Shown: positions 1-64,000 of the stretch, piece by piece
How the letters are laid out: every line of letters starts with the position of its first letter
How positions within the stretch are numbered: position 1 is the stretch's first letter
From: Pseudomonas sp. B21-040
GTDB taxonomy: Bacteria > Pseudomonadota > Gammaproteobacteria > Pseudomonadales > Pseudomonadaceae
Length of the DNA stretch: 64,000 nucleotides
NCBI RefSeq assembly: GCF_024748695.1
Contig: NZ_CP087176.1
Location: forward strand, 6,317,501-6,381,500
Reading direction: 5' to 3'
Made by a program: the position numbers and the translations under genes
The notes under the pieces: model-generated
What the model saw: only the letters and a program-made list of their open reading frames with translations
Databases searched by the model: none
Told to the model about the DNA's origin: nothing

Positions 1-164
1 CCGGCCGTTGGCGTTTCGCTCAATTTGATCAGCGACGGCGCAGCCACTTTGGTGGAACAGCAGGAATCGCCGTGGCCGCCATGCTCGTGCTTCTTTACAG
101 GCTGCAGTGTGTGGCTGTGATCGTGCTCAGCCTTGGGGGTGTGGGTGTGTTGGGAATCGCTCAT
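1..164 (-). CDS. cadA: Heavy-metal (Cd/Zn/Pb) translocating P-type ATPase, N-terminal fragment
   Basis: Partial gene running off the left edge; only the first 54 codons are present. The visible N-terminus is rich in His (HTHTP, EHDHSHT, KKHEHGGHGDSCC) and ends in a CC pair, which matches the metal-binding leader of Pseudomonas CadA-type efflux ATPases. Such pumps export Cd2+, Zn2+ or Pb2+ across the inner membrane using ATP. It is divergent from a CadR-type regulator 84 bp away, with a MerR-type operator between them. The catalytic domains lie outside the window, so the assignment rests on the leader and the context. Confidence 0.8.
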   Translation of the reverse strand, partial: MSDSQHTHTPKAEHDHSHTLQPVKKHEHGGHGDSCCSTKVAAPSLIKLSETPTA

Positions 165-194
165 CAGGTCGCGTCCATAAGGTGCCTGTTGCCA

Positions 195-225
195 AGTAAA
201 GACCCTGTAGCCACTATAGGGTCAA
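195..225 (-). promoter_or_regulatory. CadR operator inside the cadA promoter (MerR type)
   Basis: Reading the minus strand towards cadA, a TTGACC -35 box (220-225) and a TTTACT -10 box (195-200) are separated by 19 bp, the over-long spacer typical of MerR-family activated promoters. The spacer carries an interrupted palindrome, ACCCTATAGT/GCTACAGGGT, that matches the published CadR/PbrR operator style. Metal-bound CadR would untwist this spacer to activate cadA. Direct sequence evidence; the regulator identity is inferred from the neighbouring cadR. Confidence 0.85.
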
Positions 226-248
226 GCACCTATTTGGAGACTGCCGTC

Positions 249-698
249 ATGAAGATCGGAGAACTGGCCAAACTGACCGACTGCGCCGTGGAAACCATCC
301 GCTATTACGAGCGCGAAAGCCTGTTGCCGGAGCCGGCTCGCAGCGACGGCAACTACCGCGTCTACACCCAGGCCCACGCCGAGCGCCTGACCTTCATCCG
401 CAACTGCCGCACCCTCGACATGACGCTGGAAGAAATCCGCAGCCTGCTGGCGTTTCGCGACAGCCCGCAGGATCAGTGCGAAAGCGTGAATGCGTTGATC
501 GACGAGCACATCCACCACGTCAAGGCGCGGATCGATGGGTTACTGGCGTTGCAGACACAATTGCTCGACCTGCGCCAACGCTGTGGCGAAGGGCCGGAGA
601 TTGATCAGTGCGGGATTTTGCAACGGCTGGAAGTGAGTGGCGGGGTTGTGGCGACCGAGGTGGGGCATTCCCATGTCGGCCGCAGTCATGGACATTAG
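249..698 (+). CDS. cadR: Cd(II)/Pb(II)-responsive MerR-family regulator CadR
   Basis: A 149-residue MerR-family protein. It has an N-terminal winged helix (MKIGELAKLTDCAVETIRYYE), a long dimerisation helix, and Cys77, Cys112 and Cys121, which correspond to the metal-binding cysteines of CadR. The C-terminus is His-rich (GHSHVGRSHGH), as in P. putida CadR. The frame is open further upstream, but the ATG at 249 is chosen because it begins exactly at the conserved HTH and lies after the operator. It is divergent from cadA, whose transcription it should activate when Cd2+ or Pb2+ is bound. Confidence 0.93.
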   Translation: MKIGELAKLTDCAVETIRYYERESLLPEPARSDGNYRVYTQAHAERLTFIRNCRTLDMTLEEIRSLLAFRDSPQDQCESVNALIDEHIHHVKARIDGLLALQTQLLDLRQRCGEGPEIDQCGILQRLEVSGGVVATEVGHSHVGRSHGH

Positions 699-716
699 TC
701 CTTCGCCAATTAACGC

Positions 717-1553
717 TCAGACCAATGTGAACTCCAAGGTACCCCGGGGGCCCATGCCATAATTCAGGCCGGGGACCATCCCGGAACCCAGAAACAAACT
801 GCAAAGCAGGTGAACGGACTCTCCGCGATGCGCCTGATAGACAGAAGAATCAATCCGAAACTTGAGGGGTGAATCGGGACTGACCGTTAACTTGCGCTGA
901 TAGTCCCTCCAGGCGCCACCCTGCCCGCCGTTCGGGCTGCTTTTCCAGTGCATTTCAATGGCGTTGTTTGTTCGCAGGTTTTCAATCAGTGGAATGGTTA
1001 GGAAAACGCCATCGGGATGTTGATCAATATCCAGAACTCCCTCCGATACGTCGTCAATAGAAATCGGGGCGGTTTGAATCAGTGCCTGGGCGAACGTCAT
1101 GTACAACGATGCGGAAGGTAATGCGCTCCCCCCTCTTTCGATAACAAAAATAACCTCAACCCGGTCGCCTTCAAACGGGCGTGCCGTTTCGTCAGGAACA
1201 GCAAACTGCAACGAGGTGAAACTCAGTACTGGCTGAGGTGGTGACTGGTAACTTTTCCCGCTGCCACCAAGCGCCTGCCACTGCACCCGAACCTGATCAC
1301 CGATCTGAAATTCCCTGTCATTTACTGACACAACCACGCGCAGAGAATCGACGAAGATAGGTGCGCCAGTGAATATTTCCATAGGCACCACGCAATCCCA
1401 TGGAGCGAGGCTTGGGATGAAATGAAAAAGTCCGGATCGGCTTTCGCAGCCAATAAGCGGTAAACCGGTTAATTGACTACTCAAGTGCTCTGGCGAGAGA
1501 CCGATAGGGCTTTGCGAAAACCCGGTAGTTGCACGGGGCGCAATGATTGTCAT
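717..1553 (-). CDS. Hypothetical protein, predicted beta-rich
   Basis: A 278-residue protein with no family I recognise. The start is set at 1553, where an AGGAG ribosome site precedes MTIIAPRATTGF; an 18-codon upstream extension has no such site. There is no signal peptide or membrane segment. Alternating hydrophobic/polar stretches such as LRVVVSVNDREF, DRVEVIFVIERGG and VFLTIPLIEN suggest beta-sandwich (Ig-like) folds, perhaps two repeats. It is convergent with cadR (18 bp apart) and sits alone upstream of thyA, with an AT-rich stretch (1600-1690) behind its start. Possibly an accessory insertion in a conserved neighbourhood; function unknown. Confidence 0.6.
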   Translation of the reverse strand: MTIIAPRATTGFSQSPIGLSPEHLSSQLTGLPLIGCESRSGLFHFIPSLAPWDCVVPMEIFTGAPIFVDSLRVVVSVNDREFQIGDQVRVQWQALGGSGKSYQSPPQPVLSFTSLQFAVPDETARPFEGDRVEVIFVIERGGSALPSASLYMTFAQALIQTAPISIDDVSEGVLDIDQHPDGVFLTIPLIENLRTNNAIEMHWKSSPNGGQGGAWRDYQRKLTVSPDSPLKFRIDSSVYQAHRGESVHLLCSLFLGSGMVPGLNYGMGPRGTLEFTLV

Positions 1554-1694
1554 GACGAAGCTCCTGAAATAAAGAAAGGGTGTTGCTGACCACGTCCTAA
1601 TGGCCATTCAAACACCCTAGCATTCGTTCGCCCACTGTCAAAAATGACAGCCAGATAGACCTTTTTCTAATATAAAAATCTATCCGCCCATCTA

Positions 1695-2666
1695 TTAAAC
1701 CGCCATCGGCGCGGTCATCGGCGCGTGGTGCTCGTAACCTTCCAGCGAGAAATCGCTCGGTTCGATCAGCTCCAGCCACTCCGGCTGATAAACGCCGGTC
1801 TTGGCAAACGCCGGCACACGATCACTGATCACCAGTTTCGGCATCGGGAACGGCTCGCGCTTGAGCTGTTCATTGAGCATGTCCAGGTGGTTCTCGTAGA
1901 CATGCGCGTCGCCGATGAAATAGGTGAACCAGCGCGGCGTGTAGCCGGTCAGGCGACCGATCAGGCTCAGCAGCGCCGCGCCTTCGGTGAGGTTGAACGG
2001 CGTACCGAGGCCTAGGTCGTTGGAACGGATGTAGAGGGTCAGGGAAATCTCCTTGGTCTCGACATTCGGGTGGAACTGGTACAGCAGATGGCACGGCGGC
2101 AGGGCCATTTCATCGAGCTGGGCAACGTTCCAGCCGTGGAACAGAATGCGGCGGCTGCCCGGGTCTTTGATGATGGTGTCGACGCACTGACGAATCTGGT
2201 CAATCGCCTTGTACAGCACGACGTAAGCCTGGCCGTCTTCTTCGCCTTCAGCGATCTGGCGGTAGCCTTGGCCCAATGTCTGTTCGATAGCGGCCTTATT
2301 GCTGACCGGGATCTGTTTGTACGCTGGCCATTTGCGCCATTGCACACCGTAGATTTCGCCGAGGTCGTCTTCGCCCTGGCGGAACGGGTTGGCCAGCCAC
2401 TGCGCATTTTCGTTGGCGTTCTGGTCCCAGACCTTGCAGCCCAACGCGCGGAATTCGGCGGCGTTGTTAACGCCACGCAGAAAACCGCACATCTCGCCGA
2501 TGGCCGATTTGAAAGCCATCTTGCGCGTGGTGATCGCCGGGAAACCTTCCTTGAGGTCATAGCGCAGCATCGCACCCGGAAAGCTGATGGTGTTCACGCC
2601 CGTGCGGTTGGCTTGCTTGGTGCCGTTCTTGATGACGTGGGCGACCAGTTCGAGATATTGCTTCAT
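1695..2666 (-). CDS. thyA: Thymidylate synthase
   Basis: Makes dTMP from dUMP with methylene-tetrahydrofolate. The 323-residue protein carries the substrate loop near its start ([11 protein letters not shown]), the catalytic cysteine in [11 protein letters not shown], the following [17 protein letters not shown] dUMP-binding segment and the C-terminal YEHHAPM. It is about 60 residues longer than the E. coli enzyme because of an internal segment (around residues 95-150), a form common in Pseudomonas. The gene lies 50 bp downstream of lgt on the same strand, so lgt-thyA is probably one transcript, as in many proteobacteria. Confidence 0.97.
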
Positions 2667-2716
2667 GAGTTACCTGTGTCCTTGAACCCGGAGACCGTTG
2701 CCCCCGGGGTTCGAAT

Positions 2717-3529
2717 TTATACGGCTGCTGCTGGCGTCGCCGGGGCACGGTGATACGCCAGCCAGATCAGGAACAGACCGCCGACAATCATCGGCACGCA
2801 GAGCACTTGGCCCATGGTCAGCCAGTTCCAGGCCAGATAGCCCAGTTGCGCGTCCGGTACGCGGACGAATTCGACGATGAAACGGAAGATGCCATAGAAC
2901 AGCGCGAACATCCCGGACACCGCCATGGTCGGCCGCGGCTTGCGCGAGAACAACCAGAGGATGAGGAACAGTGCCACGCCTTCCAGCGCGAACTGGTACA
3001 GCTGCGACGGATGGCGCGGCAACTGCGACGGATCGCTGAACGGCGGGAAGATCATTGCCCACGGCACGTCGGTCGGCTTGCCCCACAATTCGGCGTTGAT
3101 GAAGTTGCCGATACGCCCGGCGCCCAGGCCGATCGGCACCATCGGCGCGACGAAATCCATCAGCTGGAAGAACGACTTGTTGTTCTTTTTACCAAACCAC
3201 AACGCCGCCAGCATCACGCCGATGAACCCGCCGTGGAACGACATGCCGCCCTTCCACACTTCAAAAATCAGCGCCGGGTTGGCCAGGTACGCGTGCAGAT
3301 CGTAGAACAGCACATACCCCAAACGGCCACCGACAATGACACCCATCGACATCCAGAAGACCATGTCGGAGAGCTTCTCCTTGGTCCAGGTCGGGTCGAA
3401 ACGGTTCATCCGACGGGACGCCAGCAGCCAGGCGCCGCCAATGCCGATCAGGTACATCAAGCCGTACCAGTGGATTTTCAGCGGACCGATGGCCAGGGCC
3501 ACCGGGTCGATCTGCGGGTAAGGCAGCAT
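2717..3529 (-). CDS. lgt: Prolipoprotein diacylglyceryl transferase
   Basis: Inner-membrane enzyme that moves diacylglycerol from phosphatidylglycerol to the lipobox cysteine of prolipoproteins, the first step of lipoprotein maturation. The 270-residue protein has about seven hydrophobic segments, the N-terminal [11 protein letters not shown] motif, HGGFIG, and the family signature [13 protein letters not shown] containing the essential Arg and Asn. Length and start fit the family. It is followed by thyA and preceded 80 bp upstream by a TauE/SafE exporter gene on the same strand. Confidence 0.97.
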
Positions 3530-3609
3530 TGCGACTCCTCGTTAGAGTTGAAACCAAAATTCCCGGGCGACGCTGCCACCTCAGGATTAAGTCAGGATTG
3601 CGCGGGTCG

Positions 3610-4392
3610 TCAGAGCAAGAAACTCAGGCCGACGCAGAACAGCAAAGCGGCAAACAGTCTTTTCAGCAACTTCGGCGACAGCCTGTGGGCCAGTCGCGCG
3701 CCGATACGGGCGAAGACCATGCTGGTCAGGGCAATGCCCAACAGTGCCGGCAAATAAATAAAACCGAGACTATGGGCCGGCAGCAACGGATCGTGCCAGC
3801 CCAGGATCATGAAACTTAACGCACTGGCCAATGCGATCGGCAGACCGCAGGCCGACGATGTGGCCACGGCCTGTTGCATCGGCACACTGCGCCAGGTCAG
3901 GAACGGCACGGTCAAGGAGCCGCCGCCAATCCCGAAAATCGCCGAGGCCCAGCCAATCACACTGCCAGCCATGGTCAGACCGAGTTTGCCCGGCACCGTG
4001 CGGCTGGCCTTGGGCTTGACGTCCAGCGCCAGTTGCGCGGCGATGACCAGGGCGAACACACCGATGATTTTCTGCAAATTCGGACCGGAGATCGCTTCGG
4101 CCGTCAGTGCGCCGAAACCGGCGCCCATCAAAATGCCCACGGTCATCCAGACGAAAATCGGCCAACGCACCGCGCCACGACGATGGTGTTCGCGCACGGC
4201 GTTGACCGAGGTAAAGATAATCGTCGCCAGGGAGGTACCGACCGCCAGATGGGTCAGAATCGATGCATCGAAGCCCTGCAAGGTGAAACTGAATACCAGC
4301 ACGGGGACGATAATGATCCCGCCGCCGACCCCGAACAGCCCGGCCAGCACGCCTGCGCAGGCGCCCAGCGCCAGATAGAGCAGAAATTCCAT
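3610..4392 (-). CDS. TauE/SafE-family sulfite/anion exporter
   Basis: A 260-residue integral membrane protein with about eight hydrophobic helices. The first one carries a glycine-rich GLFGVGGGIIIVP motif that is repeated in the second half as IFGIGGGSLTVPF, the internal duplication typical of TauE/SafE. The start at 4392 (MEFLLYLALG) is preceded by an AAGG-type ribosome site; the open frame extends upstream but loses the topology expected at the N-terminus. The family exports sulfite, sulfoacetate or related anions, but the substrate cannot be read here. It lies upstream of lgt-thyA. Confidence 0.85.
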   Translation of the reverse strand: MEFLLYLALGACAGVLAGLFGVGGGIIIVPVLVFSFTLQGFDASILTHLAVGTSLATIIFTSVNAVREHHRRGAVRWPIFVWMTVGILMGAGFGALTAEAISGPNLQKIIGVFALVIAAQLALDVKPKASRTVPGKLGLTMAGSVIGWASAIFGIGGGSLTVPFLTWRSVPMQQAVATSSACGLPIALASALSFMILGWHDPLLPAHSLGFIYLPALLGIALTSMVFARIGARLAHRLSPKLLKRLFAALLFCVGLSFLL

Positions 4393-4524
4393 GACCTTCC
4401 TTGTACGCTTCTCAAAAAAGCACCGGCATAGTAACGGATGCGGGGCCCAAGGCTCCACTGGATGGCGATGGATACCCGTGCGATGTCTGCGTAGAGTGAG
4501 CAAAAAACACACAAGGACCACCTT

Positions 4525-5271
4525 ATGTGCCTGATTGTTTTCGCCTGGCGACCGGGTCACGCCCAGCCGCTGATCGTGGCGGCCAACCGCGACGAGTTCT
4601 ACGCGCGCCCCAGCCTGCCCTTGGCGCAATGGCCAGAAGCTGCGCACGTTCATGCCGGTCGCGACCTGGAGGCCGGCGGCACCTGGCTCGGTGTCGGCGC
4701 CAATGGGCGCTTTGCGGCGCTGACCAATATTCGTGATCCGCACCGACCACCCGGACGCAAGTCTCGCGGTGAACTGGTGGCGCGGTTTCTCACCGGGGAG
4801 CTGCCGATTGACGACTATTTAGCCGACGTTGTCGCCCGCTCGCCGGAATATGGCGGATTTAACCTGCTGGTCGGCAATGGCAATGAGCTCTGGCACTTCA
4901 ATGCCCGGGAATCCGAGGCCGTGATGCTGGTGCCTGGGGTGTATGGGTTATCCAACGCCGGGCTGGATACGCCCTGGCCGAAGTTGCTCAAGGCCAAGGC
5001 GGCATTGAATGAGGTGCTGGAAGACCCACAACCTCAAGCACTATTGGCGCTGTTGAGCGATTCGCAGACTGCGCCATTTGCCGAGCTGCCGGATACAGGG
5101 GTGGGGCTGGCGACCGAGACGTTGTTGTCGAGTGTGTTTATTGCCAGCCAAAGCTACGGGACCCGGGCGAGCACGGCGTTGATTGTGCAGGCGGATGGCT
5201 CGCGGCATCTGGTCGAACGGAGTTTCGGGCCGTATGGCGGGCATCTTGGGGAAGTGGAGATCAGGCTTTAG
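4525..5271 (+). CDS. NRDE-family (TANGO2-like) protein
   Basis: A 248-residue protein starting MCLIVFAWRPG, with the family-defining NRDE motif at about residue 26 (AANRDEFYARPS) and the downstream GGTWLGV and NIRDP segments of the NRDE/TANGO2 family. The N-terminal Cys2 resembles Ntn-hydrolase-like nucleophiles, but no activity is firmly established for bacterial members. No signal peptide. Divergent from the TauE/SafE gene (132 bp gap) and convergent with ptsP. Family assignment is confident; function is not known. Confidence 0.88.
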   Translation: MCLIVFAWRPGHAQPLIVAANRDEFYARPSLPLAQWPEAAHVHAGRDLEAGGTWLGVGANGRFAALTNIRDPHRPPGRKSRGELVARFLTGELPIDDYLADVVARSPEYGGFNLLVGNGNELWHFNARESEAVMLVPGVYGLSNAGLDTPWPKLLKAKAALNEVLEDPQPQALLALLSDSQTAPFAELPDTGVGLATETLLSSVFIASQSYGTRASTALIVQADGSRHLVERSFGPYGGHLGEVEIRL

Positions 5272-5287
5272 TTTTGTGTTGGCTGGA

Positions 5288-5360
5288 CGGCAAGCCTTGC
5301 TCCTACAGGTCTGTGGCTGCACGACACAAATCCGTAGGAGCATGGCTTGCCCGCGATGGG
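5288..5360. repeat. REP-type imperfect palindrome
   Basis: Two inverted arms, GGCAAGCCTTGCTCCTAC and GTAGGAGCATGGCTTGCC, lie between the convergent NRDE gene and ptsP. This is the Pseudomonas GTAGGAGC...GCTTGCC REP type, arranged as a pair (REPIN-like). It may act as a transcription end or mRNA stabiliser. Confidence 0.75.
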
Positions 5361-5372
5361 GCCGCCGCAGAA

Positions 5373-7652
5373 TTAGAGGGGCTTGATCGCCGCTGGATTG
5401 ATCATCCGCGCCAACCCGAGGTTTTTCAGCGCCAGTTGCAGCGAGCTGTGGATAACTTGCGGGTTGTCGATGGTCATCAGCTCGGCCAGCAATTCCTTGG
5501 CCTTGCTCAGGTTGATCTGGCGCAGCATCCACTTCACTTTCGGCAAGTTGGTGGCGTTCATCGACAGGCTGTCGAAGCCCATCGCCATCAACAGCACCGC
5601 CGCCGCCGGGTCACCGGCCATCTCACCGCAGATACTCACGGGCTTGCCTTCGGCATGGGCGTCACGCACCACGTTCTGCAAGGCCTGGAGCACCGCCGGG
5701 TGCAGGTAGTCGTAAAGGTCGGCCACCCGCGGGTTGTTGCGGTCGACGGCCAGCAGGTACTGAGTCAGGTCGTTGGAGCCGACCGACAGGAAGTCCACTT
5801 GCCGCGCCAGTTCCTTGGTCTGATACACCGCCGCCGGAATCTCGATCATCACGCCAATCGGCGGCATCGGCACATCGGTGCCTTCGTCGCGCACTTCGCC
5901 CCACGCCCGGTGGATCAGGTGCAAGGCTTCTTCGAGTTCGTGGGTGCCGGAGATCATCGGCAGCAGAATCCGCAAGTTGTTCAAGCCTTCGCTGGCCTTG
6001 AGCATGGCGCGGGTCTGGACCAGGAAAATTTCCGGGTGGTCGAGGGTGACGCGAATCCCGCGCCAGCCCAGGAACGGGTTGTCTTCCTTGATCGGAAAGT
6101 ACGACAAGGCCTTGTCGCCGCCGATGTCGAGGCTGCGCATGGTCACCGGTTGCGGGTGAAACGCGGCGAGCTGCTCGCGGTAGATCGCCAGTTGTTCCTT
6201 TTCGCTCGGGAAACGCTGGTTGATCATGAACGGCACTTCGGTGCGGTACAGACCCACGCCTTCAGCGCCACGCTTCTGCGCCCGCGCCACGTCCGCCAGC
6301 AAACCGGTATTGACCCACAACGGCATGCGGTGACCATCGAGGGTCACGCACGGCAAGTCGCGCAGTGCATCCAGCCCGAGGGCCAGTTGCTTCTCTTCCT
6401 CGACCACTTCGGCGAACTGCTTGCGCAGTACATCGCTGGGGTTGGTGTAGACCTCGCCGTGGTAGCCGTCGACGATCATCTGGATGCCGTCGACTTTCGA
6501 GTACGGCAAGTCGACCAGGCCCATCACCGTCGGGATACCCATGGCTCGCGCCAGGATCGCGACGTGGGAGTTACCGGAGCCGAGTACCGACACCAGACCG
6601 GCCAGCTTGCCTTCCGGCACCTCGCCGAGCATGGCCGGCGTCAGTTCTTCGCTGACCAGAATGGTGTTGTCGGGATAAACCAGGGTTTGCTGACGCTCTT
6701 CCTGCAAATAGGCGAGCAGGCGGCGACCGAGGTCCTTGACGTCCGAGGCACGCTCACGCAGGTAGGCGTCGTCCATCAATTCGAAACGGTTGACGTGATC
6801 GGTGACCACTTGACGCAGTGCGCCCTGGGCCCACTGACCGGTCTTGATGACGGTGGTCACTTCGCTGCCCAGCGCGGCGTCGTCGAGCATCATCAGATAG
6901 ACATCGAACAAGGCGCGCTCTTCCGGGCGCAATTGTGTCGCGAGCTTGGCCGACAGCGTGCGCATATCGGCGCGCACGCCTTCGATGGCGGTCTTGAACA
7001 GCCCGAGTTCGGCGTCGATGTCGACAATAGTCTTGTCCGGCACCACGTCCAGATCGGCGGGCGGCAGCATGACCACCGCCGTACCGACCGCCGCCCCCGG
7101 CGAACCCGGCACGCCGACAAACTTGGCTTCCTGGATGCCTTTGCCCTGACGGCCCAGGCCACGGATCGACCCGGTGGCCTCGGCGTGGGCGATAACGCCA
7201 GCCAGTTGCGCGCTCATGGTCACGAGGAAGGCTTCTTCACCTTCATCGAACTGGCGGCGTTCTTTTTGCTGGATGACCAACACGCCGACAACGCGGCGGT
7301 GGTGAATGATCGGCGCCCCGAGGAATGAAGCGAAGCGCTCTTCACCGGTCTCGGCGAAGTAGCGGTAGCGCGGGTGGTCCGCAGCGTTTTCGAGGTTCAG
7401 GGGTTCTTCGCGCGTACCGACCAGGCCAACCAGACCTTCGTTGGGTGCCATGCTGACTTTGCCGATCGAGCGCTTGTTCAAGCCCTCGGTAGCCATCAGC
7501 ACGAAGCGGTTGGTCTCGGGGTCAAGCAGGTAGACCGAGCAGACCTGGCTGCCCATGGCCTCTTTGACGCGCAACACAATAATCCCCAACGCCGCCTTGA
7601 GATCCTTGGCGGAGTTAACTTCCTGGACGATCTTGCGCAGCGTATTGAGCAT
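5373..7652 (-). CDS. ptsP: PEP-protein phosphotransferase of the nitrogen PTS (EI-Ntr)
   Basis: First enzyme of the PTS-Ntr phosphorelay: autophosphorylates from PEP and passes the phosphate to NPr. The 759-residue protein begins with a GAF domain (about 1-150) that in related enzymes senses glutamine or 2-oxoglutarate. It continues with the EI N-domain holding the phosphohistidine motif GSGNSHVAILARAMGIPTV, and ends with the PEP-utilising barrel (LDIGGDKALSYF, GSNDLTQYLLAVDR, CGEMAGDP). It lies 22 bp downstream of rppH, the usual rppH-ptsP operon. Confidence 0.97.
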   Translation of the reverse strand: MLNTLRKIVQEVNSAKDLKAALGIIVLRVKEAMGSQVCSVYLLDPETNRFVLMATEGLNKRSIGKVSMAPNEGLVGLVGTREEPLNLENAADHPRYRYFAETGEERFASFLGAPIIHHRRVVGVLVIQQKERRQFDEGEEAFLVTMSAQLAGVIAHAEATGSIRGLGRQGKGIQEAKFVGVPGSPGAAVGTAVVMLPPADLDVVPDKTIVDIDAELGLFKTAIEGVRADMRTLSAKLATQLRPEERALFDVYLMMLDDAALGSEVTTVIKTGQWAQGALRQVVTDHVNRFELMDDAYLRERASDVKDLGRRLLAYLQEERQQTLVYPDNTILVSEELTPAMLGEVPEGKLAGLVSVLGSGNSHVAILARAMGIPTVMGLVDLPYSKVDGIQMIVDGYHGEVYTNPSDVLRKQFAEVVEEEKQLALGLDALRDLPCVTLDGHRMPLWVNTGLLADVARAQKRGAEGVGLYRTEVPFMINQRFPSEKEQLAIYREQLAAFHPQPVTMRSLDIGGDKALSYFPIKEDNPFLGWRGIRVTLDHPEIFLVQTRAMLKASEGLNNLRILLPMISGTHELEEALHLIHRAWGEVRDEGTDVPMPPIGVMIEIPAAVYQTKELARQVDFLSVGSNDLTQYLLAVDRNNPRVADLYDYLHPAVLQALQNVVRDAHAEGKPVSICGEMAGDPAAAVLLMAMGFDSLSMNATNLPKVKWMLRQINLSKAKELLAELMTIDNPQVIHSSLQLALKNLGLARMINPAAIKPL

Positions 7653-7674
7653 GGCTCGGGGTCGAACTCCGTCG

Positions 7675-8154
7675 TCAGTCGCGCGTTAAAAGGCGCGGGG
7701 CAAGCTCTTTGAGAGCGCGTCGATACACCTCGCGCTTGAATGTCACCACCTGGCCCAACGGATACCAATAGCTGACCCAGCGCCAGCCATCGAACTCCGG
7801 TTTACCGGTCAAATCCATCCGCACCCGCTGCTCGTTGGAGATCAGGCGCAGGAGAAACCATTTCTGTTTCTGGCCGATGCACAGCGGTTGGCTGTGGGTA
7901 CGGACCAGACGTTGCGGCAAACGATAGCGCAACCAGCCCCGGGTGCAGGCGAGAATTTCAACATCTTCGCGCTCCAGACCCACTTCTTCGTTCAACTCGC
8001 GGTACAAGGCGTCTTCCGGCGTCTCCTGGGGGTTGATCCCTCCCTGTGGAAACTGCCAGGCATCTTGATTGATACGGCGAGCCCATAGCACCTGTCCGGC
8101 ATCATTCGTGAGAATGATCCCGACATTGGGGCGGAAACCATCGGGGTCGATCAC
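7675..8154 (-). CDS. rppH: RNA 5'-pyrophosphohydrolase (Nudix)
   Basis: Removes pyrophosphate from 5'-triphosphorylated mRNA and so starts RNase E-dependent decay. The Nudix box [20 protein letters not shown] spans about residues 38-57. A GTG start at 8154 (first residues [12 protein letters not shown]) is chosen because it gives the family-standard 159 residues and has a GAGG ribosome site nine bases upstream; the open frame runs 48 codons further back without conserved sequence. Co-transcribed with ptsP and divergent from the HAD phosphatase gene. Confidence 0.95.
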
Positions 8155-8297
8155 GGCAACAACCTCGCAAACGCATGTCGCCGCATTGTTCCACAAAGGT
8201 TGTGAAGGCAGCAACGAGCCGGCCAACCTTATGTGCACTCTTGTGAAAAGTCCGTATTCTGGGCGCCTTTCTACAGACTTTTCAGCGAGTAACTGCA

Positions 8298-8954
8298 ATG
8301 CGCCTGGCTTTATTCGACTTGGACAACACTCTTCTGGGCGGCGACAGTGACCACGCCTGGGGCGATTACCTGTGCGAACGCGGCTTCCTCGACGCCGTCG
8401 CCTACAAGACTCGCAACGACGAGTTCTATCAGGATTACCTGGCCGGCAAGCTGGATAACGCCGCCTACCTGAACTTCTGCCTGGAAGTCCTCGGCCGCAC
8501 CGAGATGACCGTGCTCGATCAGTGGCACAGCGACTACATGCGCGACTGCATCGAACCGATCGTGTTGCCCAAGGCCCTCGAACTGCTGGCCAAGCACCGC
8601 GACGCCGGCGACAAACTGGTGATCATCACCGCGACCAATCGCTTCGTCACCGGGCCGATTGCCCAGCGCCTGGGCGTTGAAACCTTGATCGCCACCGAGT
8701 GCGAGATGGTCGATGGCCGCTACACCGGGCGCAGTACCGACGTACCGTGCTTCCGTGAAGGCAAGGTAACGCGCTTGAATCGTTGGCTGGACGAGACCGG
8801 GCATTCACTGGAAGGCAGCTACTTCTATAGCGACTCGATGAATGATTTGCCGTTGCTGGAGCAGGTAACCCACCCGATCGCGGTTGATCCTGATCCGAAT
8901 CTGCGTGCCGAAGCCCAGAAGCGTGGCTGGCCGGTGATCAGTCTGCGCCTCTGA
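8298..8954 (+). CDS. HAD-superfamily phosphatase, IB subfamily
   Basis: A 218-residue HAD hydrolase. Motif I is FDLDNTLL at the N-terminus (Asp nucleophile and acid/base Asp), motif II is around VIITATNRF, and motif IV is [13 protein letters not shown]. The all-alpha cap between motifs I and II is of the SerB/PSPase-like type. Members act on phosphoserine, histidinol phosphate or similar small phosphate esters; the substrate here is not determinable. Cytosolic, no signal peptide. Divergent from rppH with a 143 bp gap that must contain both promoters. Confidence 0.88.
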
Positions 8955-8960
8955 TTACAT

Positions 8961-9064
8961 CTGTAGCAGCTGCCGAGGCACGAGGCTGCGTTGCGGTCCG
9001 CAGGGCCGTCCTCAAGGGCAGCTTCGCAGCCCATCGCAGCCTCGTACCTCGGCAGCTGCTACAG
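8961..9064. repeat. Long inverted repeat, CTGTAGCAGCTGCCG type
   Basis: A 30-base left arm beginning CTGTAGCAGCTGCCGAGG pairs, with one mismatch, with a right arm ending CCTCGGCAGCTGCTACAG. It lies between convergent genes. The same 15-base tip (CTGTAGCAGCTGCCG) recurs at 26370 and 31544, so this is a dispersed family distinct from the GTAGGAGC type. Confidence 0.8.
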
Positions 9065-9072
9065 AGACTGCC

Positions 9073-9498
9073 TTAGATGGGTTTGGCTCCCATCAACCCC
9101 GCAATGGCCACAAAACAGACAAAACTGAACAACGCCAACGCAAAGGTAAATTTACCGACGCTAACCGGCGCCTTGCGCAGTTTGTTCAGCCGCACCAGCA
9201 ACCAGAACCATGCCAGCGCCGCCACGGTGTACAGCACGCTGGAGGCCAGCAACCACGTCTGCCCCAGCGGCCAACCCACCAGATGCACCATGCACCAGCC
9301 TGTAACCGGCATGCTCAGCAGCGCCAGGCCCATCAGCAGCCAGACAAACACCCTTGGCCGCTGCAAGGTGCGGCTTCCCGCCGTCGCGTCACCCTTGCGC
9401 CGCGCAAGTAAAACCCAGACGCCCAGGCCCAGTGCGCTGATCAGCAACACAACCGTTGCGACCATGTGCGCCGCTTTCAGGGCAGATAACGTTTCCAT
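9073..9498 (-). CDS. Small integral membrane protein, DUF2269-like
   Basis: A 141-residue protein with four clear hydrophobic helices (about residues 9-31, 48-70, 78-102 and 116-137), and short basic loops between them (RRKGD, RLNKLRK). A conserved-looking KAAHMV precedes helix 1, and WCMVHLVG ends helix 2. This resembles DUF2269/CopD-like four-helix membrane proteins, in which histidines in the helices may bind haem or metal, but no function is established. It is followed 39 bp upstream on the same strand by the end of the threonine dehydratase gene's promoter-proximal neighbour ilvA, suggesting possible co-transcription. Confidence 0.7.
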   Translation of the reverse strand: METLSALKAAHMVATVVLLISALGLGVWVLLARRKGDATAGSRTLQRPRVFVWLLMGLALLSMPVTGWCMVHLVGWPLGQTWLLASSVLYTVAALAWFWLLVRLNKLRKAPVSVGKFTFALALFSFVCFVAIAGLMGAKPI

Positions 9499-9537
9499 TG
9501 TTCGATTTCCTTATGGCCTGCCCATCAGCGTAGCCGT

Positions 9538-11052
9538 TCAGCCCAGAAACAGCTTATAGGCCGGGTTGTCGCTTTCATCCCAGTACGGGTAACCGATTTC
9601 TTCCAGCGCGGCCGGCACCAGATGACGTTCGTCGTGCGGTACTTGCAGGCCCGCGACTACTCGGCCGTCCGCCGCACCATGGTTGCGGTAGTGGAACATC
9701 GAGATGTTCCAGCGCCCGCCCAACTTGTTGAGGAAGTTGAACAACGCCCCCGGACGCTCCGGGAATTCGAAGCGCAGGATCACTTCATCAACAACGTGGG
9801 CCGCTCGACCGCCGACCATGTGGCGAATGTGCAGCTTGGCCAGTTCGTTGTCGGTCAGGTCCAGCACCGGGAAGCCCTGTTCGCCGAGGCTGGCAATCAG
9901 CGCACTGCGCGGGTCGGTTTCCGGGTGCGTCTGCACGCCAACGAAGATGTGCGCTTCGCTGCCAGTGTTGTAGCGGTAATTGAATTCGGTGATCTGGCGT
10001 TTGCCGATGGCTTCGCAAAACGCCTTGAAGCTGCCCGGTTTCTCGGGGATGGTCACGGCGATGATTGCTTCACGACCTTCGCCCAGCTCGGCGCGTTCGG
10101 CGACATGGCGCAAGCGGTCGAAGTTGACGTTAGCGCCGGAGTCGATGGCCACGAAGGTCTGGCCGCTGACACCGCGCTGCTCGACATACTTCTTGATCCC
10201 GGCCACGCCCAGCGCGCCCGCAGGCTCGGTGATCGAGCGGGTATCGTCGTAGATATCCTTGATTGCCGCACAGATCTCGTCGGTGCTGACGGTGATCACT
10301 TCATCGACATAGTCTTTGCAGATGTCGAAGGTATGCTGGCCGATCTGTGCCACCGCAACGCCGTCGGCGAAGAGGCCCACGGTCGGCAATACCACGCGCT
10401 CACCCGCCGCCATGGCGGCTTGCAGGCAGTTGGAATCGTCCGGTTCGACGCCGATGACTTTGATGTCCGGGCGCAGGTACTTCACGTACGCCGCAATGCC
10501 GGCGATCAGCCCGCCACCGCCCACCGGGACGAAGATCGCATCCAGTGGCTGCGGGTGCTGACGCAGAATCTCCATGGCCACGGTGCCCTGCCCGGCAATG
10601 GTGTGGGGATCGTCGTAGGGGTGGATGTAGACGTAACCTTTTTCGTCGACCAGTTTCAGCGAGTAGGCCAGGGCTTCCGGGAACGAATCCCCGTGCAGCA
10701 CCACTTTGCCGCCGCGCGAACGCACGCCTTCGACTTTGATTTCCGGGGTGGTCTTGGGCATGACGATGGTGGCTTTGACGCCCAGCACTTTCGCCGCCAG
10801 GGCCAGGCCTTGCGCGTGGTTACCCGCCGAAGCCGTCACGACGCCGCGCGCACGCTCTTCGTCGCTCAACTGGGTCAGTTTGTTGTAAGCGCCGCGAATC
10901 TTGAACGAGAACACCGGCTGCAAGTCTTCACGCTTGAGCCAGATCGTGTTGCCCAGCCGCTCGGTGAGCTGGCGGGCAGTCTGCAATGGGGTTTCTACGG
11001 CAACGTCATAAACGCGCGAGGTGAGGATCTTTTTGACGTACTGTTCGAGCAT
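9538..11052 (-). CDS. ilvA: Threonine ammonia-lyase, biosynthetic
   Basis: PLP enzyme converting L-threonine to 2-oxobutanoate and ammonia, the first step of isoleucine synthesis. The 504-residue protein has the PLP lysine in FSFKIRGAYNKL, the phosphate-cup GGGGLIAGIA and ASAGNHAQG, and two C-terminal ACT-like regulatory domains (from about residue 325; IAVTIPEKPGSFKAF and LRFEFPERPGALFNF). The double ACT domain marks the isoleucine-inhibited biosynthetic form rather than the catabolic TdcB type. Divergent from rpiA with a 145 bp gap. Confidence 0.97.
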   Translation of the reverse strand: MLEQYVKKILTSRVYDVAVETPLQTARQLTERLGNTIWLKREDLQPVFSFKIRGAYNKLTQLSDEERARGVVTASAGNHAQGLALAAKVLGVKATIVMPKTTPEIKVEGVRSRGGKVVLHGDSFPEALAYSLKLVDEKGYVYIHPYDDPHTIAGQGTVAMEILRQHPQPLDAIFVPVGGGGLIAGIAAYVKYLRPDIKVIGVEPDDSNCLQAAMAAGERVVLPTVGLFADGVAVAQIGQHTFDICKDYVDEVITVSTDEICAAIKDIYDDTRSITEPAGALGVAGIKKYVEQRGVSGQTFVAIDSGANVNFDRLRHVAERAELGEGREAIIAVTIPEKPGSFKAFCEAIGKRQITEFNYRYNTGSEAHIFVGVQTHPETDPRSALIASLGEQGFPVLDLTDNELAKLHIRHMVGGRAAHVVDEVILRFEFPERPGALFNFLNKLGGRWNISMFHYRNHGAADGRVVAGLQVPHDERHLVPAALEEIGYPYWDESDNPAYKLFLG

Positions 11053-11197
11053 CGGAAAGCATCACTGAGCGGGTTGGGCAGGACCACGGAGTCTAACCCG
11101 GCTTTCAGCTGTACGACCACACGAATACAGCGGTTTTAGCCCCGCTTAGGGCTATAATGCCGGCCTTTCGTTCCCTCCCCGGCATCTCGGAGCCCGC

Positions 11198-11872
11198 ATG
11201 AACCAGGATCAACTCAAACAGGCAGTGGCTCAGGCCGCCGTCGACTTCATCCTCCCGAAACTCGACGACAAGAGCATCGTCGGGGTCGGCACCGGCTCCA
11301 CCGCCAACTGCTTCATCGATGCCCTGGCCAAGCACAAAGGTGCGTTCGACGGCGCTGTTGCCAGCTCCGAAGCCACCGCCGCCCGCCTCAAGGGCCACGG
11401 AATTCCGGTGTATGAGCTGAACACGGTCAGCGACCTGGAGTTTTACGTCGACGGCGCCGATGAAAGCGATGAGCACCTGAACCTGATCAAGGGCGGTGGC
11501 GCGGCCCTGACCCGCGAGAAGATCGTGGCGGCCGTGGCCAAGACGTTCATCTGCATCGCCGACGCCAGCAAACTGGTGCCAGTGCTCGGCGCGTTCCCGC
11601 TGCCGGTCGAAGTCATCCCGATGGCCCGCAGCCACGTGGCCCGCGAACTGGTGAAACTGGGCGGCGACCCGGTTTACCGCGAAGGCGTGCTGACCGACAA
11701 CGGCAACATCATCCTTGATGTGTTCAACATGCAGATCACCAACCCGGTAGAACTGGAACGTCAGATCAACGCCATTGTTGGCGTGGTCACCAATGGTTTG
11801 TTCGCGGCACGCCCGGCGGACTTGCTGTTGCTGGGCACCAGCGAAGGCGTGAAAACCCTGCGCGCCGAGTAA
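11198..11872 (+). CDS. rpiA: Ribose-5-phosphate isomerase A
   Basis: Interconverts ribose-5-phosphate and ribulose-5-phosphate in the pentose phosphate pathway. The 224-residue protein has the phosphate-binding [13 protein letters not shown], the catalytic [24 protein letters not shown] region (catalytic Asp/Lys/Glu), and [10 protein letters not shown]. Length and start ([11 protein letters not shown]) are standard. Divergent from ilvA, the common Pseudomonas arrangement. Confidence 0.97.
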
Positions 11873-11891
11873 GCCATTTACAACGCAAAAC

Positions 11892-11985
11892 CTGTAGGAG
11901 CCGAGCTTGCTCGCGATAGCGGTGCATCATTCAACATCTCTGTCGACTGATGCACCGCTATCGCGAGCAAGCTCGGCTCCTACAG
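11892..11985. repeat. Perfect 38-bp REP-type inverted repeat
   Basis: Arms at 11892-11929 and 11948-11985 are exact reverse complements over 38 bases, starting CTGTAGGAGCCGAGCTTGC and including GCTCGCGATAGCGG. The loop is 18 bases. This is a complete REP doublet (REPIN) between convergent rpiA and the first SdiA-regulated-domain gene; it would also form a very strong RNA hairpin. Confidence 0.88.
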
Positions 11986-12042
11986 TGTTTTGTGGCACAC
12001 ACACAATCTGTGCATGTCTCCCACAGTGGTTTTGGGGTGTTT

Positions 12043-12960
12043 TTAGGGTTGCGCTGGTTTTTTGAAGACGTAGAACAGATTGGGCTCGCTGACGAGGTAC
12101 ATCGTACCCTCGTCATCCATCGCGATGCCTTCCGCTTGCGGCACGGTTTTTTGCAAACCCTGGCGCCCCTTGATCAATGACAGGGTGCTCAGCGGTCGCC
12201 CGTCCACATCCAGCTCCAGAATCAAGTGCGACTCGTCAGACAGCGCCAGCAGATGACCGCTGCGCTCGTCGTATTGCAAGCTCGACAAGTCCCGCACGAA
12301 CATCCCCGCATCGCGCTTGGGGTTGTTCACCACGTGCACGGCGTAGGATTTCTCCGGGTTGTAATGCGCAAAGCCCTGCACTTCGTAGATCAGCATCGGG
12401 TCGCGCTCCTTGGCGACGAACAGGCGCTTGCCCACCGAATCGTACGCCAACCCTTCAAACCCCTTGTTACTGCCCATGTGCACGCCAAGGACCATCTGTT
12501 CGGCATCCGCCCCGTCGAGGAAAGTGGTGTCCTGCTCCAGATGAATCTTGATCAGCCGCTGCTGGCTCTCATCGGTGATCACGTAGGTGTCGGCGCTGAT
12601 GAACTCCACCGCTTCCGGGTCGCCGAAGCCAATCAACGCCACCCGCCGCAGGACCTTGCCCTCAAGCGACAGCTCGATCAGCTCAGAGTTTTTGTTGGTC
12701 ACCGTGAACAGGCTTTTGCGCACCGGATCAAACGTCAGCGCCGAGACGTTATCGTCCAGCCCGTCGATCACCCGTGCTTCGATTTCCACCCGGTATTGAT
12801 CCAGGCCGATGGATTCGCTGCTCTGCGGCTGCCAAAGGGTCTGCAGGTTGAACCAGCCACGCTCGAACAAGCGCATGTATTGGCCGATCGCAACCAGCGC
12901 GATCAGGGCAATCACCGTCAGGATCAGGACAAGGGGTTTGGGACGGGCAAGTCGTTGCAT
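12043..12960 (-). CDS. SdiA-regulated/YjiK-family beta-propeller protein (copy 1)
   Basis: A 305-residue protein with one N-terminal membrane anchor or uncleaved signal (about residues 10-28) followed by a periplasmic beta-propeller-like region. Blocks such as VSALTFDPVRKSLFTVTNKN, DPEAVEFI, KGFEGLAYD and LSSLQYDERSGHLLALSDES are typical of the SdiA-regulated (YjiK) domain. The end, EGIAMDDEGTMYLVSEPNLFYVF, is almost shared with the next gene upstream. Biochemical role unknown. It lies 103 bp downstream of a paralogue in the same direction, so this is a tandem duplication. Confidence 0.85.
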   Translation of the reverse strand: MQRLARPKPLVLILTVIALIALVAIGQYMRLFERGWFNLQTLWQPQSSESIGLDQYRVEIEARVIDGLDDNVSALTFDPVRKSLFTVTNKNSELIELSLEGKVLRRVALIGFGDPEAVEFISADTYVITDESQQRLIKIHLEQDTTFLDGADAEQMVLGVHMGSNKGFEGLAYDSVGKRLFVAKERDPMLIYEVQGFAHYNPEKSYAVHVVNNPKRDAGMFVRDLSSLQYDERSGHLLALSDESHLILELDVDGRPLSTLSLIKGRQGLQKTVPQAEGIAMDDEGTMYLVSEPNLFYVFKKPAQP

Positions 12961-13063
12961 TCAGGCCAGCTCGAAAACAAAACGGGCGGATGAAATATCA
13001 CGCCCGTATGAATTCAAGCTTAATGGCCCGTAGCCTGCGACCACAACTGCGGGTTTGCGGCGC

Positions 13064-13990
13064 TTATTTCTGCTTTTCGAAGCGGTAGAACAGGTTCGGC
13101 TCACTCACCATGTACAAGGTGCCCGCTTCGTCCATGGTCACGCCTTCGGCCCGGGGAATGGTGTTCTTCAGGCCGTTGAAGCCACGCAGCAGCGTAATGA
13201 AACTGACCTGTTCACCCTTCTTGTCCAGCTCCAGCAACAGGTGCGAATCGGCGGACAGCACCAGCATGCGGCCGGTCCGCGGGTCGATGGCCAGTGCCGA
13301 CAGGTTGCGCATATCCAGCGCATGACTGGCCAGTTTCAGCTTGTCACCGGTCAGGACCTTGCCGTCACCTTTCCAGGTAAACAAGGCCGGCGGACGCTCT
13401 TCGCCCAGCACCAGTTGCTGATTGCGCGGATCCCAGGTGACACCCTCGAAGGCCTTGTTCTGGTCTTTGGAAGGGCCGAGGTCGTATTTCGGGAAGTCGG
13501 CGATGTTCAGTTCGCGGGTGTCGGCGTCAACCTTGACGATAGCGATCAGATGCTCGCGCTCATCGACAATGGCCAACCGACCATCGCCCAGCACGGTGAC
13601 GCCTTCAGGGTTGCTCCAGCCGACCAACGGCATTTTGCGCAACACATCGCCCTGCAGGTTCAATTCGACCAGGAACGGGTTCTTGCCCATGACCGAAAAC
13701 AGGGTCTTGGTCTGGGGATCGTAAGACAGGTCCGATGCTTCGTCCTTTTCCATGCCCGGCAACGGCTTGGCATCGATCACTGCCCGGTAGTCCGGAAGCC
13801 AGATACTGGCCTGGCGCTCGGCCGGGCTCTTGAATTGCTCTTTCACCCAGAGCACGCCTCGCGCATCCCAATGCATGGCAAAGGCGACGCCGTAGGCGAC
13901 AACGGCCACCAACAGTAGCCAGGTATACCAACGCAGCGCGAAGCGCGAGCGGCGGGCAGGTTTAAACGTGGAAAGCGGAGGAGTGGCCAT
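13064..13990 (-). CDS. SdiA-regulated/YjiK-family beta-propeller protein (copy 2)
   Basis: A 308-residue paralogue of the downstream neighbour. It has a basic N-terminus (RRSRFALRW), a single membrane segment at about residues 25-42, then the same propeller blocks: SDLSYDPQTKTLFSVMGKN, NPEGVTVLGDGRLAIVDE, KAFEGVTWD and EGVTMDEAGTLYMVSEPNLFYRF. Predicted periplasmic and membrane anchored. Its RNA would run into copy 1. No ligand or catalytic site is evident. Confidence 0.85.
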   Translation of the reverse strand: MATPPLSTFKPARRSRFALRWYTWLLLVAVVAYGVAFAMHWDARGVLWVKEQFKSPAERQASIWLPDYRAVIDAKPLPGMEKDEASDLSYDPQTKTLFSVMGKNPFLVELNLQGDVLRKMPLVGWSNPEGVTVLGDGRLAIVDEREHLIAIVKVDADTRELNIADFPKYDLGPSKDQNKAFEGVTWDPRNQQLVLGEERPPALFTWKGDGKVLTGDKLKLASHALDMRNLSALAIDPRTGRMLVLSADSHLLLELDKKGEQVSFITLLRGFNGLKNTIPRAEGVTMDEAGTLYMVSEPNLFYRFEKQK

Positions 13991-14138
13991 CGGGGAATGC
14001 GTTCCAGAAATTCAGGCTAGGGGTAATAGCACAATTGGGGCCGGCTCAGACGCCGAACGCCCCGGAATTATCCAGAGAACATGTGAAAAAATCGGCAAAT
14101 GACAGGAAGGCCCTACGGCGGCCAACCACAAAACCCTT

Positions 14139-14228
14139 GTAGGAGCCGAGCTTGCTCGCGATAGCGGTCGTTCATTCAACATCCAGGTTGAATGTGCTGA
14201 CGCCATCGCGAGCAAGCTCGGCTCCTAC
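14139..14228. repeat. REP-type inverted repeat pair
   Basis: Perfect 24-base arms (left GTAGGAGCCGAGCTTGCTCG..., right ...GAGCAAGCTCGGCTCCTAC) with an inner hairpin TTCAAC/GTTGAA. Same family as the element at 11892. It lies between the second SdiA-type gene and the FAH-family gene. Confidence 0.85.
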
Positions 14229-14248
14229 GGGGGTTTGCGGTGTTTGGG

Positions 14249-14914
14249 TTAGCGAACGCTGCTGGTGAAGCGGCTCGCGCCCGGCAGTTCCAGGACGATC
14301 TCGTCACCGACATTCAGCGGGCCAACGCCCACTGGCGTGCCGGTCAGGATCACGTCACCGGCCTGCAGCGAGAAGCAACCGGCCATGTGCTGGATCATCG
14401 GCACGATCGGGTTGAGCATTGCGCTGCTGTTGCCGTCCTGGCGCACTTCGCCATTGATGGTCAGGCGGATGCCGATGTCGGTCAGGTCCGCAAAGGTACT
14501 GCCGGACACGAACGGCGCGATCACCGCCGCGCCGTCGAAAGACTTGGCGATTTCCCAAGGCAGGCCCTTGGATTTCAGCTCGGCCTGTTTGTCGCGCAGC
14601 GTCAGGTCCAGGGCCGGCGCGAAACCGGAGATGGCGTCCAGCACTTCCTCACGGCTCGGCTTGGTCGACAACGACTTGCCGATCAATACAGCGATTTCCG
14701 CCTCGTAATGCACCGAGCCACGCTCGGTCGGAATGCTGAAACCGCCGTCCAGCGGCACCACGCAACTGCCCGGCTTGATGAACAGCAACGGCTCGGTAGG
14801 CACCGGATTGTCCAGTTCCTTGGCGTGTTCGGCATAGTTACGGCCAATGCACACCACTTTCCCCAGCGGGAAGTGAATACGCGTACCGTCGACATACTGG
14901 TGCTGATAGCTCAT
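14249..14914 (-). CDS. Fumarylacetoacetate hydrolase-family protein
   Basis: A 221-residue FAH-fold enzyme. The metal-binding acidic residues sit in VHYEAEIAVLIGK and FAPALDLTLRDKQ, with GRNYAEHAKEL and LFIKP near the N-terminus and ILTGTPVGVGPL near the C-terminus. The family cleaves or decarboxylates acylpyruvates and related 2-oxo acids (YcgM/FAHD1-like). It lies 36 bp downstream of the D-2-hydroxyglutarate dehydrogenase gene on the same strand, so the two are likely co-transcribed; its substrate in that context is unknown. Confidence 0.9.
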   Translation of the reverse strand: MSYQHQYVDGTRIHFPLGKVVCIGRNYAEHAKELDNPVPTEPLLFIKPGSCVVPLDGGFSIPTERGSVHYEAEIAVLIGKSLSTKPSREEVLDAISGFAPALDLTLRDKQAELKSKGLPWEIAKSFDGAAVIAPFVSGSTFADLTDIGIRLTINGEVRQDGNSSAMLNPIVPMIQHMAGCFSLQAGDVILTGTPVGVGPLNVGDEIVLELPGASRFTSSVR

Positions 14915-14950
14915 TACCGACTCCTGATTCGTGCTCTTAACGTTCGAAAA

Positions 14951-16345
14951 TCAAACAGCGAAGATCTTGCCCGGGTTCATGATGCCGTTCGGGTCGAACA
15001 CCGCTTTGACGGCTTTCATGTACTCGATCTCAACCGGCGAGCGGCTGTAGGTCAAGTAATCACGCTTGGTCATGCCCACGCCGTGCTCGGCGGAGATCGA
15101 GCCGTTGTACTTCTCGACGGTTTCGAACACCCACTTGTTGACGGTTGCGCACTTGGCGAAGAACTCGTCCTTGCTCAGGTTATCCGGCTTGAGGATGTTC
15201 AAGTGCAGGTTGCCGTCGCCAATGTGGCCGAACCAGACGATTTCGAAGTCCGGGTAGTGTTCGCCGACGATCGCGTCGATTTCCTTCAGGAACGCCGGGA
15301 CTTTCGACACAGTGACCGAAATGTCGTTTTTGTACGGCGTCCAGTGGGAAATGGTTTCGGAGATGTATTCGCGCAGCTTCCACAGGTTCTGCAGCTGGGT
15401 TTCGCTCTGGCTCATCACGCCGTCCAGTACCCAGCCCTGCTCGACGCAGTGCTCGAAGGTTTCCAGGGCGTGGTTGGCCACTTCTTCGGTGGTCGCTTCG
15501 AATTCGAGCAACGCGTAGAACGGGCAATCAGTTTCGAAAGGCGCCGGCACATCGCCGCGGCCCATGACTTTGGCCAGCGCTTTATCGGAGAAGAATTCGA
15601 AGGCCGTCAGGTCGAGCTTGCTTTGGAACGCGTGCAATACCGGCATGATCGCGTCGAAATCGGCAGTACCGAGGACCATCGCGGTCAGGTTTTTCGGCGC
15701 ACGGTCCAGGCGCATGGTCGCTTCGACCACAAAACCCAGGGTGCCTTCAGCGCCGATGAACAGCTGGCGCATGTCGTAGCCAGTGGCGTTCTTGATCAGG
15801 TCGCGGTTCAGCTCCAGCACATCACCCTTGCCGGTCACGACTTTCATGCCGGCGACCCAGTTACGGGTCATGCCATAGCGAATGACCTTGATCCCGCCGG
15901 CATTGGTGCCGATATTGCCGCCAATCTGGCTGGAACCTGCCGAAGCGAAGTCCACCGGGTAGTACAGGCCTTTTTCTTCGGCGACGTTCTGCAAATGCTC
16001 AGTGACCACGCCTGGCTGACATACGGCCGTGCGGTCAGTGAGGTTCACGTCGAGAATCTGGTTCATATAGTCGAAGGACACAACGACTTCGCCATTGGCC
16101 GCCACGGCAGCGGCAGACAACCCGGTACGACCACCGGACGGCACCAGCGCCACCTTGTGTTTATTGGCCCACAGGACAATGGCCTGGACCTGTTCGGTGG
16201 TCTTGGGAAACACGATGGCCGTCGGGGCCGGGGCGAAATGCTTGGTCCAATCCTTACCATAAGCATTCAGGGAGTCGGCATCGGTCAGCACCTTGCCAGG
16301 CTCAACCAGGGTCTTCAGCTCATCAATCAGGGCAGGATTGGTCAT
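14951..16345 (-). CDS. FAD-linked D-2-hydroxyglutarate dehydrogenase
   Basis: A 464-residue flavoenzyme of the VAO/GlcD type. The FAD-binding domain has VVPSGGRTGLSAAA-like (VPSGGRTGLSAAAV), SQIGGNIGTNAGG and IGAEGTLGFV motifs; the C-terminal FAD-oxidase domain includes HIGDGNLHLNI and EHGVGMTKRDYL. The start at 16345 (MTNPALIDEL) follows GAGAG. In P. stutzeri and P. aeruginosa the enzyme next to serA was shown to oxidise D-2-hydroxyglutarate to 2-oxoglutarate, recycling the product made by SerA. The divergent placement here matches, so that role is inferred. Confidence 0.88.
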   Translation of the reverse strand: MTNPALIDELKTLVEPGKVLTDADSLNAYGKDWTKHFAPAPTAIVFPKTTEQVQAIVLWANKHKVALVPSGGRTGLSAAAVAANGEVVVSFDYMNQILDVNLTDRTAVCQPGVVTEHLQNVAEEKGLYYPVDFASAGSSQIGGNIGTNAGGIKVIRYGMTRNWVAGMKVVTGKGDVLELNRDLIKNATGYDMRQLFIGAEGTLGFVVEATMRLDRAPKNLTAMVLGTADFDAIMPVLHAFQSKLDLTAFEFFSDKALAKVMGRGDVPAPFETDCPFYALLEFEATTEEVANHALETFEHCVEQGWVLDGVMSQSETQLQNLWKLREYISETISHWTPYKNDISVTVSKVPAFLKEIDAIVGEHYPDFEIVWFGHIGDGNLHLNILKPDNLSKDEFFAKCATVNKWVFETVEKYNGSISAEHGVGMTKRDYLTYSRSPVEIEYMKAVKAVFDPNGIMNPGKIFAV

Positions 16346-16549
16346 CGACAGAACTCTCGAACAATTCATGGTCATCCTGAGAACGCTTCACGTCGCAGGA
16401 ATGAGTGTTTAGCGGGGCGCCTATGCTAGCATATCGACCCCGCAGGATAGTGCCCAACGGCTGTTCTGCGGCGACGGCTTTCTTGCCGTCCGGGTCAGCA
16501 TCTGTTGACCATTTCCTGCCATTTTTCTCCGGGATACAGGTTTACGCAG

Positions 16550-17779
16550 ATGAGCAAGACTTCTCTCGATAAGAGCAAGATCAAGTTCCTTCTTCTCGAA
16601 GGCGTCCACCAATCGGCTGTCGACGTCCTCAAGGCGGCGGGCTACACCAGCATTGAGTACCTCACCGGTTCTCTGCCGGAAGCCCAGCTGAAGGAAAAGA
16701 TTGCTGATGCGCACTTCATCGGCATTCGCTCCCGCACGCAACTGACCGAAGAGATCTTCGATCACGCGAAGAAGCTCGTGGCTGTAGGGTGTTTCTGCAT
16801 CGGCACCAATCAGGTTGACCTGAACGCGGCTCGCGAACGCGGCATCGCGGTGTTCAACGCACCGTACTCCAACACTCGCTCCGTAGCCGAGCTGGTGCTG
16901 GCCGAAGCGATCCTGTTGCTGCGCGGCATCCCTGAGAAGAACGCTTCCTGCCACCGTGGCGGCTGGATCAAGAGCGCGGCCAACTCCTTCGAAATCCGCG
17001 GCAAGAAGCTGGGTATCGTCGGTTACGGTTCGATCGGTACGCAACTGTCGGTCCTGGCTGAAGGCCTGGGCATGCAGGTGTACTTCTACGACACCATCAC
17101 CAAGCTGCCGTTGGGCAACGCCACTCAGGTAGGCAACCTGCACGAGCTGCTGGCGATGTCCGACATCGTCTCGCTGCACGTTCCGGAAACCGCCGCCACC
17201 CAGTGGATGATGGGCGAGAAGGAAATCCGCGCGATCAAGAAAGGCGGCATCCTGATCAACGCCGCTCGCGGCACCGTGGTCGAGCTGGACCACCTGGCTG
17301 CCGCCATCAAGGACAAGCACCTGATCGGCGCGGCCATCGACGTGTTCCCGGTGGAGCCTCGCTCCAACGACGAAGAGTTCGAAAGCCCGCTGCGCGGCCT
17401 GGACAATGTGATCCTGACCCCGCACATCGGTGGCTCCACCGCTGAAGCCCAGGCCAACATCGGCCTGGAAGTGGCAGAGAAACTGGTCAAGTACAGCGAC
17501 AACGGTACGTCGGTATCGTCCGTGAACTTCCCGGAAGTGGCCCTGCCGGCTCACCCTGGCAAGCACCGTCTGCTGCACATCCACGAAAACATTCCGGGCG
17601 TGCTCAGCGAGATCAACAAGGTTTTCGCCGAAAACGGCATCAACATCTCCGGTCAGTTCCTGCAGACCAACGAGAAAGTCGGCTACGTGGTAATCGACGT
17701 CGACGCCGAGTACTCGGACCTGGCGCAAGAGAAGCTGCAGCACATCAACGGCACCATTCGTTGCCGCGTGTTGTTCTGA
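16550..17779 (+). CDS. serA: D-3-phosphoglycerate dehydrogenase
   Basis: Committed step of serine synthesis: 3-phosphoglycerate to 3-phosphohydroxypyruvate, which in Pseudomonas is driven by concomitant reduction of 2-oxoglutarate to D-2-hydroxyglutarate. The 409-residue protein has the NAD-binding GIVGYGSIGTQLS, the catalytic Arg in INAARGTVVEL, the Glu in DVFPVEP and the His in LTPHIGGSTAEAQ. A C-terminal ACT domain (from about residue 338; ENIPGVLSEINKVFAENGIN) binds serine for feedback inhibition. The ATG at 16550 gives the standard length; a longer in-frame opening upstream is not supported. Followed by a strong terminator. Confidence 0.97.
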   Translation: MSKTSLDKSKIKFLLLEGVHQSAVDVLKAAGYTSIEYLTGSLPEAQLKEKIADAHFIGIRSRTQLTEEIFDHAKKLVAVGCFCIGTNQVDLNAARERGIAVFNAPYSNTRSVAELVLAEAILLLRGIPEKNASCHRGGWIKSAANSFEIRGKKLGIVGYGSIGTQLSVLAEGLGMQVYFYDTITKLPLGNATQVGNLHELLAMSDIVSLHVPETAATQWMMGEKEIRAIKKGGILINAARGTVVELDHLAAAIKDKHLIGAAIDVFPVEPRSNDEEFESPLRGLDNVILTPHIGGSTAEAQANIGLEVAEKLVKYSDNGTSVSSVNFPEVALPAHPGKHRLLHIHENIPGVLSEINKVFAENGINISGQFLQTNEKVGYVVIDVDAEYSDLAQEKLQHINGTIRCRVLF

Positions 17780-17795
17780 TAGCGACTTGAGCGAC

Positions 17796-17825
17796 AAAAA
17801 AAGGAGACCTAGTGGTCTCCTTTTT
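17796..17825 (+). terminator. Rho-independent terminator of serA
   Basis: Stem GGAGACC/GGTCTCC with loop TAGT and flanking A7/T5 runs, 17 bp after the serA stop. The A-run makes it usable in both directions, so it can also end the convergent DUF4399 gene. Confidence 0.92.
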
Positions 17826-17854
17826 CATGGGCGCGGTTCTTTATACCGAGCAGG

Positions 17855-18280
17855 TTACTTCACGTTGACGGTGATCTTTTTCGACACGATCGGCGGATCG
17901 AACGGTATGTGGTTGCTGTCGCCCAGTTCCAGCTGCAAGGTGTGCTTGCCCGGCGTCAGCGTTATTTCAGCCTGGGTCTCGGCTTTGCCGAAATGTTTGT
18001 GGTTGTCATCTTTGGGGATCGCCGCACCGGCGGCTGGCAGTTCATCGACATCGATCAGCAAGTGGTGATGGCCGGTGTTCTTGGTGGTATCACCCGCAGG
18101 CGCCAGCGCAACGTTCTCGACCGCGAACTTGACGACGACAGTCTGCGGCACCGTCGCCCCGTCTTCAGGAGAAACGATGGATACTTCAGCCCCCTTGGGC
18201 GCCGGTGTAGCAGCACTGGCCAACACCGAAACACCCATCAGCAGGCCAGCCAAAGCAGCACGTGACATAAAGGTTTTCAT
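17855..18280 (-). CDS. DUF4399 periplasmic protein
   Basis: A 141-residue exported protein. The signal peptide ends at about residue 23 (LMGVSVLASAA/TPAP). The mature part is one beta-sandwich domain of the DUF4399 family with FAVENVALAPAG, a NTGHHHLLIDVDELP motif that looks metal-binding, and TPGKHTLQLELGDSNHIPF. Ends in a short basic tail. Function is unknown; the HHH cluster suggests metal handling. Convergent with serA. Confidence 0.88.
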   Translation of the reverse strand: MKTFMSRAALAGLLMGVSVLASAATPAPKGAEVSIVSPEDGATVPQTVVVKFAVENVALAPAGDTTKNTGHHHLLIDVDELPAAGAAIPKDDNHKHFGKAETQAEITLTPGKHTLQLELGDSNHIPFDPPIVSKKITVNVK

Positions 18281-18415
18281 TCTCTTCTCCTGTTTTTCCG
18301 TAAAATCCGCGTGACCAATACAACTTCATGGTCAATCGTTGTCGAAGGCACTCGACAACCATAGCAAAGCGAACCTGAACCAGAGGGTCGCGATAATAAA
18401 TTCAAAGGAGTGACC

Positions 18416-19000
18416 ATGCGCTTTTTGCCTGGCCTGATCTGTCTGCTACCCCTTTTGAGCCCTTTGGCTCATGCCGAACTGATTGACGACGTGAACGACC
18501 GCGGCGAACTGCGTATCGCTCTTGAAGCGAATACACCGCCCTTCAACTTCAAGGATGAAGGCAAGCTTACCGGCTTCGAAGTCGAGCTGGGTCAACTGCT
18601 GGCCAACGAGCTCGATGTGCGGGCCGACTTCGTCGTCACCGATTCTGGCGATCTGCTGACTGGCGTTGAAAGCGGCAAGTACGACATAGCCATCAATCAC
18701 ATTACAGTGACCTCGGCGCTCTCGGATCGTTTCGATTTCAGCGAACCTTACGTTCAAACCACCACGCAATTGATCGCGCAGAAAGAAGAACCGCGCTCAA
18801 TGTTGCTGGTGCAGTCGTTGACTGATGCGAAACCGAAAGCCGCCGCACCCGTGAGCCTGGCGATTCCGTTTCAGAAAGGTAACCCGGCGTTTCACGCCAG
18901 CCTGGAAAACGCGCTGCAACGGATCAAGGACGATGGCCGGATGGCGGCGCTGGAGAAGAAGTGGTTTACGGCGGATGCGAGTGTGTCGCCCAAGCCCTGA
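18416..19000 (+). CDS. Shortened family-3 type solute-binding protein
   Basis: A 194-residue protein with a signal peptide (cleavage near AHA/ELIDD, residue about 18) and a good first lobe of an amino-acid-type ABC binding protein: GELRIALEANTPPFNFKDE, GKLTGFEVELGQLLANEL, ESGKYDIAINHITVTSALSDRFDFSEPYV. After QLIAQKEEPR the sequence jumps to IPFQKGNPAFHASLENALQRIKDDGRMAALEKKWF, the normal C-terminal block, so about 60-70 residues of the second lobe are missing compared with usual 230-260-residue members. ATG at 18416 follows AAAGGAG (an overlapping GTG at 18410 is not preferred). No permease or ATPase gene adjoins it. Confidence 0.78.
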   Translation: MRFLPGLICLLPLLSPLAHAELIDDVNDRGELRIALEANTPPFNFKDEGKLTGFEVELGQLLANELDVRADFVVTDSGDLLTGVESGKYDIAINHITVTSALSDRFDFSEPYVQTTTQLIAQKEEPRSMLLVQSLTDAKPKAAAPVSLAIPFQKGNPAFHASLENALQRIKDDGRMAALEKKWFTADASVSPKP

Positions 19001-19022
19001 CAGAGGGTAAATGACTAACCCC

Positions 19023-19050
19023 TGCAGGAGTGAGCCTGCTCGCGCCTACA
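19023..19050. repeat. Degenerate REP palindrome
   Basis: CTGCAGGAGTGAGCCTGCTCGC...CTAC-like sequence directly after the binding-protein gene; a decayed single copy of the GTAGGAGC...GCTTGC REP type between convergent genes. Confidence 0.5.
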
Positions 19051-19062
19051 AAGGGGGGGGTG

Positions 19063-19548
19063 TCAGTCGAGAGAGCTCAGTGCGGCATCAGCTTGCGGCA
19101 ACTCCAGCTCGCTGAAGACTTGCACGCCATGGCGCTTGAGCAGCGCCGCCGTCACACCCTCGCCACTGACCTTTACGCCGCTGAACGTCCCGTCATACGT
19201 CAGCAAATTCCCGCAGGACGGGCTGTTGGCCTTGAGCACAGCGATGCGGATGCCATGCTGTTGCACCAGTGCCAGCGCCTGATACGCCCCCGACAGAAAC
19301 TCGGCACTGACATCCGCGCCTTCGGTGGTGATCACACTGGCGTGGCCATCAAGCACTTCACCGCCCTGCCCGCCCGGGATTTCCGCCGCGGCCCGCGGCG
19401 TCGGCAAACCGCCGGCCACCTCGGGGCACAGCGGTACGACCCGGCCCTCATCCAGCCATTGCTGAAGCTGATCGAATGGCCCACTCGCCCCGCCGTCGTA
19501 ACGAACGCGATGGCCCAGCAGGCAGCGGCTTACCAGAATCTTTTGCAT
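19063..19548 (-). CDS. DUF523-family protein
   Basis: A 161-residue cytosolic protein matching DUF523: N-terminal ILVSRCLLGHRVRYDGG, VPLCPEVAGGLPTPR and the later VLKANSPSCGN motif. The three conserved Cys (RCL, LCPE, SCG) are consistent with an iron-sulfur or metal site, though no activity is known. It starts two bases downstream of the 2OG-Fe(II) oxygenase stop, so they form a pair on one transcript. Confidence 0.9.
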   Translation of the reverse strand: MQKILVSRCLLGHRVRYDGGASGPFDQLQQWLDEGRVVPLCPEVAGGLPTPRAAAEIPGGQGGEVLDGHASVITTEGADVSAEFLSGAYQALALVQQHGIRIAVLKANSPSCGNLLTYDGTFSGVKVSGEGVTAALLKRHGVQVFSELELPQADAALSSLD

Positions 19549-19550
19549 GA

Positions 19551-20183
19551 TCAGAACGGCTCGTTACCCCGACGCCGGAACCAGCCGGTCAACGACAGGC
19601 GATCCCGGGTGGCGGGCAGGACTTCGTGGGGCACTTCGCCCGAGAGGAAGACCACCAGGCAACCGCCGATAGGTTGCACGTCGTAGGCGCGGTCGTCGTC
19701 GAGGTACATGCGCAACTGACCACCGTGTTCAGGCAGCCAGCCGTCATTGAGATACACCACGGCCGACACCATGCGCCGGTCGTCATCTCGGAAGCGGTCG
19801 ACGTGTTTGAGGTAAAACGCGCCGGGTGGGTACATCGCGAAGTGGCTTTCGAAATCTTCCAGCCCCAGGAACAAACCGCGATTCAGTGCTTCACGCAGGC
19901 TGTCCATCAACGCCAGGTAGCTGTCGCAGGCTTCGGCCTGGCCCGGATCGATCCACTGGATGTGGTCGCCACGAATCCCCTCGCGAACTTCCGATGACGG
20001 GCCTCGGCCCACGGCGGCCGGGGCCAGTTCACCCTCGGCTGCACGTTTACGGCACTCAGCCGCCAACGCCCGGGTCAGATCCAGAGGCAGGAAAATATTC
20101 TGCTGCGACCAGCCATGTGCAGCCAGGTCATCAACGATACGTAACAGCAGCGGGTGATCAGAGGGTATTTGCATGCCGCGCAT
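19551..20183 (-). CDS. 2-oxoglutarate/Fe(II)-dependent oxygenase, P4H-like
   Basis: A 210-residue oxygenase. The C-terminal half holds the Fe(II) ligands HVD (FYLKHVDRFRDDD) and a distal His in EVPHEVLPATRDR, with Arg for 2-oxoglutarate binding in DRLSLTGWFRR; the strand SAVVYLNDGWLPEHGGQLRMY is typical of prolyl-4-hydroxylase-type domains. The start at 20183 (MRGMQIPSDH) is preceded by AGGAAT; the frame opens 25 codons further upstream without support. Co-transcribed with the DUF523 gene. Substrate unknown. Confidence 0.87.
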   Translation of the reverse strand: MRGMQIPSDHPLLLRIVDDLAAHGWSQQNIFLPLDLTRALAAECRKRAAEGELAPAAVGRGPSSEVREGIRGDHIQWIDPGQAEACDSYLALMDSLREALNRGLFLGLEDFESHFAMYPPGAFYLKHVDRFRDDDRRMVSAVVYLNDGWLPEHGGQLRMYLDDDRAYDVQPIGGCLVVFLSGEVPHEVLPATRDRLSLTGWFRRRGNEPF

Positions 20184-20291
20184 AGTATTCCTGTGCCTGA
20201 AAATCCGACAGAGCCACGCAGCGGGTTGATACGAATTCTCGACAAGTACGGGTGCCACACGGAGAATAGTCGCCTGCCGACAGGAGTCCCT

Positions 20292-21044
20292 ATGCGCCGT
20301 TTGCTTTTTTCACTGTTGATGCTCTGTGCTTTGCCCGCTTGGGCAGACGGCCACGACCAGTTGTATAAAGTCGCCGGCTGGCCAGACCAACGTGCGCATT
20401 TCAACGACGCGCTCACGGCCGCACAACAACGCTACGAAAGCAGCCTGCCACCGGCCGTGTTTCAGGCGCTGGTGAATAACAGCAATCAGCGTTTCGCTCC
20501 CCAGTCCGTCGATCAGCGTGCCGAAGCGCAATTGCGCAAGAGCCTCGCTGATCCCAAACCGGCATTGGCCTTCTTTCAATCGCCCTTGGGCAAAAAAGTC
20601 GTAGCCGCCGAACTGCTGGCCACCCGTCGTGATCAACTGGCAAAAAACGCCAAGGGCCTGCCCAAGGTTCAGGCCAGCGATAGCCGTCAATTGATCATCG
20701 GCCACCTAGCCCAGGCCCTGCCCGCTCGCGAGGCGGGCGCTGAAGTGAGCCTGGCCATTGCCGGTGTCGCGGCCGACAGCCTGAGTTCAATGATTCCCGG
20801 CCTGTTGGGCGGTGGTCAGGCGCAGATGATGTTGAACGGTCAGCGTCAGCGTTTGATGGAACAGATCGGCAGCGACCTGAACAACACGCTGCTCTACGTG
20901 TATCGCGACCTGTCGGATGACGAACTGGAAGAATTCGCCACGTTTGCCGAGTCCACCGAGGGCCTGGCCTATTACCAGGCCGCGCTGGCGGCAATTCGGG
21001 CGGGGCTGGCGGTGGGGCAGAATACTTCGAACCTCAGCCAATGA
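20292..21044 (+). CDS. Exported protein, DUF2059-like
   Basis: A 250-residue protein with a signal peptide (MRRLLFSLLMLCALPAWA/DGH) and an alpha-helical mature region. Blocks FFQSPLGKKVVAAE and DLSDDELEEFATFAESTEGLAYYQ resemble DUF2059, whose core is a helical pair ending in a stretch like LSDDELxxFxxFYxSPxG. ATG at 20292 follows AGGAG (20282-20286). Divergent from the oxygenase pair and convergent with the alpha/beta-hydrolase gene. Function unknown; family call is moderate. Confidence 0.75.
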   Translation: MRRLLFSLLMLCALPAWADGHDQLYKVAGWPDQRAHFNDALTAAQQRYESSLPPAVFQALVNNSNQRFAPQSVDQRAEAQLRKSLADPKPALAFFQSPLGKKVVAAELLATRRDQLAKNAKGLPKVQASDSRQLIIGHLAQALPAREAGAEVSLAIAGVAADSLSSMIPGLLGGGQAQMMLNGQRQRLMEQIGSDLNNTLLYVYRDLSDDELEEFATFAESTEGLAYYQAALAAIRAGLAVGQNTSNLSQ

Positions 21045-21090
21045 TTTTTGCTGTCTGATCGACTTGCCCGCGATGGGGCCAAAACGGCCG

Positions 21091-22038
21091 CTATGAATTC
21101 CGGCCTTTGATCCGCTTGGTCAAAAACCCGAAATACTCCTGCCGCAACACCAGCGTCTCATTCGCCAGATGATGCCGCGCCTCTGGCAACATCAACACCT
21201 GAGGCCGGTCGAACTTGGCGTTCAACACCCCAAGGTTATGCTCCCAATCCACCGTCATGTCTGCCTGCCCCTGCACGATCAGCGGCCTGCGCGGGCTGTT
21301 CGGTGCGGCTTCGATCTGCTTGATCCAGCGCGCCAATGCCCCCACCCAGGCCGTGGGCAGGCGTAACGGCTGCAAAGGATCAGCCTGCAGGAACGGCAAG
21401 AAATCAGGATCGTTGGAGTTCTCGCTGAAGCGCCGGGCGATGGCTTTGACGAAAGGCTTGAGCAGGTAATAACTGAGTTTGGACCAACCCCAGGCGCGAG
21501 GCCTGACCAGGGGTGACAACAGAATCACCTGCCCTTGAGCGGGACTGTTAGAGCCTTGATTGAGTACATGATCAATCACGATCGCCCCACCCGTGCTTTG
21601 CCCGCACAGGTGCCATGGCTGCGGCAGTTCGATGGAGAATGCCTCGGCGAACAACCCTTCAAGCGTGTGCTGATACTCGGCGAATGCCTTGATGCTCGCC
21701 CGCTCGCCACTGGACAGGCCATGCCCCGGCAGGTCACAGGCGATCACGGCAAACCCCTGGTCCAGCGCCCACTCGATCACATGGCGGTAGAGTCCGGTGT
21801 GATCGTAGAAACCGTGGAACATGAACAACGTCGCCTTCGCCCGCTCCGGCCACCAGAACTGGCTGACCAATTCATAGCCATCGACCTCGAAACGCCCCAG
21901 CCCCCCACGCAGCGTACGCCCCGGAAAATCCAGGCCATAAAAACGCTGATACGCCATGGCCTCGGTCGACAACGGCTGCCCTTCGGCCAATGGCCGCAGG
22001 CTGGCGCGTAAATGATCGGGGGCAAACGTGGCTGACAT
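21091..22038 (-). CDS. Alpha/beta hydrolase, lysophospholipase/monoacylglycerol lipase-like
   Basis: A 315-residue serine hydrolase. The oxyanion motif is FMFHGFYDHTG, the nucleophile elbow LCGQSTGGAIV (GxSxG), the acid is in VQGQADMTVDWE, and the catalytic His is in LPEARHHLANE. The layout matches Hydrolase_4 (lysophospholipase-type) enzymes, probably cytosolic as no signal is seen. Divergent from the DUF6436-like gene. Substrate cannot be read from the sequence. Confidence 0.87.
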   Translation of the reverse strand: MSATFAPDHLRASLRPLAEGQPLSTEAMAYQRFYGLDFPGRTLRGGLGRFEVDGYELVSQFWWPERAKATLFMFHGFYDHTGLYRHVIEWALDQGFAVIACDLPGHGLSSGERASIKAFAEYQHTLEGLFAEAFSIELPQPWHLCGQSTGGAIVIDHVLNQGSNSPAQGQVILLSPLVRPRAWGWSKLSYYLLKPFVKAIARRFSENSNDPDFLPFLQADPLQPLRLPTAWVGALARWIKQIEAAPNSPRRPLIVQGQADMTVDWEHNLGVLNAKFDRPQVLMLPEARHHLANETLVLRQEYFGFLTKRIKGRNS

Positions 22039-22135
22039 GAACGATTCCAGAGCGGTAAACAGACTTTATAGGCCTGCGATATTCATCTGTCGCGGCAAGC
22101 ATGGCAAGCTAGCCGACCTTCGAGGATTGAAACCC

Positions 22136-22714
22136 ATGCGCCCGGCCTATCGCACCACACTGCTTGCCAGCCTGCTCGCCCTCGTGTGCGCCGGCATCCT
22201 GTGGGCCGCGTATGACTGGTTTCAAGGACGCTACTTGCGAGCCTTCAGCGAACACACCGCCGTATTTTCCGGTGACCCGCTGCGCCTGCCCGACGACCTC
22301 GCCGGCCCCGGCGCCATCCGGCTGGTGCACTTCTGGGACCCGGCCTGCCCGTGCAACGTCGGTAATCAACAACACCTGAGCGAACTGGTCGAGCGCTATG
22401 TACCGCAGGGCGTCGAGTTTTATGCAGTGCAAAAACCCGGCAGCCATGGCCAGTTACCCGCCACACTGAGCAGCCTGAAAACCATTACCGTCCTGCCGGG
22501 CTCCGAACAGATTCCCGCCAGCCCGGCCGTGGCGATCTGGGACCGCAACGGCAAACTGGCCTACTTCGGCCCGTACAGCGAAGGCCTGACCTGCAATTCG
22601 AACAACAGCTTCATCGAACCCATTCTGCAAGCACTGAGCGAAGGTCGCGCGGTGAACGCTACCCATACGCTGGCCATCGGTTGTTACTGCCCATGGCCCG
22701 TTGAAGTGAAGTAA
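22136..22714 (+). CDS. Membrane-anchored thioredoxin-fold protein, DUF6436-like
   Basis: A 192-residue protein with an N-terminal membrane anchor (TLLASLLALVCAGILWAAY) and a thioredoxin-like periplasmic domain: IRLVHFWDPACPCNVGNQQHL has a CxC in the place of the usual CxxC, followed by VEFYAVQKPG, PAVAIWDRNGKLAYFGPYS and a second Cys pair, IGCYCPW. This fits DUF6436. The odd CPC and CYC motifs make a redox or metal role plausible but unproven. The ATG at 22136 follows CGAGG; frame upstream is open but unsupported. Confidence 0.78.
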   Translation: MRPAYRTTLLASLLALVCAGILWAAYDWFQGRYLRAFSEHTAVFSGDPLRLPDDLAGPGAIRLVHFWDPACPCNVGNQQHLSELVERYVPQGVEFYAVQKPGSHGQLPATLSSLKTITVLPGSEQIPASPAVAIWDRNGKLAYFGPYSEGLTCNSNNSFIEPILQALSEGRAVNATHTLAIGCYCPWPVEVK

Positions 22715-22817
22715 GGCATTCCTGACTTTTGCAGGACCGCGATGCCCGGCACGGAAGGTCTGTGCTACATGTTGGCAGCCCACACGGGCGGCAAACCTAT
22801 AAGAACAAGGAGTCACC

Positions 22818-25229
22818 ATGAAACGCGTCCTGACCGTACTTGCCTTGCTGATTGTCGTGCTCGCCATCGGAGTCGGCGGGTATGTGTACAGCAAACAGCC
22901 GTCGCGTCAGGGCCTGGTCGAACTGCAAGGCCTGCAAGGTTCGGTGACCGTGCGTTACGACGAGCGTGGCGTGCCGCATATCCGCGCGGAAAACGAAGCC
23001 GACCTCTACCGCACCCTCGGCTATGTGCAAGCCCAGGACCGCTTGTTCCAGATGGAAGCCATGCGGCGCCTGGCCCGGGGTGAACTGGCCGAAATCCTCG
23101 GACCGAAACTGATCGAGACCGACAAACTCTTCCGCAGCCTGCGCATTCGTGAGCGGGCCGACAGCTACGTGGCGGCGCTGGATCGGCAGTCGCCGGCATG
23201 GAAGGCGCTGGAAGCGTACCTGGATGGCATCAATCAATATCAGGACACTCACGCCGCACCCGCCGAGTTCGACGTGCTGGGCATCCACAAGCGTCCGTTC
23301 ACGGCGCAAGACAGCATCAGCGTCGCCGGCTACATGGCGTACAGCTTTGCCGCGGCGTTCCGCACCGAACCTTTGCTGACGTTCGTGCGCGACCAATTGG
23401 GCGCTGACTACCTGAACATCTTCGACCTCGACTGGCAGCCCAAAGGCGTGTTGGCCAAGGGGCATTCCAAACCTGCCCTGACACTGACAGCCAGTGACTG
23501 GAAAGACCTGAACGCCCTCGCCCGCCTGAGCGAACAAGCCCTGGCCGACAATGGCCTGCCCCAATTCGAAGGCAGCAACGCCTGGGTGATTTCCGGCAAC
23601 CGCACCAAAAGCGCCAAACCGCTGCTGGCGGGCGACCCGCACATTCGCTTTTCAGTGCCCGCAGTCTGGTACGAGGCACAACTCTCGGCGCCGGGCTTTG
23701 AGCTGTACGGCCACCATCAGGCCTTGGTGCCGTTTGCCTTTCTCGGCCACAACCTGGACTTCGGCTGGAGCCTGACCATGTTCCAGAACGACGATCTGGA
23801 CCTGATCGCCGAGAAGATCAACCCGGACAACCCTAACCAGGTCTGGTATCGCGGCAAGTGGGTGGACATGGTCAACACCGAACAGAAAATTGCCGTGAAG
23901 GGCCAGGAGCCGGTCACGCTGACCCTGCGTCAATCGCCCCATGGCCCGATCATCAATGATGCACTCGGCACCGCGGCAGGCAAGACGCCGGTGGCCATGT
24001 GGTGGGCGTTCCTTGAAACGCCAAACCCGATTCTCGAAGGTTTCTACCAGCTCAACCGCGCCGACACGCTGGCCAAGGCACGCGCCGCCGCCGCCAAGGT
24101 TCAGGCGCCGGGGTTGAACATTGTCTACGCCAACGCCAAGGGCGACATCGGCTGGTGGGCGGCGGCTCTGCTGCCCAAACGCCCGACCGGGGTGAAACCC
24201 GGCTTCATCCTAGACGGCAGCACCAATCAGGCGGACAAGGACGGCTTTTACCCGTTCAGCGCCAACCCGCAGGAAGAGAACCCGCCACGCGGCTATATCG
24301 TCTCAGCCAACTTCCAGCCGCTATCGCCGACCGGCATGGAGATCCCCGGTTACTACAACCTTGCCGATCGCGGCCAGCAGCTCAATCGCCAGCTCAGTGA
24401 CAAGAACGTGAAGTGGGACATCGACGCCAGCCAGAAGCTGCAACTGGGCACCACCACGGCTTACGGCCCGCGTCTATTGGCGCCGTTGTTGCCGGTACTG
24501 CGTGAAGTCGTCAGCGATCCCGCCGAACTGAAACTGGTGGAACAACTGGCGCAGTGGAAAGGCGATTACCCGCTGGATTCGACCAGCGCGACGCTGTTCA
24601 ACCAGTTCCTGTTCAACCTGGCTGACGCGACGATGCACGATGAACTGGGCAATGATTTCTTCGACACTTTGCTCTCGACCCGGGTGATCGACGCCGCGCT
24701 GCCACGTCTGGCCGCTACGCCTGATTCGCCGTGGTGGGACAACCGCAACACCCTCGGCAAGGAAACCCGCGCCGATACGGTCAAGGTGGCCTGGCAAGCG
24801 AGCATCACCCACCTCAAGACAACGCTGGGTGCGGATTCGGCTCAATGGCAGTGGGGCAAGGCGCACACCCTGACGCACGGCCATCCACTGGGCATGCAGA
24901 AGCCGTTGGACCTTATCTACAACGTCGGGCCGTTTGCGGCACCCGGCACGCATGAAGTGCCGAACAACCTCTCGGCCAAAATCGGCCCGGCGCCGTGGCC
25001 GGTGACTTACGGCCCGTCGACGCGACGCCTGGTCGACTTTGCCGACCCGGCCCACAGCCTGACCATCAACCCGGTCGGCCAGAGTGGTGTGCCGTTCGAC
25101 AGCCACTACGATGACCAGGCGGAGGCGTATGTCGAAGGGGTTTATTACGAGGCGCACTTCAACGATGAAGAAGTCACGGCCAATACGCGCAGCACGTTGA
25201 AGTTCTTGCCGGCGCGGGCTGCGCCGTAG
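22818..25229 (+). CDS. hacB: Penicillin acylase-family acylhomoserine lactone acylase, HacB-like
   Basis: An 803-residue Ntn-hydrolase proprotein. It has an N-terminal signal or anchor (residues about 5-25), an alpha subunit starting VTVRYDERGVPHIRAENEAD, and a processing site before the catalytic Ser in FEGSNAWVISGNRTKS (about residue 255), giving the beta subunit with LLAGDPHIRFSVPAVWYE. The length and motifs match the AHL acylases QuiP/HacB/PvdQ, which hydrolyse acyl-homoserine lactone signals in the periplasm. Its position after the DUF6436 gene resembles the hacB region of P. aeruginosa. The exact acyl-chain range is not readable. Confidence 0.88.
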   Translation: MKRVLTVLALLIVVLAIGVGGYVYSKQPSRQGLVELQGLQGSVTVRYDERGVPHIRAENEADLYRTLGYVQAQDRLFQMEAMRRLARGELAEILGPKLIETDKLFRSLRIRERADSYVAALDRQSPAWKALEAYLDGINQYQDTHAAPAEFDVLGIHKRPFTAQDSISVAGYMAYSFAAAFRTEPLLTFVRDQLGADYLNIFDLDWQPKGVLAKGHSKPALTLTASDWKDLNALARLSEQALADNGLPQFEGSNAWVISGNRTKSAKPLLAGDPHIRFSVPAVWYEAQLSAPGFELYGHHQALVPFAFLGHNLDFGWSLTMFQNDDLDLIAEKINPDNPNQVWYRGKWVDMVNTEQKIAVKGQEPVTLTLRQSPHGPIINDALGTAAGKTPVAMWWAFLETPNPILEGFYQLNRADTLAKARAAAAKVQAPGLNIVYANAKGDIGWWAAALLPKRPTGVKPGFILDGSTNQADKDGFYPFSANPQEENPPRGYIVSANFQPLSPTGMEIPGYYNLADRGQQLNRQLSDKNVKWDIDASQKLQLGTTTAYGPRLLAPLLPVLREVVSDPAELKLVEQLAQWKGDYPLDSTSATLFNQFLFNLADATMHDELGNDFFDTLLSTRVIDAALPRLAATPDSPWWDNRNTLGKETRADTVKVAWQASITHLKTTLGADSAQWQWGKAHTLTHGHPLGMQKPLDLIYNVGPFAAPGTHEVPNNLSAKIGPAPWPVTYGPSTRRLVDFADPAHSLTINPVGQSGVPFDSHYDDQAEAYVEGVYYEAHFNDEEVTANTRSTLKFLPARAAP

Positions 25230-25252
25230 ATTTTTGTTGTTTCGGCTGCCGT

Positions 25253-25335
25253 CATCGCGGGCAAGCCCGCTCCCACAAGTGACTGAGTTGTCCGCTCGAA
25301 CGCGGTCCAATGTGGGAGCGGGCTTGCCCGCGATG
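25253..25335. repeat. REP-type inverted repeat
   Basis: Perfect 25-base arms, CATCGCGGGCAAGCCCGCTC... and ...GAGCGGGCTTGCCCGCGATG, between convergent hacB-like and GlxA-type genes. The variant GTGGGAGCGGGCTTGCCCGCG differs from the GTAGGAGC copies elsewhere. Confidence 0.85.
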
Positions 25336-25364
25336 AGGCCCTCACAAACGACAGAAATGCCTGC

Positions 25365-26330
25365 TCAAACCATCGCAGAAAAATTCAGCCGGAACTGCTG
25401 TGGCGTTACCCCCAATCGGCGGTTGAACACGCTGCGCATGTGCTGGGCATCGCGAAACCCACATTGGTAGGCCACGGTTTTCAGTGGCGAATGGGTGCTT
25501 TCCAACAGCACCCGCGCCGCGTCCACCCTCGCCTGTTCGACAAATTCCGCCGGGGTGATTTTGGCTTCCTTGGCAAACACACGGGAAAAGTTGCGGGTGC
25601 TCATGTTGGCCGCATTCGCCAGGTCAGCGAGGGTCAGGTCGCCGGTGAGGTTCGCCAGCACGTAGAGCTGAACCAGCGCCACCGCCGACGTGGGTTCGGC
25701 GTGGGGCGTGAGGAACGGGCTGAACTGCGATTGCCCGCCTGAGCGCTGCGTGAATACCACCAGACGCTTGGCCACGTGCAGCGCGACTTCCGGCCCGTGA
25801 TCCCTGGCCAGCAGGTACAACGACAGATCAATCCCCGCCGTGACCCCGGCCGAGGTGTAGAGCTCGCCGTCCTGCACGTACAAGCGATCCGCCTCGACCC
25901 GGGTCGACGGGCACAACTGTGCCAACGCGGCAGCATCGCTCCAATGGGTGGTCACGGTCCGCCCATCAAGCAGGCCGGCCCGCGCCAGCATGAACGCGCC
26001 ATTGCAGATCGAACCAAAACGTTGCGCCCGCCCGCAGGCACCACGCAACCAGGCATCGAACACCGCACCGAAATCCAGGAATGGTAATTGCGGGCCGCCG
26101 GCCACCAGCAGCAGGTCATACGCCTCAAGCGCGTCGCTGAAATGCCGGTGAGCATTGAGCGACAAACCGTTGGAACACGGCATCATCCCATGCTCGACAC
26201 CGATCACCTCCAACCGGTAATGGTCTTGCGGTTCGAGGAAGCGGTTGGCCTCGCAAAACACATCCATGGGACCGGTAACGTCCAGGGACTGAACCCCGGC
26301 AAAAACCACGATGGCTACGGTTTTACTCAT
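25365..26330 (-). CDS. GlxA-family AraC/DJ-1 transcriptional regulator
   Basis: A 321-residue regulator. The N-terminal half is a DJ-1/PfpI-like ligand domain (VAIVVFAGVQSLDVTGPMDVF, GSICNGAFMLARAGLLDGR, with Cys in the nucleophile elbow position), and the C-terminal half an AraC HTH pair (LADLANAANMSTRNFSRVFAKEA and VAYQCGFRDAQHMRSVFNRRLG). Members control catabolism of amines, arginine or carnitine-like compounds. ATG at 26330 chosen; a TTG six codons upstream is less likely. It is divergent from the HD-domain gene, a candidate target. Confidence 0.9.
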   Translation of the reverse strand: MSKTVAIVVFAGVQSLDVTGPMDVFCEANRFLEPQDHYRLEVIGVEHGMMPCSNGLSLNAHRHFSDALEAYDLLLVAGGPQLPFLDFGAVFDAWLRGACGRAQRFGSICNGAFMLARAGLLDGRTVTTHWSDAAALAQLCPSTRVEADRLYVQDGELYTSAGVTAGIDLSLYLLARDHGPEVALHVAKRLVVFTQRSGGQSQFSPFLTPHAEPTSAVALVQLYVLANLTGDLTLADLANAANMSTRNFSRVFAKEAKITPAEFVEQARVDAARVLLESTHSPLKTVAYQCGFRDAQHMRSVFNRRLGVTPQQFRLNFSAMV

Positions 26331-26369
26331 GGCGGGAAACGCCCTCAATACTTTGATTACACCGCAAGA

Positions 26370-26409
26370 CCTGTAGCAGCTGCCGAGCCTGCGAGGCAGC
26401 TGCTACAGG
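26370..26409. repeat. Inverted repeat, CTGTAGCAGCTGCC type
   Basis: Perfect 15-base arms CCTGTAGCAGCTGCC/GGCAGCTGCTACAGG around a short loop in the region between the divergent GlxA-type and HD-domain genes. Same tip sequence as the repeats at 8961 and 31544. Confidence 0.8.
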
Positions 26410-26591
26410 CGCCGTTTGTGATTCGATTATCTGCATCAAACTTAGCCAATCCACGCGCAACAAGCGAGGTTGGCGCGATATGCAGGTTCATTGGCAAGGA
26501 TCGCAGCCATGGATCGATTGTCCGGTTTTGGGTGACGCAACAGACTTGTTCCATCAGCGCCGCCACGGCGTTGCCCACGAGGACAGCACCC

Positions 26592-27233
26592 ATGAGCAGC
26601 ATCATTGCCGGTATCAACATTCCCGACAGCGCATTGGCCAAGGCCACCACCGAATACATCCGCGATGTCGAGTCCGACTTGCTGTATCACCACTCGCGCC
26701 GGGTGTTTCTGTTCGGTGCGTTGAGCGGTGAACGCAAGCAACTGGCCTACGATCCGGAGTTGCTGTACGTCGGCGCGATGTTCCATGACCTGGGCCTGGT
26801 GGAAGGACATCGCAGCGATGACGAACGTTTTGAAGTCGACAGCGCCAATGCCGCCAAGGCATTCCTCAAGCCTTACGGGTTGAGCGACGACGATATCGAG
26901 CAAGTCTGGCTGTCGATTGCGCTGCACACCACACCGGGTGTGCCGCAACACTTGCGCCCGAATGTGGCGCTGGTGACCGCCGGGGTTGAAATGGATGTGC
27001 TGGGCATCGACTACGCGGCGTTTTCCACCGTGCAGCGTGAGGCGGTGGTGCATGCGCATCCACGGGGTGAAGGCTTCAAGGAATGCATCCTGTGTGCGTT
27101 CGCCAACGGCTTCAAACACAAGCCGGATACCACGTTCGGCACGGTGAACGCCGATGTGCTGGTCGACAGCGAGGCGGGGTTCAAGCCGATGAACTTTGTC
27201 GAGATCATCCGCAAATCCCCTTGGTTGGCATGA
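26592..27233 (+). CDS. HD-domain hydrolase, cyanamide hydratase-like
   Basis: A 213-residue HD-domain protein. The metal ligands are H (HHSRRVFLFG), HD (VGAMFHDLGLVEGH) and a downstream D/H in SIALHTTPGVPQH; the FEVDSANAAKAFL and EVIR-like endings fit the cyanamide hydratase-like HD group. ATG at 26592 (MSSIIAGINIP) follows GAGG; the frame is open well upstream but shows no conserved sequence. Divergent from the GlxA-type regulator, which may control it. Substrate unknown. Confidence 0.83.
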   Translation: MSSIIAGINIPDSALAKATTEYIRDVESDLLYHHSRRVFLFGALSGERKQLAYDPELLYVGAMFHDLGLVEGHRSDDERFEVDSANAAKAFLKPYGLSDDDIEQVWLSIALHTTPGVPQHLRPNVALVTAGVEMDVLGIDYAAFSTVQREAVVHAHPRGEGFKECILCAFANGFKHKPDTTFGTVNADVLVDSEAGFKPMNFVEIIRKSPWLA

Positions 27234-27256
27234 AGCCACAGGGGATTTGGGTTACT

Positions 27257-27287
27257 GATCGTTCCCACGCTCTGCGTGGGAACGATC
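27257..27287. repeat. Short perfect palindrome GATCGTTCCCACGC/GCGTGGGAACGATC
   Basis: A perfect 14-base-arm palindrome between convergent genes (the HD-domain gene and spuH). The core TTCCCACGCTCTGCGTGGGAA recurs at 50758 and, expanded, at 45192, so it is a third dispersed repeat family. It may serve as a terminator-like hairpin. Confidence 0.8.
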
Positions 27288-27296
27288 ATCCGTAGA

Positions 27297-28187
27297 TCAA
27301 GCCGCTTCCGGCGCCTGCGCGCGGCGTACGTCCGGTTGCTTCCAGGAGTCGGCAGCGCCTTCTTCGATGGCCTGCTGAATCGCACGCTTGCGGCTCTCTT
27401 CGGCACGACGGCTGAAGAACCAGACCAGGAACGTCATCAGCGATACCGCCAGCAAAATCAGGCTGGCCACGGCGTTGATCTCCGGTTTCACGCCCAGACG
27501 CACCGCCGAGAACACTTCCATTGGCAGGGTCGTGGAACCCGGCCCCGAGACGAAGCTCGCCAGCACCAGGTCATCCAGCGACAGCGCGAAAGACATCATG
27601 CCGCCTGCTCCCAACGAGGGCGCGATCATCGGGATGGTGATCAGGAAGAACACCTTCCACGGCCGCGCACCAAGGTCCATGGCCGCCTCTTCGATGGACA
27701 AGTCCAACTCACGCAAACGCGCCGACACCACCACCGCCACATACGCCGCACAGAACGTAGTGTGGGCGATCCAGATAGTGACGATGCCGCGTTCCTGTGG
27801 CCAACCGATCATCTGCGCCATGGCCACGAACAGCAGCAACAGCGACAGACCGGTGATGACTTCGGGCATCACCAGCGGTGCGGTGACCAGGCCACCGAAC
27901 AGCGTGCGACCTTTGAAGCGGGTGATACGGGTCAGGACGAACGCGGCCAATGTACCCAGCGCCACCGCCGCCACCGCCGTGTAGCAGGCGATTTCCAGCG
28001 AGCGCACCACCGAGCCCATCAACTGAGTGTTGTCCATCAACCCGACGTACCATTTGATCGACCAGCCGCCCCACACCGTCACCAGTTTTGAGGCGTTGAA
28101 CGAGTAGATCACCAGGATCAGCATCGGCGCGTAGATGAACAGCAAACCCAGCACCAGCATCAAGCTTGAGAATCTGAAGCGCTTCAT
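27297..28187 (-). CDS. spuH: Polyamine ABC transporter permease (PotI/SpuH)
   Basis: A 296-residue inner-membrane permease with six hydrophobic helices and the BPD EAA loop EEAAMDLGARPWKVFFLITIP. It starts 4 bp inside the end of spuG (ATGA overlap), so the two are translationally coupled. With SpuF and SpuG it forms the membrane part of a putrescine/spermidine importer. The C-terminal tail (about 30 residues, RKRAIQQAIEEGAADSW) is longer than in E. coli PotI. Last gene of the spu run; its gene symbol follows the P. aeruginosa order. Confidence 0.93.
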   Translation of the reverse strand: MKRFRFSSLMLVLGLLFIYAPMLILVIYSFNASKLVTVWGGWSIKWYVGLMDNTQLMGSVVRSLEIACYTAVAAVALGTLAAFVLTRITRFKGRTLFGGLVTAPLVMPEVITGLSLLLLFVAMAQMIGWPQERGIVTIWIAHTTFCAAYVAVVVSARLRELDLSIEEAAMDLGARPWKVFFLITIPMIAPSLGAGGMMSFALSLDDLVLASFVSGPGSTTLPMEVFSAVRLGVKPEINAVASLILLAVSLMTFLVWFFSRRAEESRKRAIQQAIEEGAADSWKQPDVRRAQAPEAA

Positions 28188-29104
28188 TCTTTGCCCTCCA
28201 TTTCTTTGGCCTGACTGCGGTTGAACAGGATGATCGGCACAATCAGGATCGCCAGCATCACCACCGCCAAGGCTGACGCCACGGGCCAGTCACGGTTGTT
28301 GAAGAACTCTTGCCAAAGCACTTTACCGATCATCAGGGTTTCCGGGCCGCCGAGCAGTTCCGGGATCACGAACTCGCCCACCACCGGAATGAACACCAGC
28401 ATGCAGCCAGCGACGATGCCGTTCTTGGACAACGGAATGGTGATTTTCCAGAAGCTGTTGAAGGTGCTAGAACCCAGATCGGATGCGGCTTCCAGCAGGC
28501 TGTGGTCGTGCTTCACCAGGTTGGCGTAGAGCGGCAGGATCATGAATGGCAGATAGGAGTAAACGACACCAATATAGACGGCGAGGTTGGTGTTGAGGAT
28601 CTGCAGCGGTTCGCTGATCCAGCCCATGCTCATCAGGAAACCATTGAGCAGACCGTTGTTGCTGAGGATGCCCATCCACGCGTAAACGCGGATCAGGATG
28701 GCGGTCCAGGTCGGCATCATGATCAGCAGCACGAGGACCGTTTGCAGCTCTTTACGGGCACTGGCAATGGCGTAGGCCATCGGGTACCCGATCAGCAAAC
28801 AGAGGACGGTGCTGATCAGCGCCATCTTCAACGAGCCGAGGTAAGCGGCGATGTACAACTCGTCGCCCGCCAGCATGGCGTAGTTGCCGAGGTTGAGCAG
28901 CACCTGCAGCTTCTGGTCGACGAAGTTGTAGATTTCGGTGTACGGCGGAATGGCCACATCGGCTTCGGCGAAGCTGATCTTCAAGACGATGAAGAACGGC
29001 AGCATGAAGAACATGAACAGCCAGATGAACGGAACCCCGATGACCAGCTGACGGCCACCGGGAATTATTCGATTGAGGCGGCGTTTGAATTTGCGCATGT
29101 TCAT
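28184..29104 (-). CDS. spuG: Polyamine ABC transporter permease (PotH/SpuG)
   Basis: A 306-residue permease with six helices and the EAA loop LLEAASDLGSSTFNSFWKITIP. A basic N-terminus (MNMRKFKRRLNRIIPGG) precedes helix 1. The ATG at 29104 overlaps the spuF stop as ATGA; a second ATG two codons on (29098) would give 304 residues. Works with SpuH as the permease pair. Operon position spuF-G-H is the same as in P. aeruginosa. Confidence 0.93.
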   Translation of the reverse strand: MNMRKFKRRLNRIIPGGRQLVIGVPFIWLFMFFMLPFFIVLKISFAEADVAIPPYTEIYNFVDQKLQVLLNLGNYAMLAGDELYIAAYLGSLKMALISTVLCLLIGYPMAYAIASARKELQTVLVLLIMMPTWTAILIRVYAWMGILSNNGLLNGFLMSMGWISEPLQILNTNLAVYIGVVYSYLPFMILPLYANLVKHDHSLLEAASDLGSSTFNSFWKITIPLSKNGIVAGCMLVFIPVVGEFVIPELLGGPETLMIGKVLWQEFFNNRDWPVASALAVVMLAILIVPIILFNRSQAKEMEGKE

Positions 29105-30243
29105 GAGCGAAGTACCACGCCGCTGTCGTCTTCCCAATACACGTAAACCTGGTCACCCCAGGTTGGGCGCTGACCACGGCGCTCGGCGTTGGCGACGAAC
29201 GACTGGACGATCTTGCCGCTTGGCAGTTCGACGTAGAACACCGAGTGCCCGCCGAGGTAGGCGATGTCGTGCACTTTGCCGCTGGACCAGTTGTATTCGC
29301 AGGTCGGCTGCGTCGGCGTCACCAGCAGTTTTTCCGGACGGATCGCGTAGGTCACGGATTTGTCCTGCACTGAGGTACTGATGCCGTGGCCCACGTAGAT
29401 CTGGCGATCCAGGTCCTTGCAGGTAATGGTCGCGTGACCTTCGGCGTCGTCGATCACTTCACCGTCGAAGATGTTGACGTTGCCGATGAATTCGCAGACC
29501 AGGCGACTGGTCGGGGTTTCGTAGATGTCGATCGGGCTGCCGATCTGGGCAATCCAGCCCAGGTGCATGATCGCGATGCGCTCGGCCATGGTCATGGCCT
29601 CTTCCTGGTCGTGGGTCACCATGACGCAGGTTACGCCGACGCGCTCGATGATCTCCACCAGCTCCAGTTGCATCTGCGAACGCAGCTTTTTATCCAGGGC
29701 GCCCATTGGCTCGTCGAGCAGCAACAGCTTCGGTCGCTTGGCCAGCGAGCGCGCCAGTGCCACACGCTGACGCTGGCCACCGGACAACTGATGCGGCTTG
29801 CGCTTGGCGTACTGGCTCATCTGCACCAGTTTGAGCATGTCGGCCACGCGCGCATCGACTTCGGCGGCAGGCAGCTTGTCCTGCTTGAGGCCGAAGGCGA
29901 TGTTCTGCGCCACGGTCATGTGCGGGAACAAGGCGTAGGACTGGAACATCATGTTGATCGGCCGCTCGTACGGCGGCATGTCAGTGATGTCTACGCCGTC
30001 GAGGAAAATGCGCCCCTCCGTTGGCCGTTCGAAGCCAGCGAGCATGCGCAGCAACGTGGACTTGCCCGATCCCGAACCGCCGAGCAGGGCGAAAATTTCG
30101 CCTTTCTTGATTTCCAGGGACACATCGTCCACGGCAATCGTCTCGTCGAACTTTTTCGTGACCCGGTCGATTTTGACCAGCACCTGTTTAGGTGACTGGT
30201 CGCCCTCGAGGGCTTTCTTATAGGCGCCGGAGGCAACTGCCAT
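29101..30243 (-). CDS. spuF: Polyamine ABC transporter ATP-binding protein (PotG/SpuF)
   Basis: A 380-residue ABC ATPase. Walker A is GGSGSGKSTLLRML (about residue 57), the Q-loop is MFQSYALFPHMT, the signature LSGGQRQRVALARSL and Walker B LLLLDEPMGALD, followed by a switch His in VMVTHDQEEAM. A C-terminal TOBE domain (from about residue 290) is typical of the PotG/spermidine group. It lies 73 bp downstream of the spuE-position binding-protein gene and overlaps spuG. Confidence 0.95.
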   Translation of the reverse strand: MAVASGAYKKALEGDQSPKQVLVKIDRVTKKFDETIAVDDVSLEIKKGEIFALLGGSGSGKSTLLRMLAGFERPTEGRIFLDGVDITDMPPYERPINMMFQSYALFPHMTVAQNIAFGLKQDKLPAAEVDARVADMLKLVQMSQYAKRKPHQLSGGQRQRVALARSLAKRPKLLLLDEPMGALDKKLRSQMQLELVEIIERVGVTCVMVTHDQEEAMTMAERIAIMHLGWIAQIGSPIDIYETPTSRLVCEFIGNVNIFDGEVIDDAEGHATITCKDLDRQIYVGHGISTSVQDKSVTYAIRPEKLLVTPTQPTCEYNWSSGKVHDIAYLGGHSVFYVELPSGKIVQSFVANAERRGQRPTWGDQVYVYWEDDSGVVLRS

Positions 30244-30316
30244 TTACGAAACTCCCAGAAAAAAAGAGTGCAGTTCGCTCAAGGTGAGCCAACCTTGGAT
30301 AGTTTGAGCCTTGAAG

Positions 30317-31456
<1,140 letters not shown>

Positions 31457-31543
31457 CTACATGACAACCGTGATTGCCCAGCAACAAAACCGGCGCGCAA
31501 CTTACCCTCGAAAAACCGTTCCAGCAAAACTTTTATGCAGATA

Positions 31544-31649
31544 CCTGTAGCAGCTGCCGAAGGCGGCGTTAAGCTCCGAAGGACCTTCCCGCGTTTTCAA
31601 CAGCACAACTGCTTCGCAGTTGGACGCAGCCTGCGGCAGCTGCTACAGG
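31544..31649. repeat. Inverted repeat, CTGTAGCAGCTGCCG type, between spuD and spuE
   Basis: Outer arms CCTGTAGCAGCTGCCG and CGGCAGCTGCTACAGG pair perfectly; the interior holds a second stem AACTGCTTCGCAGTT. The element sits within the spu operon between the two binding-protein genes, where it would fold in the RNA and could tune differential expression of spuD versus the downstream genes. Confidence 0.8.
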
Positions 31650-31659
31650 GTTTTACGGC

Positions 31660-32772
31660 TTATTTACCCGATTTGATCTTGGTCCAGCTGCGAGTCAGGA
31701 TCCGCTGGGTCGCGGCCGGCAAGTCGGCAATCGCGTACAGCTTGGCCAGCACGTCCGCTGGCGGGTAGATGCCTGGATCCGCGGTGATGTCTTTATCCAC
31801 CAGTGGCGTGGCAGCCGCGTTACCGTTCGGGAAGCGCACGGCGTTGGTGATTTCAGCCATGATTTCCGGCTTCTGCAGGAAGGTCATGAACTTGTAGGCG
31901 CCTTCGACGTTCTCGGCATCTTTAGGGATGGCGACCATGTCGTAGAAGCTGCCAGCACCTTCTTTCGGAATGTTGTAGCTGACTTTGACCTTGTCACCGG
32001 CTTCAGCCGCGCGGGACTTGGCCTGATACACGTCACCCGAGTAACCCACGGCTACACAGATGTTGCCGTTGGCAAGGTCGGAGATGTACTTGGACGAGTG
32101 GAAGTAGGCGATCGAAGGACGGACCTTCATGATCAGCGCTTCAGCCTTGTCGATGTCTTCTTTCTTCTGGCTGTCGGTTGGCAGGCCCAGGTAGTGCAGC
32201 GCCACCGGAATCATCTCGGTTGGCGAGTCCAGCAAGCTGATACCGCAGGACTTCAGCTTGGCGGCGTTTTCAGGTTTGAAGATCAGGTCCCAGGAATCGA
32301 CCGGTGCGTCGGCACCCAGTGCAGCCTTGACCTTCTCGGCGTTGTAGCCAATGCCGATCGAGCCCCACATGTACGGGAAGGCATGTTCGTTGCCCGGGTC
32401 GCTCACCGATACCGCCTTGAGCAGGTCGGTGTTCAGGTTTTTCCAGTTAGACAGCTTGGACTTGTCCAGCTTCTGGTAAACGCCGGCCTTGATTTGCTTG
32501 GCCAGGAAGTTGTTCGACGGTACGACGATGTCGTAACCGGATTTGCCGGCCAGCAACTTGGCTTCAAGGGTTTCGTTGCTGTCGAACACGTCGTAGACGA
32601 CTTTGATCCCCGACTCGTCTTCGAACTTCTTGATGGTGTCCGGTGCGATGTAATCGGACCAGTTGTACACGTGCAGTACTTTGTCATCGGCCTGAACCGC
32701 GCCCGCCATCAACCCCATCAACGACATGGCAAGGAGAGTCTTACCAGCGAGCTTTTTACCTAGTGCCTTCAT
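31660..32772 (-). CDS. spuD: Polyamine-binding periplasmic protein (SpuD position)
   Basis: A 370-residue PotF-type binding protein. ATG at 32772 ([11 protein letters not shown]) is chosen because GGAGC precedes it and it begins a proper signal peptide (cleavage near [12 protein letters not shown]); the frame is open for 63 further codons upstream without signal features. Conserved blocks are [54 protein letters not shown] and [22 protein letters not shown]. Position matches SpuD (putrescine-preferring in P. aeruginosa). Followed by a hairpin repeat, then spuE. Confidence 0.92.
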
Positions 32773-32961
32773 GCGTAATGCTCCAAATTTTTCTTTTTTG
32801 AACCACTTGTTTTCAGCGACCGAACCCGGGCAACTGGAACCGCGGCTAGTCTGGCAAGATCCACATCGGTCTTTCAAGGAAAGGCCACGCTTTCTGACAG
32901 CGCTGAGCGAAAGTAGCTGTTTTGATACAAACCCCGGCCACTTACGCTCAGAGCCTAGCAC

Positions 32962-34326
32962 TTAGCCCTGCAACGCACTCAGGGTCAGGTCCAGACACTT
33001 GCGTGCCTTGGCCACCAACTCATCGATTTCAGCCGGTGTAATCACCAGTGGCGGAGCAATGATCATGGTGTCGCCCACGGCGCGCATGATCAGGCCGTTG
33101 TCGAAGCAGAACTGGCGGCAAATCATGCCGACGCCCTTGCCTTCGTAACGTTTGCGAGTGGCTTTGTCCTGAACCAGTTCAATGGCCCCCAACAGACCGA
33201 CACCACGCACTTCTCCCACCAACGGGTGATCGTTCAGTTCCCGCAGACGTTTCTGCAAATAGGGTGCCGTTTCTGCATGAACGCGCTCGATAATTTTTTC
33301 TTCGCGCAGGATGCGGATGTTTTCCAGCGCCACCGCAGCGGCCACCGGGTGACCGGAGTACGTGAAGCCGTGGTTGAAGTCGCCGCCTTCGTTCAGCACC
33401 TCGACCACTTCGTCACGCACGATCAGGCCACCCATGGGGATGTAGCCGGAGGTCAGGCCTTTGGCGATGGTCATCATGTCGGGCTTGAGGTCGTAGTAAT
33501 CGGTACCGAACCACTCACCGGTACGGCCAAAACCACAAATCACTTCGTCCGCCACGAACAGGATGTCGTACTTGGCGAGGATTTCCTTGATGCGCGGCCA
33601 GTAGGTGTCTGGCGGAATGATCACGCCACCGGCGCCCTGGATCGGCTCGGCAATAAAGGCACCGACGTTATCCACGCCGATTTCCAGAATTTTCTCTTCC
33701 AGCTGATTCGCCGCCCAGACGCCGAACTCTTCAGGCGTCATGTCGCCGCCTTCGGTGAACCAGTACGGCTGTGCGATGTGGACAATGCCCGGAATCGGCA
33801 AGTCGCCTTGTTCGTGCATGTACGTCATGCCACCCAGGCTCGCGCCGGCCACGGTAGAACCGTGATAGCCGTTCTTGCGGCTGATGATGACTTTCTTTTT
33901 CGGTTGGCCCTTGATCGCCCAGTAGTGACGAACCATACGCAGCATGGTGTCGTTGCCTTCGGAGCCGGAGCCGGTGAAGAACACGTGGTTCATGCCTTCT
34001 GGGGCGATGTCGGCGATGGCCTTGGCCAGCTCCAGAACCGGAGGGTGAGCGGTCTGGAAGAACAGGTTGTAGTAAGGCAGTTCGCGCATTTGCTTGCTAG
34101 CGGCATCGGCCAGTTCATCACGACCGTAACCGATCGCTACGCACCACAGGCCGGCCATGCCGTCGAGGATCTTGTTGCCTTCGCTGTCCCACAGGTAAAC
34201 GCCCTTGGCGTTGGTGATGATCCGCGGGCCTTTCTCTTTCAGCTGCTTGAAATCACTGAACGGAGCCAGGTGGTGATCGTTGCTCAGGGTTTGCCATTCA
34301 CGGGTTTGCGGATTGTTACTGGTCAT
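32962..34326 (-). CDS. spuC: Putrescine (polyamine):pyruvate aminotransferase
   Basis: A 454-residue class III PLP aminotransferase. The PLP region includes FTGSGSEGNDTMLRMVRHYW, FVADEVICGFGRTGEWFG and the Schiff-base Lys in MMTIAKGLTSGYIPMGG (about residue 285). Transfers the amino group of putrescine to pyruvate, giving 4-aminobutanal. Lies between spuB and spuD, 58 bp downstream of spuB, as in P. aeruginosa. Length and start (MTSNNPQTREW) are standard. Confidence 0.95.
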   Translation of the reverse strand: MTSNNPQTREWQTLSNDHHLAPFSDFKQLKEKGPRIITNAKGVYLWDSEGNKILDGMAGLWCVAIGYGRDELADAASKQMRELPYYNLFFQTAHPPVLELAKAIADIAPEGMNHVFFTGSGSEGNDTMLRMVRHYWAIKGQPKKKVIISRKNGYHGSTVAGASLGGMTYMHEQGDLPIPGIVHIAQPYWFTEGGDMTPEEFGVWAANQLEEKILEIGVDNVGAFIAEPIQGAGGVIIPPDTYWPRIKEILAKYDILFVADEVICGFGRTGEWFGTDYYDLKPDMMTIAKGLTSGYIPMGGLIVRDEVVEVLNEGGDFNHGFTYSGHPVAAAVALENIRILREEKIIERVHAETAPYLQKRLRELNDHPLVGEVRGVGLLGAIELVQDKATRKRYEGKGVGMICRQFCFDNGLIMRAVGDTMIIAPPLVITPAEIDELVAKARKCLDLTLSALQG

Positions 34327-34384
34327 GTAAATCTCCTAAAAAATCAGGTGAAAGCGCCGCCCGACAACGACGGCGCCCGGCGTA

Positions 34385-35743
34385 TCAGACGGCAAAGAGC
34401 AGGAATTCCCGTTCCCACGAACTGATCACGCGCTTGAAGTTTTCATGCTCGGCCCGCTTGACCGCGACGTAGCCAGTAATGAAATTTTTGCCCAGGTACT
34501 TCTCGATGGTTGAGCTGTTTTCCATGCGATCCAGCGCATCTTCAATGGTCAGCGGCAGGCGCAGGTTGCGGCGTTCATAGCCACGGCCCACCACCGGGGC
34601 ACTCGGATTGAGGCCTTCGACCATGCCGACGTAACCGCAGAGCAGGCTCGCGGCAATCGCCAGGTACGGGTTGGCATCGGCGCCCGGCAGACGGTTTTCC
34701 ACCCGGCGGTTTTGCGGCCCGGCGTCCGGAACCCGCAGGCCCACGGTGCGGTTCTCTTCGCCCCACTCCACGTTCACCGGTGCCGAGGTGTCCGGCAGGA
34801 AGCGGCGGAACGAGTTGACGTTGGGCGCGAACAGCGGCAACAGCTCGGGAATGAGTTTCTGCAAGCCACCGATGTGGTGCAGGAACAACTGGCTCATGGT
34901 CCCGTCTTCATTGGAGAAGATGTTCTTGCCGGTCTCGATGTCGATGATGCTCTGGTGCAAGTGCATCGCACTGCCCGGTTCACCGGTCATGGGCTTGGCC
35001 ATGAAGGTCGCCGCCACGTCGTGCTTGAGCGCGGCTTCGCGCATGGTGCGCTTGAACACCAGGATCTGGTCGGCCAGGGACAGGGCATCGCCGTGACGGA
35101 AGTTGATTTCCATCTGCGCCGTGCCGTCCTCATGGATCAACGTATCGAGGTCCAGCTCCTGCAGTTCGCACCAGTCGTAGACGTCTTCGAACAGCGGATC
35201 GAATTCGTTCGCCGCTTCAATCGAGAACGACTGGCGACCGATTTCCGGGCGCCCGGAGCGACCGATCGGCGGCTGCAGCGGATAGTCGGGGTCGTCGCTG
35301 CGCTTGGTCAGGTAGAACTCCATTTCCGGCGCCACGATCGGCTGCCAGCCCTTGTCGGTATAGAGTTTCAGGACCTTCTTGAGCACGTTGCGCGGCGACA
35401 GCTCGATCGGGTTGCCTTGCTTGTCGTAGGTGTCGTGGATCACCTGGGCAGTCGGCTCGATGGCCCACGGCACCAGAAACACAGCGTTCTGGTCGGGGCG
35501 GCAGATCATGTCGATGTCGGCCGGGTCGAGCAGCTCGTAATAGATGTCGTCTTCGACATAGTCGCCGGTCACGGTCTGCAACAAAACGCTTTCAGGCAGG
35601 CGCATGCCTTTTTCGGCAATGAACTTGTTGGTCGGCGAAATCTTGCCCCGGGTAATCCCGGTCAAGTCGGCGATCATGCATTCGACTTCTGTGATCTTGT
35701 GGTCTTTCAACCAATCGGTGAGCTGGTCGAGGTTGTTACTCAT
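34385..35743 (-). CDS. spuB: Gamma-glutamylpolyamine synthetase
   Basis: A 452-residue glutamine-synthetase-fold ligase that attaches glutamate to polyamines. GS motifs are present: EDGTAQMEINFRHGDALSLADQ, KPMTGEPGSAMHLHQSI and a metal/Arg region NRRVENRLPGADANPYLAIAAS. N-terminal DLTGITRGKISP is typical of the PuuA group rather than GlnA, and the adenylylation Tyr region of GlnA is not evident. An AGAGG site precedes the ATG at 35743. Gene immediately upstream should be spuA, but only a remnant is present. Confidence 0.93.
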   Translation of the reverse strand: MSNNLDQLTDWLKDHKITEVECMIADLTGITRGKISPTNKFIAEKGMRLPESVLLQTVTGDYVEDDIYYELLDPADIDMICRPDQNAVFLVPWAIEPTAQVIHDTYDKQGNPIELSPRNVLKKVLKLYTDKGWQPIVAPEMEFYLTKRSDDPDYPLQPPIGRSGRPEIGRQSFSIEAANEFDPLFEDVYDWCELQELDLDTLIHEDGTAQMEINFRHGDALSLADQILVFKRTMREAALKHDVAATFMAKPMTGEPGSAMHLHQSIIDIETGKNIFSNEDGTMSQLFLHHIGGLQKLIPELLPLFAPNVNSFRRFLPDTSAPVNVEWGEENRTVGLRVPDAGPQNRRVENRLPGADANPYLAIAASLLCGYVGMVEGLNPSAPVVGRGYERRNLRLPLTIEDALDRMENSSTIEKYLGKNFITGYVAVKRAEHENFKRVISSWEREFLLFAV

Positions 35744-35781
35744 AAATGCCTCTAGGCTTTGAGTTTCCTGACTCTTGCAAG

Positions 35782-36144
35782 TCAGGCGATGTTTGACGCA
35801 TCGGCGTCGCGTTGAAACGGGTGTCTGCGACAGGCTATCGTGTTTCTTGCGGACTGCGCGCCAACGGCCGGGCGTGCAGAATCACGAGCGGAGTCCTGTG
35901 CGATAGCCAGGCCGCTATTGTGAATCGGTTCTATATTGAATGGAGTAACCGTAATGGGGGTGCCATCAGGACCGTCCAGAATATCGGACGCAGACCGATG
36001 AGCCGCCAGCGACCGCAGAGTTTTGAGCGGGCCCGAAGCCGATGAGGCTACGGCGCGGACGCAAGTGTCGCCACTGATGTGGTAAGCATGCAGACCAATC
36101 TGCCTAGAGCAGTTGGTGATGCCGATTATCGGCAGGCGAGACAT
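35782..36144 (-). pseudogene. spuA: Decayed remnant of spuA (gamma-glutamyl-polyamine hydrolase, class I GATase)
   Basis: A 120-codon open frame on the minus strand, 38 bp upstream of spuB. Its start, MSRLPIIGITNCSRQIGLHA followed by YHISGDTCVRAVASSA, is clearly the N-terminus of SpuA/PuuD-type peptidase C26 proteins; next come SDILDGPDG and FNIEPIHNSG, which match the family's SDILDxxDG and SNIEPxHY blocks. Between them, the hydrophobic core has been replaced by non-conservative residues, and the GICRG nucleophile elbow survives only as a poor IACRRHPFQ. Full-length SpuA is about 250 residues; the second half, with the catalytic His/Glu, is absent. No function expected. Confidence 0.8.
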
Positions 36145-36422
36145 GAAGCACCCCGGTATTATTGGTGTTATGGGTTTGAATCGAGCTTAGCCTTGTTCAT
36201 TTTTTTACACAACACCCCCGTAAAAAATACAACACGCCCCGCTCAACCCTGCGTCGGCTAAAGCGTTCAAAGGCATAAAAACGCCCCAAACTGCCTCAAA
36301 AAAGCCTTACGAGCGCTTTTTTAGGGCAAAAAAGGCCTCGCTTGACTTCGGCATGCCGTTCGGGTTGACTGGAATCCGAAGAGATCAATGATTGATATTT
36401 TTAACAACAAAGGTGTTGCATC
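36145..36422. promoter_or_regulatory. Divergent promoter region for spuI and the (spuA)-spuBCDEFGH operon
   Basis: A 278 bp non-coding stretch between the spuA remnant and spuI, with AT-rich patches near 36190-36230 and 36300-36330. It should hold the promoters for both directions: in P. aeruginosa the operon promoter lies upstream of spuA, so the remnant here would be an untranslated leader of spuB. A TTGACT box occurs at about 36364 before spuI, but no convincing -10 partner was found. Specific operators not identified. Confidence 0.5.
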
Positions 36423-37799
36423 ATGTCGGTACCCCCGCGTGCCGTTCAGCTTAACGAAGCGAACGCGTTCCTTAAGGAACATCCTGAGGTTCTGTACGTT
36501 GACCTTCTGATTGCGGATATGAATGGTGTGGTGCGCGGCAAGCGCATTGAACGCACCAGCCTCCACAAGGTTTACGAGAAAGGCATCAACCTGCCGGCCT
36601 CTCTATTTGCTCTGGATATCAATGGCTCGACGGTGGAAAGCACCGGCCTGGGCCTGGACATCGGTGATGCTGACCGAATCTGCTATCCAATCCCCGACAC
36701 CCTGTGCAATGAGCCTTGGCAGAAACGCCCTACCGCGCAGCTGTTGATGACCATGCACGAACTCGAAGGTGACCCTTTCTTCGCGGATCCCCGTGAAGTG
36801 CTGCGTCAAGTCGTGACCAAGTTCGACGAGATGGGCCTGACCATCTGCGCCGCGTTCGAACTGGAGTTCTACCTGATCGACCAGGAAAACGTGAACGGCC
36901 GTCCACAGCCGCCACGCTCGCCGATCTCTGGCAAACGCCCGCATTCGACTCAGGTCTACCTGATCGACGACCTCGACGAATACGTCGATTGCCTCCAGGA
37001 CATTCTGGAAGGTGCGAAAGAGCAAGGCATCCCTGCCGACGCGATCGTCAAGGAAAGTGCCCCGGCGCAATTCGAAGTGAACCTGCACCACGTGGCCGAC
37101 CCGATCAAGGCCTGCGACTACGCGGTTCTGCTCAAGCGCCTGATCAAAAACATCGCCTACGACCATGAAATGGACACCACCTTCATGGCCAAGCCTTACC
37201 CGGGCCAGGCGGGCAACGGTCTGCACGTCCATATCTCGATTCTTGATAAAGACGGCAAAAACATTTTTGCCAGCGAGGATCCCGAGCAGAACGCCGCACT
37301 GCGTCACGCGATCGGCGGTGTGCTCGAGACCCTGCCCGCGCAGATGGCTTTCCTCTGCCCGAACGTCAACTCCTACCGTCGTTTCGGCGCACAGTTCTAC
37401 GTGCCGAACTCGCCGTGCTGGGGCCTGGACAACCGTACCGTGGCGATTCGCGTACCGACCGGCTCTTCCGATGCCGTACGTATCGAACACCGTGTTGCCG
37501 GCGCCGATGCCAACCCGTACCTGTTGATGGCTTCGGTCCTGGCAGGCGTGCACCACGGCCTGACCAACAAGATCGAGCCAGGCGCACCCGTAGAAGGCAA
37601 CTCCTACGAGCAGAACGAGCAAAGCCTGCCGAACAACCTGCGCGATGCATTGCGCGAGCTGGACGACAGCGAAGTCATGGCCAAGTACATCGATCCGAAG
37701 TACATCGATATCTTCGTCGCGTGCAAAGAGAGCGAGCTGGAGGAGTTCGAACACTCCATCTCCGACCTTGAGTACAACTGGTACCTGCATACCGTGTAA
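36423..37799 (+). CDS. spuI: Gamma-glutamylpolyamine synthetase, second copy
   Basis: A 458-residue glutamine-synthetase-fold ligase, paralogous to SpuB. Blocks: DMNGVVRGKRIE, FELEFYLIDQENVNGRP, KESAPAQFEVNLHH, KPYPGQAGNGLHVHISILD, NSYRRFGAQFYVPNSPCWGLDNRT and RIEHRVAGADANPYLLMASVL. These are the catalytic glutamates, His and Arg of GS-type ligases. It starts at an ATG with AAAGGTG upstream. Divergent from spuB, as one of two such synthetases at this locus; together they activate putrescine and other polyamines by glutamylation before oxidation. Confidence 0.93.
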   Translation: MSVPPRAVQLNEANAFLKEHPEVLYVDLLIADMNGVVRGKRIERTSLHKVYEKGINLPASLFALDINGSTVESTGLGLDIGDADRICYPIPDTLCNEPWQKRPTAQLLMTMHELEGDPFFADPREVLRQVVTKFDEMGLTICAAFELEFYLIDQENVNGRPQPPRSPISGKRPHSTQVYLIDDLDEYVDCLQDILEGAKEQGIPADAIVKESAPAQFEVNLHHVADPIKACDYAVLLKRLIKNIAYDHEMDTTFMAKPYPGQAGNGLHVHISILDKDGKNIFASEDPEQNAALRHAIGGVLETLPAQMAFLCPNVNSYRRFGAQFYVPNSPCWGLDNRTVAIRVPTGSSDAVRIEHRVAGADANPYLLMASVLAGVHHGLTNKIEPGAPVEGNSYEQNEQSLPNNLRDALRELDDSEVMAKYIDPKYIDIFVACKESELEEFEHSISDLEYNWYLHTV

Positions 37800-37817
37800 G
37801 CGGTTGCAGTAAAAACG

Positions 37818-37853
37818 AACGCCGCCGGCCTTAGCGCCTGCGGCGTTTTTTTT
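37818..37853 (+). terminator. Rho-independent terminator of spuI
   Basis: GAACGCCGCCGGCC...CTGCGGCGTTTTTTTTA hairpin about 20 bp after the spuI stop, with a T8 run. Confidence 0.9.
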
Positions 37854-37982
37854 ATGCCCTCACCCAACGCTGCTTGTCAGCATCCGACAATCTCCAAGAA
37901 AGAACCTACAGACGTATCAACATTTGAATCTCAAACTTTGGGGCGCGGGCACTGTCCGACATCCCACTTGAATTGAGAGCCA

Positions 37983-38742
37983 TTGAAATTGAAAAAACAC
38001 CTTCTGGGCGTAGCCCTTTCACTGATCGGTGCCGGCTTGTGCACTTCTGCCCTGGCCCGTAACGATCACACTTCCACCTGGTCTTACAGCGATCACTCCG
38101 GCCCGGAACACTGGAGCGACCTCAACAGCGACTACAAACTCTGCTCAACCGGCAAGGCGCAGTCACCTATCGACATCAGCAATGCGGTCAAGGCCAGCCT
38201 GGCGCCCCTGACATTCACCTATCGAGCAAGCCCGGTAACGGTCCTGAACAACGGCCATACCATTCAAGTGTCGCCAACGGACGCCGGCGGGATCACCTTG
38301 CCTTCCGGCGACTTCTCACTGGTGCAGTTGCACTTTCATACGCCCAGCGAGGAAAGAATCCAGGGCCGCGCCTACCCGCTCGATGCGCATTTCGTACATC
38401 GCAATGCGGCCGGCGAGTTAGCGGTAGTCGCCCTGTTGTTTGAAGAAGGTGCCTACAACCCTGCACTGGAAACCCATTCTCGCGGCAATGCCCAAGGAAG
38501 CAGGCGGCATGACGAAGCTGGAGATGCAAAATATCGCCGATCTGCTGCCGACCACCCGCCATTACTATTCCTACATGGGTTCTCTGACCACACCGCCGTG
38601 CAGCGAAGGGGTGCGCTGGCATGTCCTGACCCAACCGGTGCAATTGTCCCACGCCCAGTTGCAGGCTTTTCAGGCCTTGTACCCGATGAACGCACGCCCT
38701 GTTCAGCCCCTGAATGACCGAACCGTGAACGTCGGCGGCTGA
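37983..38742 (+). pseudogene. Alpha-carbonic anhydrase, broken by a 1-base insertion
   Basis: Reads as a periplasmic alpha-type carbonic anhydrase (CO2 hydration). Signal peptide ends near TSALA/RND; the zinc ligands are HFH in LVQLHFHTPSE and the His in LDAHFVHRN; the gate is in [14 protein letters not shown]. The frame from 37983 (TTG start) is correct through YNPALET, but the rest of the domain (AAMPKEAGG...[10 protein letters not shown]...) continues in the next frame. GAAACC-C-ATTCTC shows one extra C in the run 38473-38475; removing it restores a 252-residue enzyme ending at 38742. As written, the protein ends out of frame at 38717. Either inactivation or a sequencing error. Confidence 0.85.
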
Positions 38743-38834
38743 CCTTCCTTCTCCTGCCAGCCGGGCAGCGGCGCCCATACAGACAAGGTGTCAGTCGCCT
38801 CGTACAATGCCCGCTGCCCCCGCAGGAGACTTCG

Positions 38835-39468
38835 ATGACCCGACTCGCCACCCCACGCAAACCCCGCGCCCGCAGCCAGGCGCGGATCGATACGATCCTC
38901 GATGCCGCCCGCACACTGCTGGCCGCCGAGGGCGTGGCCAGTCTGTCGATCTACAGTGTCGCCGAACGTGCGCAGATCCCACCCTCTTCCGTCTACCACT
39001 TTTTCGCCAGCGTACCGGCGCTGCTCGAAGCCTTGACGGCCGACGTCCACGCCGCGTTCCGCGCATGCCTGCAAGCCCCCATCGATCATGCGTCCCTCAA
39101 CAGCTGGCGTGATTTGTCGCGACTGGTGGAACAACGCATGCTCGCGATCTACAGCGAGGATGCCGCCGCTCGCCAATTGATCCTCGCGCAGCACGGCCTC
39201 ACCGAGGTCACTCAGGCCGACCGCCAGCACGACATCGAACTGGGCGACTTGATGCACAAACTCTTCGATCACCACTTCGAACTGCCGAAGTTGCCCACGG
39301 ACGTCGACGTGTTTTGCGCTGGCCATGGAGCTTGGCGACCGCGTCTACGCACGCTCGGTGCAACAACACGAGCAGATCACGCCACGCATGGCCGAAGAAG
39401 GCATGCGCGTATTTGATGCCTATCTGGGCCTGTACCTGCCGCCGTACCTGGCCAGGCGCGACGTATAA
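38835..39468 (+). pseudogene. TetR-family regulator, broken by a 1-base insertion
   Basis: N-terminal TetR HTH is intact (RIDTILDAARTLLAAEGVAS, then IPPSSVYHFFASVPALLEAL), with an acyl-binding-like helical domain after it. At 39312-39315 (GTG-TTTT-GCG) one extra T shifts the frame after LPTDVDVF. Removing it gives FALAMELGDRVYARSVQQHE and a normal C-terminus ending LYLPPYLARRDV, 210 residues to a stop at 39466-39468. The uncorrected frame ends at 39416. The GGAG site before the ATG is good. It lies 92 bp after the carbonic anhydrase and 20 bp before the next gene. Confidence 0.85.
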
Positions 39469-39488
39469 CGCAACGAGGTGTTCTGCTC

Positions 39489-40253
39489 ATGGCGCACATA
39501 CCCGACAACTACCTTGGCGTGTGGAAACGACGCCTGATCTCCTTCCAGTCCGGGCGCACCGACAGCGAAACGGCGGTGTACTGGCTGCAAACCCCATGCC
39601 TGTTTGCCGACCTGCGCATCCCGCCGGCCACGCTCGCAGCGCTGCCCCTGGAACAATTGAATCACGCGGACCTGTTGACCTTGAGCGAACAAAAGGGCTT
39701 CGCCGGTGTGACCGAGGTCGAAGGTGACATTTGCCAGTGGCATCGCAAACTCGACTATCAACCTGCCAGCGCCGAGCAGGACATCGGACACATGCACTTT
39801 GAAACCAGTGAGCGCCTGATCGAAACCGCCCTGGACGATGACTACTACGAAATCTGGGAGCGACTGCCCGACTCTCGCGGCATCTGTCGCGGTCAGTGGT
39901 TGCAGGCAGCCGATGATCCAGTGCGAGTTGCCTGCCTGGTGTTGGCCGGCGATTACTTTCTGTTTGCCGCCAGCCGGATTGTCGCGCTGGCACCCGGCGG
40001 TCATTTGCGTGAGCACATGAGCGCTGCGGCAGCACACGAACTGCTCACGACTGAATTGTCCTTTGGTCGTCACCAGGGCGGGCAAACCCCGTGGCAGATC
40101 GACTATTCCACGTTGCCCGCGCTAACCGGCCAGCCCTTGTTGCCGGCAGACATCGACCCCAATGCGCAGGCGCTATTCAGCGACCCGCGCGTGCTGTCTT
40201 CGCTCGGCACTTATTCACCCGCTGCAGGTTGGCGCTGCGCCCCCGCGCCCTGA
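39489..40253 (+). CDS. Conserved hypothetical protein, possibly HRI1-like
   Basis: A 254-residue cytosolic protein with no transmembrane segment. It begins NYLGVWKRRLISFQSGRTDS, with recurring W/R-rich strand motifs (VYWLQTPCLFADLRIP, CQWHRKLDYQP, WERLPDSRGICRGQWLQ) that suggest a lipocalin- or HRI1-like beta-barrel. An ACGAGG ribosome site precedes ATG at 39489, 20 bp after the regulator gene, so both probably form an operon: a TetR regulator controlling its downstream gene is typical. Family call is tentative. Confidence 0.6.
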   Translation: MAHIPDNYLGVWKRRLISFQSGRTDSETAVYWLQTPCLFADLRIPPATLAALPLEQLNHADLLTLSEQKGFAGVTEVEGDICQWHRKLDYQPASAEQDIGHMHFETSERLIETALDDDYYEIWERLPDSRGICRGQWLQAADDPVRVACLVLAGDYFLFAASRIVALAPGGHLREHMSAAAAHELLTTELSFGRHQGGQTPWQIDYSTLPALTGQPLLPADIDPNAQALFSDPRVLSSLGTYSPAAGWRCAPAP

Positions 40254-40260
40254 CATAAAA

Positions 40261-40290
40261 AACCCCGAAGGGCTCACACCCTCCGGGGTT
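40261..40290. terminator. Bidirectional rho-independent terminator
   Basis: AACCCCGAAGGG...CCCTCCGGGGTT hairpin with an A-run just before it (40257-40262). It ends the plus-strand gene at 40253 and, read on the minus strand, the ssu operon just after ssuF. Confidence 0.85.
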
Positions 40291-40307
40291 GCTGTTTGCC
40301 CACGGGC

Positions 40308-40523
40308 TTACAACTTGGCGATCGACACTTCGGTGGATTTCACAAACGCGATCACTTCACTGCCGACCACCAGTTCCAGCTCTTTCACCGAGCGTGTGGT
40401 GATCACTGAAGTGACAATGCCGGAGGCGGTCTGCACGTCGATTTCCGACAGCACGTCACCCAGCACGATTTCCTTGATGGAGCCTTTGAACTGGTTGCGA
40501 ACGTTGATGGCTTTGATAGTCAT
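40308..40523 (-). CDS. ssuF: Molybdopterin-binding (Mop/TOBE) protein, SsuF
   Basis: A 71-residue single Mop-domain protein: MTIKAINVRNQFKGSIKEIV at the start, then VTSVITTRSVKELELVVGSEVIAFVKSTEV, the standard molbindin fold. Members bind molybdate or similar oxyanions, usually as hexamers. In P. putida this small gene is the last of ssuEADCBF and is needed for growth on some sulfonates, although its exact task is unsolved. It is 33 bp after ssuB. Confidence 0.92.
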   Translation of the reverse strand: MTIKAINVRNQFKGSIKEIVLGDVLSEIDVQTASGIVTSVITTRSVKELELVVGSEVIAFVKSTEVSIAKL

Positions 40524-40556
40524 GAGGTCAATTCCTGTCGTTGAGTAAGACTTGGG

Positions 40557-41363
40557 TCAGTGCGCCCAGCGCAATTGCGTAGGCAAGGGTGAAACGGGTT
40601 CCGGTGCCGGCGGCTCGCCGGGCAGTTCAAGTACGCGGTTGAGGACTTCAGTTTCCAGCGCCGCCAGCCGATGGGAGCCGCGAACCCGAGGGCGCGGCAG
40701 TTCCACGAGCAGGTCGAGGCCGACTTCGCCCTCTTCGATCAGGATCACCCGATCAGCAATCGCCACCGCTTCACTGACGTCGTGCGTCACCAGCAACACG
40801 GTAAAACCATGCTGCTGCCAGAGCCGTTCGATCAGTTGCTGCATTTCAATCCGGGTCAGGGCATCCAGCGCACCCAGCGGCTCGTCGAGCAACAGCAAAC
40901 GCGGTTGATGGATCAGCGCGCGCGCCAGGGCCACACGTTGTTTCTGCCCACCGGACAATGCTGCCGGCCATTCGTTGGCACGGTCTGCCAGACCGACCGA
41001 CTCCAGCGCCTGAAGCGCTTGCGGCCGCCAGTTGCCCGTCAACCCGAGGCCGACGTTGTCGATGACCTTTTTCCACGGCAGCAAACGCGCTTCCTGGAAC
41101 ATCAGCCGTGTGTCTTCTCGCGCATCGCTCAGCGGTGCAGCGCCGGCCAGCAATTGACCACCCGTAGGCTGATCGAGTCCGGCGAGCAGTCGCAGCAAGG
41201 TGCTTTTGCCGCAGCCACTGCGACCGACCACCGCGACGAACTGACCGGCCGGAATGTGCAGATCGATCTCACGCAGCACTTGCCGCGCGCCAAAGGTTTT
41301 TTGCAGCTTGCGCACCACCAGCGGAATCCCGCGCAGCAGGCGCGGAGGTTGTTGAGCCGTCAT
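40557..41363 (-). CDS. ssuB: Alkanesulfonate ABC transporter ATPase SsuB
   Basis: A 268-residue ABC ATPase. Walker [16 protein letters not shown]-loop [12 protein letters not shown], signature [15 protein letters not shown] and Walker [13 protein letters not shown] with a switch His in [11 protein letters not shown]. The EARLLPW Q-loop stretch is typical of nitrate/sulfonate importers. The start at 41363 ([10 protein letters not shown]) overlaps the ssuC stop as ATGA; the open frame upstream lies within ssuC. Energises SsuA/SsuC. Confidence 0.95.
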
Positions 41364-42142
41364 GCCGCACCTCCCTTGGCTACCTGATAAGCCGGATGCC
41401 AACGCAACCACACGCGCTCGAGTCCACGAGCCGCGAGGTCGGCCAGTTTGCCGAGCACCGCGTACAGAAGAATTGCCAGCACCACCACATCGGTCTGCAA
41501 AAACTCCCGGGCGTTCATCGCCAGGTAGCCGATGCCGGAACTGGCGGAGATGGTTTCCGCGACGATCAACGTCAGCCACATAAAGCCAAGGGCGAAACGC
41601 ACCCCCACCAGAATCGAAGGCAGCGCACCCGGCAGAATCACCTGACGGAACAGGCTGAAACCGGACAAGCCATAACTGCGTGCCATCTCCACCAGTGCCG
41701 GATCAACGTTGCGGATGCCGTGATAAGTGTTGAGGTAAATCGGGAACAAAGTGCCCAACGCCACCAGGAAAATCTTCGCCGACTCGTCAATACCGAACCA
41801 CAAGATCACCAATGGAATCAGCGCCAGGTGCGGCACGTTACGGATCATCTGTACCGAACTGTCGAGCAGGCGTTCACCCCATTTCGACAAGCCGGTAATG
41901 AAGCCCAGCGCCAGACCGATGCCGCCACCAATGGTGAAGCCCAGCGCGGCGCGCCAGCCGCTGATTGCCAGGTGCGTCCAGATTTCGCCGCTGCGCACCA
42001 GGCTCACGCCGGCTTCAATCACCGCGATGGGGGCGGGCAGAATCCGCGTCGACAACCAGCCCGCCGACACCGACAACTGCCACACCGCCAGCAACAACAC
42101 CGGCAACGCCCAAGGCGCGAAGCTGTGGATGATTTTCTTCAT
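41360..42142 (-). CDS. ssuC: Alkanesulfonate ABC transporter permease SsuC
   Basis: A 260-residue permease with five to six helices. The EAA-like loop [26 protein letters not shown] is of the sulfonate/nitrate type. [24 protein letters not shown] starts a single anchor helix. It begins 8 bp after ssuD ends and overlaps ssuB by 4 bp (ATGA), so translation is coupled. Imports alkanesulfonates with SsuA and SsuB. Confidence 0.94.
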
Positions 42143-42150
42143 GACGCGCC

Positions 42151-43299
42151 TCAGCTTTGGGACGCGGCTTTGGGAAGAATGTCGTTGGCAACCATCTCGC
42201 CGAACGGGCTGACGTAACCGGCGCTTTTGGGCAACTCGGGACGTTCGACGTCCAGATGCGGGAACAGCAACTCGGCGACGCGGTATGACTCTTCCAGGTG
42301 TGGATAACCGGAGAAAATGAACGTATCGATGCCCAGTTCCGCGTACTCCTTCACACGGGCGGCCACGGTCGGACCGTCACCCACCAGCGCTGTCCCGGCG
42401 CCACCGCGCACCAGGCCGACACCAGCCCAGAGGTTGGGGCTGACTTCCAGATTGTCGCGGCTACCGCCATGCAGTGCGGCCATGCGCTGCTGGCCGACCG
42501 AATCGAAACGCGCCAGTGACGCCTGGGCCCGAGCGATGGTTTCGTCGTCCAGGTGAGAGATCAATTTATCGGCCGCTTGCCACGCTTCGGCGTTGGTTTC
42601 GCGAACGATCACATGCAGGCGAATGCCGAAGCGCACGGTACGGCCGAGCTTCGCGGCTTTGGCGCGCACTTGTTCGATTTTCTCGGCCACGGCGGCCGGC
42701 GGCTCGCCCCAGGTCAGGACCATTTCCACTTGCTCTGCCGCAAGGTCTTGCGCCGCTTCCGACGAACCGCCGAAGTACAGCGGCGGGCGCGGTTGCTGGA
42801 TCGGCGGATAGAGCAACTTCGCGCCTTTCACGCTGATGTGCTGACCGTCGTAATCAACGGTTTCGCCTTCCAGCACGCGGCGCCAGATACGGGTGAATTC
42901 CACCGAGGCCTGATAGCGCTCTTCGTGACTGAGGAACAAACCGTCACCGGCCAGTTCTTCCGGATCGCCTCCGGTCACCAGGTTGAACAGCGCACGGCCG
43001 CCGGACAGACGATCCAGCGTCGCCGCCTGACGCGCCGCCACCGTCGGGGAAATGATCCCGGGGCGCAGGGCGACAAGGAATTTCAAACGCTGGGTCACCG
43101 GGATCAGCGATGCGGCCACCAGCCATGAGTCTTCGCAGGAGCGACCGGTAGGAATCAGCACGCCGCCAAACCCCAGACGATCCGCCGCTTGCGCGACTTG
43201 TTGCAGGTAACCGTGGTCGACGGCGCGAGCGCCTTCGGCGGTGCCAAGGTAATGGCCGTCGCCGTGGGTAGGCAGGAACCAGAAAATATTGAGGCTCAT
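42151..43299 (-). CDS. ssuD: FMNH2-dependent alkanesulfonate monooxygenase
   Basis: A 382-residue bacterial luciferase-like monooxygenase that cleaves the C-S bond of C2-C10 alkanesulfonates to an aldehyde and sulfite, using FMNH2 from SsuE. Typical blocks are [16 protein letters not shown] at the N-terminus, [15 protein letters not shown] (with the conserved Cys/Arg region), [16 protein letters not shown] and [10 protein letters not shown]. Length equals the E. coli enzyme. Lies between ssuA and ssuC. Confidence 0.97.
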
Positions 43300-43324
43300 G
43301 GAGTGGTCTCCTAAGGGAATCGGA

Positions 43325-44305
43325 TTACTGCGCTTTGGTTACTGAGCTTTGGGCAACAGTTGCCGGTGGCGTCCAGATCACGTCTTTGATACTCAACTGC
43401 TTCGGAATCAGCTTGAGCTGATAGAAGCTGTCGGCGATTTTCTGTTGGGCGGCGACGACTTCAGGTGTGAGGAATATCGCGCCGAAGCCTTGGCGCTTCA
43501 TTGAGGTCAGGGTGATGTCTGCCGGCAGACCGAGCAGTGGCGAAACCTGTTGGGTGACGTCTTCAGGATTGGCTTTGGCCCATTCACCGACGGCGCGCAC
43601 TTCTTCGACGAGGGTCTTGATCACCTCGGGATTTTTCTGCGCGTAAGGCTTGGTGGCCAGGTAGAACTGATGGTTGTCGACGATGCCTTGACCGTCGCGC
43701 AGGGTGTGCGCTTGCAGCTGCTGTTCGGCGGCAGCCTGGTACGGATCCCAGATGACCCAGGCGTCGACGCTGCCACGCTCGAAGGCGGCGCGGGCATCGG
43801 CCGGTGGCAGGAACACGGTCTGGATGTCGGTGTATTTGAGGCCTGCGTCTTCAAGCGCGCGGACCAGCAGGTAGTGAACGTTGGAGCCCTTGTTGAGCAC
43901 GACTTTCTTGCCCTTGAGGTCCTTCACCGATTTGATCGGCGAGTCCTTCGGCACCAGGATGGCTTCGGCGTGCGGTGCTGGAGGTTCATAGGCGACGTAG
44001 AGCAAGTCGGCACCGGCAGCCTGGGCAAATACTGGCGGGGTTTCACCCGTCACGCCAAAGTCGATGGAGCCGACGTTCAGGCCTTCGAGCAGTTGCGGGC
44101 CACCAGGGAATTCCGTCCATTGCACATCCACGCCTTGGGCGGCGAGGCGTTTTTCCAATGTGCCTTTGGCTTTGAGCAGCACAAGCGTGCCGTACTTTTG
44201 ATAACCGATCCGAAGCGTCTCGGCTTGAGCTTGAGTAATGGCGCCGAAGGACACAGCCGCAACAAACAGAGCGACCAGACCACGACGCAAAATGACAGTG
44301 CGCAT
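43325..44305 (-). CDS. ssuA: Alkanesulfonate-binding periplasmic protein
   Basis: A 326-residue NMT1/SsuA-type binding protein. ATG at 44305 ([10 protein letters not shown]) follows AGGAGAGC; upstream frame of 12 codons is not needed. Signal peptide ends near [16 protein letters not shown]. Blocks: [70 protein letters not shown], and [15 protein letters not shown]. Captures alkanesulfonates for SsuBC. 89 bp gap to ssuE. Confidence 0.95.
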
Positions 44306-44394
44306 AGCGCTCTCCTTTTTGCTGTTGGGTTTTGGCTGCACCTGCTTGGCCGTTGGCGGCTGAGTAAGGCGAGTACTTCAATTTCGGGCGAGGT

Positions 44395-44988
44395 TTAAAT
44401 GCTCCAGCGAGCACTCAACAAACGTTCATTCAACAGGTTCGGATCGAGCGGCTTGGGCCGTCTCGCCATGGCGCTGAAAAACAACTCCAGCGACTCGTTC
44501 AAACGTTGCTCCAACTCCGGCGTCAATTGCGCCTGGGCGCTGCCTTCGCCGTAAGCGATCTGGCTGTCCTCGGCAAAAATGCCCTGCAGCATTTCCTGAG
44601 CTTTCAGCGCCGACAGCACCGGTTTGAGCGCGTAATCCACCGCCAGCATGTGGGCGATGCTGCCGCCGGTGGCCATTGGCAACACCACCTTGTGGCTCAG
44701 TGCGCGTTCGGGCAGCAAGTCCAGCACGGTTTTCAGTGCACCCGAGAACGACGCCTTGTAAACCGGTGTGGCAATCAGCAGGCCGTCTGCGTTTTCAATT
44801 TGTTGAAGCAGGTCAACCACCTTGGGGCTGTCGAAGCGTGCGTGCAGCAGGTCTTCGGCCGGGAAGTCGCGAACCTGGTAACTCACCACTTCCACCCCTT
44901 GCTCTTGCAACCAGCGCTTGGAGCGCTCCAGCAACACGCCGGAACGGGAGCGTTGGCTAGGACTGCCACCGAGTGAGACGACCAACAT
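44395..44988 (-). CDS. ssuE: NAD(P)H-dependent FMN reductase SsuE
   Basis: A 197-residue flavodoxin-like reductase supplying FMNH2 to SsuD. Phosphate loop is [19 protein letters not shown], and the second FMN site is [24 protein letters not shown]; both are diagnostic for SsuE/MsuE. Start is at [11 protein letters not shown] with AAGGAATC upstream. First gene of ssuEADCBF; its promoter lies in the AT-rich stretch to the right. Confidence 0.95.
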
Positions 44989-45060
44989 TCAAAAGATTCC
45001 TTGAGCGGTACTAGCGATTCGCGGCTTGCGATCTCGCTGTGATGGGAGTGACCTTAACAG

Positions 45061-45125
45061 GTGATTTATATATCCATAAATCATATTTATTCATTTGGTT
45101 ATTCGATATGGAGATATATAAAAGA
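45061..45125 (-). promoter_or_regulatory. AT-rich promoter region of ssuEADCBF with sulfur-type motif
   Basis: A 65 bp stretch far richer in A/T than its surroundings (TTTATATATCCATAAATC, GATATATAAAAG), located 70-140 bp upstream of ssuE and after the lsfA terminator. Contains TTATTCGATATGG (45099-45111), which resembles TATTCGTTTATGG upstream of lsfA. The likely site of the ssu promoter and of activation by a sulfur-starvation regulator; precise boxes not resolved. Confidence 0.55.
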
Positions 45126-45139
45126 CGGATTTCAAGGCA

Positions 45140-45164
45140 TAAAAAAAGGCCGTCGAAACGGCCT
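45140..45164 (-). terminator. Rho-independent terminator of lsfA
   Basis: Minus strand: AGGCCGT-TTCG-ACGGCCT then T7 (plus-strand A7 at 45140-45146). About 150 bp beyond the lsfA stop and before the ssuE promoter, so lsfA and ssu form separate units. Confidence 0.88.
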
Positions 45165-45191
45165 GAAAACCCCTGCTTTGCGGTATTGGGT

Positions 45192-45294
45192 GATCGCTCC
45201 CACGCTCTGCGTGGGAATGCAGCCCGTGACGCTCCGCGTCACTGGACGCGGAGCGTCCCTAGAGGCATTCCCACGCGGAACGGGGGGAACGATC
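45192..45294. repeat. Compound inverted repeat with GATCG...CCCACGC...GCGTGGG tips
   Basis: Outer arms GATCGCTCCC...and ...GGGAACGATC; nested stems GCTCCCACGCTCTGCGTGGGAA, GTGACGC...GCGTCAC and GACGCGGAGCGTC. A bigger variant of the palindromes at 27257 and 50758, located between lsfA and its terminator. Confidence 0.7.
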
Positions 45295-45313
45295 AACAAC
45301 AAGACTTCAATGG

Positions 45314-45952
45314 TTACCTGTTCGGCTGCGGCGTCAGACGCAAGTACGGTTTCACCGCACGGTAGCCCTTGGGAAAGCGTTTGCTGATTTCATCTTCATC
45401 CTTGAGCGATGGCACGATCACCACGTCATCACCGTCCTGCCAGTTGGCCGGGGTGGCGACTTTGTAGTTGTCGGTGAGTTGCAACGAGTCGATCACCCGC
45501 AGGATTTCGTGGAAATTTCGACCGGTACTCGCCGGGTAGGTGATGGTCAGCCGAATTTTTTTGTTCGGGTCGATCACGAACAGCGAGCGCACAGTCAGGG
45601 TGTCGTTGGCGTTTGGGTGGATCAGGTCGTAAAGGTCCGATACCTTGCGGTCGGCGTCGGCGAGGATCGGAAAGTTGACGAGCGTGTTCTGGGTTTCGTT
45701 GATGTCTTCGATCCACCGGTGGTGCGAGTCCACCGGATCAACCGACAGGGCGATGGCTTTCACGCCACGCTCGGCAAACGCCTCCTTGAGCCTGGCGGTA
45801 AACCCCAGCTCCGTGGTGCACACCGGGGTGAAGTCTGCCGGATGGGAAAACAGCACGCCCCAGCTATCGCCCAACCATTCGTGGAAACGGAGGGTGCCGG
45901 CGCTGGAATCCTGTTCAAAGTCGGGGGCGATGTCGCCCAGTCTGAGGCTCAT
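45314..45952 (-). CDS. lsfA: 1-Cys peroxiredoxin LsfA
   Basis: A 212-residue Prx6-type peroxiredoxin. Peroxidatic Cys45 lies in SHPADFTPVCTTELGFT; the active-site Arg is in the later part (RSLFVIDPNKKIRLTITYPA). The long C-terminal arm (from about residue 165, NYKVATPANWQDGDDVVIVPS) is characteristic of the 1-Cys group. In P. putida lsfA is induced by sulfate starvation next to ssu genes; the same arrangement here supports a role in coping with oxidative load during sulfonate use. Confidence 0.95.
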   Translation of the reverse strand: MSLRLGDIAPDFEQDSSAGTLRFHEWLGDSWGVLFSHPADFTPVCTTELGFTARLKEAFAERGVKAIALSVDPVDSHHRWIEDINETQNTLVNFPILADADRKVSDLYDLIHPNANDTLTVRSLFVIDPNKKIRLTITYPASTGRNFHEILRVIDSLQLTDNYKVATPANWQDGDDVVIVPSLKDEDEISKRFPKGYRAVKPYLRLTPQPNR

Positions 45953-46007
45953 GGTGCTGCTCCTGATGAGTGCGTGTTGAGCTCAACTGTGCCTGCATTT
46001 CTCAATG

Positions 46008-46060
46008 ATTAAAAAGAATAAATATCGATTTATTTAGACCATAAACGAATATTAAATATC
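46008..46060 (-). promoter_or_regulatory. lsfA upstream region with sulfur-type motif
   Basis: AT-rich block 55-110 bp upstream of lsfA. Read on the minus strand it contains TATTCGTTTATGGTC (complement of 46038-46052) and AATAAATCGATATTTATT, a near-palindrome. The TATTCGTTTATGG element resembles the arms upstream of tauA (ATTCCTAAATGGTA). Candidate activator site and promoter; no clear -35/-10 pair chosen. Confidence 0.5.
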
Positions 46061-46183
46061 TGTTCACTGGACCTGTGCAGGTAACGCACCGAACATCGCC
46101 CATAAGGTTCGAGAAGGCCTTGAGTGCTGCAAAAGAGGGGAATTTCAAGGCGGGATTACGGGGGTGACTCCGCCTTGAAACGC

Positions 46184-46223
46184 AAAAGCCCCGCCGGGCG
46201 AGATGCCGGGCGGGGCTTTTTTT
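46184..46223. terminator. Rho-independent terminator after oprD copy 1
   Basis: AAAAGCCCCGCCGGGC...GCCGGGCGGGGCTTTTTTT: strong 10-bp GC stem. A's on the left, T's on the right make it usable in both directions; it lies 22 bp beyond the stop of the minus-strand porin gene. Confidence 0.85.
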
Positions 46224-46244
46224 GTCTCGGTTACGCGAGCGCTA

Positions 46245-47588
46245 TTACAACAGCGGGATCGAGTAGCTGAGGATCAGGCGGTTTTCGTCCTGGGAGCGAG
46301 TGTTCGGCAGGTCGGTGCGCCACATAGCGTTTTTCCAGGCCAGGCCAAGGTTTTTCAGCGGGCCTTCCTGTACGACGTAGGCAACGTTCAAGTCGCGTTC
46401 CCACTCGGAAGCGCCGTTAGCGGCCACGCCGCCTTTGGCGTTAGAGGTGTCGATGTCGTCACCGTGCAGGTAAACCATACCTGCCGTCAGGCCAGGCACG
46501 CCGACCTTGGCGAAGTCGAACGAGTAGCGTGCTTGCCAGGTTTTCTCGCCAGCACGGGCGAATTTCTGGATTTGCGAATCGGTGATGATGTAGGCCGACG
46601 AACCGTCACCCTGGTTCAGCCAAGGGAAGTCGCTGCTGCCGTTGCTGACCTGGTATCCGCCACCGAAGGTATGACCGGCAACGGAGTACAGGAACAGGCC
46701 GCTGTACAGGTTGTTGTCGACCTTGCCTTTACCGCTTGGCGCGTTGTAGTTGCCAGTGCTGTAGTACAGCGGGTCGTGGCCGTTTGCGCCGTCGTCAGAG
46801 CTGTTGAAGTAACGGAAGTCCGACTTCAACACACCCGGGCCGATTGCCCAGTTGTGCAACAGACCCACGAAGTGTTGCTGGTAGAACTCTTCCAGGTTGC
46901 CGTAGTAGTACTGGGCCGTCAGGTCCTTGGTGATTTTGTAGTCACCACCGGCATAGTAGAACTTGTTGCTGTCGCGACCTGTTGCGGCACGGCTGTTTGC
47001 ACCCGCGATCGACATCTGTTGGTTGTTGCTCGAGTTACGACCTTTTACCTGCTCGATCTGGCCACCAATCAGGGTCAGATCCTTGATGTCGTTCGAGGAG
47101 AGTTGGCCACCCTGCCAGGTTTGCGGCAGCAGACGACCATCGTTGGTCACGATGACCGGCAGTTTTGGCTGCAGAGTACCCAGCTTCAGTTCGGTCTGGG
47201 AGATCTTGGCCTTGGCAGTCAGGCCCAGGCTGGAGAAGTCATCAACCGCTTCGCCATTGGACTTGCTTGGGAACACCGTGCCGCCGTAGGAGGTCGCCGT
47301 GGCGCCGTTGGTGCCGCCGCCCGAATCCAGCTTGACGCCCAGCAGGCCGATCGCGTCGATACCGAAGCCGACAGTGCCCTGGGTGTAACCGGAGATGAAG
47401 CGCAGATCAAAACCCTGGCCCCATTCTTCGTTTTTGTTCGGGTTGGCATTGCCGTCACGGAAATCTTGGTTGATGTAGAAGTTACGCAGCCCCAGGGTGG
47501 CCTTGCTGTCTTCGATGAAACCGGCGGCGCCTGCCTGCTGCGCCAAAACCCCAACGGCCACAGCCATGGCCAAGGTGGACTTGTTCAT
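46245..47588 (-). CDS. OprD-family outer-membrane porin (copy 1)
   Basis: A 447-residue 18-strand porin of the OprD family. The signal peptide MNKSTLAMAVAVGVLAQQAGA precedes GFIEDSKATLGLRNFYINQDF, the standard OprD start. Blocks FISGYTQGTVGFGIDAIGLLG, QTWQGGQLSSNDIKDLTLIGGQIEQVKGRNSS and the terminal ILSYSIPLL, ending in an aromatic-poor but typical C-strand. Likely admits small anions or organic acids; its position between lsfA and tauA suggests sulfonates, but this is inference. Its 5' end is nearly identical at DNA level to copy 2. Confidence 0.92.
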   Translation of the reverse strand: MNKSTLAMAVAVGVLAQQAGAAGFIEDSKATLGLRNFYINQDFRDGNANPNKNEEWGQGFDLRFISGYTQGTVGFGIDAIGLLGVKLDSGGGTNGATATSYGGTVFPSKSNGEAVDDFSSLGLTAKAKISQTELKLGTLQPKLPVIVTNDGRLLPQTWQGGQLSSNDIKDLTLIGGQIEQVKGRNSSNNQQMSIAGANSRAATGRDSNKFYYAGGDYKITKDLTAQYYYGNLEEFYQQHFVGLLHNWAIGPGVLKSDFRYFNSSDDGANGHDPLYYSTGNYNAPSGKGKVDNNLYSGLFLYSVAGHTFGGGYQVSNGSSDFPWLNQGDGSSAYIITDSQIQKFARAGEKTWQARYSFDFAKVGVPGLTAGMVYLHGDDIDTSNAKGGVAANGASEWERDLNVAYVVQEGPLKNLGLAWKNAMWRTDLPNTRSQDENRLILSYSIPLL

Positions 47589-47742
47589 TGTTTCGCTCCT
47601 CTCATTTTTTAATTCTTGTGTTCCTGGCCCTGAGTCGATCGCCCTGGGTCCAGAAAGCGCAATTTTTTGCCGAAGCTTCTAGCCCGGTCGTTTTGGCCGC
47701 GCAGGATACAACGTCATAAAGCTAAAAAGAATTTCATCTTTA

Positions 47743-47765
47743 TTTCTCATAGCTTCATGGAATAT
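47743..47765. promoter_or_regulatory. Operator-like element TTTCTCATA-N7-GGAAT upstream of oprD copy 1
   Basis: TTTCTCATA-gcttcat-GGAATAT lies 155-177 bp upstream of the porin start. The same bipartite sequence with the same spacing occurs at 49605-49625 upstream of tauA and oprD copy 2. Shared spacing in two separate intergenic regions suggests a common regulator; a CysB/SftR-type factor is guessed from the gene content. Confidence 0.6.
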
Positions 47766-47952
47766 GCCTGGACAGCACAGAGTCGAGGTATCGGCTAAAA
47801 AGCCGAATCCTTAACCTGTTTGATTAACGGGGGAACATTGCTCGCTCCGAAACTCGTAACGAGTGCCGGACGGGCCTACTTTAGGTGAGCACAGTAAAAA
47901 CTAAAAAGAATAAAAAATAATTGACTGCGGTCATTTTGGAATATGAGAAAGC

Positions 47953-47988
47953 AAAAAAAAGCCTCGCCGGTAAGGGCGAGGCTTTTTT
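47953..47988 (-). terminator. Rho-independent terminator after oprD copy 2
   Basis: Minus strand: AAAAAAGCCTCGCCCTTACCGGCGAGGCTTTTTTTT type hairpin, stem GCCTCGCC/GGCGAGGC with loop GTAAG-like and an eight-T tract (plus-strand A8 at 47953-47960). About 60 bp beyond the porin stop. Confidence 0.9.
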
Positions 47989-48047
47989 GTTTGCCTTGTC
48001 TCGTCCTGAATAAGGTTTACACCTGATTCAGGAAACCAGACGGCCTG

Positions 48048-49403
48048 TTACAAGAAGCTGTAGGTGTAGTTGAAGATCAGACGGGTCTGGTCTTGATCAA
48101 GGGTGCTGGTGTTGCCACGGTAGGTACCGTGACGCAGCGTCGTACCAAACCCTTTCAGTGCACCCGTTTGAATCACGTAGTCCACACGTGCGTCGGTCTC
48201 GTGCTCACTCAGGTCTTTACCAGTACCGTTGGTTGCCTTGATGTCCTGGCCATTCAAGTAAGAAATCGAAGCTTTCAAACCTGGGACGCCCAGGGAGGCG
48301 AAGTCATAGGAGTACTGACCGAACGTGGTGTTTTCACCGGCACGGATGAAGCTGCCCACTGTGGCATCGGTAAACGAGTAGAAGCTGGCGCCGCCAGCAC
48401 CTTCTTGACGACCTTTGTCATCGATAAGGTTGCCTTGGTTCAGGAAAACAAAGCCGCCGTCATCGTTGACGCGCTGGTGACCCAGCAGGAATGCGTTGCC
48501 ACCCAGGGTGTAGGTGAACATACCGCTCCAGGTCTTGTTATCGACCTCGCCCGGAGTCTTGGCGAATCCGTTGTTGTTGTTGAAGCGGTAGCCGACGTCG
48601 CCGTTCTTGCCATCAGAGCTGCTGTCGAAGTAGCGGAAATCCGACTTGAACGACTGCTTGGCATCGATCGTCCAGACGTGCACCAAGCCCAGGAAGTCCT
48701 GTTTGTAGTAATCCTGCAGATTCGCATGGTAGTACTGCAGGGTCAGGTCTTTGGTTACTTTCCAGTCAGCACCGGCGTAACGGAACTGGTTGCTGTCCTG
48801 AGTACCGCCCGCCACTGCCATGCCGGTGCTGTTGGAGGAGGCGCGGCCCGACGCGTGCTCCAGCTGACCCAGGTTGATGGTTACGTTGTCGATTTCCTTC
48901 GAGGAGATCGTGCCACCTTCAAAGGTTTGTGGCAGCAAACGGCTGTCGTTCGCGATCAGGATCGGCAGGTTGGGTGCCAGAGCGCCACCCAGGTGGGCTT
49001 CGGTCTTCGAGAAGCGCGCCTTGACGTTGCCATCCAGACGGCTCCACTCGTCGGCCGAATGATCGCCATCGCTAGGGAAGAACGAGTTAGCGTTACCCGT
49101 CGGGTGATGCCCCTTGCCGCCGTCCAGGTGGATACCCACCAGAGCCTGGGCGTCGATACCAAAACCTACGGTACCTTGGGTGAAACCGGACAGGTAATCG
49201 AACTTGAGACCTTCAGCGGTTTCTCGCTGACGGTTAGCAGCAAGCTTGTTATTTGGAGCGTTCAGATGTGAACGTATATCGGCGTCGTAGTACATGGTCC
49301 GCGAACTAACGGAAGCCTTGCTGTCTTCCAGGAAACCGGCGGCGCCTGCCTGCTGCGCCAAAACCCCTACGGCCACGGCCAGGGCCAAGGTGGACTTGTT
49401 CAT
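48048..49403 (-). CDS. OprD-family outer-membrane porin (copy 2)
   Basis: A 451-residue OprD-type porin. Signal peptide as in copy 1 (MNKSTLALAVAVGVLAQQAGA), then GFLEDSKASVSSRTMYYDAD, FDYLSGFTQGTVGFGIDAQALVG, QTFEGGTISSKEIDNVTINLGQLEHASGRASS and a terminal FNYTYSFL ending in an aromatic-rich C-strand. The two porins are paralogous across the whole length with the same gene orientation. Divergent from tauA, with which it shares an upstream inverted-repeat region; a role in sulfonate or sulfate-ester entry is plausible but unproven. Confidence 0.92.
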   Translation of the reverse strand: MNKSTLALAVAVGVLAQQAGAAGFLEDSKASVSSRTMYYDADIRSHLNAPNNKLAANRQRETAEGLKFDYLSGFTQGTVGFGIDAQALVGIHLDGGKGHHPTGNANSFFPSDGDHSADEWSRLDGNVKARFSKTEAHLGGALAPNLPILIANDSRLLPQTFEGGTISSKEIDNVTINLGQLEHASGRASSNSTGMAVAGGTQDSNQFRYAGADWKVTKDLTLQYYHANLQDYYKQDFLGLVHVWTIDAKQSFKSDFRYFDSSSDGKNGDVGYRFNNNNGFAKTPGEVDNKTWSGMFTYTLGGNAFLLGHQRVNDDGGFVFLNQGNLIDDKGRQEGAGGASFYSFTDATVGSFIRAGENTTFGQYSYDFASLGVPGLKASISYLNGQDIKATNGTGKDLSEHETDARVDYVIQTGALKGFGTTLRHGTYRGNTSTLDQDQTRLIFNYTYSFL

Positions 49404-49604
49404 TGTAAAACTCCTCTCGTTTCTAATTCTTGTGTTCCTGGCCCCGGTTCTTTGCCCGGGATCCTAAGATGCGCGATTAGCGCCAGACCGTGACCCACAA
49501 GTCAATCGTAACTATATGTGTCTACGACCATGGTCTAATCCCCCGTTTTTTGGTCCATGCAGGTCATGAGTTCGTCATAAACCTGAAAAGAACTACCTGA
49601 GCCT

Positions 49605-49693
49605 TTTCTCATACCGTTTAGGAATTAAGCTCTAGATGACTGATAAATCCCGGAATAGAGCCACCCACTCATAAGCTAATTCCTAAATGGTAT
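49605..49693. promoter_or_regulatory. Inverted-repeat operator pair between oprD copy 2 and tauA
   Basis: Left arm 49611-49631 (ATACCGTTTAGGAATTAAGCT) and right arm 49674-49693 (AGCTAATTCCTAAATGGTAT) are inverted copies with a single mismatch and a one-base slip, 42 bp apart. The left arm is part of TTTCTCATA-N7-GGAAT, seen also at 47743. A third GGAATA lies at 49652. Located 73-160 bp before tauA and 200-290 bp before the porin, fitting a divergent control region. Direct sequence observation; regulator inferred. Confidence 0.65.
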
Positions 49694-49765
49694 TTATTAG
49701 CCGTTTTTTAGATCGTTTAGCGTTTGAAGCAATTCGGAAACAAACCCCCACCGAAAGGCGACGCC

Positions 49766-50755
49766 ATGACGACCAAACGCGCACTATCCGGCTCAATTGT
49801 TACAGTTTGTGTATCGATGCTGTTTTCTCTTTCCACTCAGGCGGCCAACCTGACTGTTGGGTATCAAACCGGTATCGACCCCAGCAAAGTCCCCCAGGCC
49901 GATGGTCTGTACGAGCAAGCCATCGGCCAGAAAATCGACTGGCGCCGATTCAACAGCGGCCCCGAAGTGGTAACCGCCATCGCCTCCGGTGACGTGCAGA
50001 TCGGCAACCTCGGCTCCAGCCCTTTGGCCGCAGCCGCCTCGCGCAACCTGCCGATTGTGGCGTTCATCGTGTCCGCCCAGATCAATGCGGCTGAAGCCCT
50101 CGTGGTGCGCAACGGCAGCGGCATCGAGAAACCACAAGATCTGATCGGCAAGACCATCGCCACACCGTTCGTTTCAACCTCTCACTACAGCTTGCTTGGC
50201 GCACTCAAGCACTGGGGCCTGGACGCCTCGAAAGTCAAAGTGGTCAATTTGCAGCCAGCGGAAATCGCGGCGGCGTGGAAGCGTGGTGATATTGATGGTG
50301 CGTTTGTCTGGTCCCCGGCGCTGGGGGAAATTCGCAAGACTGGCAAGACGCTGACCGATGCCGCGCAGGTCGGTCAGTGGGGGGCGCCGACCTTTGAGGT
50401 CTGGGTCGCGCGTAAGGATTACGCCGAGAAACACCCTGAGGTGGTGGCCAAATTTGCCAAAGTCACCCTGGATTCGTTCGCCGATTACGCCGCACATAAA
50501 GACAGCTGGACAGCTGACTCGGTGCCCGTGCAGAAAATCGCCAAACTGACCGGTGCCAACGCTGCCGATGTACCGGAGTTGCTGGCCGGCTCTGCATTCC
50601 CGGATGCCAAGGCCCAGCAGACCACCGCGCTACTGGAGGGCGGTACGGCCAAGGCGATTGGCGAAACGGCAAAGTTCTTGAAGGAGCAAGGGAAGGTTGA
50701 AACGGTGCTGCCGGATTATTCGGCGTATGTCAGTGCGAAGTTTGTGGCGCAGTAA
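49766..50755 (+). CDS. tauA: Taurine/sulfonate-binding periplasmic protein (TauA-like)
   Basis: A 329-residue binding protein. ATG at 49766 follows AAAGGCG. Signal peptide ends near STQA/ANLTVGYQTGIDPSKVPQ. The blocks GYQTGIDPSKVPQADGLYEQAIGQKIDWRRFNSGPEVV, GSSPLAAAASRNLPIVAF and KTIATPFVSTSHYSLLGALKHWGL are those of TauA. No tauB, tauC or tauD follows: the next gene (argA) is convergent. It could feed another importer (for example SsuBC) or be a remnant of a once complete tau locus. Confidence 0.9.
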   Translation: MTTKRALSGSIVTVCVSMLFSLSTQAANLTVGYQTGIDPSKVPQADGLYEQAIGQKIDWRRFNSGPEVVTAIASGDVQIGNLGSSPLAAAASRNLPIVAFIVSAQINAAEALVVRNGSGIEKPQDLIGKTIATPFVSTSHYSLLGALKHWGLDASKVKVVNLQPAEIAAAWKRGDIDGAFVWSPALGEIRKTGKTLTDAAQVGQWGAPTFEVWVARKDYAEKHPEVVAKFAKVTLDSFADYAAHKDSWTADSVPVQKIAKLTGANAADVPELLAGSAFPDAKAQQTTALLEGGTAKAIGETAKFLKEQGKVETVLPDYSAYVSAKFVAQ

Positions 50756-50757
50756 CG

Positions 50758-50788
50758 GATCGTTCCCACGCTCTGCGTGGGAACGTTC
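50758..50788. repeat. Short palindrome TTCCCACGC/GCGTGGGAA
   Basis: GATCGTTCCCACGC TCT GCGTGGGAACGTTC, near-identical to the element at 27257. It sits between convergent tauA and argA, where the tau operon would normally continue. Confidence 0.8.
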
Positions 50789-50793
50789 ATGAA

Positions 50794-52092
50794 TTACAGG
50801 GTCTTTTCGAAGATCTTCGAATTACGCTGATAGTTGTACAGCGACGCCCGCGCCGATGGCAGGCGCTCGACGCTGCTCGGCACAAACCCGCGCTCGCGGA
50901 ACCAGTGAGCAGTCCGGGTGGTGAGCACGAACAACGTTTTCAAGCCCTGAGCCCGTGCGCGGGTTTCAATGCGCTCCAGCAGTTCATCCCCGCGACCGCC
51001 ATGGCGATATTCCGGGTTCACTGCCAGACACGCCAGCTCCCCGGCGTCCGAATCAGCAATCTGGTACAGCGCCGCACAGGCGATGATCATCCCTTCGCGT
51101 TCAACCACGCTGAATTGCTCGATCTCACGCTCCAGCACCTCACGGGAACGACGCACCAGAATCCCCTGCTCTTCCAGCGGGCTGATCAGATCCAGCAAAC
51201 CGCCGACGTCTTCGATCGCGGCTTCACGCACCACCTCGAATTGCTCCTGCGCCACCAGCGTACCGCCACCGTCGCGGGTGAACAGCTCGGTCAGCAACGC
51301 ACCGTCTTCGGCGTAGCTGACGATGTGGCTGCGCGCGACGCCGCCCCGGCACGCTTCAGCGGCCGCATCCAACAGCTCGGCCTGATAGTTGCTGCCCAAT
51401 CGCTGTAGATGCGCCGGCACTTGTTGCGGACGCAATTCGCGCACCAGTCGACCGTTTTCATCGATCAAACCCAGGTCCGCGCCGAACAGCAGCAGCTTGT
51501 CCGCGCCCAGGTCGATGGCCGCGCGCGTAGCGACGTCCTCGCAGGCGAGGTTGAAGATTTCACCGGTCGGCGAGTAGCCCAAAGGAGACAGCAGCACGAT
51601 GGAGCGCTCGTCCAGCAGGCGGTTGATACCTTTGCGGTCGACCCGGCGCACTTCGCCGGTGTGGTGATAATCAACGCCTTCCAGCACACCAATCGGCCGC
51701 GCGGTGACCAGGTTGCCGCTGGCCACCCGCAGGCGCGAGCCCTGCATCGGCGACGAGGCCATGTCCATGGACAGGCGCGCTTCAATGGCGATACGCAACT
51801 GGCCGACCGCATCGATCACGCACTCCAGCGTCGCGGCATCGGTGATGCGCATGCCGTGGTGGTAATGCGGGGTCAGCCCACGCGCGGCGAGGCGGGTTTC
51901 AATTTGCGGACGGGAACCATGAACCAGCACCAGTCGCACCCCCAGGCTGTGCAACAGCACCAGGTCGTGGACGATATTGCCGAAGTTCGGATGCTCCACC
52001 CCATCGCCTGGGAGCATGACGACGAACGTGCAATCGCGGTGGGCATTGATGTAAGGCGAAGCGTGACGAAGCCAATTAACGTAGTCGGGCAT
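50794..52092 (-). CDS. argA: N-acetylglutamate synthase
   Basis: Two-domain N-acetylglutamate synthase (arginine synthesis, first step; N-terminal amino-acid-kinase-like domain plus C-terminal GNAT). AAK part: VMLPGDGVEHPNFGNIVHD, VLVHGSRPQIETRL, GVDYHHTGEVRRVD. GNAT part: LACLAVNPEYRHGGRGDELLERIE (acetyl-CoA loop). The kinase domain lacks catalysis and binds arginine for feedback inhibition. Starting at MPDYVNWLRHASPYINAH gives 432 residues, the usual length; the frame opens 19 codons upstream through a hydrophobic stretch that is not conserved. Confidence 0.96.
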   Translation of the reverse strand: MPDYVNWLRHASPYINAHRDCTFVVMLPGDGVEHPNFGNIVHDLVLLHSLGVRLVLVHGSRPQIETRLAARGLTPHYHHGMRITDAATLECVIDAVGQLRIAIEARLSMDMASSPMQGSRLRVASGNLVTARPIGVLEGVDYHHTGEVRRVDRKGINRLLDERSIVLLSPLGYSPTGEIFNLACEDVATRAAIDLGADKLLLFGADLGLIDENGRLVRELRPQQVPAHLQRLGSNYQAELLDAAAEACRGGVARSHIVSYAEDGALLTELFTRDGGGTLVAQEQFEVVREAAIEDVGGLLDLISPLEEQGILVRRSREVLEREIEQFSVVEREGMIIACAALYQIADSDAGELACLAVNPEYRHGGRGDELLERIETRARAQGLKTLFVLTTRTAHWFRERGFVPSSVERLPSARASLYNYQRNSKIFEKTL

Positions 52093-52260
52093 GAACCTGG
52101 GCCTGTAATAAATAGCAGCCAAAAAAAGGGCGAAACAAAAAATGCACAACGGGCTGATGGTTATCGTCGGAACAGGCTTGGCGACACGCGCGCTCTCCTC
52201 ATGAATACGGGTTGGGACACTGGCAATTTATACGTCAAAACACAGAACCTGTGGGAGCGC

Positions 52261-53421
52261 TCAACCGGCTGGCATTGGGGCTGTCAGGCAGTAATGTTGA
52301 ATCAACTGACGTAATAGATGCACCGTAGGCTGCAAACGTGACATTTCAAGGTATTCCCCCGGCTGGTGCGCGCAGGCGATATCACCCGGGCCGAGCACCA
52401 GTGTTTCGCAGCCAAGGCGCTGAAGATAAGGCGCTTCGGTGCCGAACGCCACTGCTTCGGCAACATGACCGGTGAGCTTTTCAGCGACGCGCACCAGTTC
52501 CGAGTCTTCGGCTTGTTCGAAGGGCGGCACCTCGGGGAACAGCGGCGCGTAATCGATCTTCACCTGATGGCGTTCGGCAACCGGTTGGAGGCGCTGCAAA
52601 ATCTCCGCGCGCAGCGCCTTGGGGTCCATGCCCGGCAATGGCCGCAGATCGAACTCCAATGAGCATTGCCCGCAAATGCGGTTGGGGTTGTCGCCGCCAT
52701 GAATACAGCCGAAATTCAGTGTCGGCGTCGGTACGCCGAACTGCGGGTTACGAAACTCTCGTTGCCATAACAGGCGCAATCCCCGCAGTTCGCCAATCGC
52801 ATCGTGCATCGCTTCAAGGGCGCTGTGGCCCAGGCGTGGATCAGAGGAATGGCCGCTCTGACCGAGGATGTCGATGCGTTCCATCATGATGCCTTTGTGC
52901 ATGCGGATCGGCTTCAGGCCGGTCGGCTCGCCGATGACCGCAGCCCGGCCCAACGGGCGACCGGCCTGGGCCAGGGCGCGGGCACCGGACATCGAGCTTT
53001 CTTCGTCGCAGGTGGCGAGGATCATCAGCGGTTGTTTGAACGGCTGGTCGAGCAATGGCAGAACGGCTTCGATGGCCAGGGCAAAAAAGCCTTTCATGTC
53101 GCAGCTGCCCAGGCCCACCCAACGGCCGTCCACTTCGGTCAGTTTCAACGGGTCGGTTTGCCACAACGCGCCATCGAACGGCACAGTGTCGCTGTGACCG
53201 GCCAGCACCAGACCGCCTGGGCCGGAACCATAACTGGCCAGCAGATTGAACTTGCCGGGGCTGACCTGCTGGATGTCACAGGCAAAACCCAAATCACCCA
53301 GCCACGTCGCCAGCAATTCGATCACCGGACGGTTGGTTTGATCCAGGCTCGGTTGGGTGCAGCTGACGGAGGGTGCAGCGATCAGCGCAGCGAACTGATC
53401 TTTCATGGACGGCAAAGGCAT
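52261..53421 (-). CDS. argE: N-acetylornithine deacetylase
   Basis: A 386-residue M20-family metallohydrolase. Blocks VLAGHSDTVPFDG (first zinc ligand His/Asp), GLGSCDMKGFFALAIEAV, LATCDEESSMSGARALA (general-base Glu) and LGPGDIACAHQPGEYLE (C-terminal His). Start at 53421 (MPLPSMKDQFAALI) follows GGGAG; the frame is open a further 248 codons but over the next gene. Releases ornithine in arginine synthesis. It lies 168 bp upstream of argA on the same strand. Confidence 0.94.
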   Translation of the reverse strand: MPLPSMKDQFAALIAAPSVSCTQPSLDQTNRPVIELLATWLGDLGFACDIQQVSPGKFNLLASYGSGPGGLVLAGHSDTVPFDGALWQTDPLKLTEVDGRWVGLGSCDMKGFFALAIEAVLPLLDQPFKQPLMILATCDEESSMSGARALAQAGRPLGRAAVIGEPTGLKPIRMHKGIMMERIDILGQSGHSSDPRLGHSALEAMHDAIGELRGLRLLWQREFRNPQFGVPTPTLNFGCIHGGDNPNRICGQCSLEFDLRPLPGMDPKALRAEILQRLQPVAERHQVKIDYAPLFPEVPPFEQAEDSELVRVAEKLTGHVAEAVAFGTEAPYLQRLGCETLVLGPGDIACAHQPGEYLEMSRLQPTVHLLRQLIQHYCLTAPMPAG

Positions 53422-53578
53422 CGCTGACTCCCAACTCCCGAAGTGAAGTCCATCATAGAACCATCCGGTGACAGGAATAAACCGTCGCGGCGCGTACCCG
53501 CTGCGAGTCCTGTACACTGCACGACCTTGGCAGCCACACATTCCCCCGGCTGCGCTCCCGATCCTGGATTTTCCGGCC

Positions 53579-54946
53579 ATGCAGAAAGAAACCGAAATCA
53601 AACTCCGCGTCAGCCGCGAAACCCTCGCTGCCCTGCGCGAGCACCCGCTCCTGAAAAAACGCAACAAAAGTGGCTGGGAACGCCGTGAGTTGATGAACCA
53701 GTACTTCGACACGCCAGAGCGCGACCTGGCCCGCGCCAAGGTTGCCCTGCGCCTGCGCCGCGACGGCGAGGAAGTGATCCAGACGCTCAAGACCCGTGGC
53801 CAGAGCGTCGCCGGTCTGTCCGAGCGCAATGAATACGACTGGAACCTGCCCAAAGCCAAGCTCGACCTGAAGAAACTCGACGGCGAATGCTGGCCCGAGG
53901 AACTGGCCGAGCTGGACAAGAAAACCCTCAAGCCGATCTTCACTACCGATTTCGTTCGCGAACGCGCTGAAATCGCCTGGGGCCGTGGCAAGACCAAAGT
54001 GGTCATCGAAGCCGCGCTGGACTTTGGCCATGTGATCGTCGGCAAGCAGAAAGAAGAAATCTGCGAGCTGGAACTCGAACTGCGTGAAGGCGAGCCGGCC
54101 GCGCTGCTGGAACTGGCCGCCGAACTGGCCGAGAAACTGGCGCTGATGCCGTGCGACATCAGCAAGGCCGAACGCGGCTATCGCCTGTACGACGCCAACA
54201 GCTATTCGTTGAGCTTGCCGGCGCCGCAGATCACCGCCGAAACCCTGCTGGACGATGCCTTCGCCGCATTGAGCTGGCATTTGCTGGGCAGCAGCCAGCG
54301 TCTGGCCGAGCAATATCGCTTCAACGGCCACTGGCGTCTGTTGCAGGACTGGGTTGAAAACCTCGCCGAACTGCGCGCATTGCTCAGCAGCCTGGGCCAG
54401 GCCGCGCCACGTCAATCGACCCACGATCTGCGCCTTGCGCTGGATGCGTTGCTGGAAGACTGGCGTCCGCTGGTACAAGCCGGTCTGGACGACGAAGACG
54501 TGCGCAAAGCGGCACCGGAGCAGTTCCTGGAAGAACTCGAAGACCCGCGCTGGGGCCTGTTCTCGCTGAACACCTCGCGCTGGTTGCTGGCCCGTACCTG
54601 GGCAGCCGATCGCAACGTGCGTGGCAATCGCCAGGGCGCCGCGCAACTGGGCAGTTGGTTGCCTCGCCTGCTGGGTGAAGAAGCGACCTCCCTGCAATTG
54701 CAGCGTTACCAGCAACAGCCGGAAGATCTGGCCGAGCAATTGCCGCGCATCGAGCGTATCCAGTCCTGGTTGCACCATGCCCGTCACGTGCTGGACATCC
54801 CGGAAATGGATCGCCTGTACGGTGAATTGAAGCAGCTTGCCCTGCTAGCTAACGAGCCGATCACCGATGAATCGCTGGATGCGCGCAAGCAGCAGGCGAT
54901 TGCGGTTTATCAGAATCGTGCCTGGAAAATGCTGCTGCGTATGTAA
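53579..54946 (+). CDS. Inorganic triphosphatase, CYTH-CHAD protein
   Basis: A 455-residue two-domain protein. N-terminal CYTH (about 1-205) starts MQKETEIKLRV with the ExExK signature and has KVALRLRRDGEEVIQTLKTRG and ELELELREGEP; the C-terminal CHAD domain (about 215-450) is helical with repeated conserved His/Lys/Arg (RQSTHDLRLALDALLED, LHHARHVLDIPEMDRLY). YgiF-like enzymes hydrolyse inorganic triphosphate; CHAD binds polyphosphate. Ribosome site is weak; ATG at 53579 matches the family start. Divergent from argE. Confidence 0.93.
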   Translation: MQKETEIKLRVSRETLAALREHPLLKKRNKSGWERRELMNQYFDTPERDLARAKVALRLRRDGEEVIQTLKTRGQSVAGLSERNEYDWNLPKAKLDLKKLDGECWPEELAELDKKTLKPIFTTDFVRERAEIAWGRGKTKVVIEAALDFGHVIVGKQKEEICELELELREGEPAALLELAAELAEKLALMPCDISKAERGYRLYDANSYSLSLPAPQITAETLLDDAFAALSWHLLGSSQRLAEQYRFNGHWRLLQDWVENLAELRALLSSLGQAAPRQSTHDLRLALDALLEDWRPLVQAGLDDEDVRKAAPEQFLEELEDPRWGLFSLNTSRWLLARTWAADRNVRGNRQGAAQLGSWLPRLLGEEATSLQLQRYQQQPEDLAEQLPRIERIQSWLHHARHVLDIPEMDRLYGELKQLALLANEPITDESLDARKQQAIAVYQNRAWKMLLRM

Positions 54947-54952
54947 TACCGC

Positions 54953-55043
54953 CATCGCGGGCAAGCCTCGCTCCTACAGGTTTTGTGTCAAACCCAATTG
55001 GGAGACCGACTCGAATTCTGTAGGAGCAAGGCTGCCCGCGATG
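54953..55043. repeat. REP-type inverted repeat
   Basis: Arms CATCGCGGGCAAGCCTCGCTC... and ...AGGAGCAAGGCTGCCCGCGATG in opposite orientations; the arms differ by a couple of single-base gaps. Between the CYTH-CHAD gene and the convergent Lrp-type regulator gene. Confidence 0.8.
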
Positions 55044-55068
55044 AGGCCCGCCGGTTCACCTCAAAACC

Positions 55069-55533
55069 TCAGACCGGCAAACTCGTCGTGGATTTGATTT
55101 CAGATAACGCCACGATCGAGTTGACCTCCTGTATCCCCGGCACCATCGACAGTTTTTCAAAGAAAAATCGCTCGTACGCCTCAATGTCCGCCGTGACAAT
55201 GCGCAGCAAAAAATCCACCGACCCCATCAGCACATAACACTCCAACACTTCGGGAAAGCCGCGAATCGCCTCGGTGAATTCGGTGAAGTTCGAGCGTCCG
55301 TGCGCGTTGAGTTTGATTTCAGCGAAGATCTGCGTGTTCAGGCCGATCTTCTTGCGATCAAGCAAGGTCACCTGCCCACGAATGATCCCCTCCTCTTTCA
55401 TCCGCTGAATCCGTCGCCAGCACGGCGACTGCGAGAGCCCCACCTGTTCGGCGATCTGTGCACTGGAAAGCGAAGCGTCCTCTTGCAGCAACGCGAGAAT
55501 CTTGCGGTCGTAGCTATCCAACTCGCTTTGCAT
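55069..55533 (-). CDS. Lrp/AsnC-family transcriptional regulator
   Basis: A 154-residue regulator: N-terminal HTH (LDSYDRKILALLQEDASLSSA, then QIAEQVGLSQSPCWRRIQRM), a linker, and a C-terminal RAM/ACT-like sensor domain (YVLMGSVDFLLRIVTADIEAYERFF). Start M with a good upstream is at 55533. Divergent from the conserved small gene at 55660 and 127 bp away from it. Such regulators commonly respond to an amino acid; the gene is a candidate regulator of its divergent neighbour. Confidence 0.93.
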   Translation of the reverse strand: MQSELDSYDRKILALLQEDASLSSAQIAEQVGLSQSPCWRRIQRMKEEGIIRGQVTLLDRKKIGLNTQIFAEIKLNAHGRSNFTEFTEAIRGFPEVLECYVLMGSVDFLLRIVTADIEAYERFFFEKLSMVPGIQEVNSIVALSEIKSTTSLPV

Positions 55534-55659
55534 AGAAAAACCTTATATCGCTGTTTTTATGAATTACACGATTCGATAAATCGCCAATAACCCCAATCAT
55601 AGATAAGAAATGTCCGGCAACGAATGTAAAAATTCCTCCAGTGATTTTGGAGTCCGACC

Positions 55660-55998
55660 ATGCCGCATCTAGAAGCCGTTCATACCCCGCCCACCCGTAC
55701 CGATGTCTGGAACGCCAGCAACGCCCACTGCCGTGTTCATTATCAACTGCTGGCCGAAGCCGAACCGGATGTGCTGTGCCGGGCGCTCAATCTGTTCGCG
55801 TTGCAGTTTCTGACACCGCAGCAGGTCAACGTACAGCGCCAGGACGATGTGCTGGCGATCGACCTCGTCATGGACGGTCTGAGTTGGCACCGCGCCCAAG
55901 TGATCGCGCACAAACTGCGTAACCTGATCAGCGTCTGCTCGGTCGACGTGCAGCCGGCGGATGCGACGTGGGATGAGCCGTCCCAGGCGATGGGCTGA
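55660..55998 (+). CDS. Conserved hypothetical small protein
   Basis: A 112-residue cytosolic protein with no recognised domain. Contains CRVHYQLLAEAEPDVLCRALNLFALQFLTPQQVNVQRQDDVLAIDLVMDGL, an amphipathic alpha/beta pattern resembling an ACT-like half, and two pairs of Cys. Good GGAG site before the ATG. Divergent from an Lrp/AsnC regulator, so it may be its target. Function unknown. Confidence 0.65.
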   Translation: MPHLEAVHTPPTRTDVWNASNAHCRVHYQLLAEAEPDVLCRALNLFALQFLTPQQVNVQRQDDVLAIDLVMDGLSWHRAQVIAHKLRNLISVCSVDVQPADATWDEPSQAMG

Positions 55999-56088
55999 AA
56001 AACCTCGACACGGCTTTGTCCGGTAGTGGCCCAACGGTCGACGGGTCCACGACTATCCTTGGCGGACTGTTGTTCATGAGGAGCCCGC

Positions 56089-57873
56089 ATGTCCGTTCAA
56101 CTTGCCTTTCAGGACCGCTGGCTGGATCTCAATGATTTGCTGCGCGAACTGGTCGCCCAAGGCTTTATCAGTCAGGACTCGGCCGAGAACGCGCTAAACG
56201 CCCGACGCCGCCACACCGCCAATGGCCAGATACACCCGCTGGAATTCATTGCCGGCCAACACCTCGACGATCTCAGCCGTCCCGGCAAGCACCTGGACCT
56301 GGAAAGCCTGACGTTGTGGCTGGCACAACAGGCCGGCCAGCCTTACTTGCGTATCGATCCGCTGAAGATCAACGTCGCGGCCATCACGCCGCTGATGTCC
56401 TACGCCTTTGCCCAGCGCCACAAGATTCTCGCGGTGTCCATCGACCGCGACGCGGTGACCGTGGCCAGCGCCCAGCCTTACGTCAGCGGCTGGGAAGCCG
56501 ACCTGACCCACGTGTTGAAGCTGCCGATCAAACGGGTCGTGGCCAACCCGGTCGACATCCAGCGCTTCAGCGTGGAGTTTTTTCGCCTGGCCAAATCGGT
56601 CAGCGGTGCGAGCAACGCCGAACAGCAGACCTCGACCCTGGGCAACTTCGAACAACTGCTGAACCTCGGCGCCAGCGACCAGGAGCCTGATGCCAACGAC
56701 GCGCACATCGTCAACATCGTCGACTGGCTGTTCCAGTACGCCTTCCAGCAACGCGCCAGTGATATCCACATCGAACCCCGGCGCGAGCAAGGCACGGTGC
56801 GTTTTCGCATCGACGGTGTGTTGCACAACGTCTATCAATTCCCGCCACAGGTGACCATGGCCATCGTCAGTCGCCTGAAAAGCCTGGGGCGGATGAACGT
56901 CGCGGAAAAACGCAAACCCCAGGACGGCCGGGTGAAAACCAAGACCCCGGACGGCGGTGAAGTCGAATTGCGGCTCTCGACATTGCCGACCGCGTTCGGC
57001 GAAAAAATGGTCATGCGAATCTTCGACCCGGAAGTGCTGCTCAAGGATTTCGACCAGCTGGGTTTTTCCACCGAGGACCTGCGCCGCTGGCAGGACATGA
57101 CCCGACAGCCCAACGGCATCATCCTGGTCACCGGGCCCACGGGTTCGGGCAAGACCACCACGCTGTACACCACGCTCAAGAAACTGGCGACGCCAGAGGT
57201 CAACCTCTGCACCATCGAAGACCCGATTGAAATGGTCGAGCCCGCGTTCAACCAGATGCAGGTCCAGCACAACATCGACCTGACCTTCGCGGCCGGCGTG
57301 CGCGCGTTGATGCGGCAAGACCCGGACATCATCATGATCGGCGAGATACGCGACCTCGAAACCGCCGAAATGGCGATTCAGGCGGCGCTCACCGGCCACT
57401 TGGTGCTGTCGACGTTGCACACCAACGACGCACCGAGTGCGATCAGTCGCCTGCTGGAACTCGGCGTGCCGCACTACCTGATCAAAGCCACCGTGCTGGG
57501 CGTCATGGCCCAGCGCCTGGTGCGCACCTTGTGCTCCCATTGCAAGGCGCCGCTGACGTTGGAAGAAGAGGATTGGCAAACCCTGACCAAACCTTGGCAA
57601 GCCCCTCTGCCCACCAACGCCCAACGTGCCATCGGCTGTCTCGAATGCCGCGACACCGGTTATCGCGGCCGCGCCGGGGTGTACGAAATCATGAAACTGA
57701 CGGACGGCGTCAAAGCGTTGATCAATCCCGACACCGACTTGCTGGCGATCCGGCGTCAGGCATTCAAGGAAGGCATGCGCAGCTTGCGGCTATCGGGGGC
57801 GCAGAAGGTCGCAGCGGGCTTGACCACGCTCGAAGAGGTATTACGAGTGACGCCACAGAGCGAACAAAAGTAA
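56089..57873 (+). CDS. GspE/PilB-type secretion/assembly ATPase (orphan)
   Basis: A 594-residue type II/IV secretion ATPase. N-terminal GspE_N-like helical part (to about 150), then the ATPase core with Walker A GPTGSGKTTTLYTTL (about residue 350), Walker B IIMIGEIRDLETAEMAIQAALTGHLVLSTLH (Asp box and His box), and a tetracysteine zinc element CSHCKAPL...GCLECRDTGYRG. Start MSVQLAFQDR follows AGGAG. No other secretion or pilus gene lies next to it; partner unknown. An equivalent solitary ATPase gene upstream of gcvP is known in P. aeruginosa. Confidence 0.9.
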   Translation: MSVQLAFQDRWLDLNDLLRELVAQGFISQDSAENALNARRRHTANGQIHPLEFIAGQHLDDLSRPGKHLDLESLTLWLAQQAGQPYLRIDPLKINVAAITPLMSYAFAQRHKILAVSIDRDAVTVASAQPYVSGWEADLTHVLKLPIKRVVANPVDIQRFSVEFFRLAKSVSGASNAEQQTSTLGNFEQLLNLGASDQEPDANDAHIVNIVDWLFQYAFQQRASDIHIEPRREQGTVRFRIDGVLHNVYQFPPQVTMAIVSRLKSLGRMNVAEKRKPQDGRVKTKTPDGGEVELRLSTLPTAFGEKMVMRIFDPEVLLKDFDQLGFSTEDLRRWQDMTRQPNGIILVTGPTGSGKTTTLYTTLKKLATPEVNLCTIEDPIEMVEPAFNQMQVQHNIDLTFAAGVRALMRQDPDIIMIGEIRDLETAEMAIQAALTGHLVLSTLHTNDAPSAISRLLELGVPHYLIKATVLGVMAQRLVRTLCSHCKAPLTLEEEDWQTLTKPWQAPLPTNAQRAIGCLECRDTGYRGRAGVYEIMKLTDGVKALINPDTDLLAIRRQAFKEGMRSLRLSGAQKVAAGLTTLEEVLRVTPQSEQK

Positions 57874-57944
57874 ACGCGCCGCCACGGAACTCGATGGGGG
57901 GTTGGCTATCCAAGGCCGCAGTTAACCCAGTGGAGTCACCCATC

Positions 57945-58265
57945 ATGCGTTTCAAACTTGCTGTCGCCACCGTCGCGCTGCTGTCTCTTCCCGTTGGTTG
58001 CGCGATGGCCGACGATAGCTTTTGGCAAAATGTCCTCACGTCCGGCGCAACTACCGGCACGTCCTACCTGACGTCCAGAGACCGCAAAATGGTCGTCGCC
58101 GCTCAGGACGATGCTGGCAGCTTCGTCGCCAGTGACGGCGGCATTCGTGGCCCTTACCTGGAAGCGGCGCTGCAGAAAGTCCGCGCCGACAACCCGGGCT
58201 TGCAGGCCACGGACATGGAACTGGCGAATGCGATCCTGGCGAAGAACGCGGTCGCTGCGCAGTAA
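57945..58265 (+). CDS. DUF2388 exported small protein
   Basis: A 106-residue protein with signal peptide (MRFKLAVATVALLSLPVGCAMA/DD) and one small domain: SFWQNVLTSGATTGTSYLTSRDRKMVVAAQDDAGSFVASDG, then ALQKVRADNP and LANAILAKN. Matches DUF2388, a Pseudomonas-restricted periplasmic family of unknown role. ATG at 57945 follows TGGAG. It lies 72 bp after the GspE-like gene and before a strong terminator. Confidence 0.87.
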   Translation: MRFKLAVATVALLSLPVGCAMADDSFWQNVLTSGATTGTSYLTSRDRKMVVAAQDDAGSFVASDGGIRGPYLEAALQKVRADNPGLQATDMELANAILAKNAVAAQ

Positions 58266-58278
58266 GTCCACAGGTACA

Positions 58279-58309
58279 AAAATGCCGCTCAGCTGAGCGG
58301 CATTTTTTT
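58279..58309 (+). terminator. Rho-independent terminator after the DUF2388 gene
   Basis: AAAATGCCGCTCAGCTGAGCGGCATTTTTTT: perfect 12-base palindrome with T7, 13 bp after the stop. Confidence 0.95.
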
Positions 58310-58323
58310 GCCCGACACAAATC

Positions 58324-58398
58324 CCCTGTAGGAGCACGGCTTGCCGGCGATGGCGTCCTTAAGATCGCCATCGCCGGCAAGCCGTGCTCCTGCAGGGG
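58324..58398. repeat. REP-type inverted repeat
   Basis: Arms CCCCTGTAGGAGCACGGCTTGCCGGCGATGGCG and its inverse, with two mismatches, between the DUF2388 terminator and gcvP; arms extend to 58398. Confidence 0.85.
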
Positions 58399-58417
58399 TC
58401 AGGTGTACCGCGAGATC

Positions 58418-61291
58418 TCAGCGGTAATCATCCACCGGCACACACGCGCAGAACAGATTCCGGTCGCCATAGACGTTATCGACCCGGTTCACCACCGGCC
58501 AATACTTATGCGCCTTGGTGTGCGCATCTGGCGTCACGGCTTGCTCGATGCTGTAGGGCCGCTCCCAGACACCAGTGATGTCGGCCAGCGTGTGCGGTGA
58601 ACGTTTCAGCGGGTTGTCCTCCGCCGGCCAGTTGCCTTGTTCCACCTCGCTGATTTCTGCGCGGATGCTCAGCATCGCTCCGATAAACCGGTCCAGCTCG
58701 GCCTTCGATTCACTTTCGGTCGGCTCGACCATCAGTGTCCCTGGCACCGGAAACGACATCGTTGGCGCATGGAACCCATAATCCATCAGGCGCTTGGCAA
58801 CGTCCTCTTCACTGATGCCGGTCAGCGTCTTCAGCGGTCGCAGATCGAGGATGCATTCGTGAGCCACCCGGCCATTGCGGCCGGTGTAGAGCACCGGGAA
58901 CGCACCGGATAAGTGCTGGGCCAGGTAGTTTGCGGCAAGGATCGCCACTTCACTGGCGTCCGCCAGTTGTGGCCCCATCATCGCAATGTACATCCAGCTG
59001 ATCGGCAGGATGCTCGCGCTGCCCCAAGGCGCGGCGCTCACCGCGCCGTTCTGCGGTAAAGGTCCGTCGATGGGCACCACCGGGTGATTGGCCACGAACG
59101 GCGCCAGGTGCGCCCGCACACCAATCGGCCCCATGCCCGGGCCGCCGCCGCCATGGGGAATGCAGAACGTCTTGTGCAAATTCATGTGCGAAACGTCGGC
59201 ACCAATATCCGCCGGGCGTGCCAGGCCGACCTGGGCGTTGAGGTTGGCGCCGTCCATGTACACCTGACCGCCGTGGCTGTGGATAACTTCACAGATCTCG
59301 CTGATGCCTTCCTCGTAGACGCCGTGGGTCGAGGGATACGTCGCCATCAGGCACGCGAGTTTGTCCCCTGCCTCCGCCGCTTTTGCCTTGAGGTCATCCA
59401 GATCGACGTTGCCGGCTTCGTCGCACTCGACAATGACCACGCGCATCCCGGCCATCTGCGCCGACGCCGGGTTGGTGCCGTGGGCCGAGGACGGAATCAG
59501 GCAGAGATCCCGCGCCCCTTGATGACGACTCTCGTGGTATTTGCGGATCGCCAGCAACCCGGCGTACTCGCCCTGGGCGCCGGAGTTGGGTTGCATGCAA
59601 ATCGCATCGAAACCGGTGATTGCGCAGAGCCAGCGCTCCAGCTCTTCGATCATCAGCGAATACCCCGCAGCCTGCTCTTTGGGCACGAACGGGTGCAGGT
59701 TGGCGAACTGCGGCCAGGTGATGGGGATCATTTCGCTGGTAGCGTTGAGCTTCATGGTGCAGGAGCCCAACGGAATCATCGACTGGTTGAGGGCGAGGTC
59801 TTTGTTCTCCAGTTGCTTGAGGTAACGCAGCATCTCGGTTTCGCTGTGGTGTGCATTGAACACGGGGTGGCGCAGATAAGGTGAAGTGCGCTGCAGCCCG
59901 TCGGGTATGCCCGATGGCAACGTTTCAGCGTCCAGATCGTCGACACTCAGGCCATGATCGGCCCCCAGGAACACCGCGAACAACTGCGCGACGGTGGTTT
60001 CGTCAGAGGTTTCGTCAAGGCTCAACCCCAACTGCCCTCGCCCCAGGATGCGTAAATTGATCTGCGCCGCTTGAGCGCTTTCGATGATCGCCGTCTGGAT
60101 GCCGCCGACATCCAGAGTCAGGGTGTCGAAGAAGTGTGTGTTGAGGCGGCTGATGCCACGGCGTTCGAGGCCGGCGGCGAGGATGCACGTCAAGCGGTGC
60201 ACGCGCTGGGCAATGCGCTTGAGCCCCTCTGGACCGTGATAGACCGCGTAGAAACTGGCGATGTTGGCCAGCAATACTTGAGCGGTGCAAATATTCGAGT
60301 TGGCCTTCTCCCGGCGAATATGTTGCTCGCGAGTTTGCAGGGCCATGCGCAGGGCCACGTTGCCGCGGGCATCTTTGGACACGCCGATGATCCGCCCGGG
60401 AATCGCCCGTTTGTACTCATCGCGGCTGGCAAAGAACGCCGCGTGTGGCCCGCCGTAACCCATCGGCACGCCAAAACGCTGGGATGAGCCGAACACCACG
60501 TCGGCGCCCAACTCCCCCGGCGGTGTCAGTAACAACAGGCTCAGCAGATCAGTGGCGACACACGCCAGGGCTTGCTGTGCGTGCAGGTGATCGATCAGCG
60601 GCCGAAGATCGCGGATCTCGCCGTGGGTGTCGGGGTATTGCAGCAGGGCACCGAACACCTGGTGTTGTTTCAAGCTATCCACAGCGTCGATGATCAGTTC
60701 GAAGCCAAAGCCTTCGGCGCGGGTCTGCACCACCGAAATGGTCTGCGGATGGCAGTTCTGGTCGACGAAGAACAGATTGCTTTTGGACTTGGCGACACGC
60801 TTGGCCAGCGCCATGGCTTCCGCCGCTGCCGTTGCTTCATCCAGCAACGAAGCGTTGGCCAGCTCCAGGCCAGTCAGATCGATGGTCAGTTGCTGGAAAT
60901 TCAGCAGCGCTTCGAGTCGTCCTTGGGCGATCTCTGGCTGATAAGGCGTGTAGGCGGTGTACCAACCGGGGTTTTCCAGGACGTTGCGTAAAATAACCGT
61001 CGGCGTGAGGGTGCCGTGGTAGCCCATGCCGATCAGGCTGGTCCAGACCTGGTTCTGCTCGGCATAGCCACGCAGCTTGGCCAGTGCGGCTTGCTCGTCG
61101 AGGGCGGGCGGCAGGTCCAGCGCCCGGTTCAGACGGATGCCCGGCGGCACCGTCTGCTCAATCAGCTCGACCCGGCTGCCGAGGCCGAGGCTGTCGAGCA
61201 TCGCCTGCTGCTCGGCGGCATCGGGCCCGAGGTGGCGGCGCAGAAAGGCATTGGGGTCGCGTAACTGGCTCAAGGACGGCAACTGGGACAT
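58418..61291 (-). CDS. gcvP: Glycine dehydrogenase (decarboxylating), P protein
   Basis: A 957-residue PLP enzyme of the glycine cleavage system, which decarboxylates glycine and passes the aminomethyl group to GcvH. The PLP Lys is in [21 protein letters not shown] (about residue 707). The N-terminal half (from [15 protein letters not shown]) and C-terminal half form the usual pseudo-duplicated subunit, as in E. coli GcvP. Ends in [18 protein letters not shown]. It is transcribed leftward, as are gcvH and gcvT, but a DegT gene on the other strand separates it from gcvH. Confidence 0.97.
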
Positions 61292-61444
61292 GACGGGCTC
61301 TCTCTTGACTGGCGCTCAGCGTCGATGCAACACGGTCAAACCAGCATAGCAGCGGATATCCGGGCGGATGGCTTGGCGCCGCGACCATTGCGGATCATCA
61401 TGCACGCCATCTGCCTAATGACTGCTGATCAGGTGCCTGTATTC

Positions 61445-62584
61445 ATGAACCAACTGCCGTTCCTGCCGTTTTCCAAACCCACCATCGATGAAGCGACGAT
61501 TGCCGCGGTCGGCGACGTGTTGCGCTCGGGCTGGATTACCAGCGGCCCGAAGGTCCAGGCCTTTGAGCAACAACTCTCGGAGTATTTCGGTGGGCGCCCG
61601 GTACTCACCTTCAACTCTGGCACCTGCACCATGGAAATCGCCTTGCGCATTGCCGGTGTCGGGCCAGGTGATGAAGTGATCACCACGCCGATTTCCTGGG
61701 TGGCCACCGCCAACGTGATTCTGGAAGTCGGCGCCACCCCGGTGTTTGCCGACATTGACCCGATCACCCGCAACATCGACCTGGCTCAGCTCGAAGCCGC
61801 CATCACCCCACGTACCAAAGCCATCCTTCCGGTGTATCTCGCCGGGCTGCCGGTGGACATGACGCACCTGTACGCACTGGCGAAAAAGTACAACCTTCGG
61901 GTGTTGGAAGACGCGGCCCAGGCGTTGGGCTCCAGTTGGAACGGCCAGCGCATTGGCTCGACCGGGGATTTGGTGTCGTTCAGTTTCCAGGCGAACAAAA
62001 ACGTGACCTCGTCAGAGGGCGGTTGCCTGGTGTTGAACAACGATGAGGAAGTTCGACTGGCGCAGAAGTACCGCTTGCAGGGCGTCACCCGCAGTGGCTT
62101 CGATGGCCTGGATGTCGATGTGCTGGGCGGTAAATTCAACATGACCGACGTCGCAGCGGCCATCGGCCTTGGGCAATTTGCTCACATTGAAGCCATCACC
62201 GCCCATCGCCGTGAACTGGCCAGGCACTATTTCGCCTGCTTTGGCGAGGATTTCGAGTCGGTGTACGGGGCTCAATTGCCCCCGGCGGATTTCGAGAACA
62301 GTAACTGGCACTTGTTCCAGCTGGTATTGCCGGAGCGCGGGGATGGCAAGCCGGCGCGGGCTACCTTCATGGAGCAGATGCAGGCGCTGGGGGTCGGCAT
62401 CGGCTATCACTACCCGCCGATTCATTTGTTGAGTCTTTACCGCGAGCGCGGTTTCAAGGAGGGCATGTTCCCGGTCGCCGAACGGGTCGGACGCCTGATT
62501 GTCTCGCTGCCGATGTTCACGGCCATGAGCAAAGCGGACGTCGAGCGTTCGGTGGCGGCGGTCAAAGCTGTTCTAAAGCCTTGA
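61445..62584 (+). CDS. DegT/DnrJ/EryC1/StrS-family aminotransferase
   Basis: A 379-residue PLP aminotransferase. The Schiff-base Lys lies in SFSFQANKNVTSSEGG (about residue 185); the substrate loop is SGWITSGPKVQAFEQQL, with FNSGTCTMEIALRIAG and VLEDAAQALGSSWNG. Such enzymes transaminate keto-sugars for LPS, O-antigen or antibiotic sugars (ArnB-like). Candidate ATG at 61445 (MNQLPFLPF) keeps the family N-terminus; two earlier in-frame starts exist (61325 and 61418) without better support. It lies on the plus strand inside the gcv locus. Substrate unknown. Confidence 0.9.
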   Translation: MNQLPFLPFSKPTIDEATIAAVGDVLRSGWITSGPKVQAFEQQLSEYFGGRPVLTFNSGTCTMEIALRIAGVGPGDEVITTPISWVATANVILEVGATPVFADIDPITRNIDLAQLEAAITPRTKAILPVYLAGLPVDMTHLYALAKKYNLRVLEDAAQALGSSWNGQRIGSTGDLVSFSFQANKNVTSSEGGCLVLNNDEEVRLAQKYRLQGVTRSGFDGLDVDVLGGKFNMTDVAAAIGLGQFAHIEAITAHRRELARHYFACFGEDFESVYGAQLPPADFENSNWHLFQLVLPERGDGKPARATFMEQMQALGVGIGYHYPPIHLLSLYRERGFKEGMFPVAERVGRLIVSLPMFTAMSKADVERSVAAVKAVLKP

Positions 62585-62591
62585 ACCGTTC

Positions 62592-62662
62592 CTTGTAGGC
62601 GCATGGCTTGCCCGCGATGGCGTTTTCGAAAACGCCATCGCAGGCAAGCCATGCTCCTGCAA
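62592..62662. repeat. REP-type inverted repeat between DegT gene and gcvH
   Basis: Arms CTTGTAGGCGCATGGCTTGCC...CGATGGCGTTTTCG and inverse, with three mismatches. Sits between two convergent genes; consistent with REP-mediated termination or stabilisation. Confidence 0.85.
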
Positions 62663-62670
62663 GAGCAACG

Positions 62671-63054
62671 TTATTCGCCGATGGCAGCCTTGTAGCCGGC
62701 GGCGTCGAGCAGCTTCTCCAGATCGGCAGCGTTGCTTGGCTTGAGCTTGAAGATCCACGCGCCGTACGGGTCGGAGTTGAGCAGCTCTGGCGATCCACTC
62801 AGTTCTTCGTTGATCGCGATCACTTCACCGGCAATCGGGGAGTAGATGTCGGAAGCAGCTTTAACCGATTCCACCACACCGGATTGATCACCGGCGGCGA
62901 AGGCTTTGCCGACTTCAGTCAGCTCCACGAACACCACATCACCCAGCGCTTCCTGCGCGTGATCGCTAATGCCCACGGTGACGGTGCCGTCGGCTTCCAG
63001 GCGGGCCCATTCGTGACTTTCGGCAAAACGCAGGTCGGCAGGAATATCGCTCAT
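62671..63054 (-). CDS. gcvH: Glycine cleavage system H protein
   Basis: A 127-residue lipoyl carrier: [27 protein letters not shown] and lipoyl Lys65 in [12 protein letters not shown], with [23 protein letters not shown]. Shuttles the aminomethyl intermediate between GcvP and GcvT. ATG at 63054 ([11 protein letters not shown]) gives the family length; an earlier in-frame start adds five residues. It lies 49 bp after gcvT, so gcvT-gcvH are one operon. Confidence 0.97.
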
Positions 63055-63103
63055 GTTCTGTGTCCTCAAAAAAGTGTCGGCGGTTGTAGTCCGCCAGAAA
63101 AGG

Positions 63104-64000
63104 TTAGATCAAGGTTTTGCCATGGCGTACGAAGGTCGGTTTGACCACTCGGACCGGGTACCACTTGCCACGGATTTCCACTTCGGCGCGGTCGGCAGTT
63201 GCCATCGGCACGCGCGCCAGTGCTATCGACTTGCTAAGCGTAGGAGAGAAACTACCACTGGTGATCTCCCCTTCGCCAACATTGGCGATGCGGACCACTT
63301 GATGAGCGCGCAAAACCCCTCGTTCCTCAAGGACCAGCCCCACCAGTTTGTGCTGTACGCCACCGGCCCGTTCGCCTTCCAGGGCCGTGCGCCCGATGAA
63401 CTGGCGCGTGGCCGGTTCCCAGGCAATGCTCCAGGCCATGTTGGAGGCCAGCGGTGAGACATCCTGGTGGATGTCTTGGCCGTACAGGTTCATGCCAGCT
63501 TCGACGCGCAAGGTATCCCGCGCACCCAGGCCGATAGGAGAAATGCCCGCACCGACCAGATCGTTGAAAAAACCCGGCGCCTGACTGGCCGGCAACACAA
63601 TTTCCAATCCATCTTCCCCGGTGTAACCGGTGCGAGCGATGAACCAGTCCCCTTCGGGCTGGCCTTCGAAAGGCTTGAGTAGCTGAATCAGGTTACTGCG
63701 GGCCTGGGACACCAGTTCGCAGACTTTTTGCCGGGCCTGAGGGCCTTGAATGGCCAGCATCGCCAGCTCGGCACGCTCGTTGAGCTGCACATCGAAACCA
63801 TCGAGGTGAGCCTGCATCCAGGCGAGGTCCTGATTGCGGGTGGAAGCGTTGACCACCAGGCGATAACCGTCGTCGAGACGATAGACAATCATGTCGTCGA
63901 CGATACCGCCACGCTCGTTGAGCATGGTGCTGTACAAGGCACGGCCGGGGCTGTGCAGGCGTTCGACGTCATTGGCCAGCAAATGCTGGAGCCAGGCCTT
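63104..64000 (-). CDS. gcvT: Aminomethyltransferase (glycine cleavage T protein), partial
   Basis: C-terminal 298 codons; the start lies beyond the right edge, and the frame stays open to base 64000. Blocks: [65 protein letters not shown], and the terminal Barrel region [30 protein letters not shown], then [20 protein letters not shown]. Transfers the methylene unit to tetrahydrofolate. Upstream promoter not in window. Confidence 0.95.

Follow-up and report, generated by a model that had tools for sequence, protein, structure and literature searches.

Our analyses of the window (viz. the whole 64,000-nucleotide stretch of Pseudomonas sp. B21-040 DNA examined here) indicate that the spuA remnant lying between spuB and spuI has lost the catalytic segments of the enzyme, and that its start codon and open frame have been retained across relatives while the encoded peptide has evolved almost neutrally. 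The original prediction had regarded this frame as a mere decayed leftover of the polyamine operon. That view does not hold, as both the start codon and the open frame are kept far above the level of neutral decay and patches of nucleotide sequence are kept along with them. We consider it probable that the remnant controls spuBC and the transporter genes from the 5' end of their operon, viz. as a translated leader inherited from spuA. Based upon the sequence comparisons presented below, the retention of leader translation appears well supported and control of spuB by the leader is likely, while Rho together with Crc/Hfq is our best guess as to the mode of action. The features on which this proposal is based are listed in Table 1.

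Table 1. Location and characteristics of the spuA remnant, its neighbouring genes and the sequence elements in and around it (window coordinates).
Feature	Position	Strand	Characteristics
spuA remnant / putative translated leader ORF	35782..36144	-	120 codons, ATG to TGA, native start and native stop
spuB, glutamine-synthetase-like, intact	34385..35743	-	Gln-synt_C, 368 bits
spuC, aminotransferase class III, intact	32962..34326	-	domain matches
spuI, glutamine-synthetase-like, divergent from the remnant	36423..37799	+	domain matches
Promoter-like TTGTGT-17-TAAGCT in conserved box	36184..36212	-	read by eye
A-R-N-type (Hfq distal-face / Crc-like) stretch before leader ATG	36158..36169	-	
Ancestral spuA start codon	36142..36144	-	homologous ATG in 114/114 short intervals with upstream anchor
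HP1, dyad GCCG-N5-CGGC, codons 4-8	36121..36133	-	paired in all group-A relics
HP2, dyad CTGC-N5-GCAG	36100..36112	-	group A paired 0.81 vs 0.75 shuffled
E3 element CCGATATTCTGGACG, encodes DILDG	35973..35987	-	96/114 relics; shuffled rate 0.6%
C-rich, G-poor stretch right after E3, rut-like composition	35893..35972	-	25 C, 16 G in 80 nt
H1 hairpin GACGC-CGAT-GCGTC	35795..35808	-	87/114 relics vs 0.6% in shuffles
H2 hairpin CCTGACT-TGCAAG-AGTCAGG, spans leader stop codon	35767..35786	-	
H3 small hairpin GCC-TAGA-GGC over spuB ribosome site	35748..35757	-	sequence

A spuA remnant without the catalytic segments

The 120-codon frame on the minus strand was found exactly where it had been predicted, and its derivation from SpuA is confirmed by a phmmer search in which residues 1-97 match the P. 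aeruginosa SpuA chains 7d4r, 7d53 and 7d50 (E 2.7e-18). In a profile search against peptidase C26, by which the assignment was to be judged, the Pfam Peptidase_C26 model scores 18.1 bits on the remnant, below its curated cut-off of 20.5, and the homology is stated here from the pairwise match. Matches of the remnant to TolC in the phmmer search (E 0.04 and worse) look like chance. The genes spuB, spuC and spuI are intact, as had been stated, all three being of full length with the expected domains in a profile search.

At the DNA level, codons 1-91 of the remnant are 72-78% identical to the intact genes of two relatives, with one 8-nt block at 62%, and pairwise alignments with loci L045 and L053 indicate that its 3' end still comprises the final 11-18 codons of the gene, the native stop among them. 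In the intact gene of L045, the landmarks GICRG, HPEW, DACRKR and RDADAS are located at codons 111, 221, 241 and 250, respectively, and the remnant contains neither the nucleophile elbow GICRG nor the catalytic His/Glu motif HPEW. These alignments place the lesion inside the gene, where very roughly codons 92-240 have been lost and the sequence joining the two retained ends aligns poorly. The earlier statement that the second half is absent is hence not wholly correct, the end of the gene having survived. The sequence IACRR, which had been taken for a surviving GICRG elbow, is better read as a piece of the C-terminus, the elbow having been lost entirely, because the ACR of the remnant sits 8 residues before RDADAS, the same spacing as in the DACRKR tail of the intact L045 gene. 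In comparison with L053, this region aligns to the end of the gene from codon 247 on; with L045 it yields scattered short blocks and a clean alignment for the last 11 codons only.

Short relatives of the remnant, 81-162 aa in length (among the best 120 of 152 matches), are present in public protein databases, and several of them are named as gamma-glutamyl-GABA hydrolase family proteins or glutamine amidotransferases; these names are probably misleading. Elsewhere in the window, a carbonic anhydrase gene (37983-38742, plus strand) is split by a frameshift, positions 2-151 of Pfam PF00194 being found in 37983-38717 and positions 160-251 in another frame at 38440-38742.

Probable redundancy and possible repeated loss of spuA

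According to the original prediction, the hydrolase step would have to be supplied from elsewhere in the genome, or else the gamma-glutamyl route would stall. A search of the genome (6.75 Mb, one contig) for other C26 peptidases identified an intact SpuA-like protein of 256 aa (spuA2) at 2.736 Mb, which scores 249.8 bits and contains both GICRG and HPEW. Another C26 protein, at 4.265 Mb, is more distantly related. Hence, the hydrolase would come from elsewhere, as had been stated, and with an intact SpuA-like protein at a second locus the route need not stall. Since the NCBIfam PuuD equivalog model scores 210 bits on the spuA2 product, below its cut-off of 266, the substrate of this protein is a putative one. 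The spuA2 gene is divergent from a second SpuI gene (spuI2), 92.8% identical to the SpuI of the window. Within its locus (L237, 2730500-2742500), one flank is occupied by genes for an aldehyde dehydrogenase and an FAD-dependent oxidoreductase, and the other by ABC transporter genes with a binding protein. Going by the families to which they belong, these neighbours at 2.73-2.74 Mb would make up a gamma-glutamyl route.

The spuI-spuB interval was surveyed in loci that had been selected for resembling the window in their spuB or leader sequence. The leader search gave a match in 195 of 199 genomes (own included), of which 149 were used as 30 loci and 119 stretches, and the best 80 of 567 were kept from a second similarity search of loci. 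After 16 of the 231 loci examined had been dropped because they lack a spuI-spuB pair, 215 remained, of which 10 are duplicates. An intact spuA is present in 89 of the 205 distinct loci and none intact in 116, a proportion which, the loci being similarity-drawn, is not a frequency for the genus. A gene was scored as intact when it had an open frame of at least 225 codons with CRG and HPEW (L111, which this rule missed, was set to intact by hand). Relic groups A-D are our own sorting of 76 relics, the other 40 belonging to none. The motif counts given below refer to the 114 relics and 75 intact loci with an upstream anchor; 2 of the 116 relics, which are therefore outside the start-codon count, and 14 intact loci have no such anchor. 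The surveyed sequences are related, and their kinship is addressed by the sister-pair test and the tree alone.

On a tree of flanking genes from 66 named loci and the window, the state of spuA requires at least 9 changes, 7 of which are forced by well supported branches, and a single deletion in one clade is thereby ruled out. The intact spuA of L045 (Pseudomonas sp. UYIF39) is nested among relic-bearing relatives on this tree, so that several losses, or re-acquisition by recombination, must be allowed. Two records with Pseudomonas-type spu genes (L071 and L107) are named Pantoea sp.; for L071 this name looks wrong, as the locus groups with the P. putida types on the tree.

The distribution of the second copy was determined with the spuA2 protein as query (E up to 1e-40) in 68 relic genomes besides the window's own and in 26 genomes with intact spuA. 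It is present in all 12 sampled genomes of relic group C, to which the window belongs (87-97%), and in all 17 of group B (88-91%). Within group A (P. fluorescens type), 1 of 17 sampled genomes has a spuA2-like match (43%) and the other 16 have none at this threshold; spuI, spuB and the leader have nevertheless been kept in this group (e.g. L172, L174-L193). The P. putida-type relic genomes (n=5) have a match of 58-61%, and the remaining 17 relic genomes one of 81-95% in 4 cases, 42-44% in 6 and none in 7. For the 26 intact-spuA genomes, a second copy was found at 81-92% in 7 and at 57% in 1, while 18 have the spu-locus gene alone; when the intact genomes are ranked by leader match to the window, five of the top six are within those 7. 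Redundancy before loss would thus fit the window's lineage.

The P. aeruginosa spuABCDEFGH-spuI cluster, reportedly described by Lu et al. in 2002, has the same gene order and divergent operons. In P. aeruginosa PA7 (L083), unlike in the window, spuA is intact. One PauR site has been reported to act on pauA1 and spuABCDEFGH in P. aeruginosa (PMC7901475). In P. putida G7/U, as in the window's genome, spuA is absent from the first cluster (spuBCDEFGH) and present in a second one (PMC10606097). The available part of that account treats this as a rearrangement of spuA and mentions no retained start, frame or elements (PMC10606097).

Retained start codon, open frame and nucleotide patches

The conservation of the ancestral start codon (Table 1) is accompanied in 114/114 relics by a G-rich purine run, a broad pattern, 4-15 nt upstream of the leader ATG, and the conserved GGGG at 36151-36154 may be the Shine-Dalgarno sequence of this ATG. 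From the ATG to E3, the 96 relics with this element contain no stop among 4632 codons in frame 0, compared with 140 of 4632 and 100 of 4536 in the other frames; in the first half of 112 leaders (up to 600 nt), there are 3 stops in 7154 codons of frame 0 vs 203 in 7103 and 153 in 7076. E3 is in phase with the leader ATG in all 96 relics, at 12 different distances ranging between 64 and 181 nt. When the substitutions observed in 38 disjoint sister pairs were placed at random (1000 runs), 13.1 +/- 3.5 new stops resulted, with a minimum of 4, whereas no net new stop is observed, the 76 sequences containing 2 stops altogether. A neutral accumulation of stops and frameshifts is thus contradicted for the first ~60-100 codons; after about codon 95, frameshifts do occur.

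The encoded peptide is hardly constrained. The dN/dS of the relics is 0.77 (CI 0.64-0.97), compared with 0.99 and 1.04 for sham frames, and with an uncorrected method the relics give 0.68-0.79 where intact spuA gives 0.15. The leaders vary in length from 44 to 150 codons (n=112), and across groups the relic peptides have little in common beyond their start and an xI[ILV]D motif, to which a shared end is added in some. As the frame is open while the peptide is hardly constrained, translation appears to have been kept more than a protein; a weak role of the peptide may exist, the frame-0 dN/dS being somewhat below 1. The outcome that had been named as contrary to decay, a frame conserved by purifying selection across strains, is accordingly found in part, the frame being kept and the peptide hardly. 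The relics show what is expected of a leader or attenuator ORF, in that both the ATG and an open frame have been kept ahead of the putatively controlled gene.

The patches conserved among relics comprise codons 1-12 and 15-26, E3, NIEP, HDSAR and RDADASNNA. The synonymous identity of these patches in 21 intact P. fluorescens-type genes is 0.851 vs 0.556 elsewhere, a value reached in 1 of 271 circular shifts; for the NIEP patch by itself there is no synonymous suppression (0.62 in codons 73-78, equal to the gene-wide mean). These patterns were defined on the same data as were used for testing them, and the shuffles quoted for motif, ARN, hairpin and composition counts preserve base make-up only. 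A recognisable E3 is missing from 18/114 relics and 22/75 intact loci. The phase of the late patches E5-E8 is not kept, as expected if these patches act as RNA or DNA. The possibility that E3-E8 are sigma-70 promoters was rejected, as a consensus scan gave two hits on the plus strand, neither at a used patch. The same scan missed the promoter-like box at 36184..36212, in which the 15-nt blocks of 36182-36211 have a conservation of 0.95-1.00 in three classes; the box before spuA is 79% identical over 56 bp to the sequence upstream of spuA2. The Pseudomonas sRNA P1 family (Rfam RF00623) matches 36150-36329 on the plus strand with 165.5 bits (gathering threshold 100, E 1.7e-34). This match adjoins the relic without being part of it, lying upstream over the divergent spuI/spuA promoter region, and the conservation of the P1 family may partly reflect promoters and operator sites.

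Runs of A-R-N triplets are the kind of site that Hfq and Crc use. At least 4 consecutive ARN triplets precede the ATG in 91/114 relics and 59/75 intact loci (about 1% in shuffles), while a score of 2 or less is seen in 21/114 and 15/75, respectively; the stretch in the window (AAC ACC AAT AAT) is one triplet off and scores 2. Within 40 nt ahead of spuB, at least three consecutive ARN triplets occur in 2/114 relic and 5/75 intact loci. Three ARN triplets near the ribosome site are also present before the spuI start (36403-36422, plus strand, AACAACAAAGG), in 114/114 relic and 72/75 intact loci compared with 16-19% in shuffles, and on its sequence this stretch is a candidate Crc/Hfq site. A C-rich, G-poor segment in or after the leader, as in Rho attenuators, is present in terms of composition: in the 80 nt after E3, C exceeds G in 95/96 relics, and as it does so in 53/53 intact genes the stretch is not relic-specific. 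A difference of C minus G of at least 0.15 is found in 47% of the 96 relics, 17% of the 53 intact genes and 3.9% of windows taken from the 64-kb region. Such a composition would suit Rho wherever ribosomes are missing.

Several hairpins were identified in the relics (Table 1). For HP1, 17 distinct 26-nt starts in group A comprise 15 with GCCG/CGGC and 2 with GCCG/TGGC arms around 9 different loops, and since the arms are nearly invariant this constitutes weak evidence of covariation. HP2 covaries in group A (7 double-change cells vs 2.0 in shuffles, 0/1000 as high) and in the pooled relics, with no covariation in groups B and C, and little weight is given here to HP1 and HP2. RNAalifold on whole leaders gave weak covariation except in the terminal hairpins. 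Within the last 75 nt before spuB, 64/100 distinct relic ends and 48/67 intact ones contain a perfect stem of 6 or more pairs, compared with 10% of mononucleotide shuffles. These stems are mostly the H2 hairpin with exchanged arms (e.g. CCTGAC/GTCAGG, CCTGGC/GCCAGG, CCTGATC/GATCAGG and CCGGTT/AACCGG), and P. putida-type loci have a TACCT/AGGTA pairing as an alternative to H3. Several P. putida-type leaders (L070-L081) end in ACC TCC TGA within the spuB ribosome site; UCC-UGA is the antizyme frameshift site, and the resemblance is most likely a coincidence.

Proposed leader control of the operon and its alternatives

Under the proposed leader model, the front of the ancestral spuA would have had two jobs, coding for the hydrolase and serving as a control segment read by ribosomes. 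With a second gamma-glutamyl locus present, the enzyme job would have become dispensable and the catalytic part could be deleted, while selection would have continued to act on the start codon, on the frame kept open as far as E3 and on the hairpins between the cistrons. Ribosomes reading the leader would cover the C-rich segment after E3 and thereby prevent Rho-dependent termination; in leaders that end close to spuB, these ribosomes would also open the hairpins over the spuB start. Crc/Hfq bound at the A-rich site of the leader would block this one initiation and so turn off the whole operon. Rho protection, coupling and Crc/Hfq action through the leader are what we infer from the elements described above. 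The distance from the leader stop to spuB (n=112) is 10 nt or less in 21 cases, 28-42 nt in 24, 66-97 nt in 46 and more than 97 nt in 21; as it is so variable, direct coupling cannot be the rule. The leaders of L172 and L058, which end 291 nt and 226 nt before spuB, respectively, fit poorly with Rho protection.

Loss of crc in P. aeruginosa leads to a joint post-transcriptional rise of spuA, spuB, spuC and spuD (PTV 2.11, 2.01, 1.46 and 1.40; PMC6235884, Table 1). A further resemblance to Crc/Hfq translational repression in Pseudomonas (PMC6235884) is the ARN-type stretch before the first ORF, the putative site in the window being imperfect. These four genes rise together, and spuB itself is nearly devoid of ARN runs. 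Taken with the composition after E3, this would be explained most simply by an operon that is gated through translation of its first ORF. Translation of orf34 in the leader of Salmonella speF prevents Rho termination and opens the structure over the next ribosome site (PMC6386406), and by analogy orf34-speF is a published precedent for both Rho gating and start opening. The two systems share a short ORF near the transcript start of a polyamine-pathway operon (PMC6386406), the role of translation being a proposal in the present case. However, orf34 differs in its small size, its conserved core and its arginine codons, through which supply is sensed (PMC6386406). The spuA leader is a former enzyme gene; most of its peptide is unconstrained, and codons for sensing are not evident in it.

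The simplest alternative, that a redundant spuA has lost its middle and is drifting as a plain pseudogene, with an open frame left over from recent coding ancestry, would account for the missing catalytic segments, the redundancy with spuA2 in the window's lineage, the near-neutral dN/dS of 0.77 and the frameshifts after about codon 95 in several relatives. However, there are too few stops for the divergence in the sister-pair test, the ATG is kept in 114/114 anchored relics, E3 is always in phase, and nucleotide patches are conserved against a scrambled background; retention also extends to lineages in which little of the flanking peptide can be recognised (P. putida type and P. fluorescens subgroup). 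Neutral decay is rejected for the first ~60-100 codons by the frame-retention and sister-pair tests, and we consider this explanation very unlikely for the relic overall.

It may also be asked whether the relic encodes a functional small protein, e.g. a shortened C26 fragment that acts in regulation, given that the frame is kept open, dN/dS lies slightly below 1, and short forms are predicted in public databases (152 matches with E up to 1e-3 among 168 candidates). Such a protein is highly improbable in view of peptides that have little in common between groups, a dN/dS of about 0.7-0.8 vs 0.15 for intact spuA, lengths ranging from 44 to 150 codons in the 112 leaders, and the loss of the frame after about codon 95 in many relatives. 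Selection on DNA or RNA elements only, such as operators or an antisense transcript like P1, with the frame being incidental, would agree with the conservation of short patches including their synonymous sites, the lack of phase in E5-E8 and the P1 match next door. We hold it to be unlikely, as it leaves unexplained the scarcity of stops between patches and the fixed phase of E3, and as the P1 match covers the divergent promoter region, upstream of the relic.

Our preferred reading remains that of a translated leader which stems from spuA. A retained spuA leader was not found reported in the open-licence literature searched, and what would be new here is a leader ORF that derives from the first part of an enzyme gene and has been kept repeatedly after loss of the enzyme. 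We suggest more tentatively, as a possibility slightly short of evenly balanced, that spuA is a two-in-one gene in Pseudomonas, in which the 5' part is a cis-acting switch for the entire polyamine operon, read by ribosomes and with nucleotide elements lying within the codons of the enzyme, the enzyme having been repeatedly discarded and the switch kept each time. This suggestion is to be read together with the possibility that some of the seven forced changes are regains, and with the P. fluorescens subgroup having no detected replacement. If it is true, many genomes carry "ghost leaders" that are listed in databases as truncated hydrolases.

Rho-gating leader ORFs are commonly regarded as short elements made for the purpose. 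The spuA relics suggest a natural route by which they may arise, in which the first gene of an operon carries the gate and, once its product has become redundant, the gate alone is kept; the relics would represent repeated evolutionary replicates of this one kind of event. The leader model predicts catabolite repression of the entire operon through a single leader initiation site. More generally, annotations of "truncated enzymes" and pseudogene calls at the heads of operons may hide regulatory parts.
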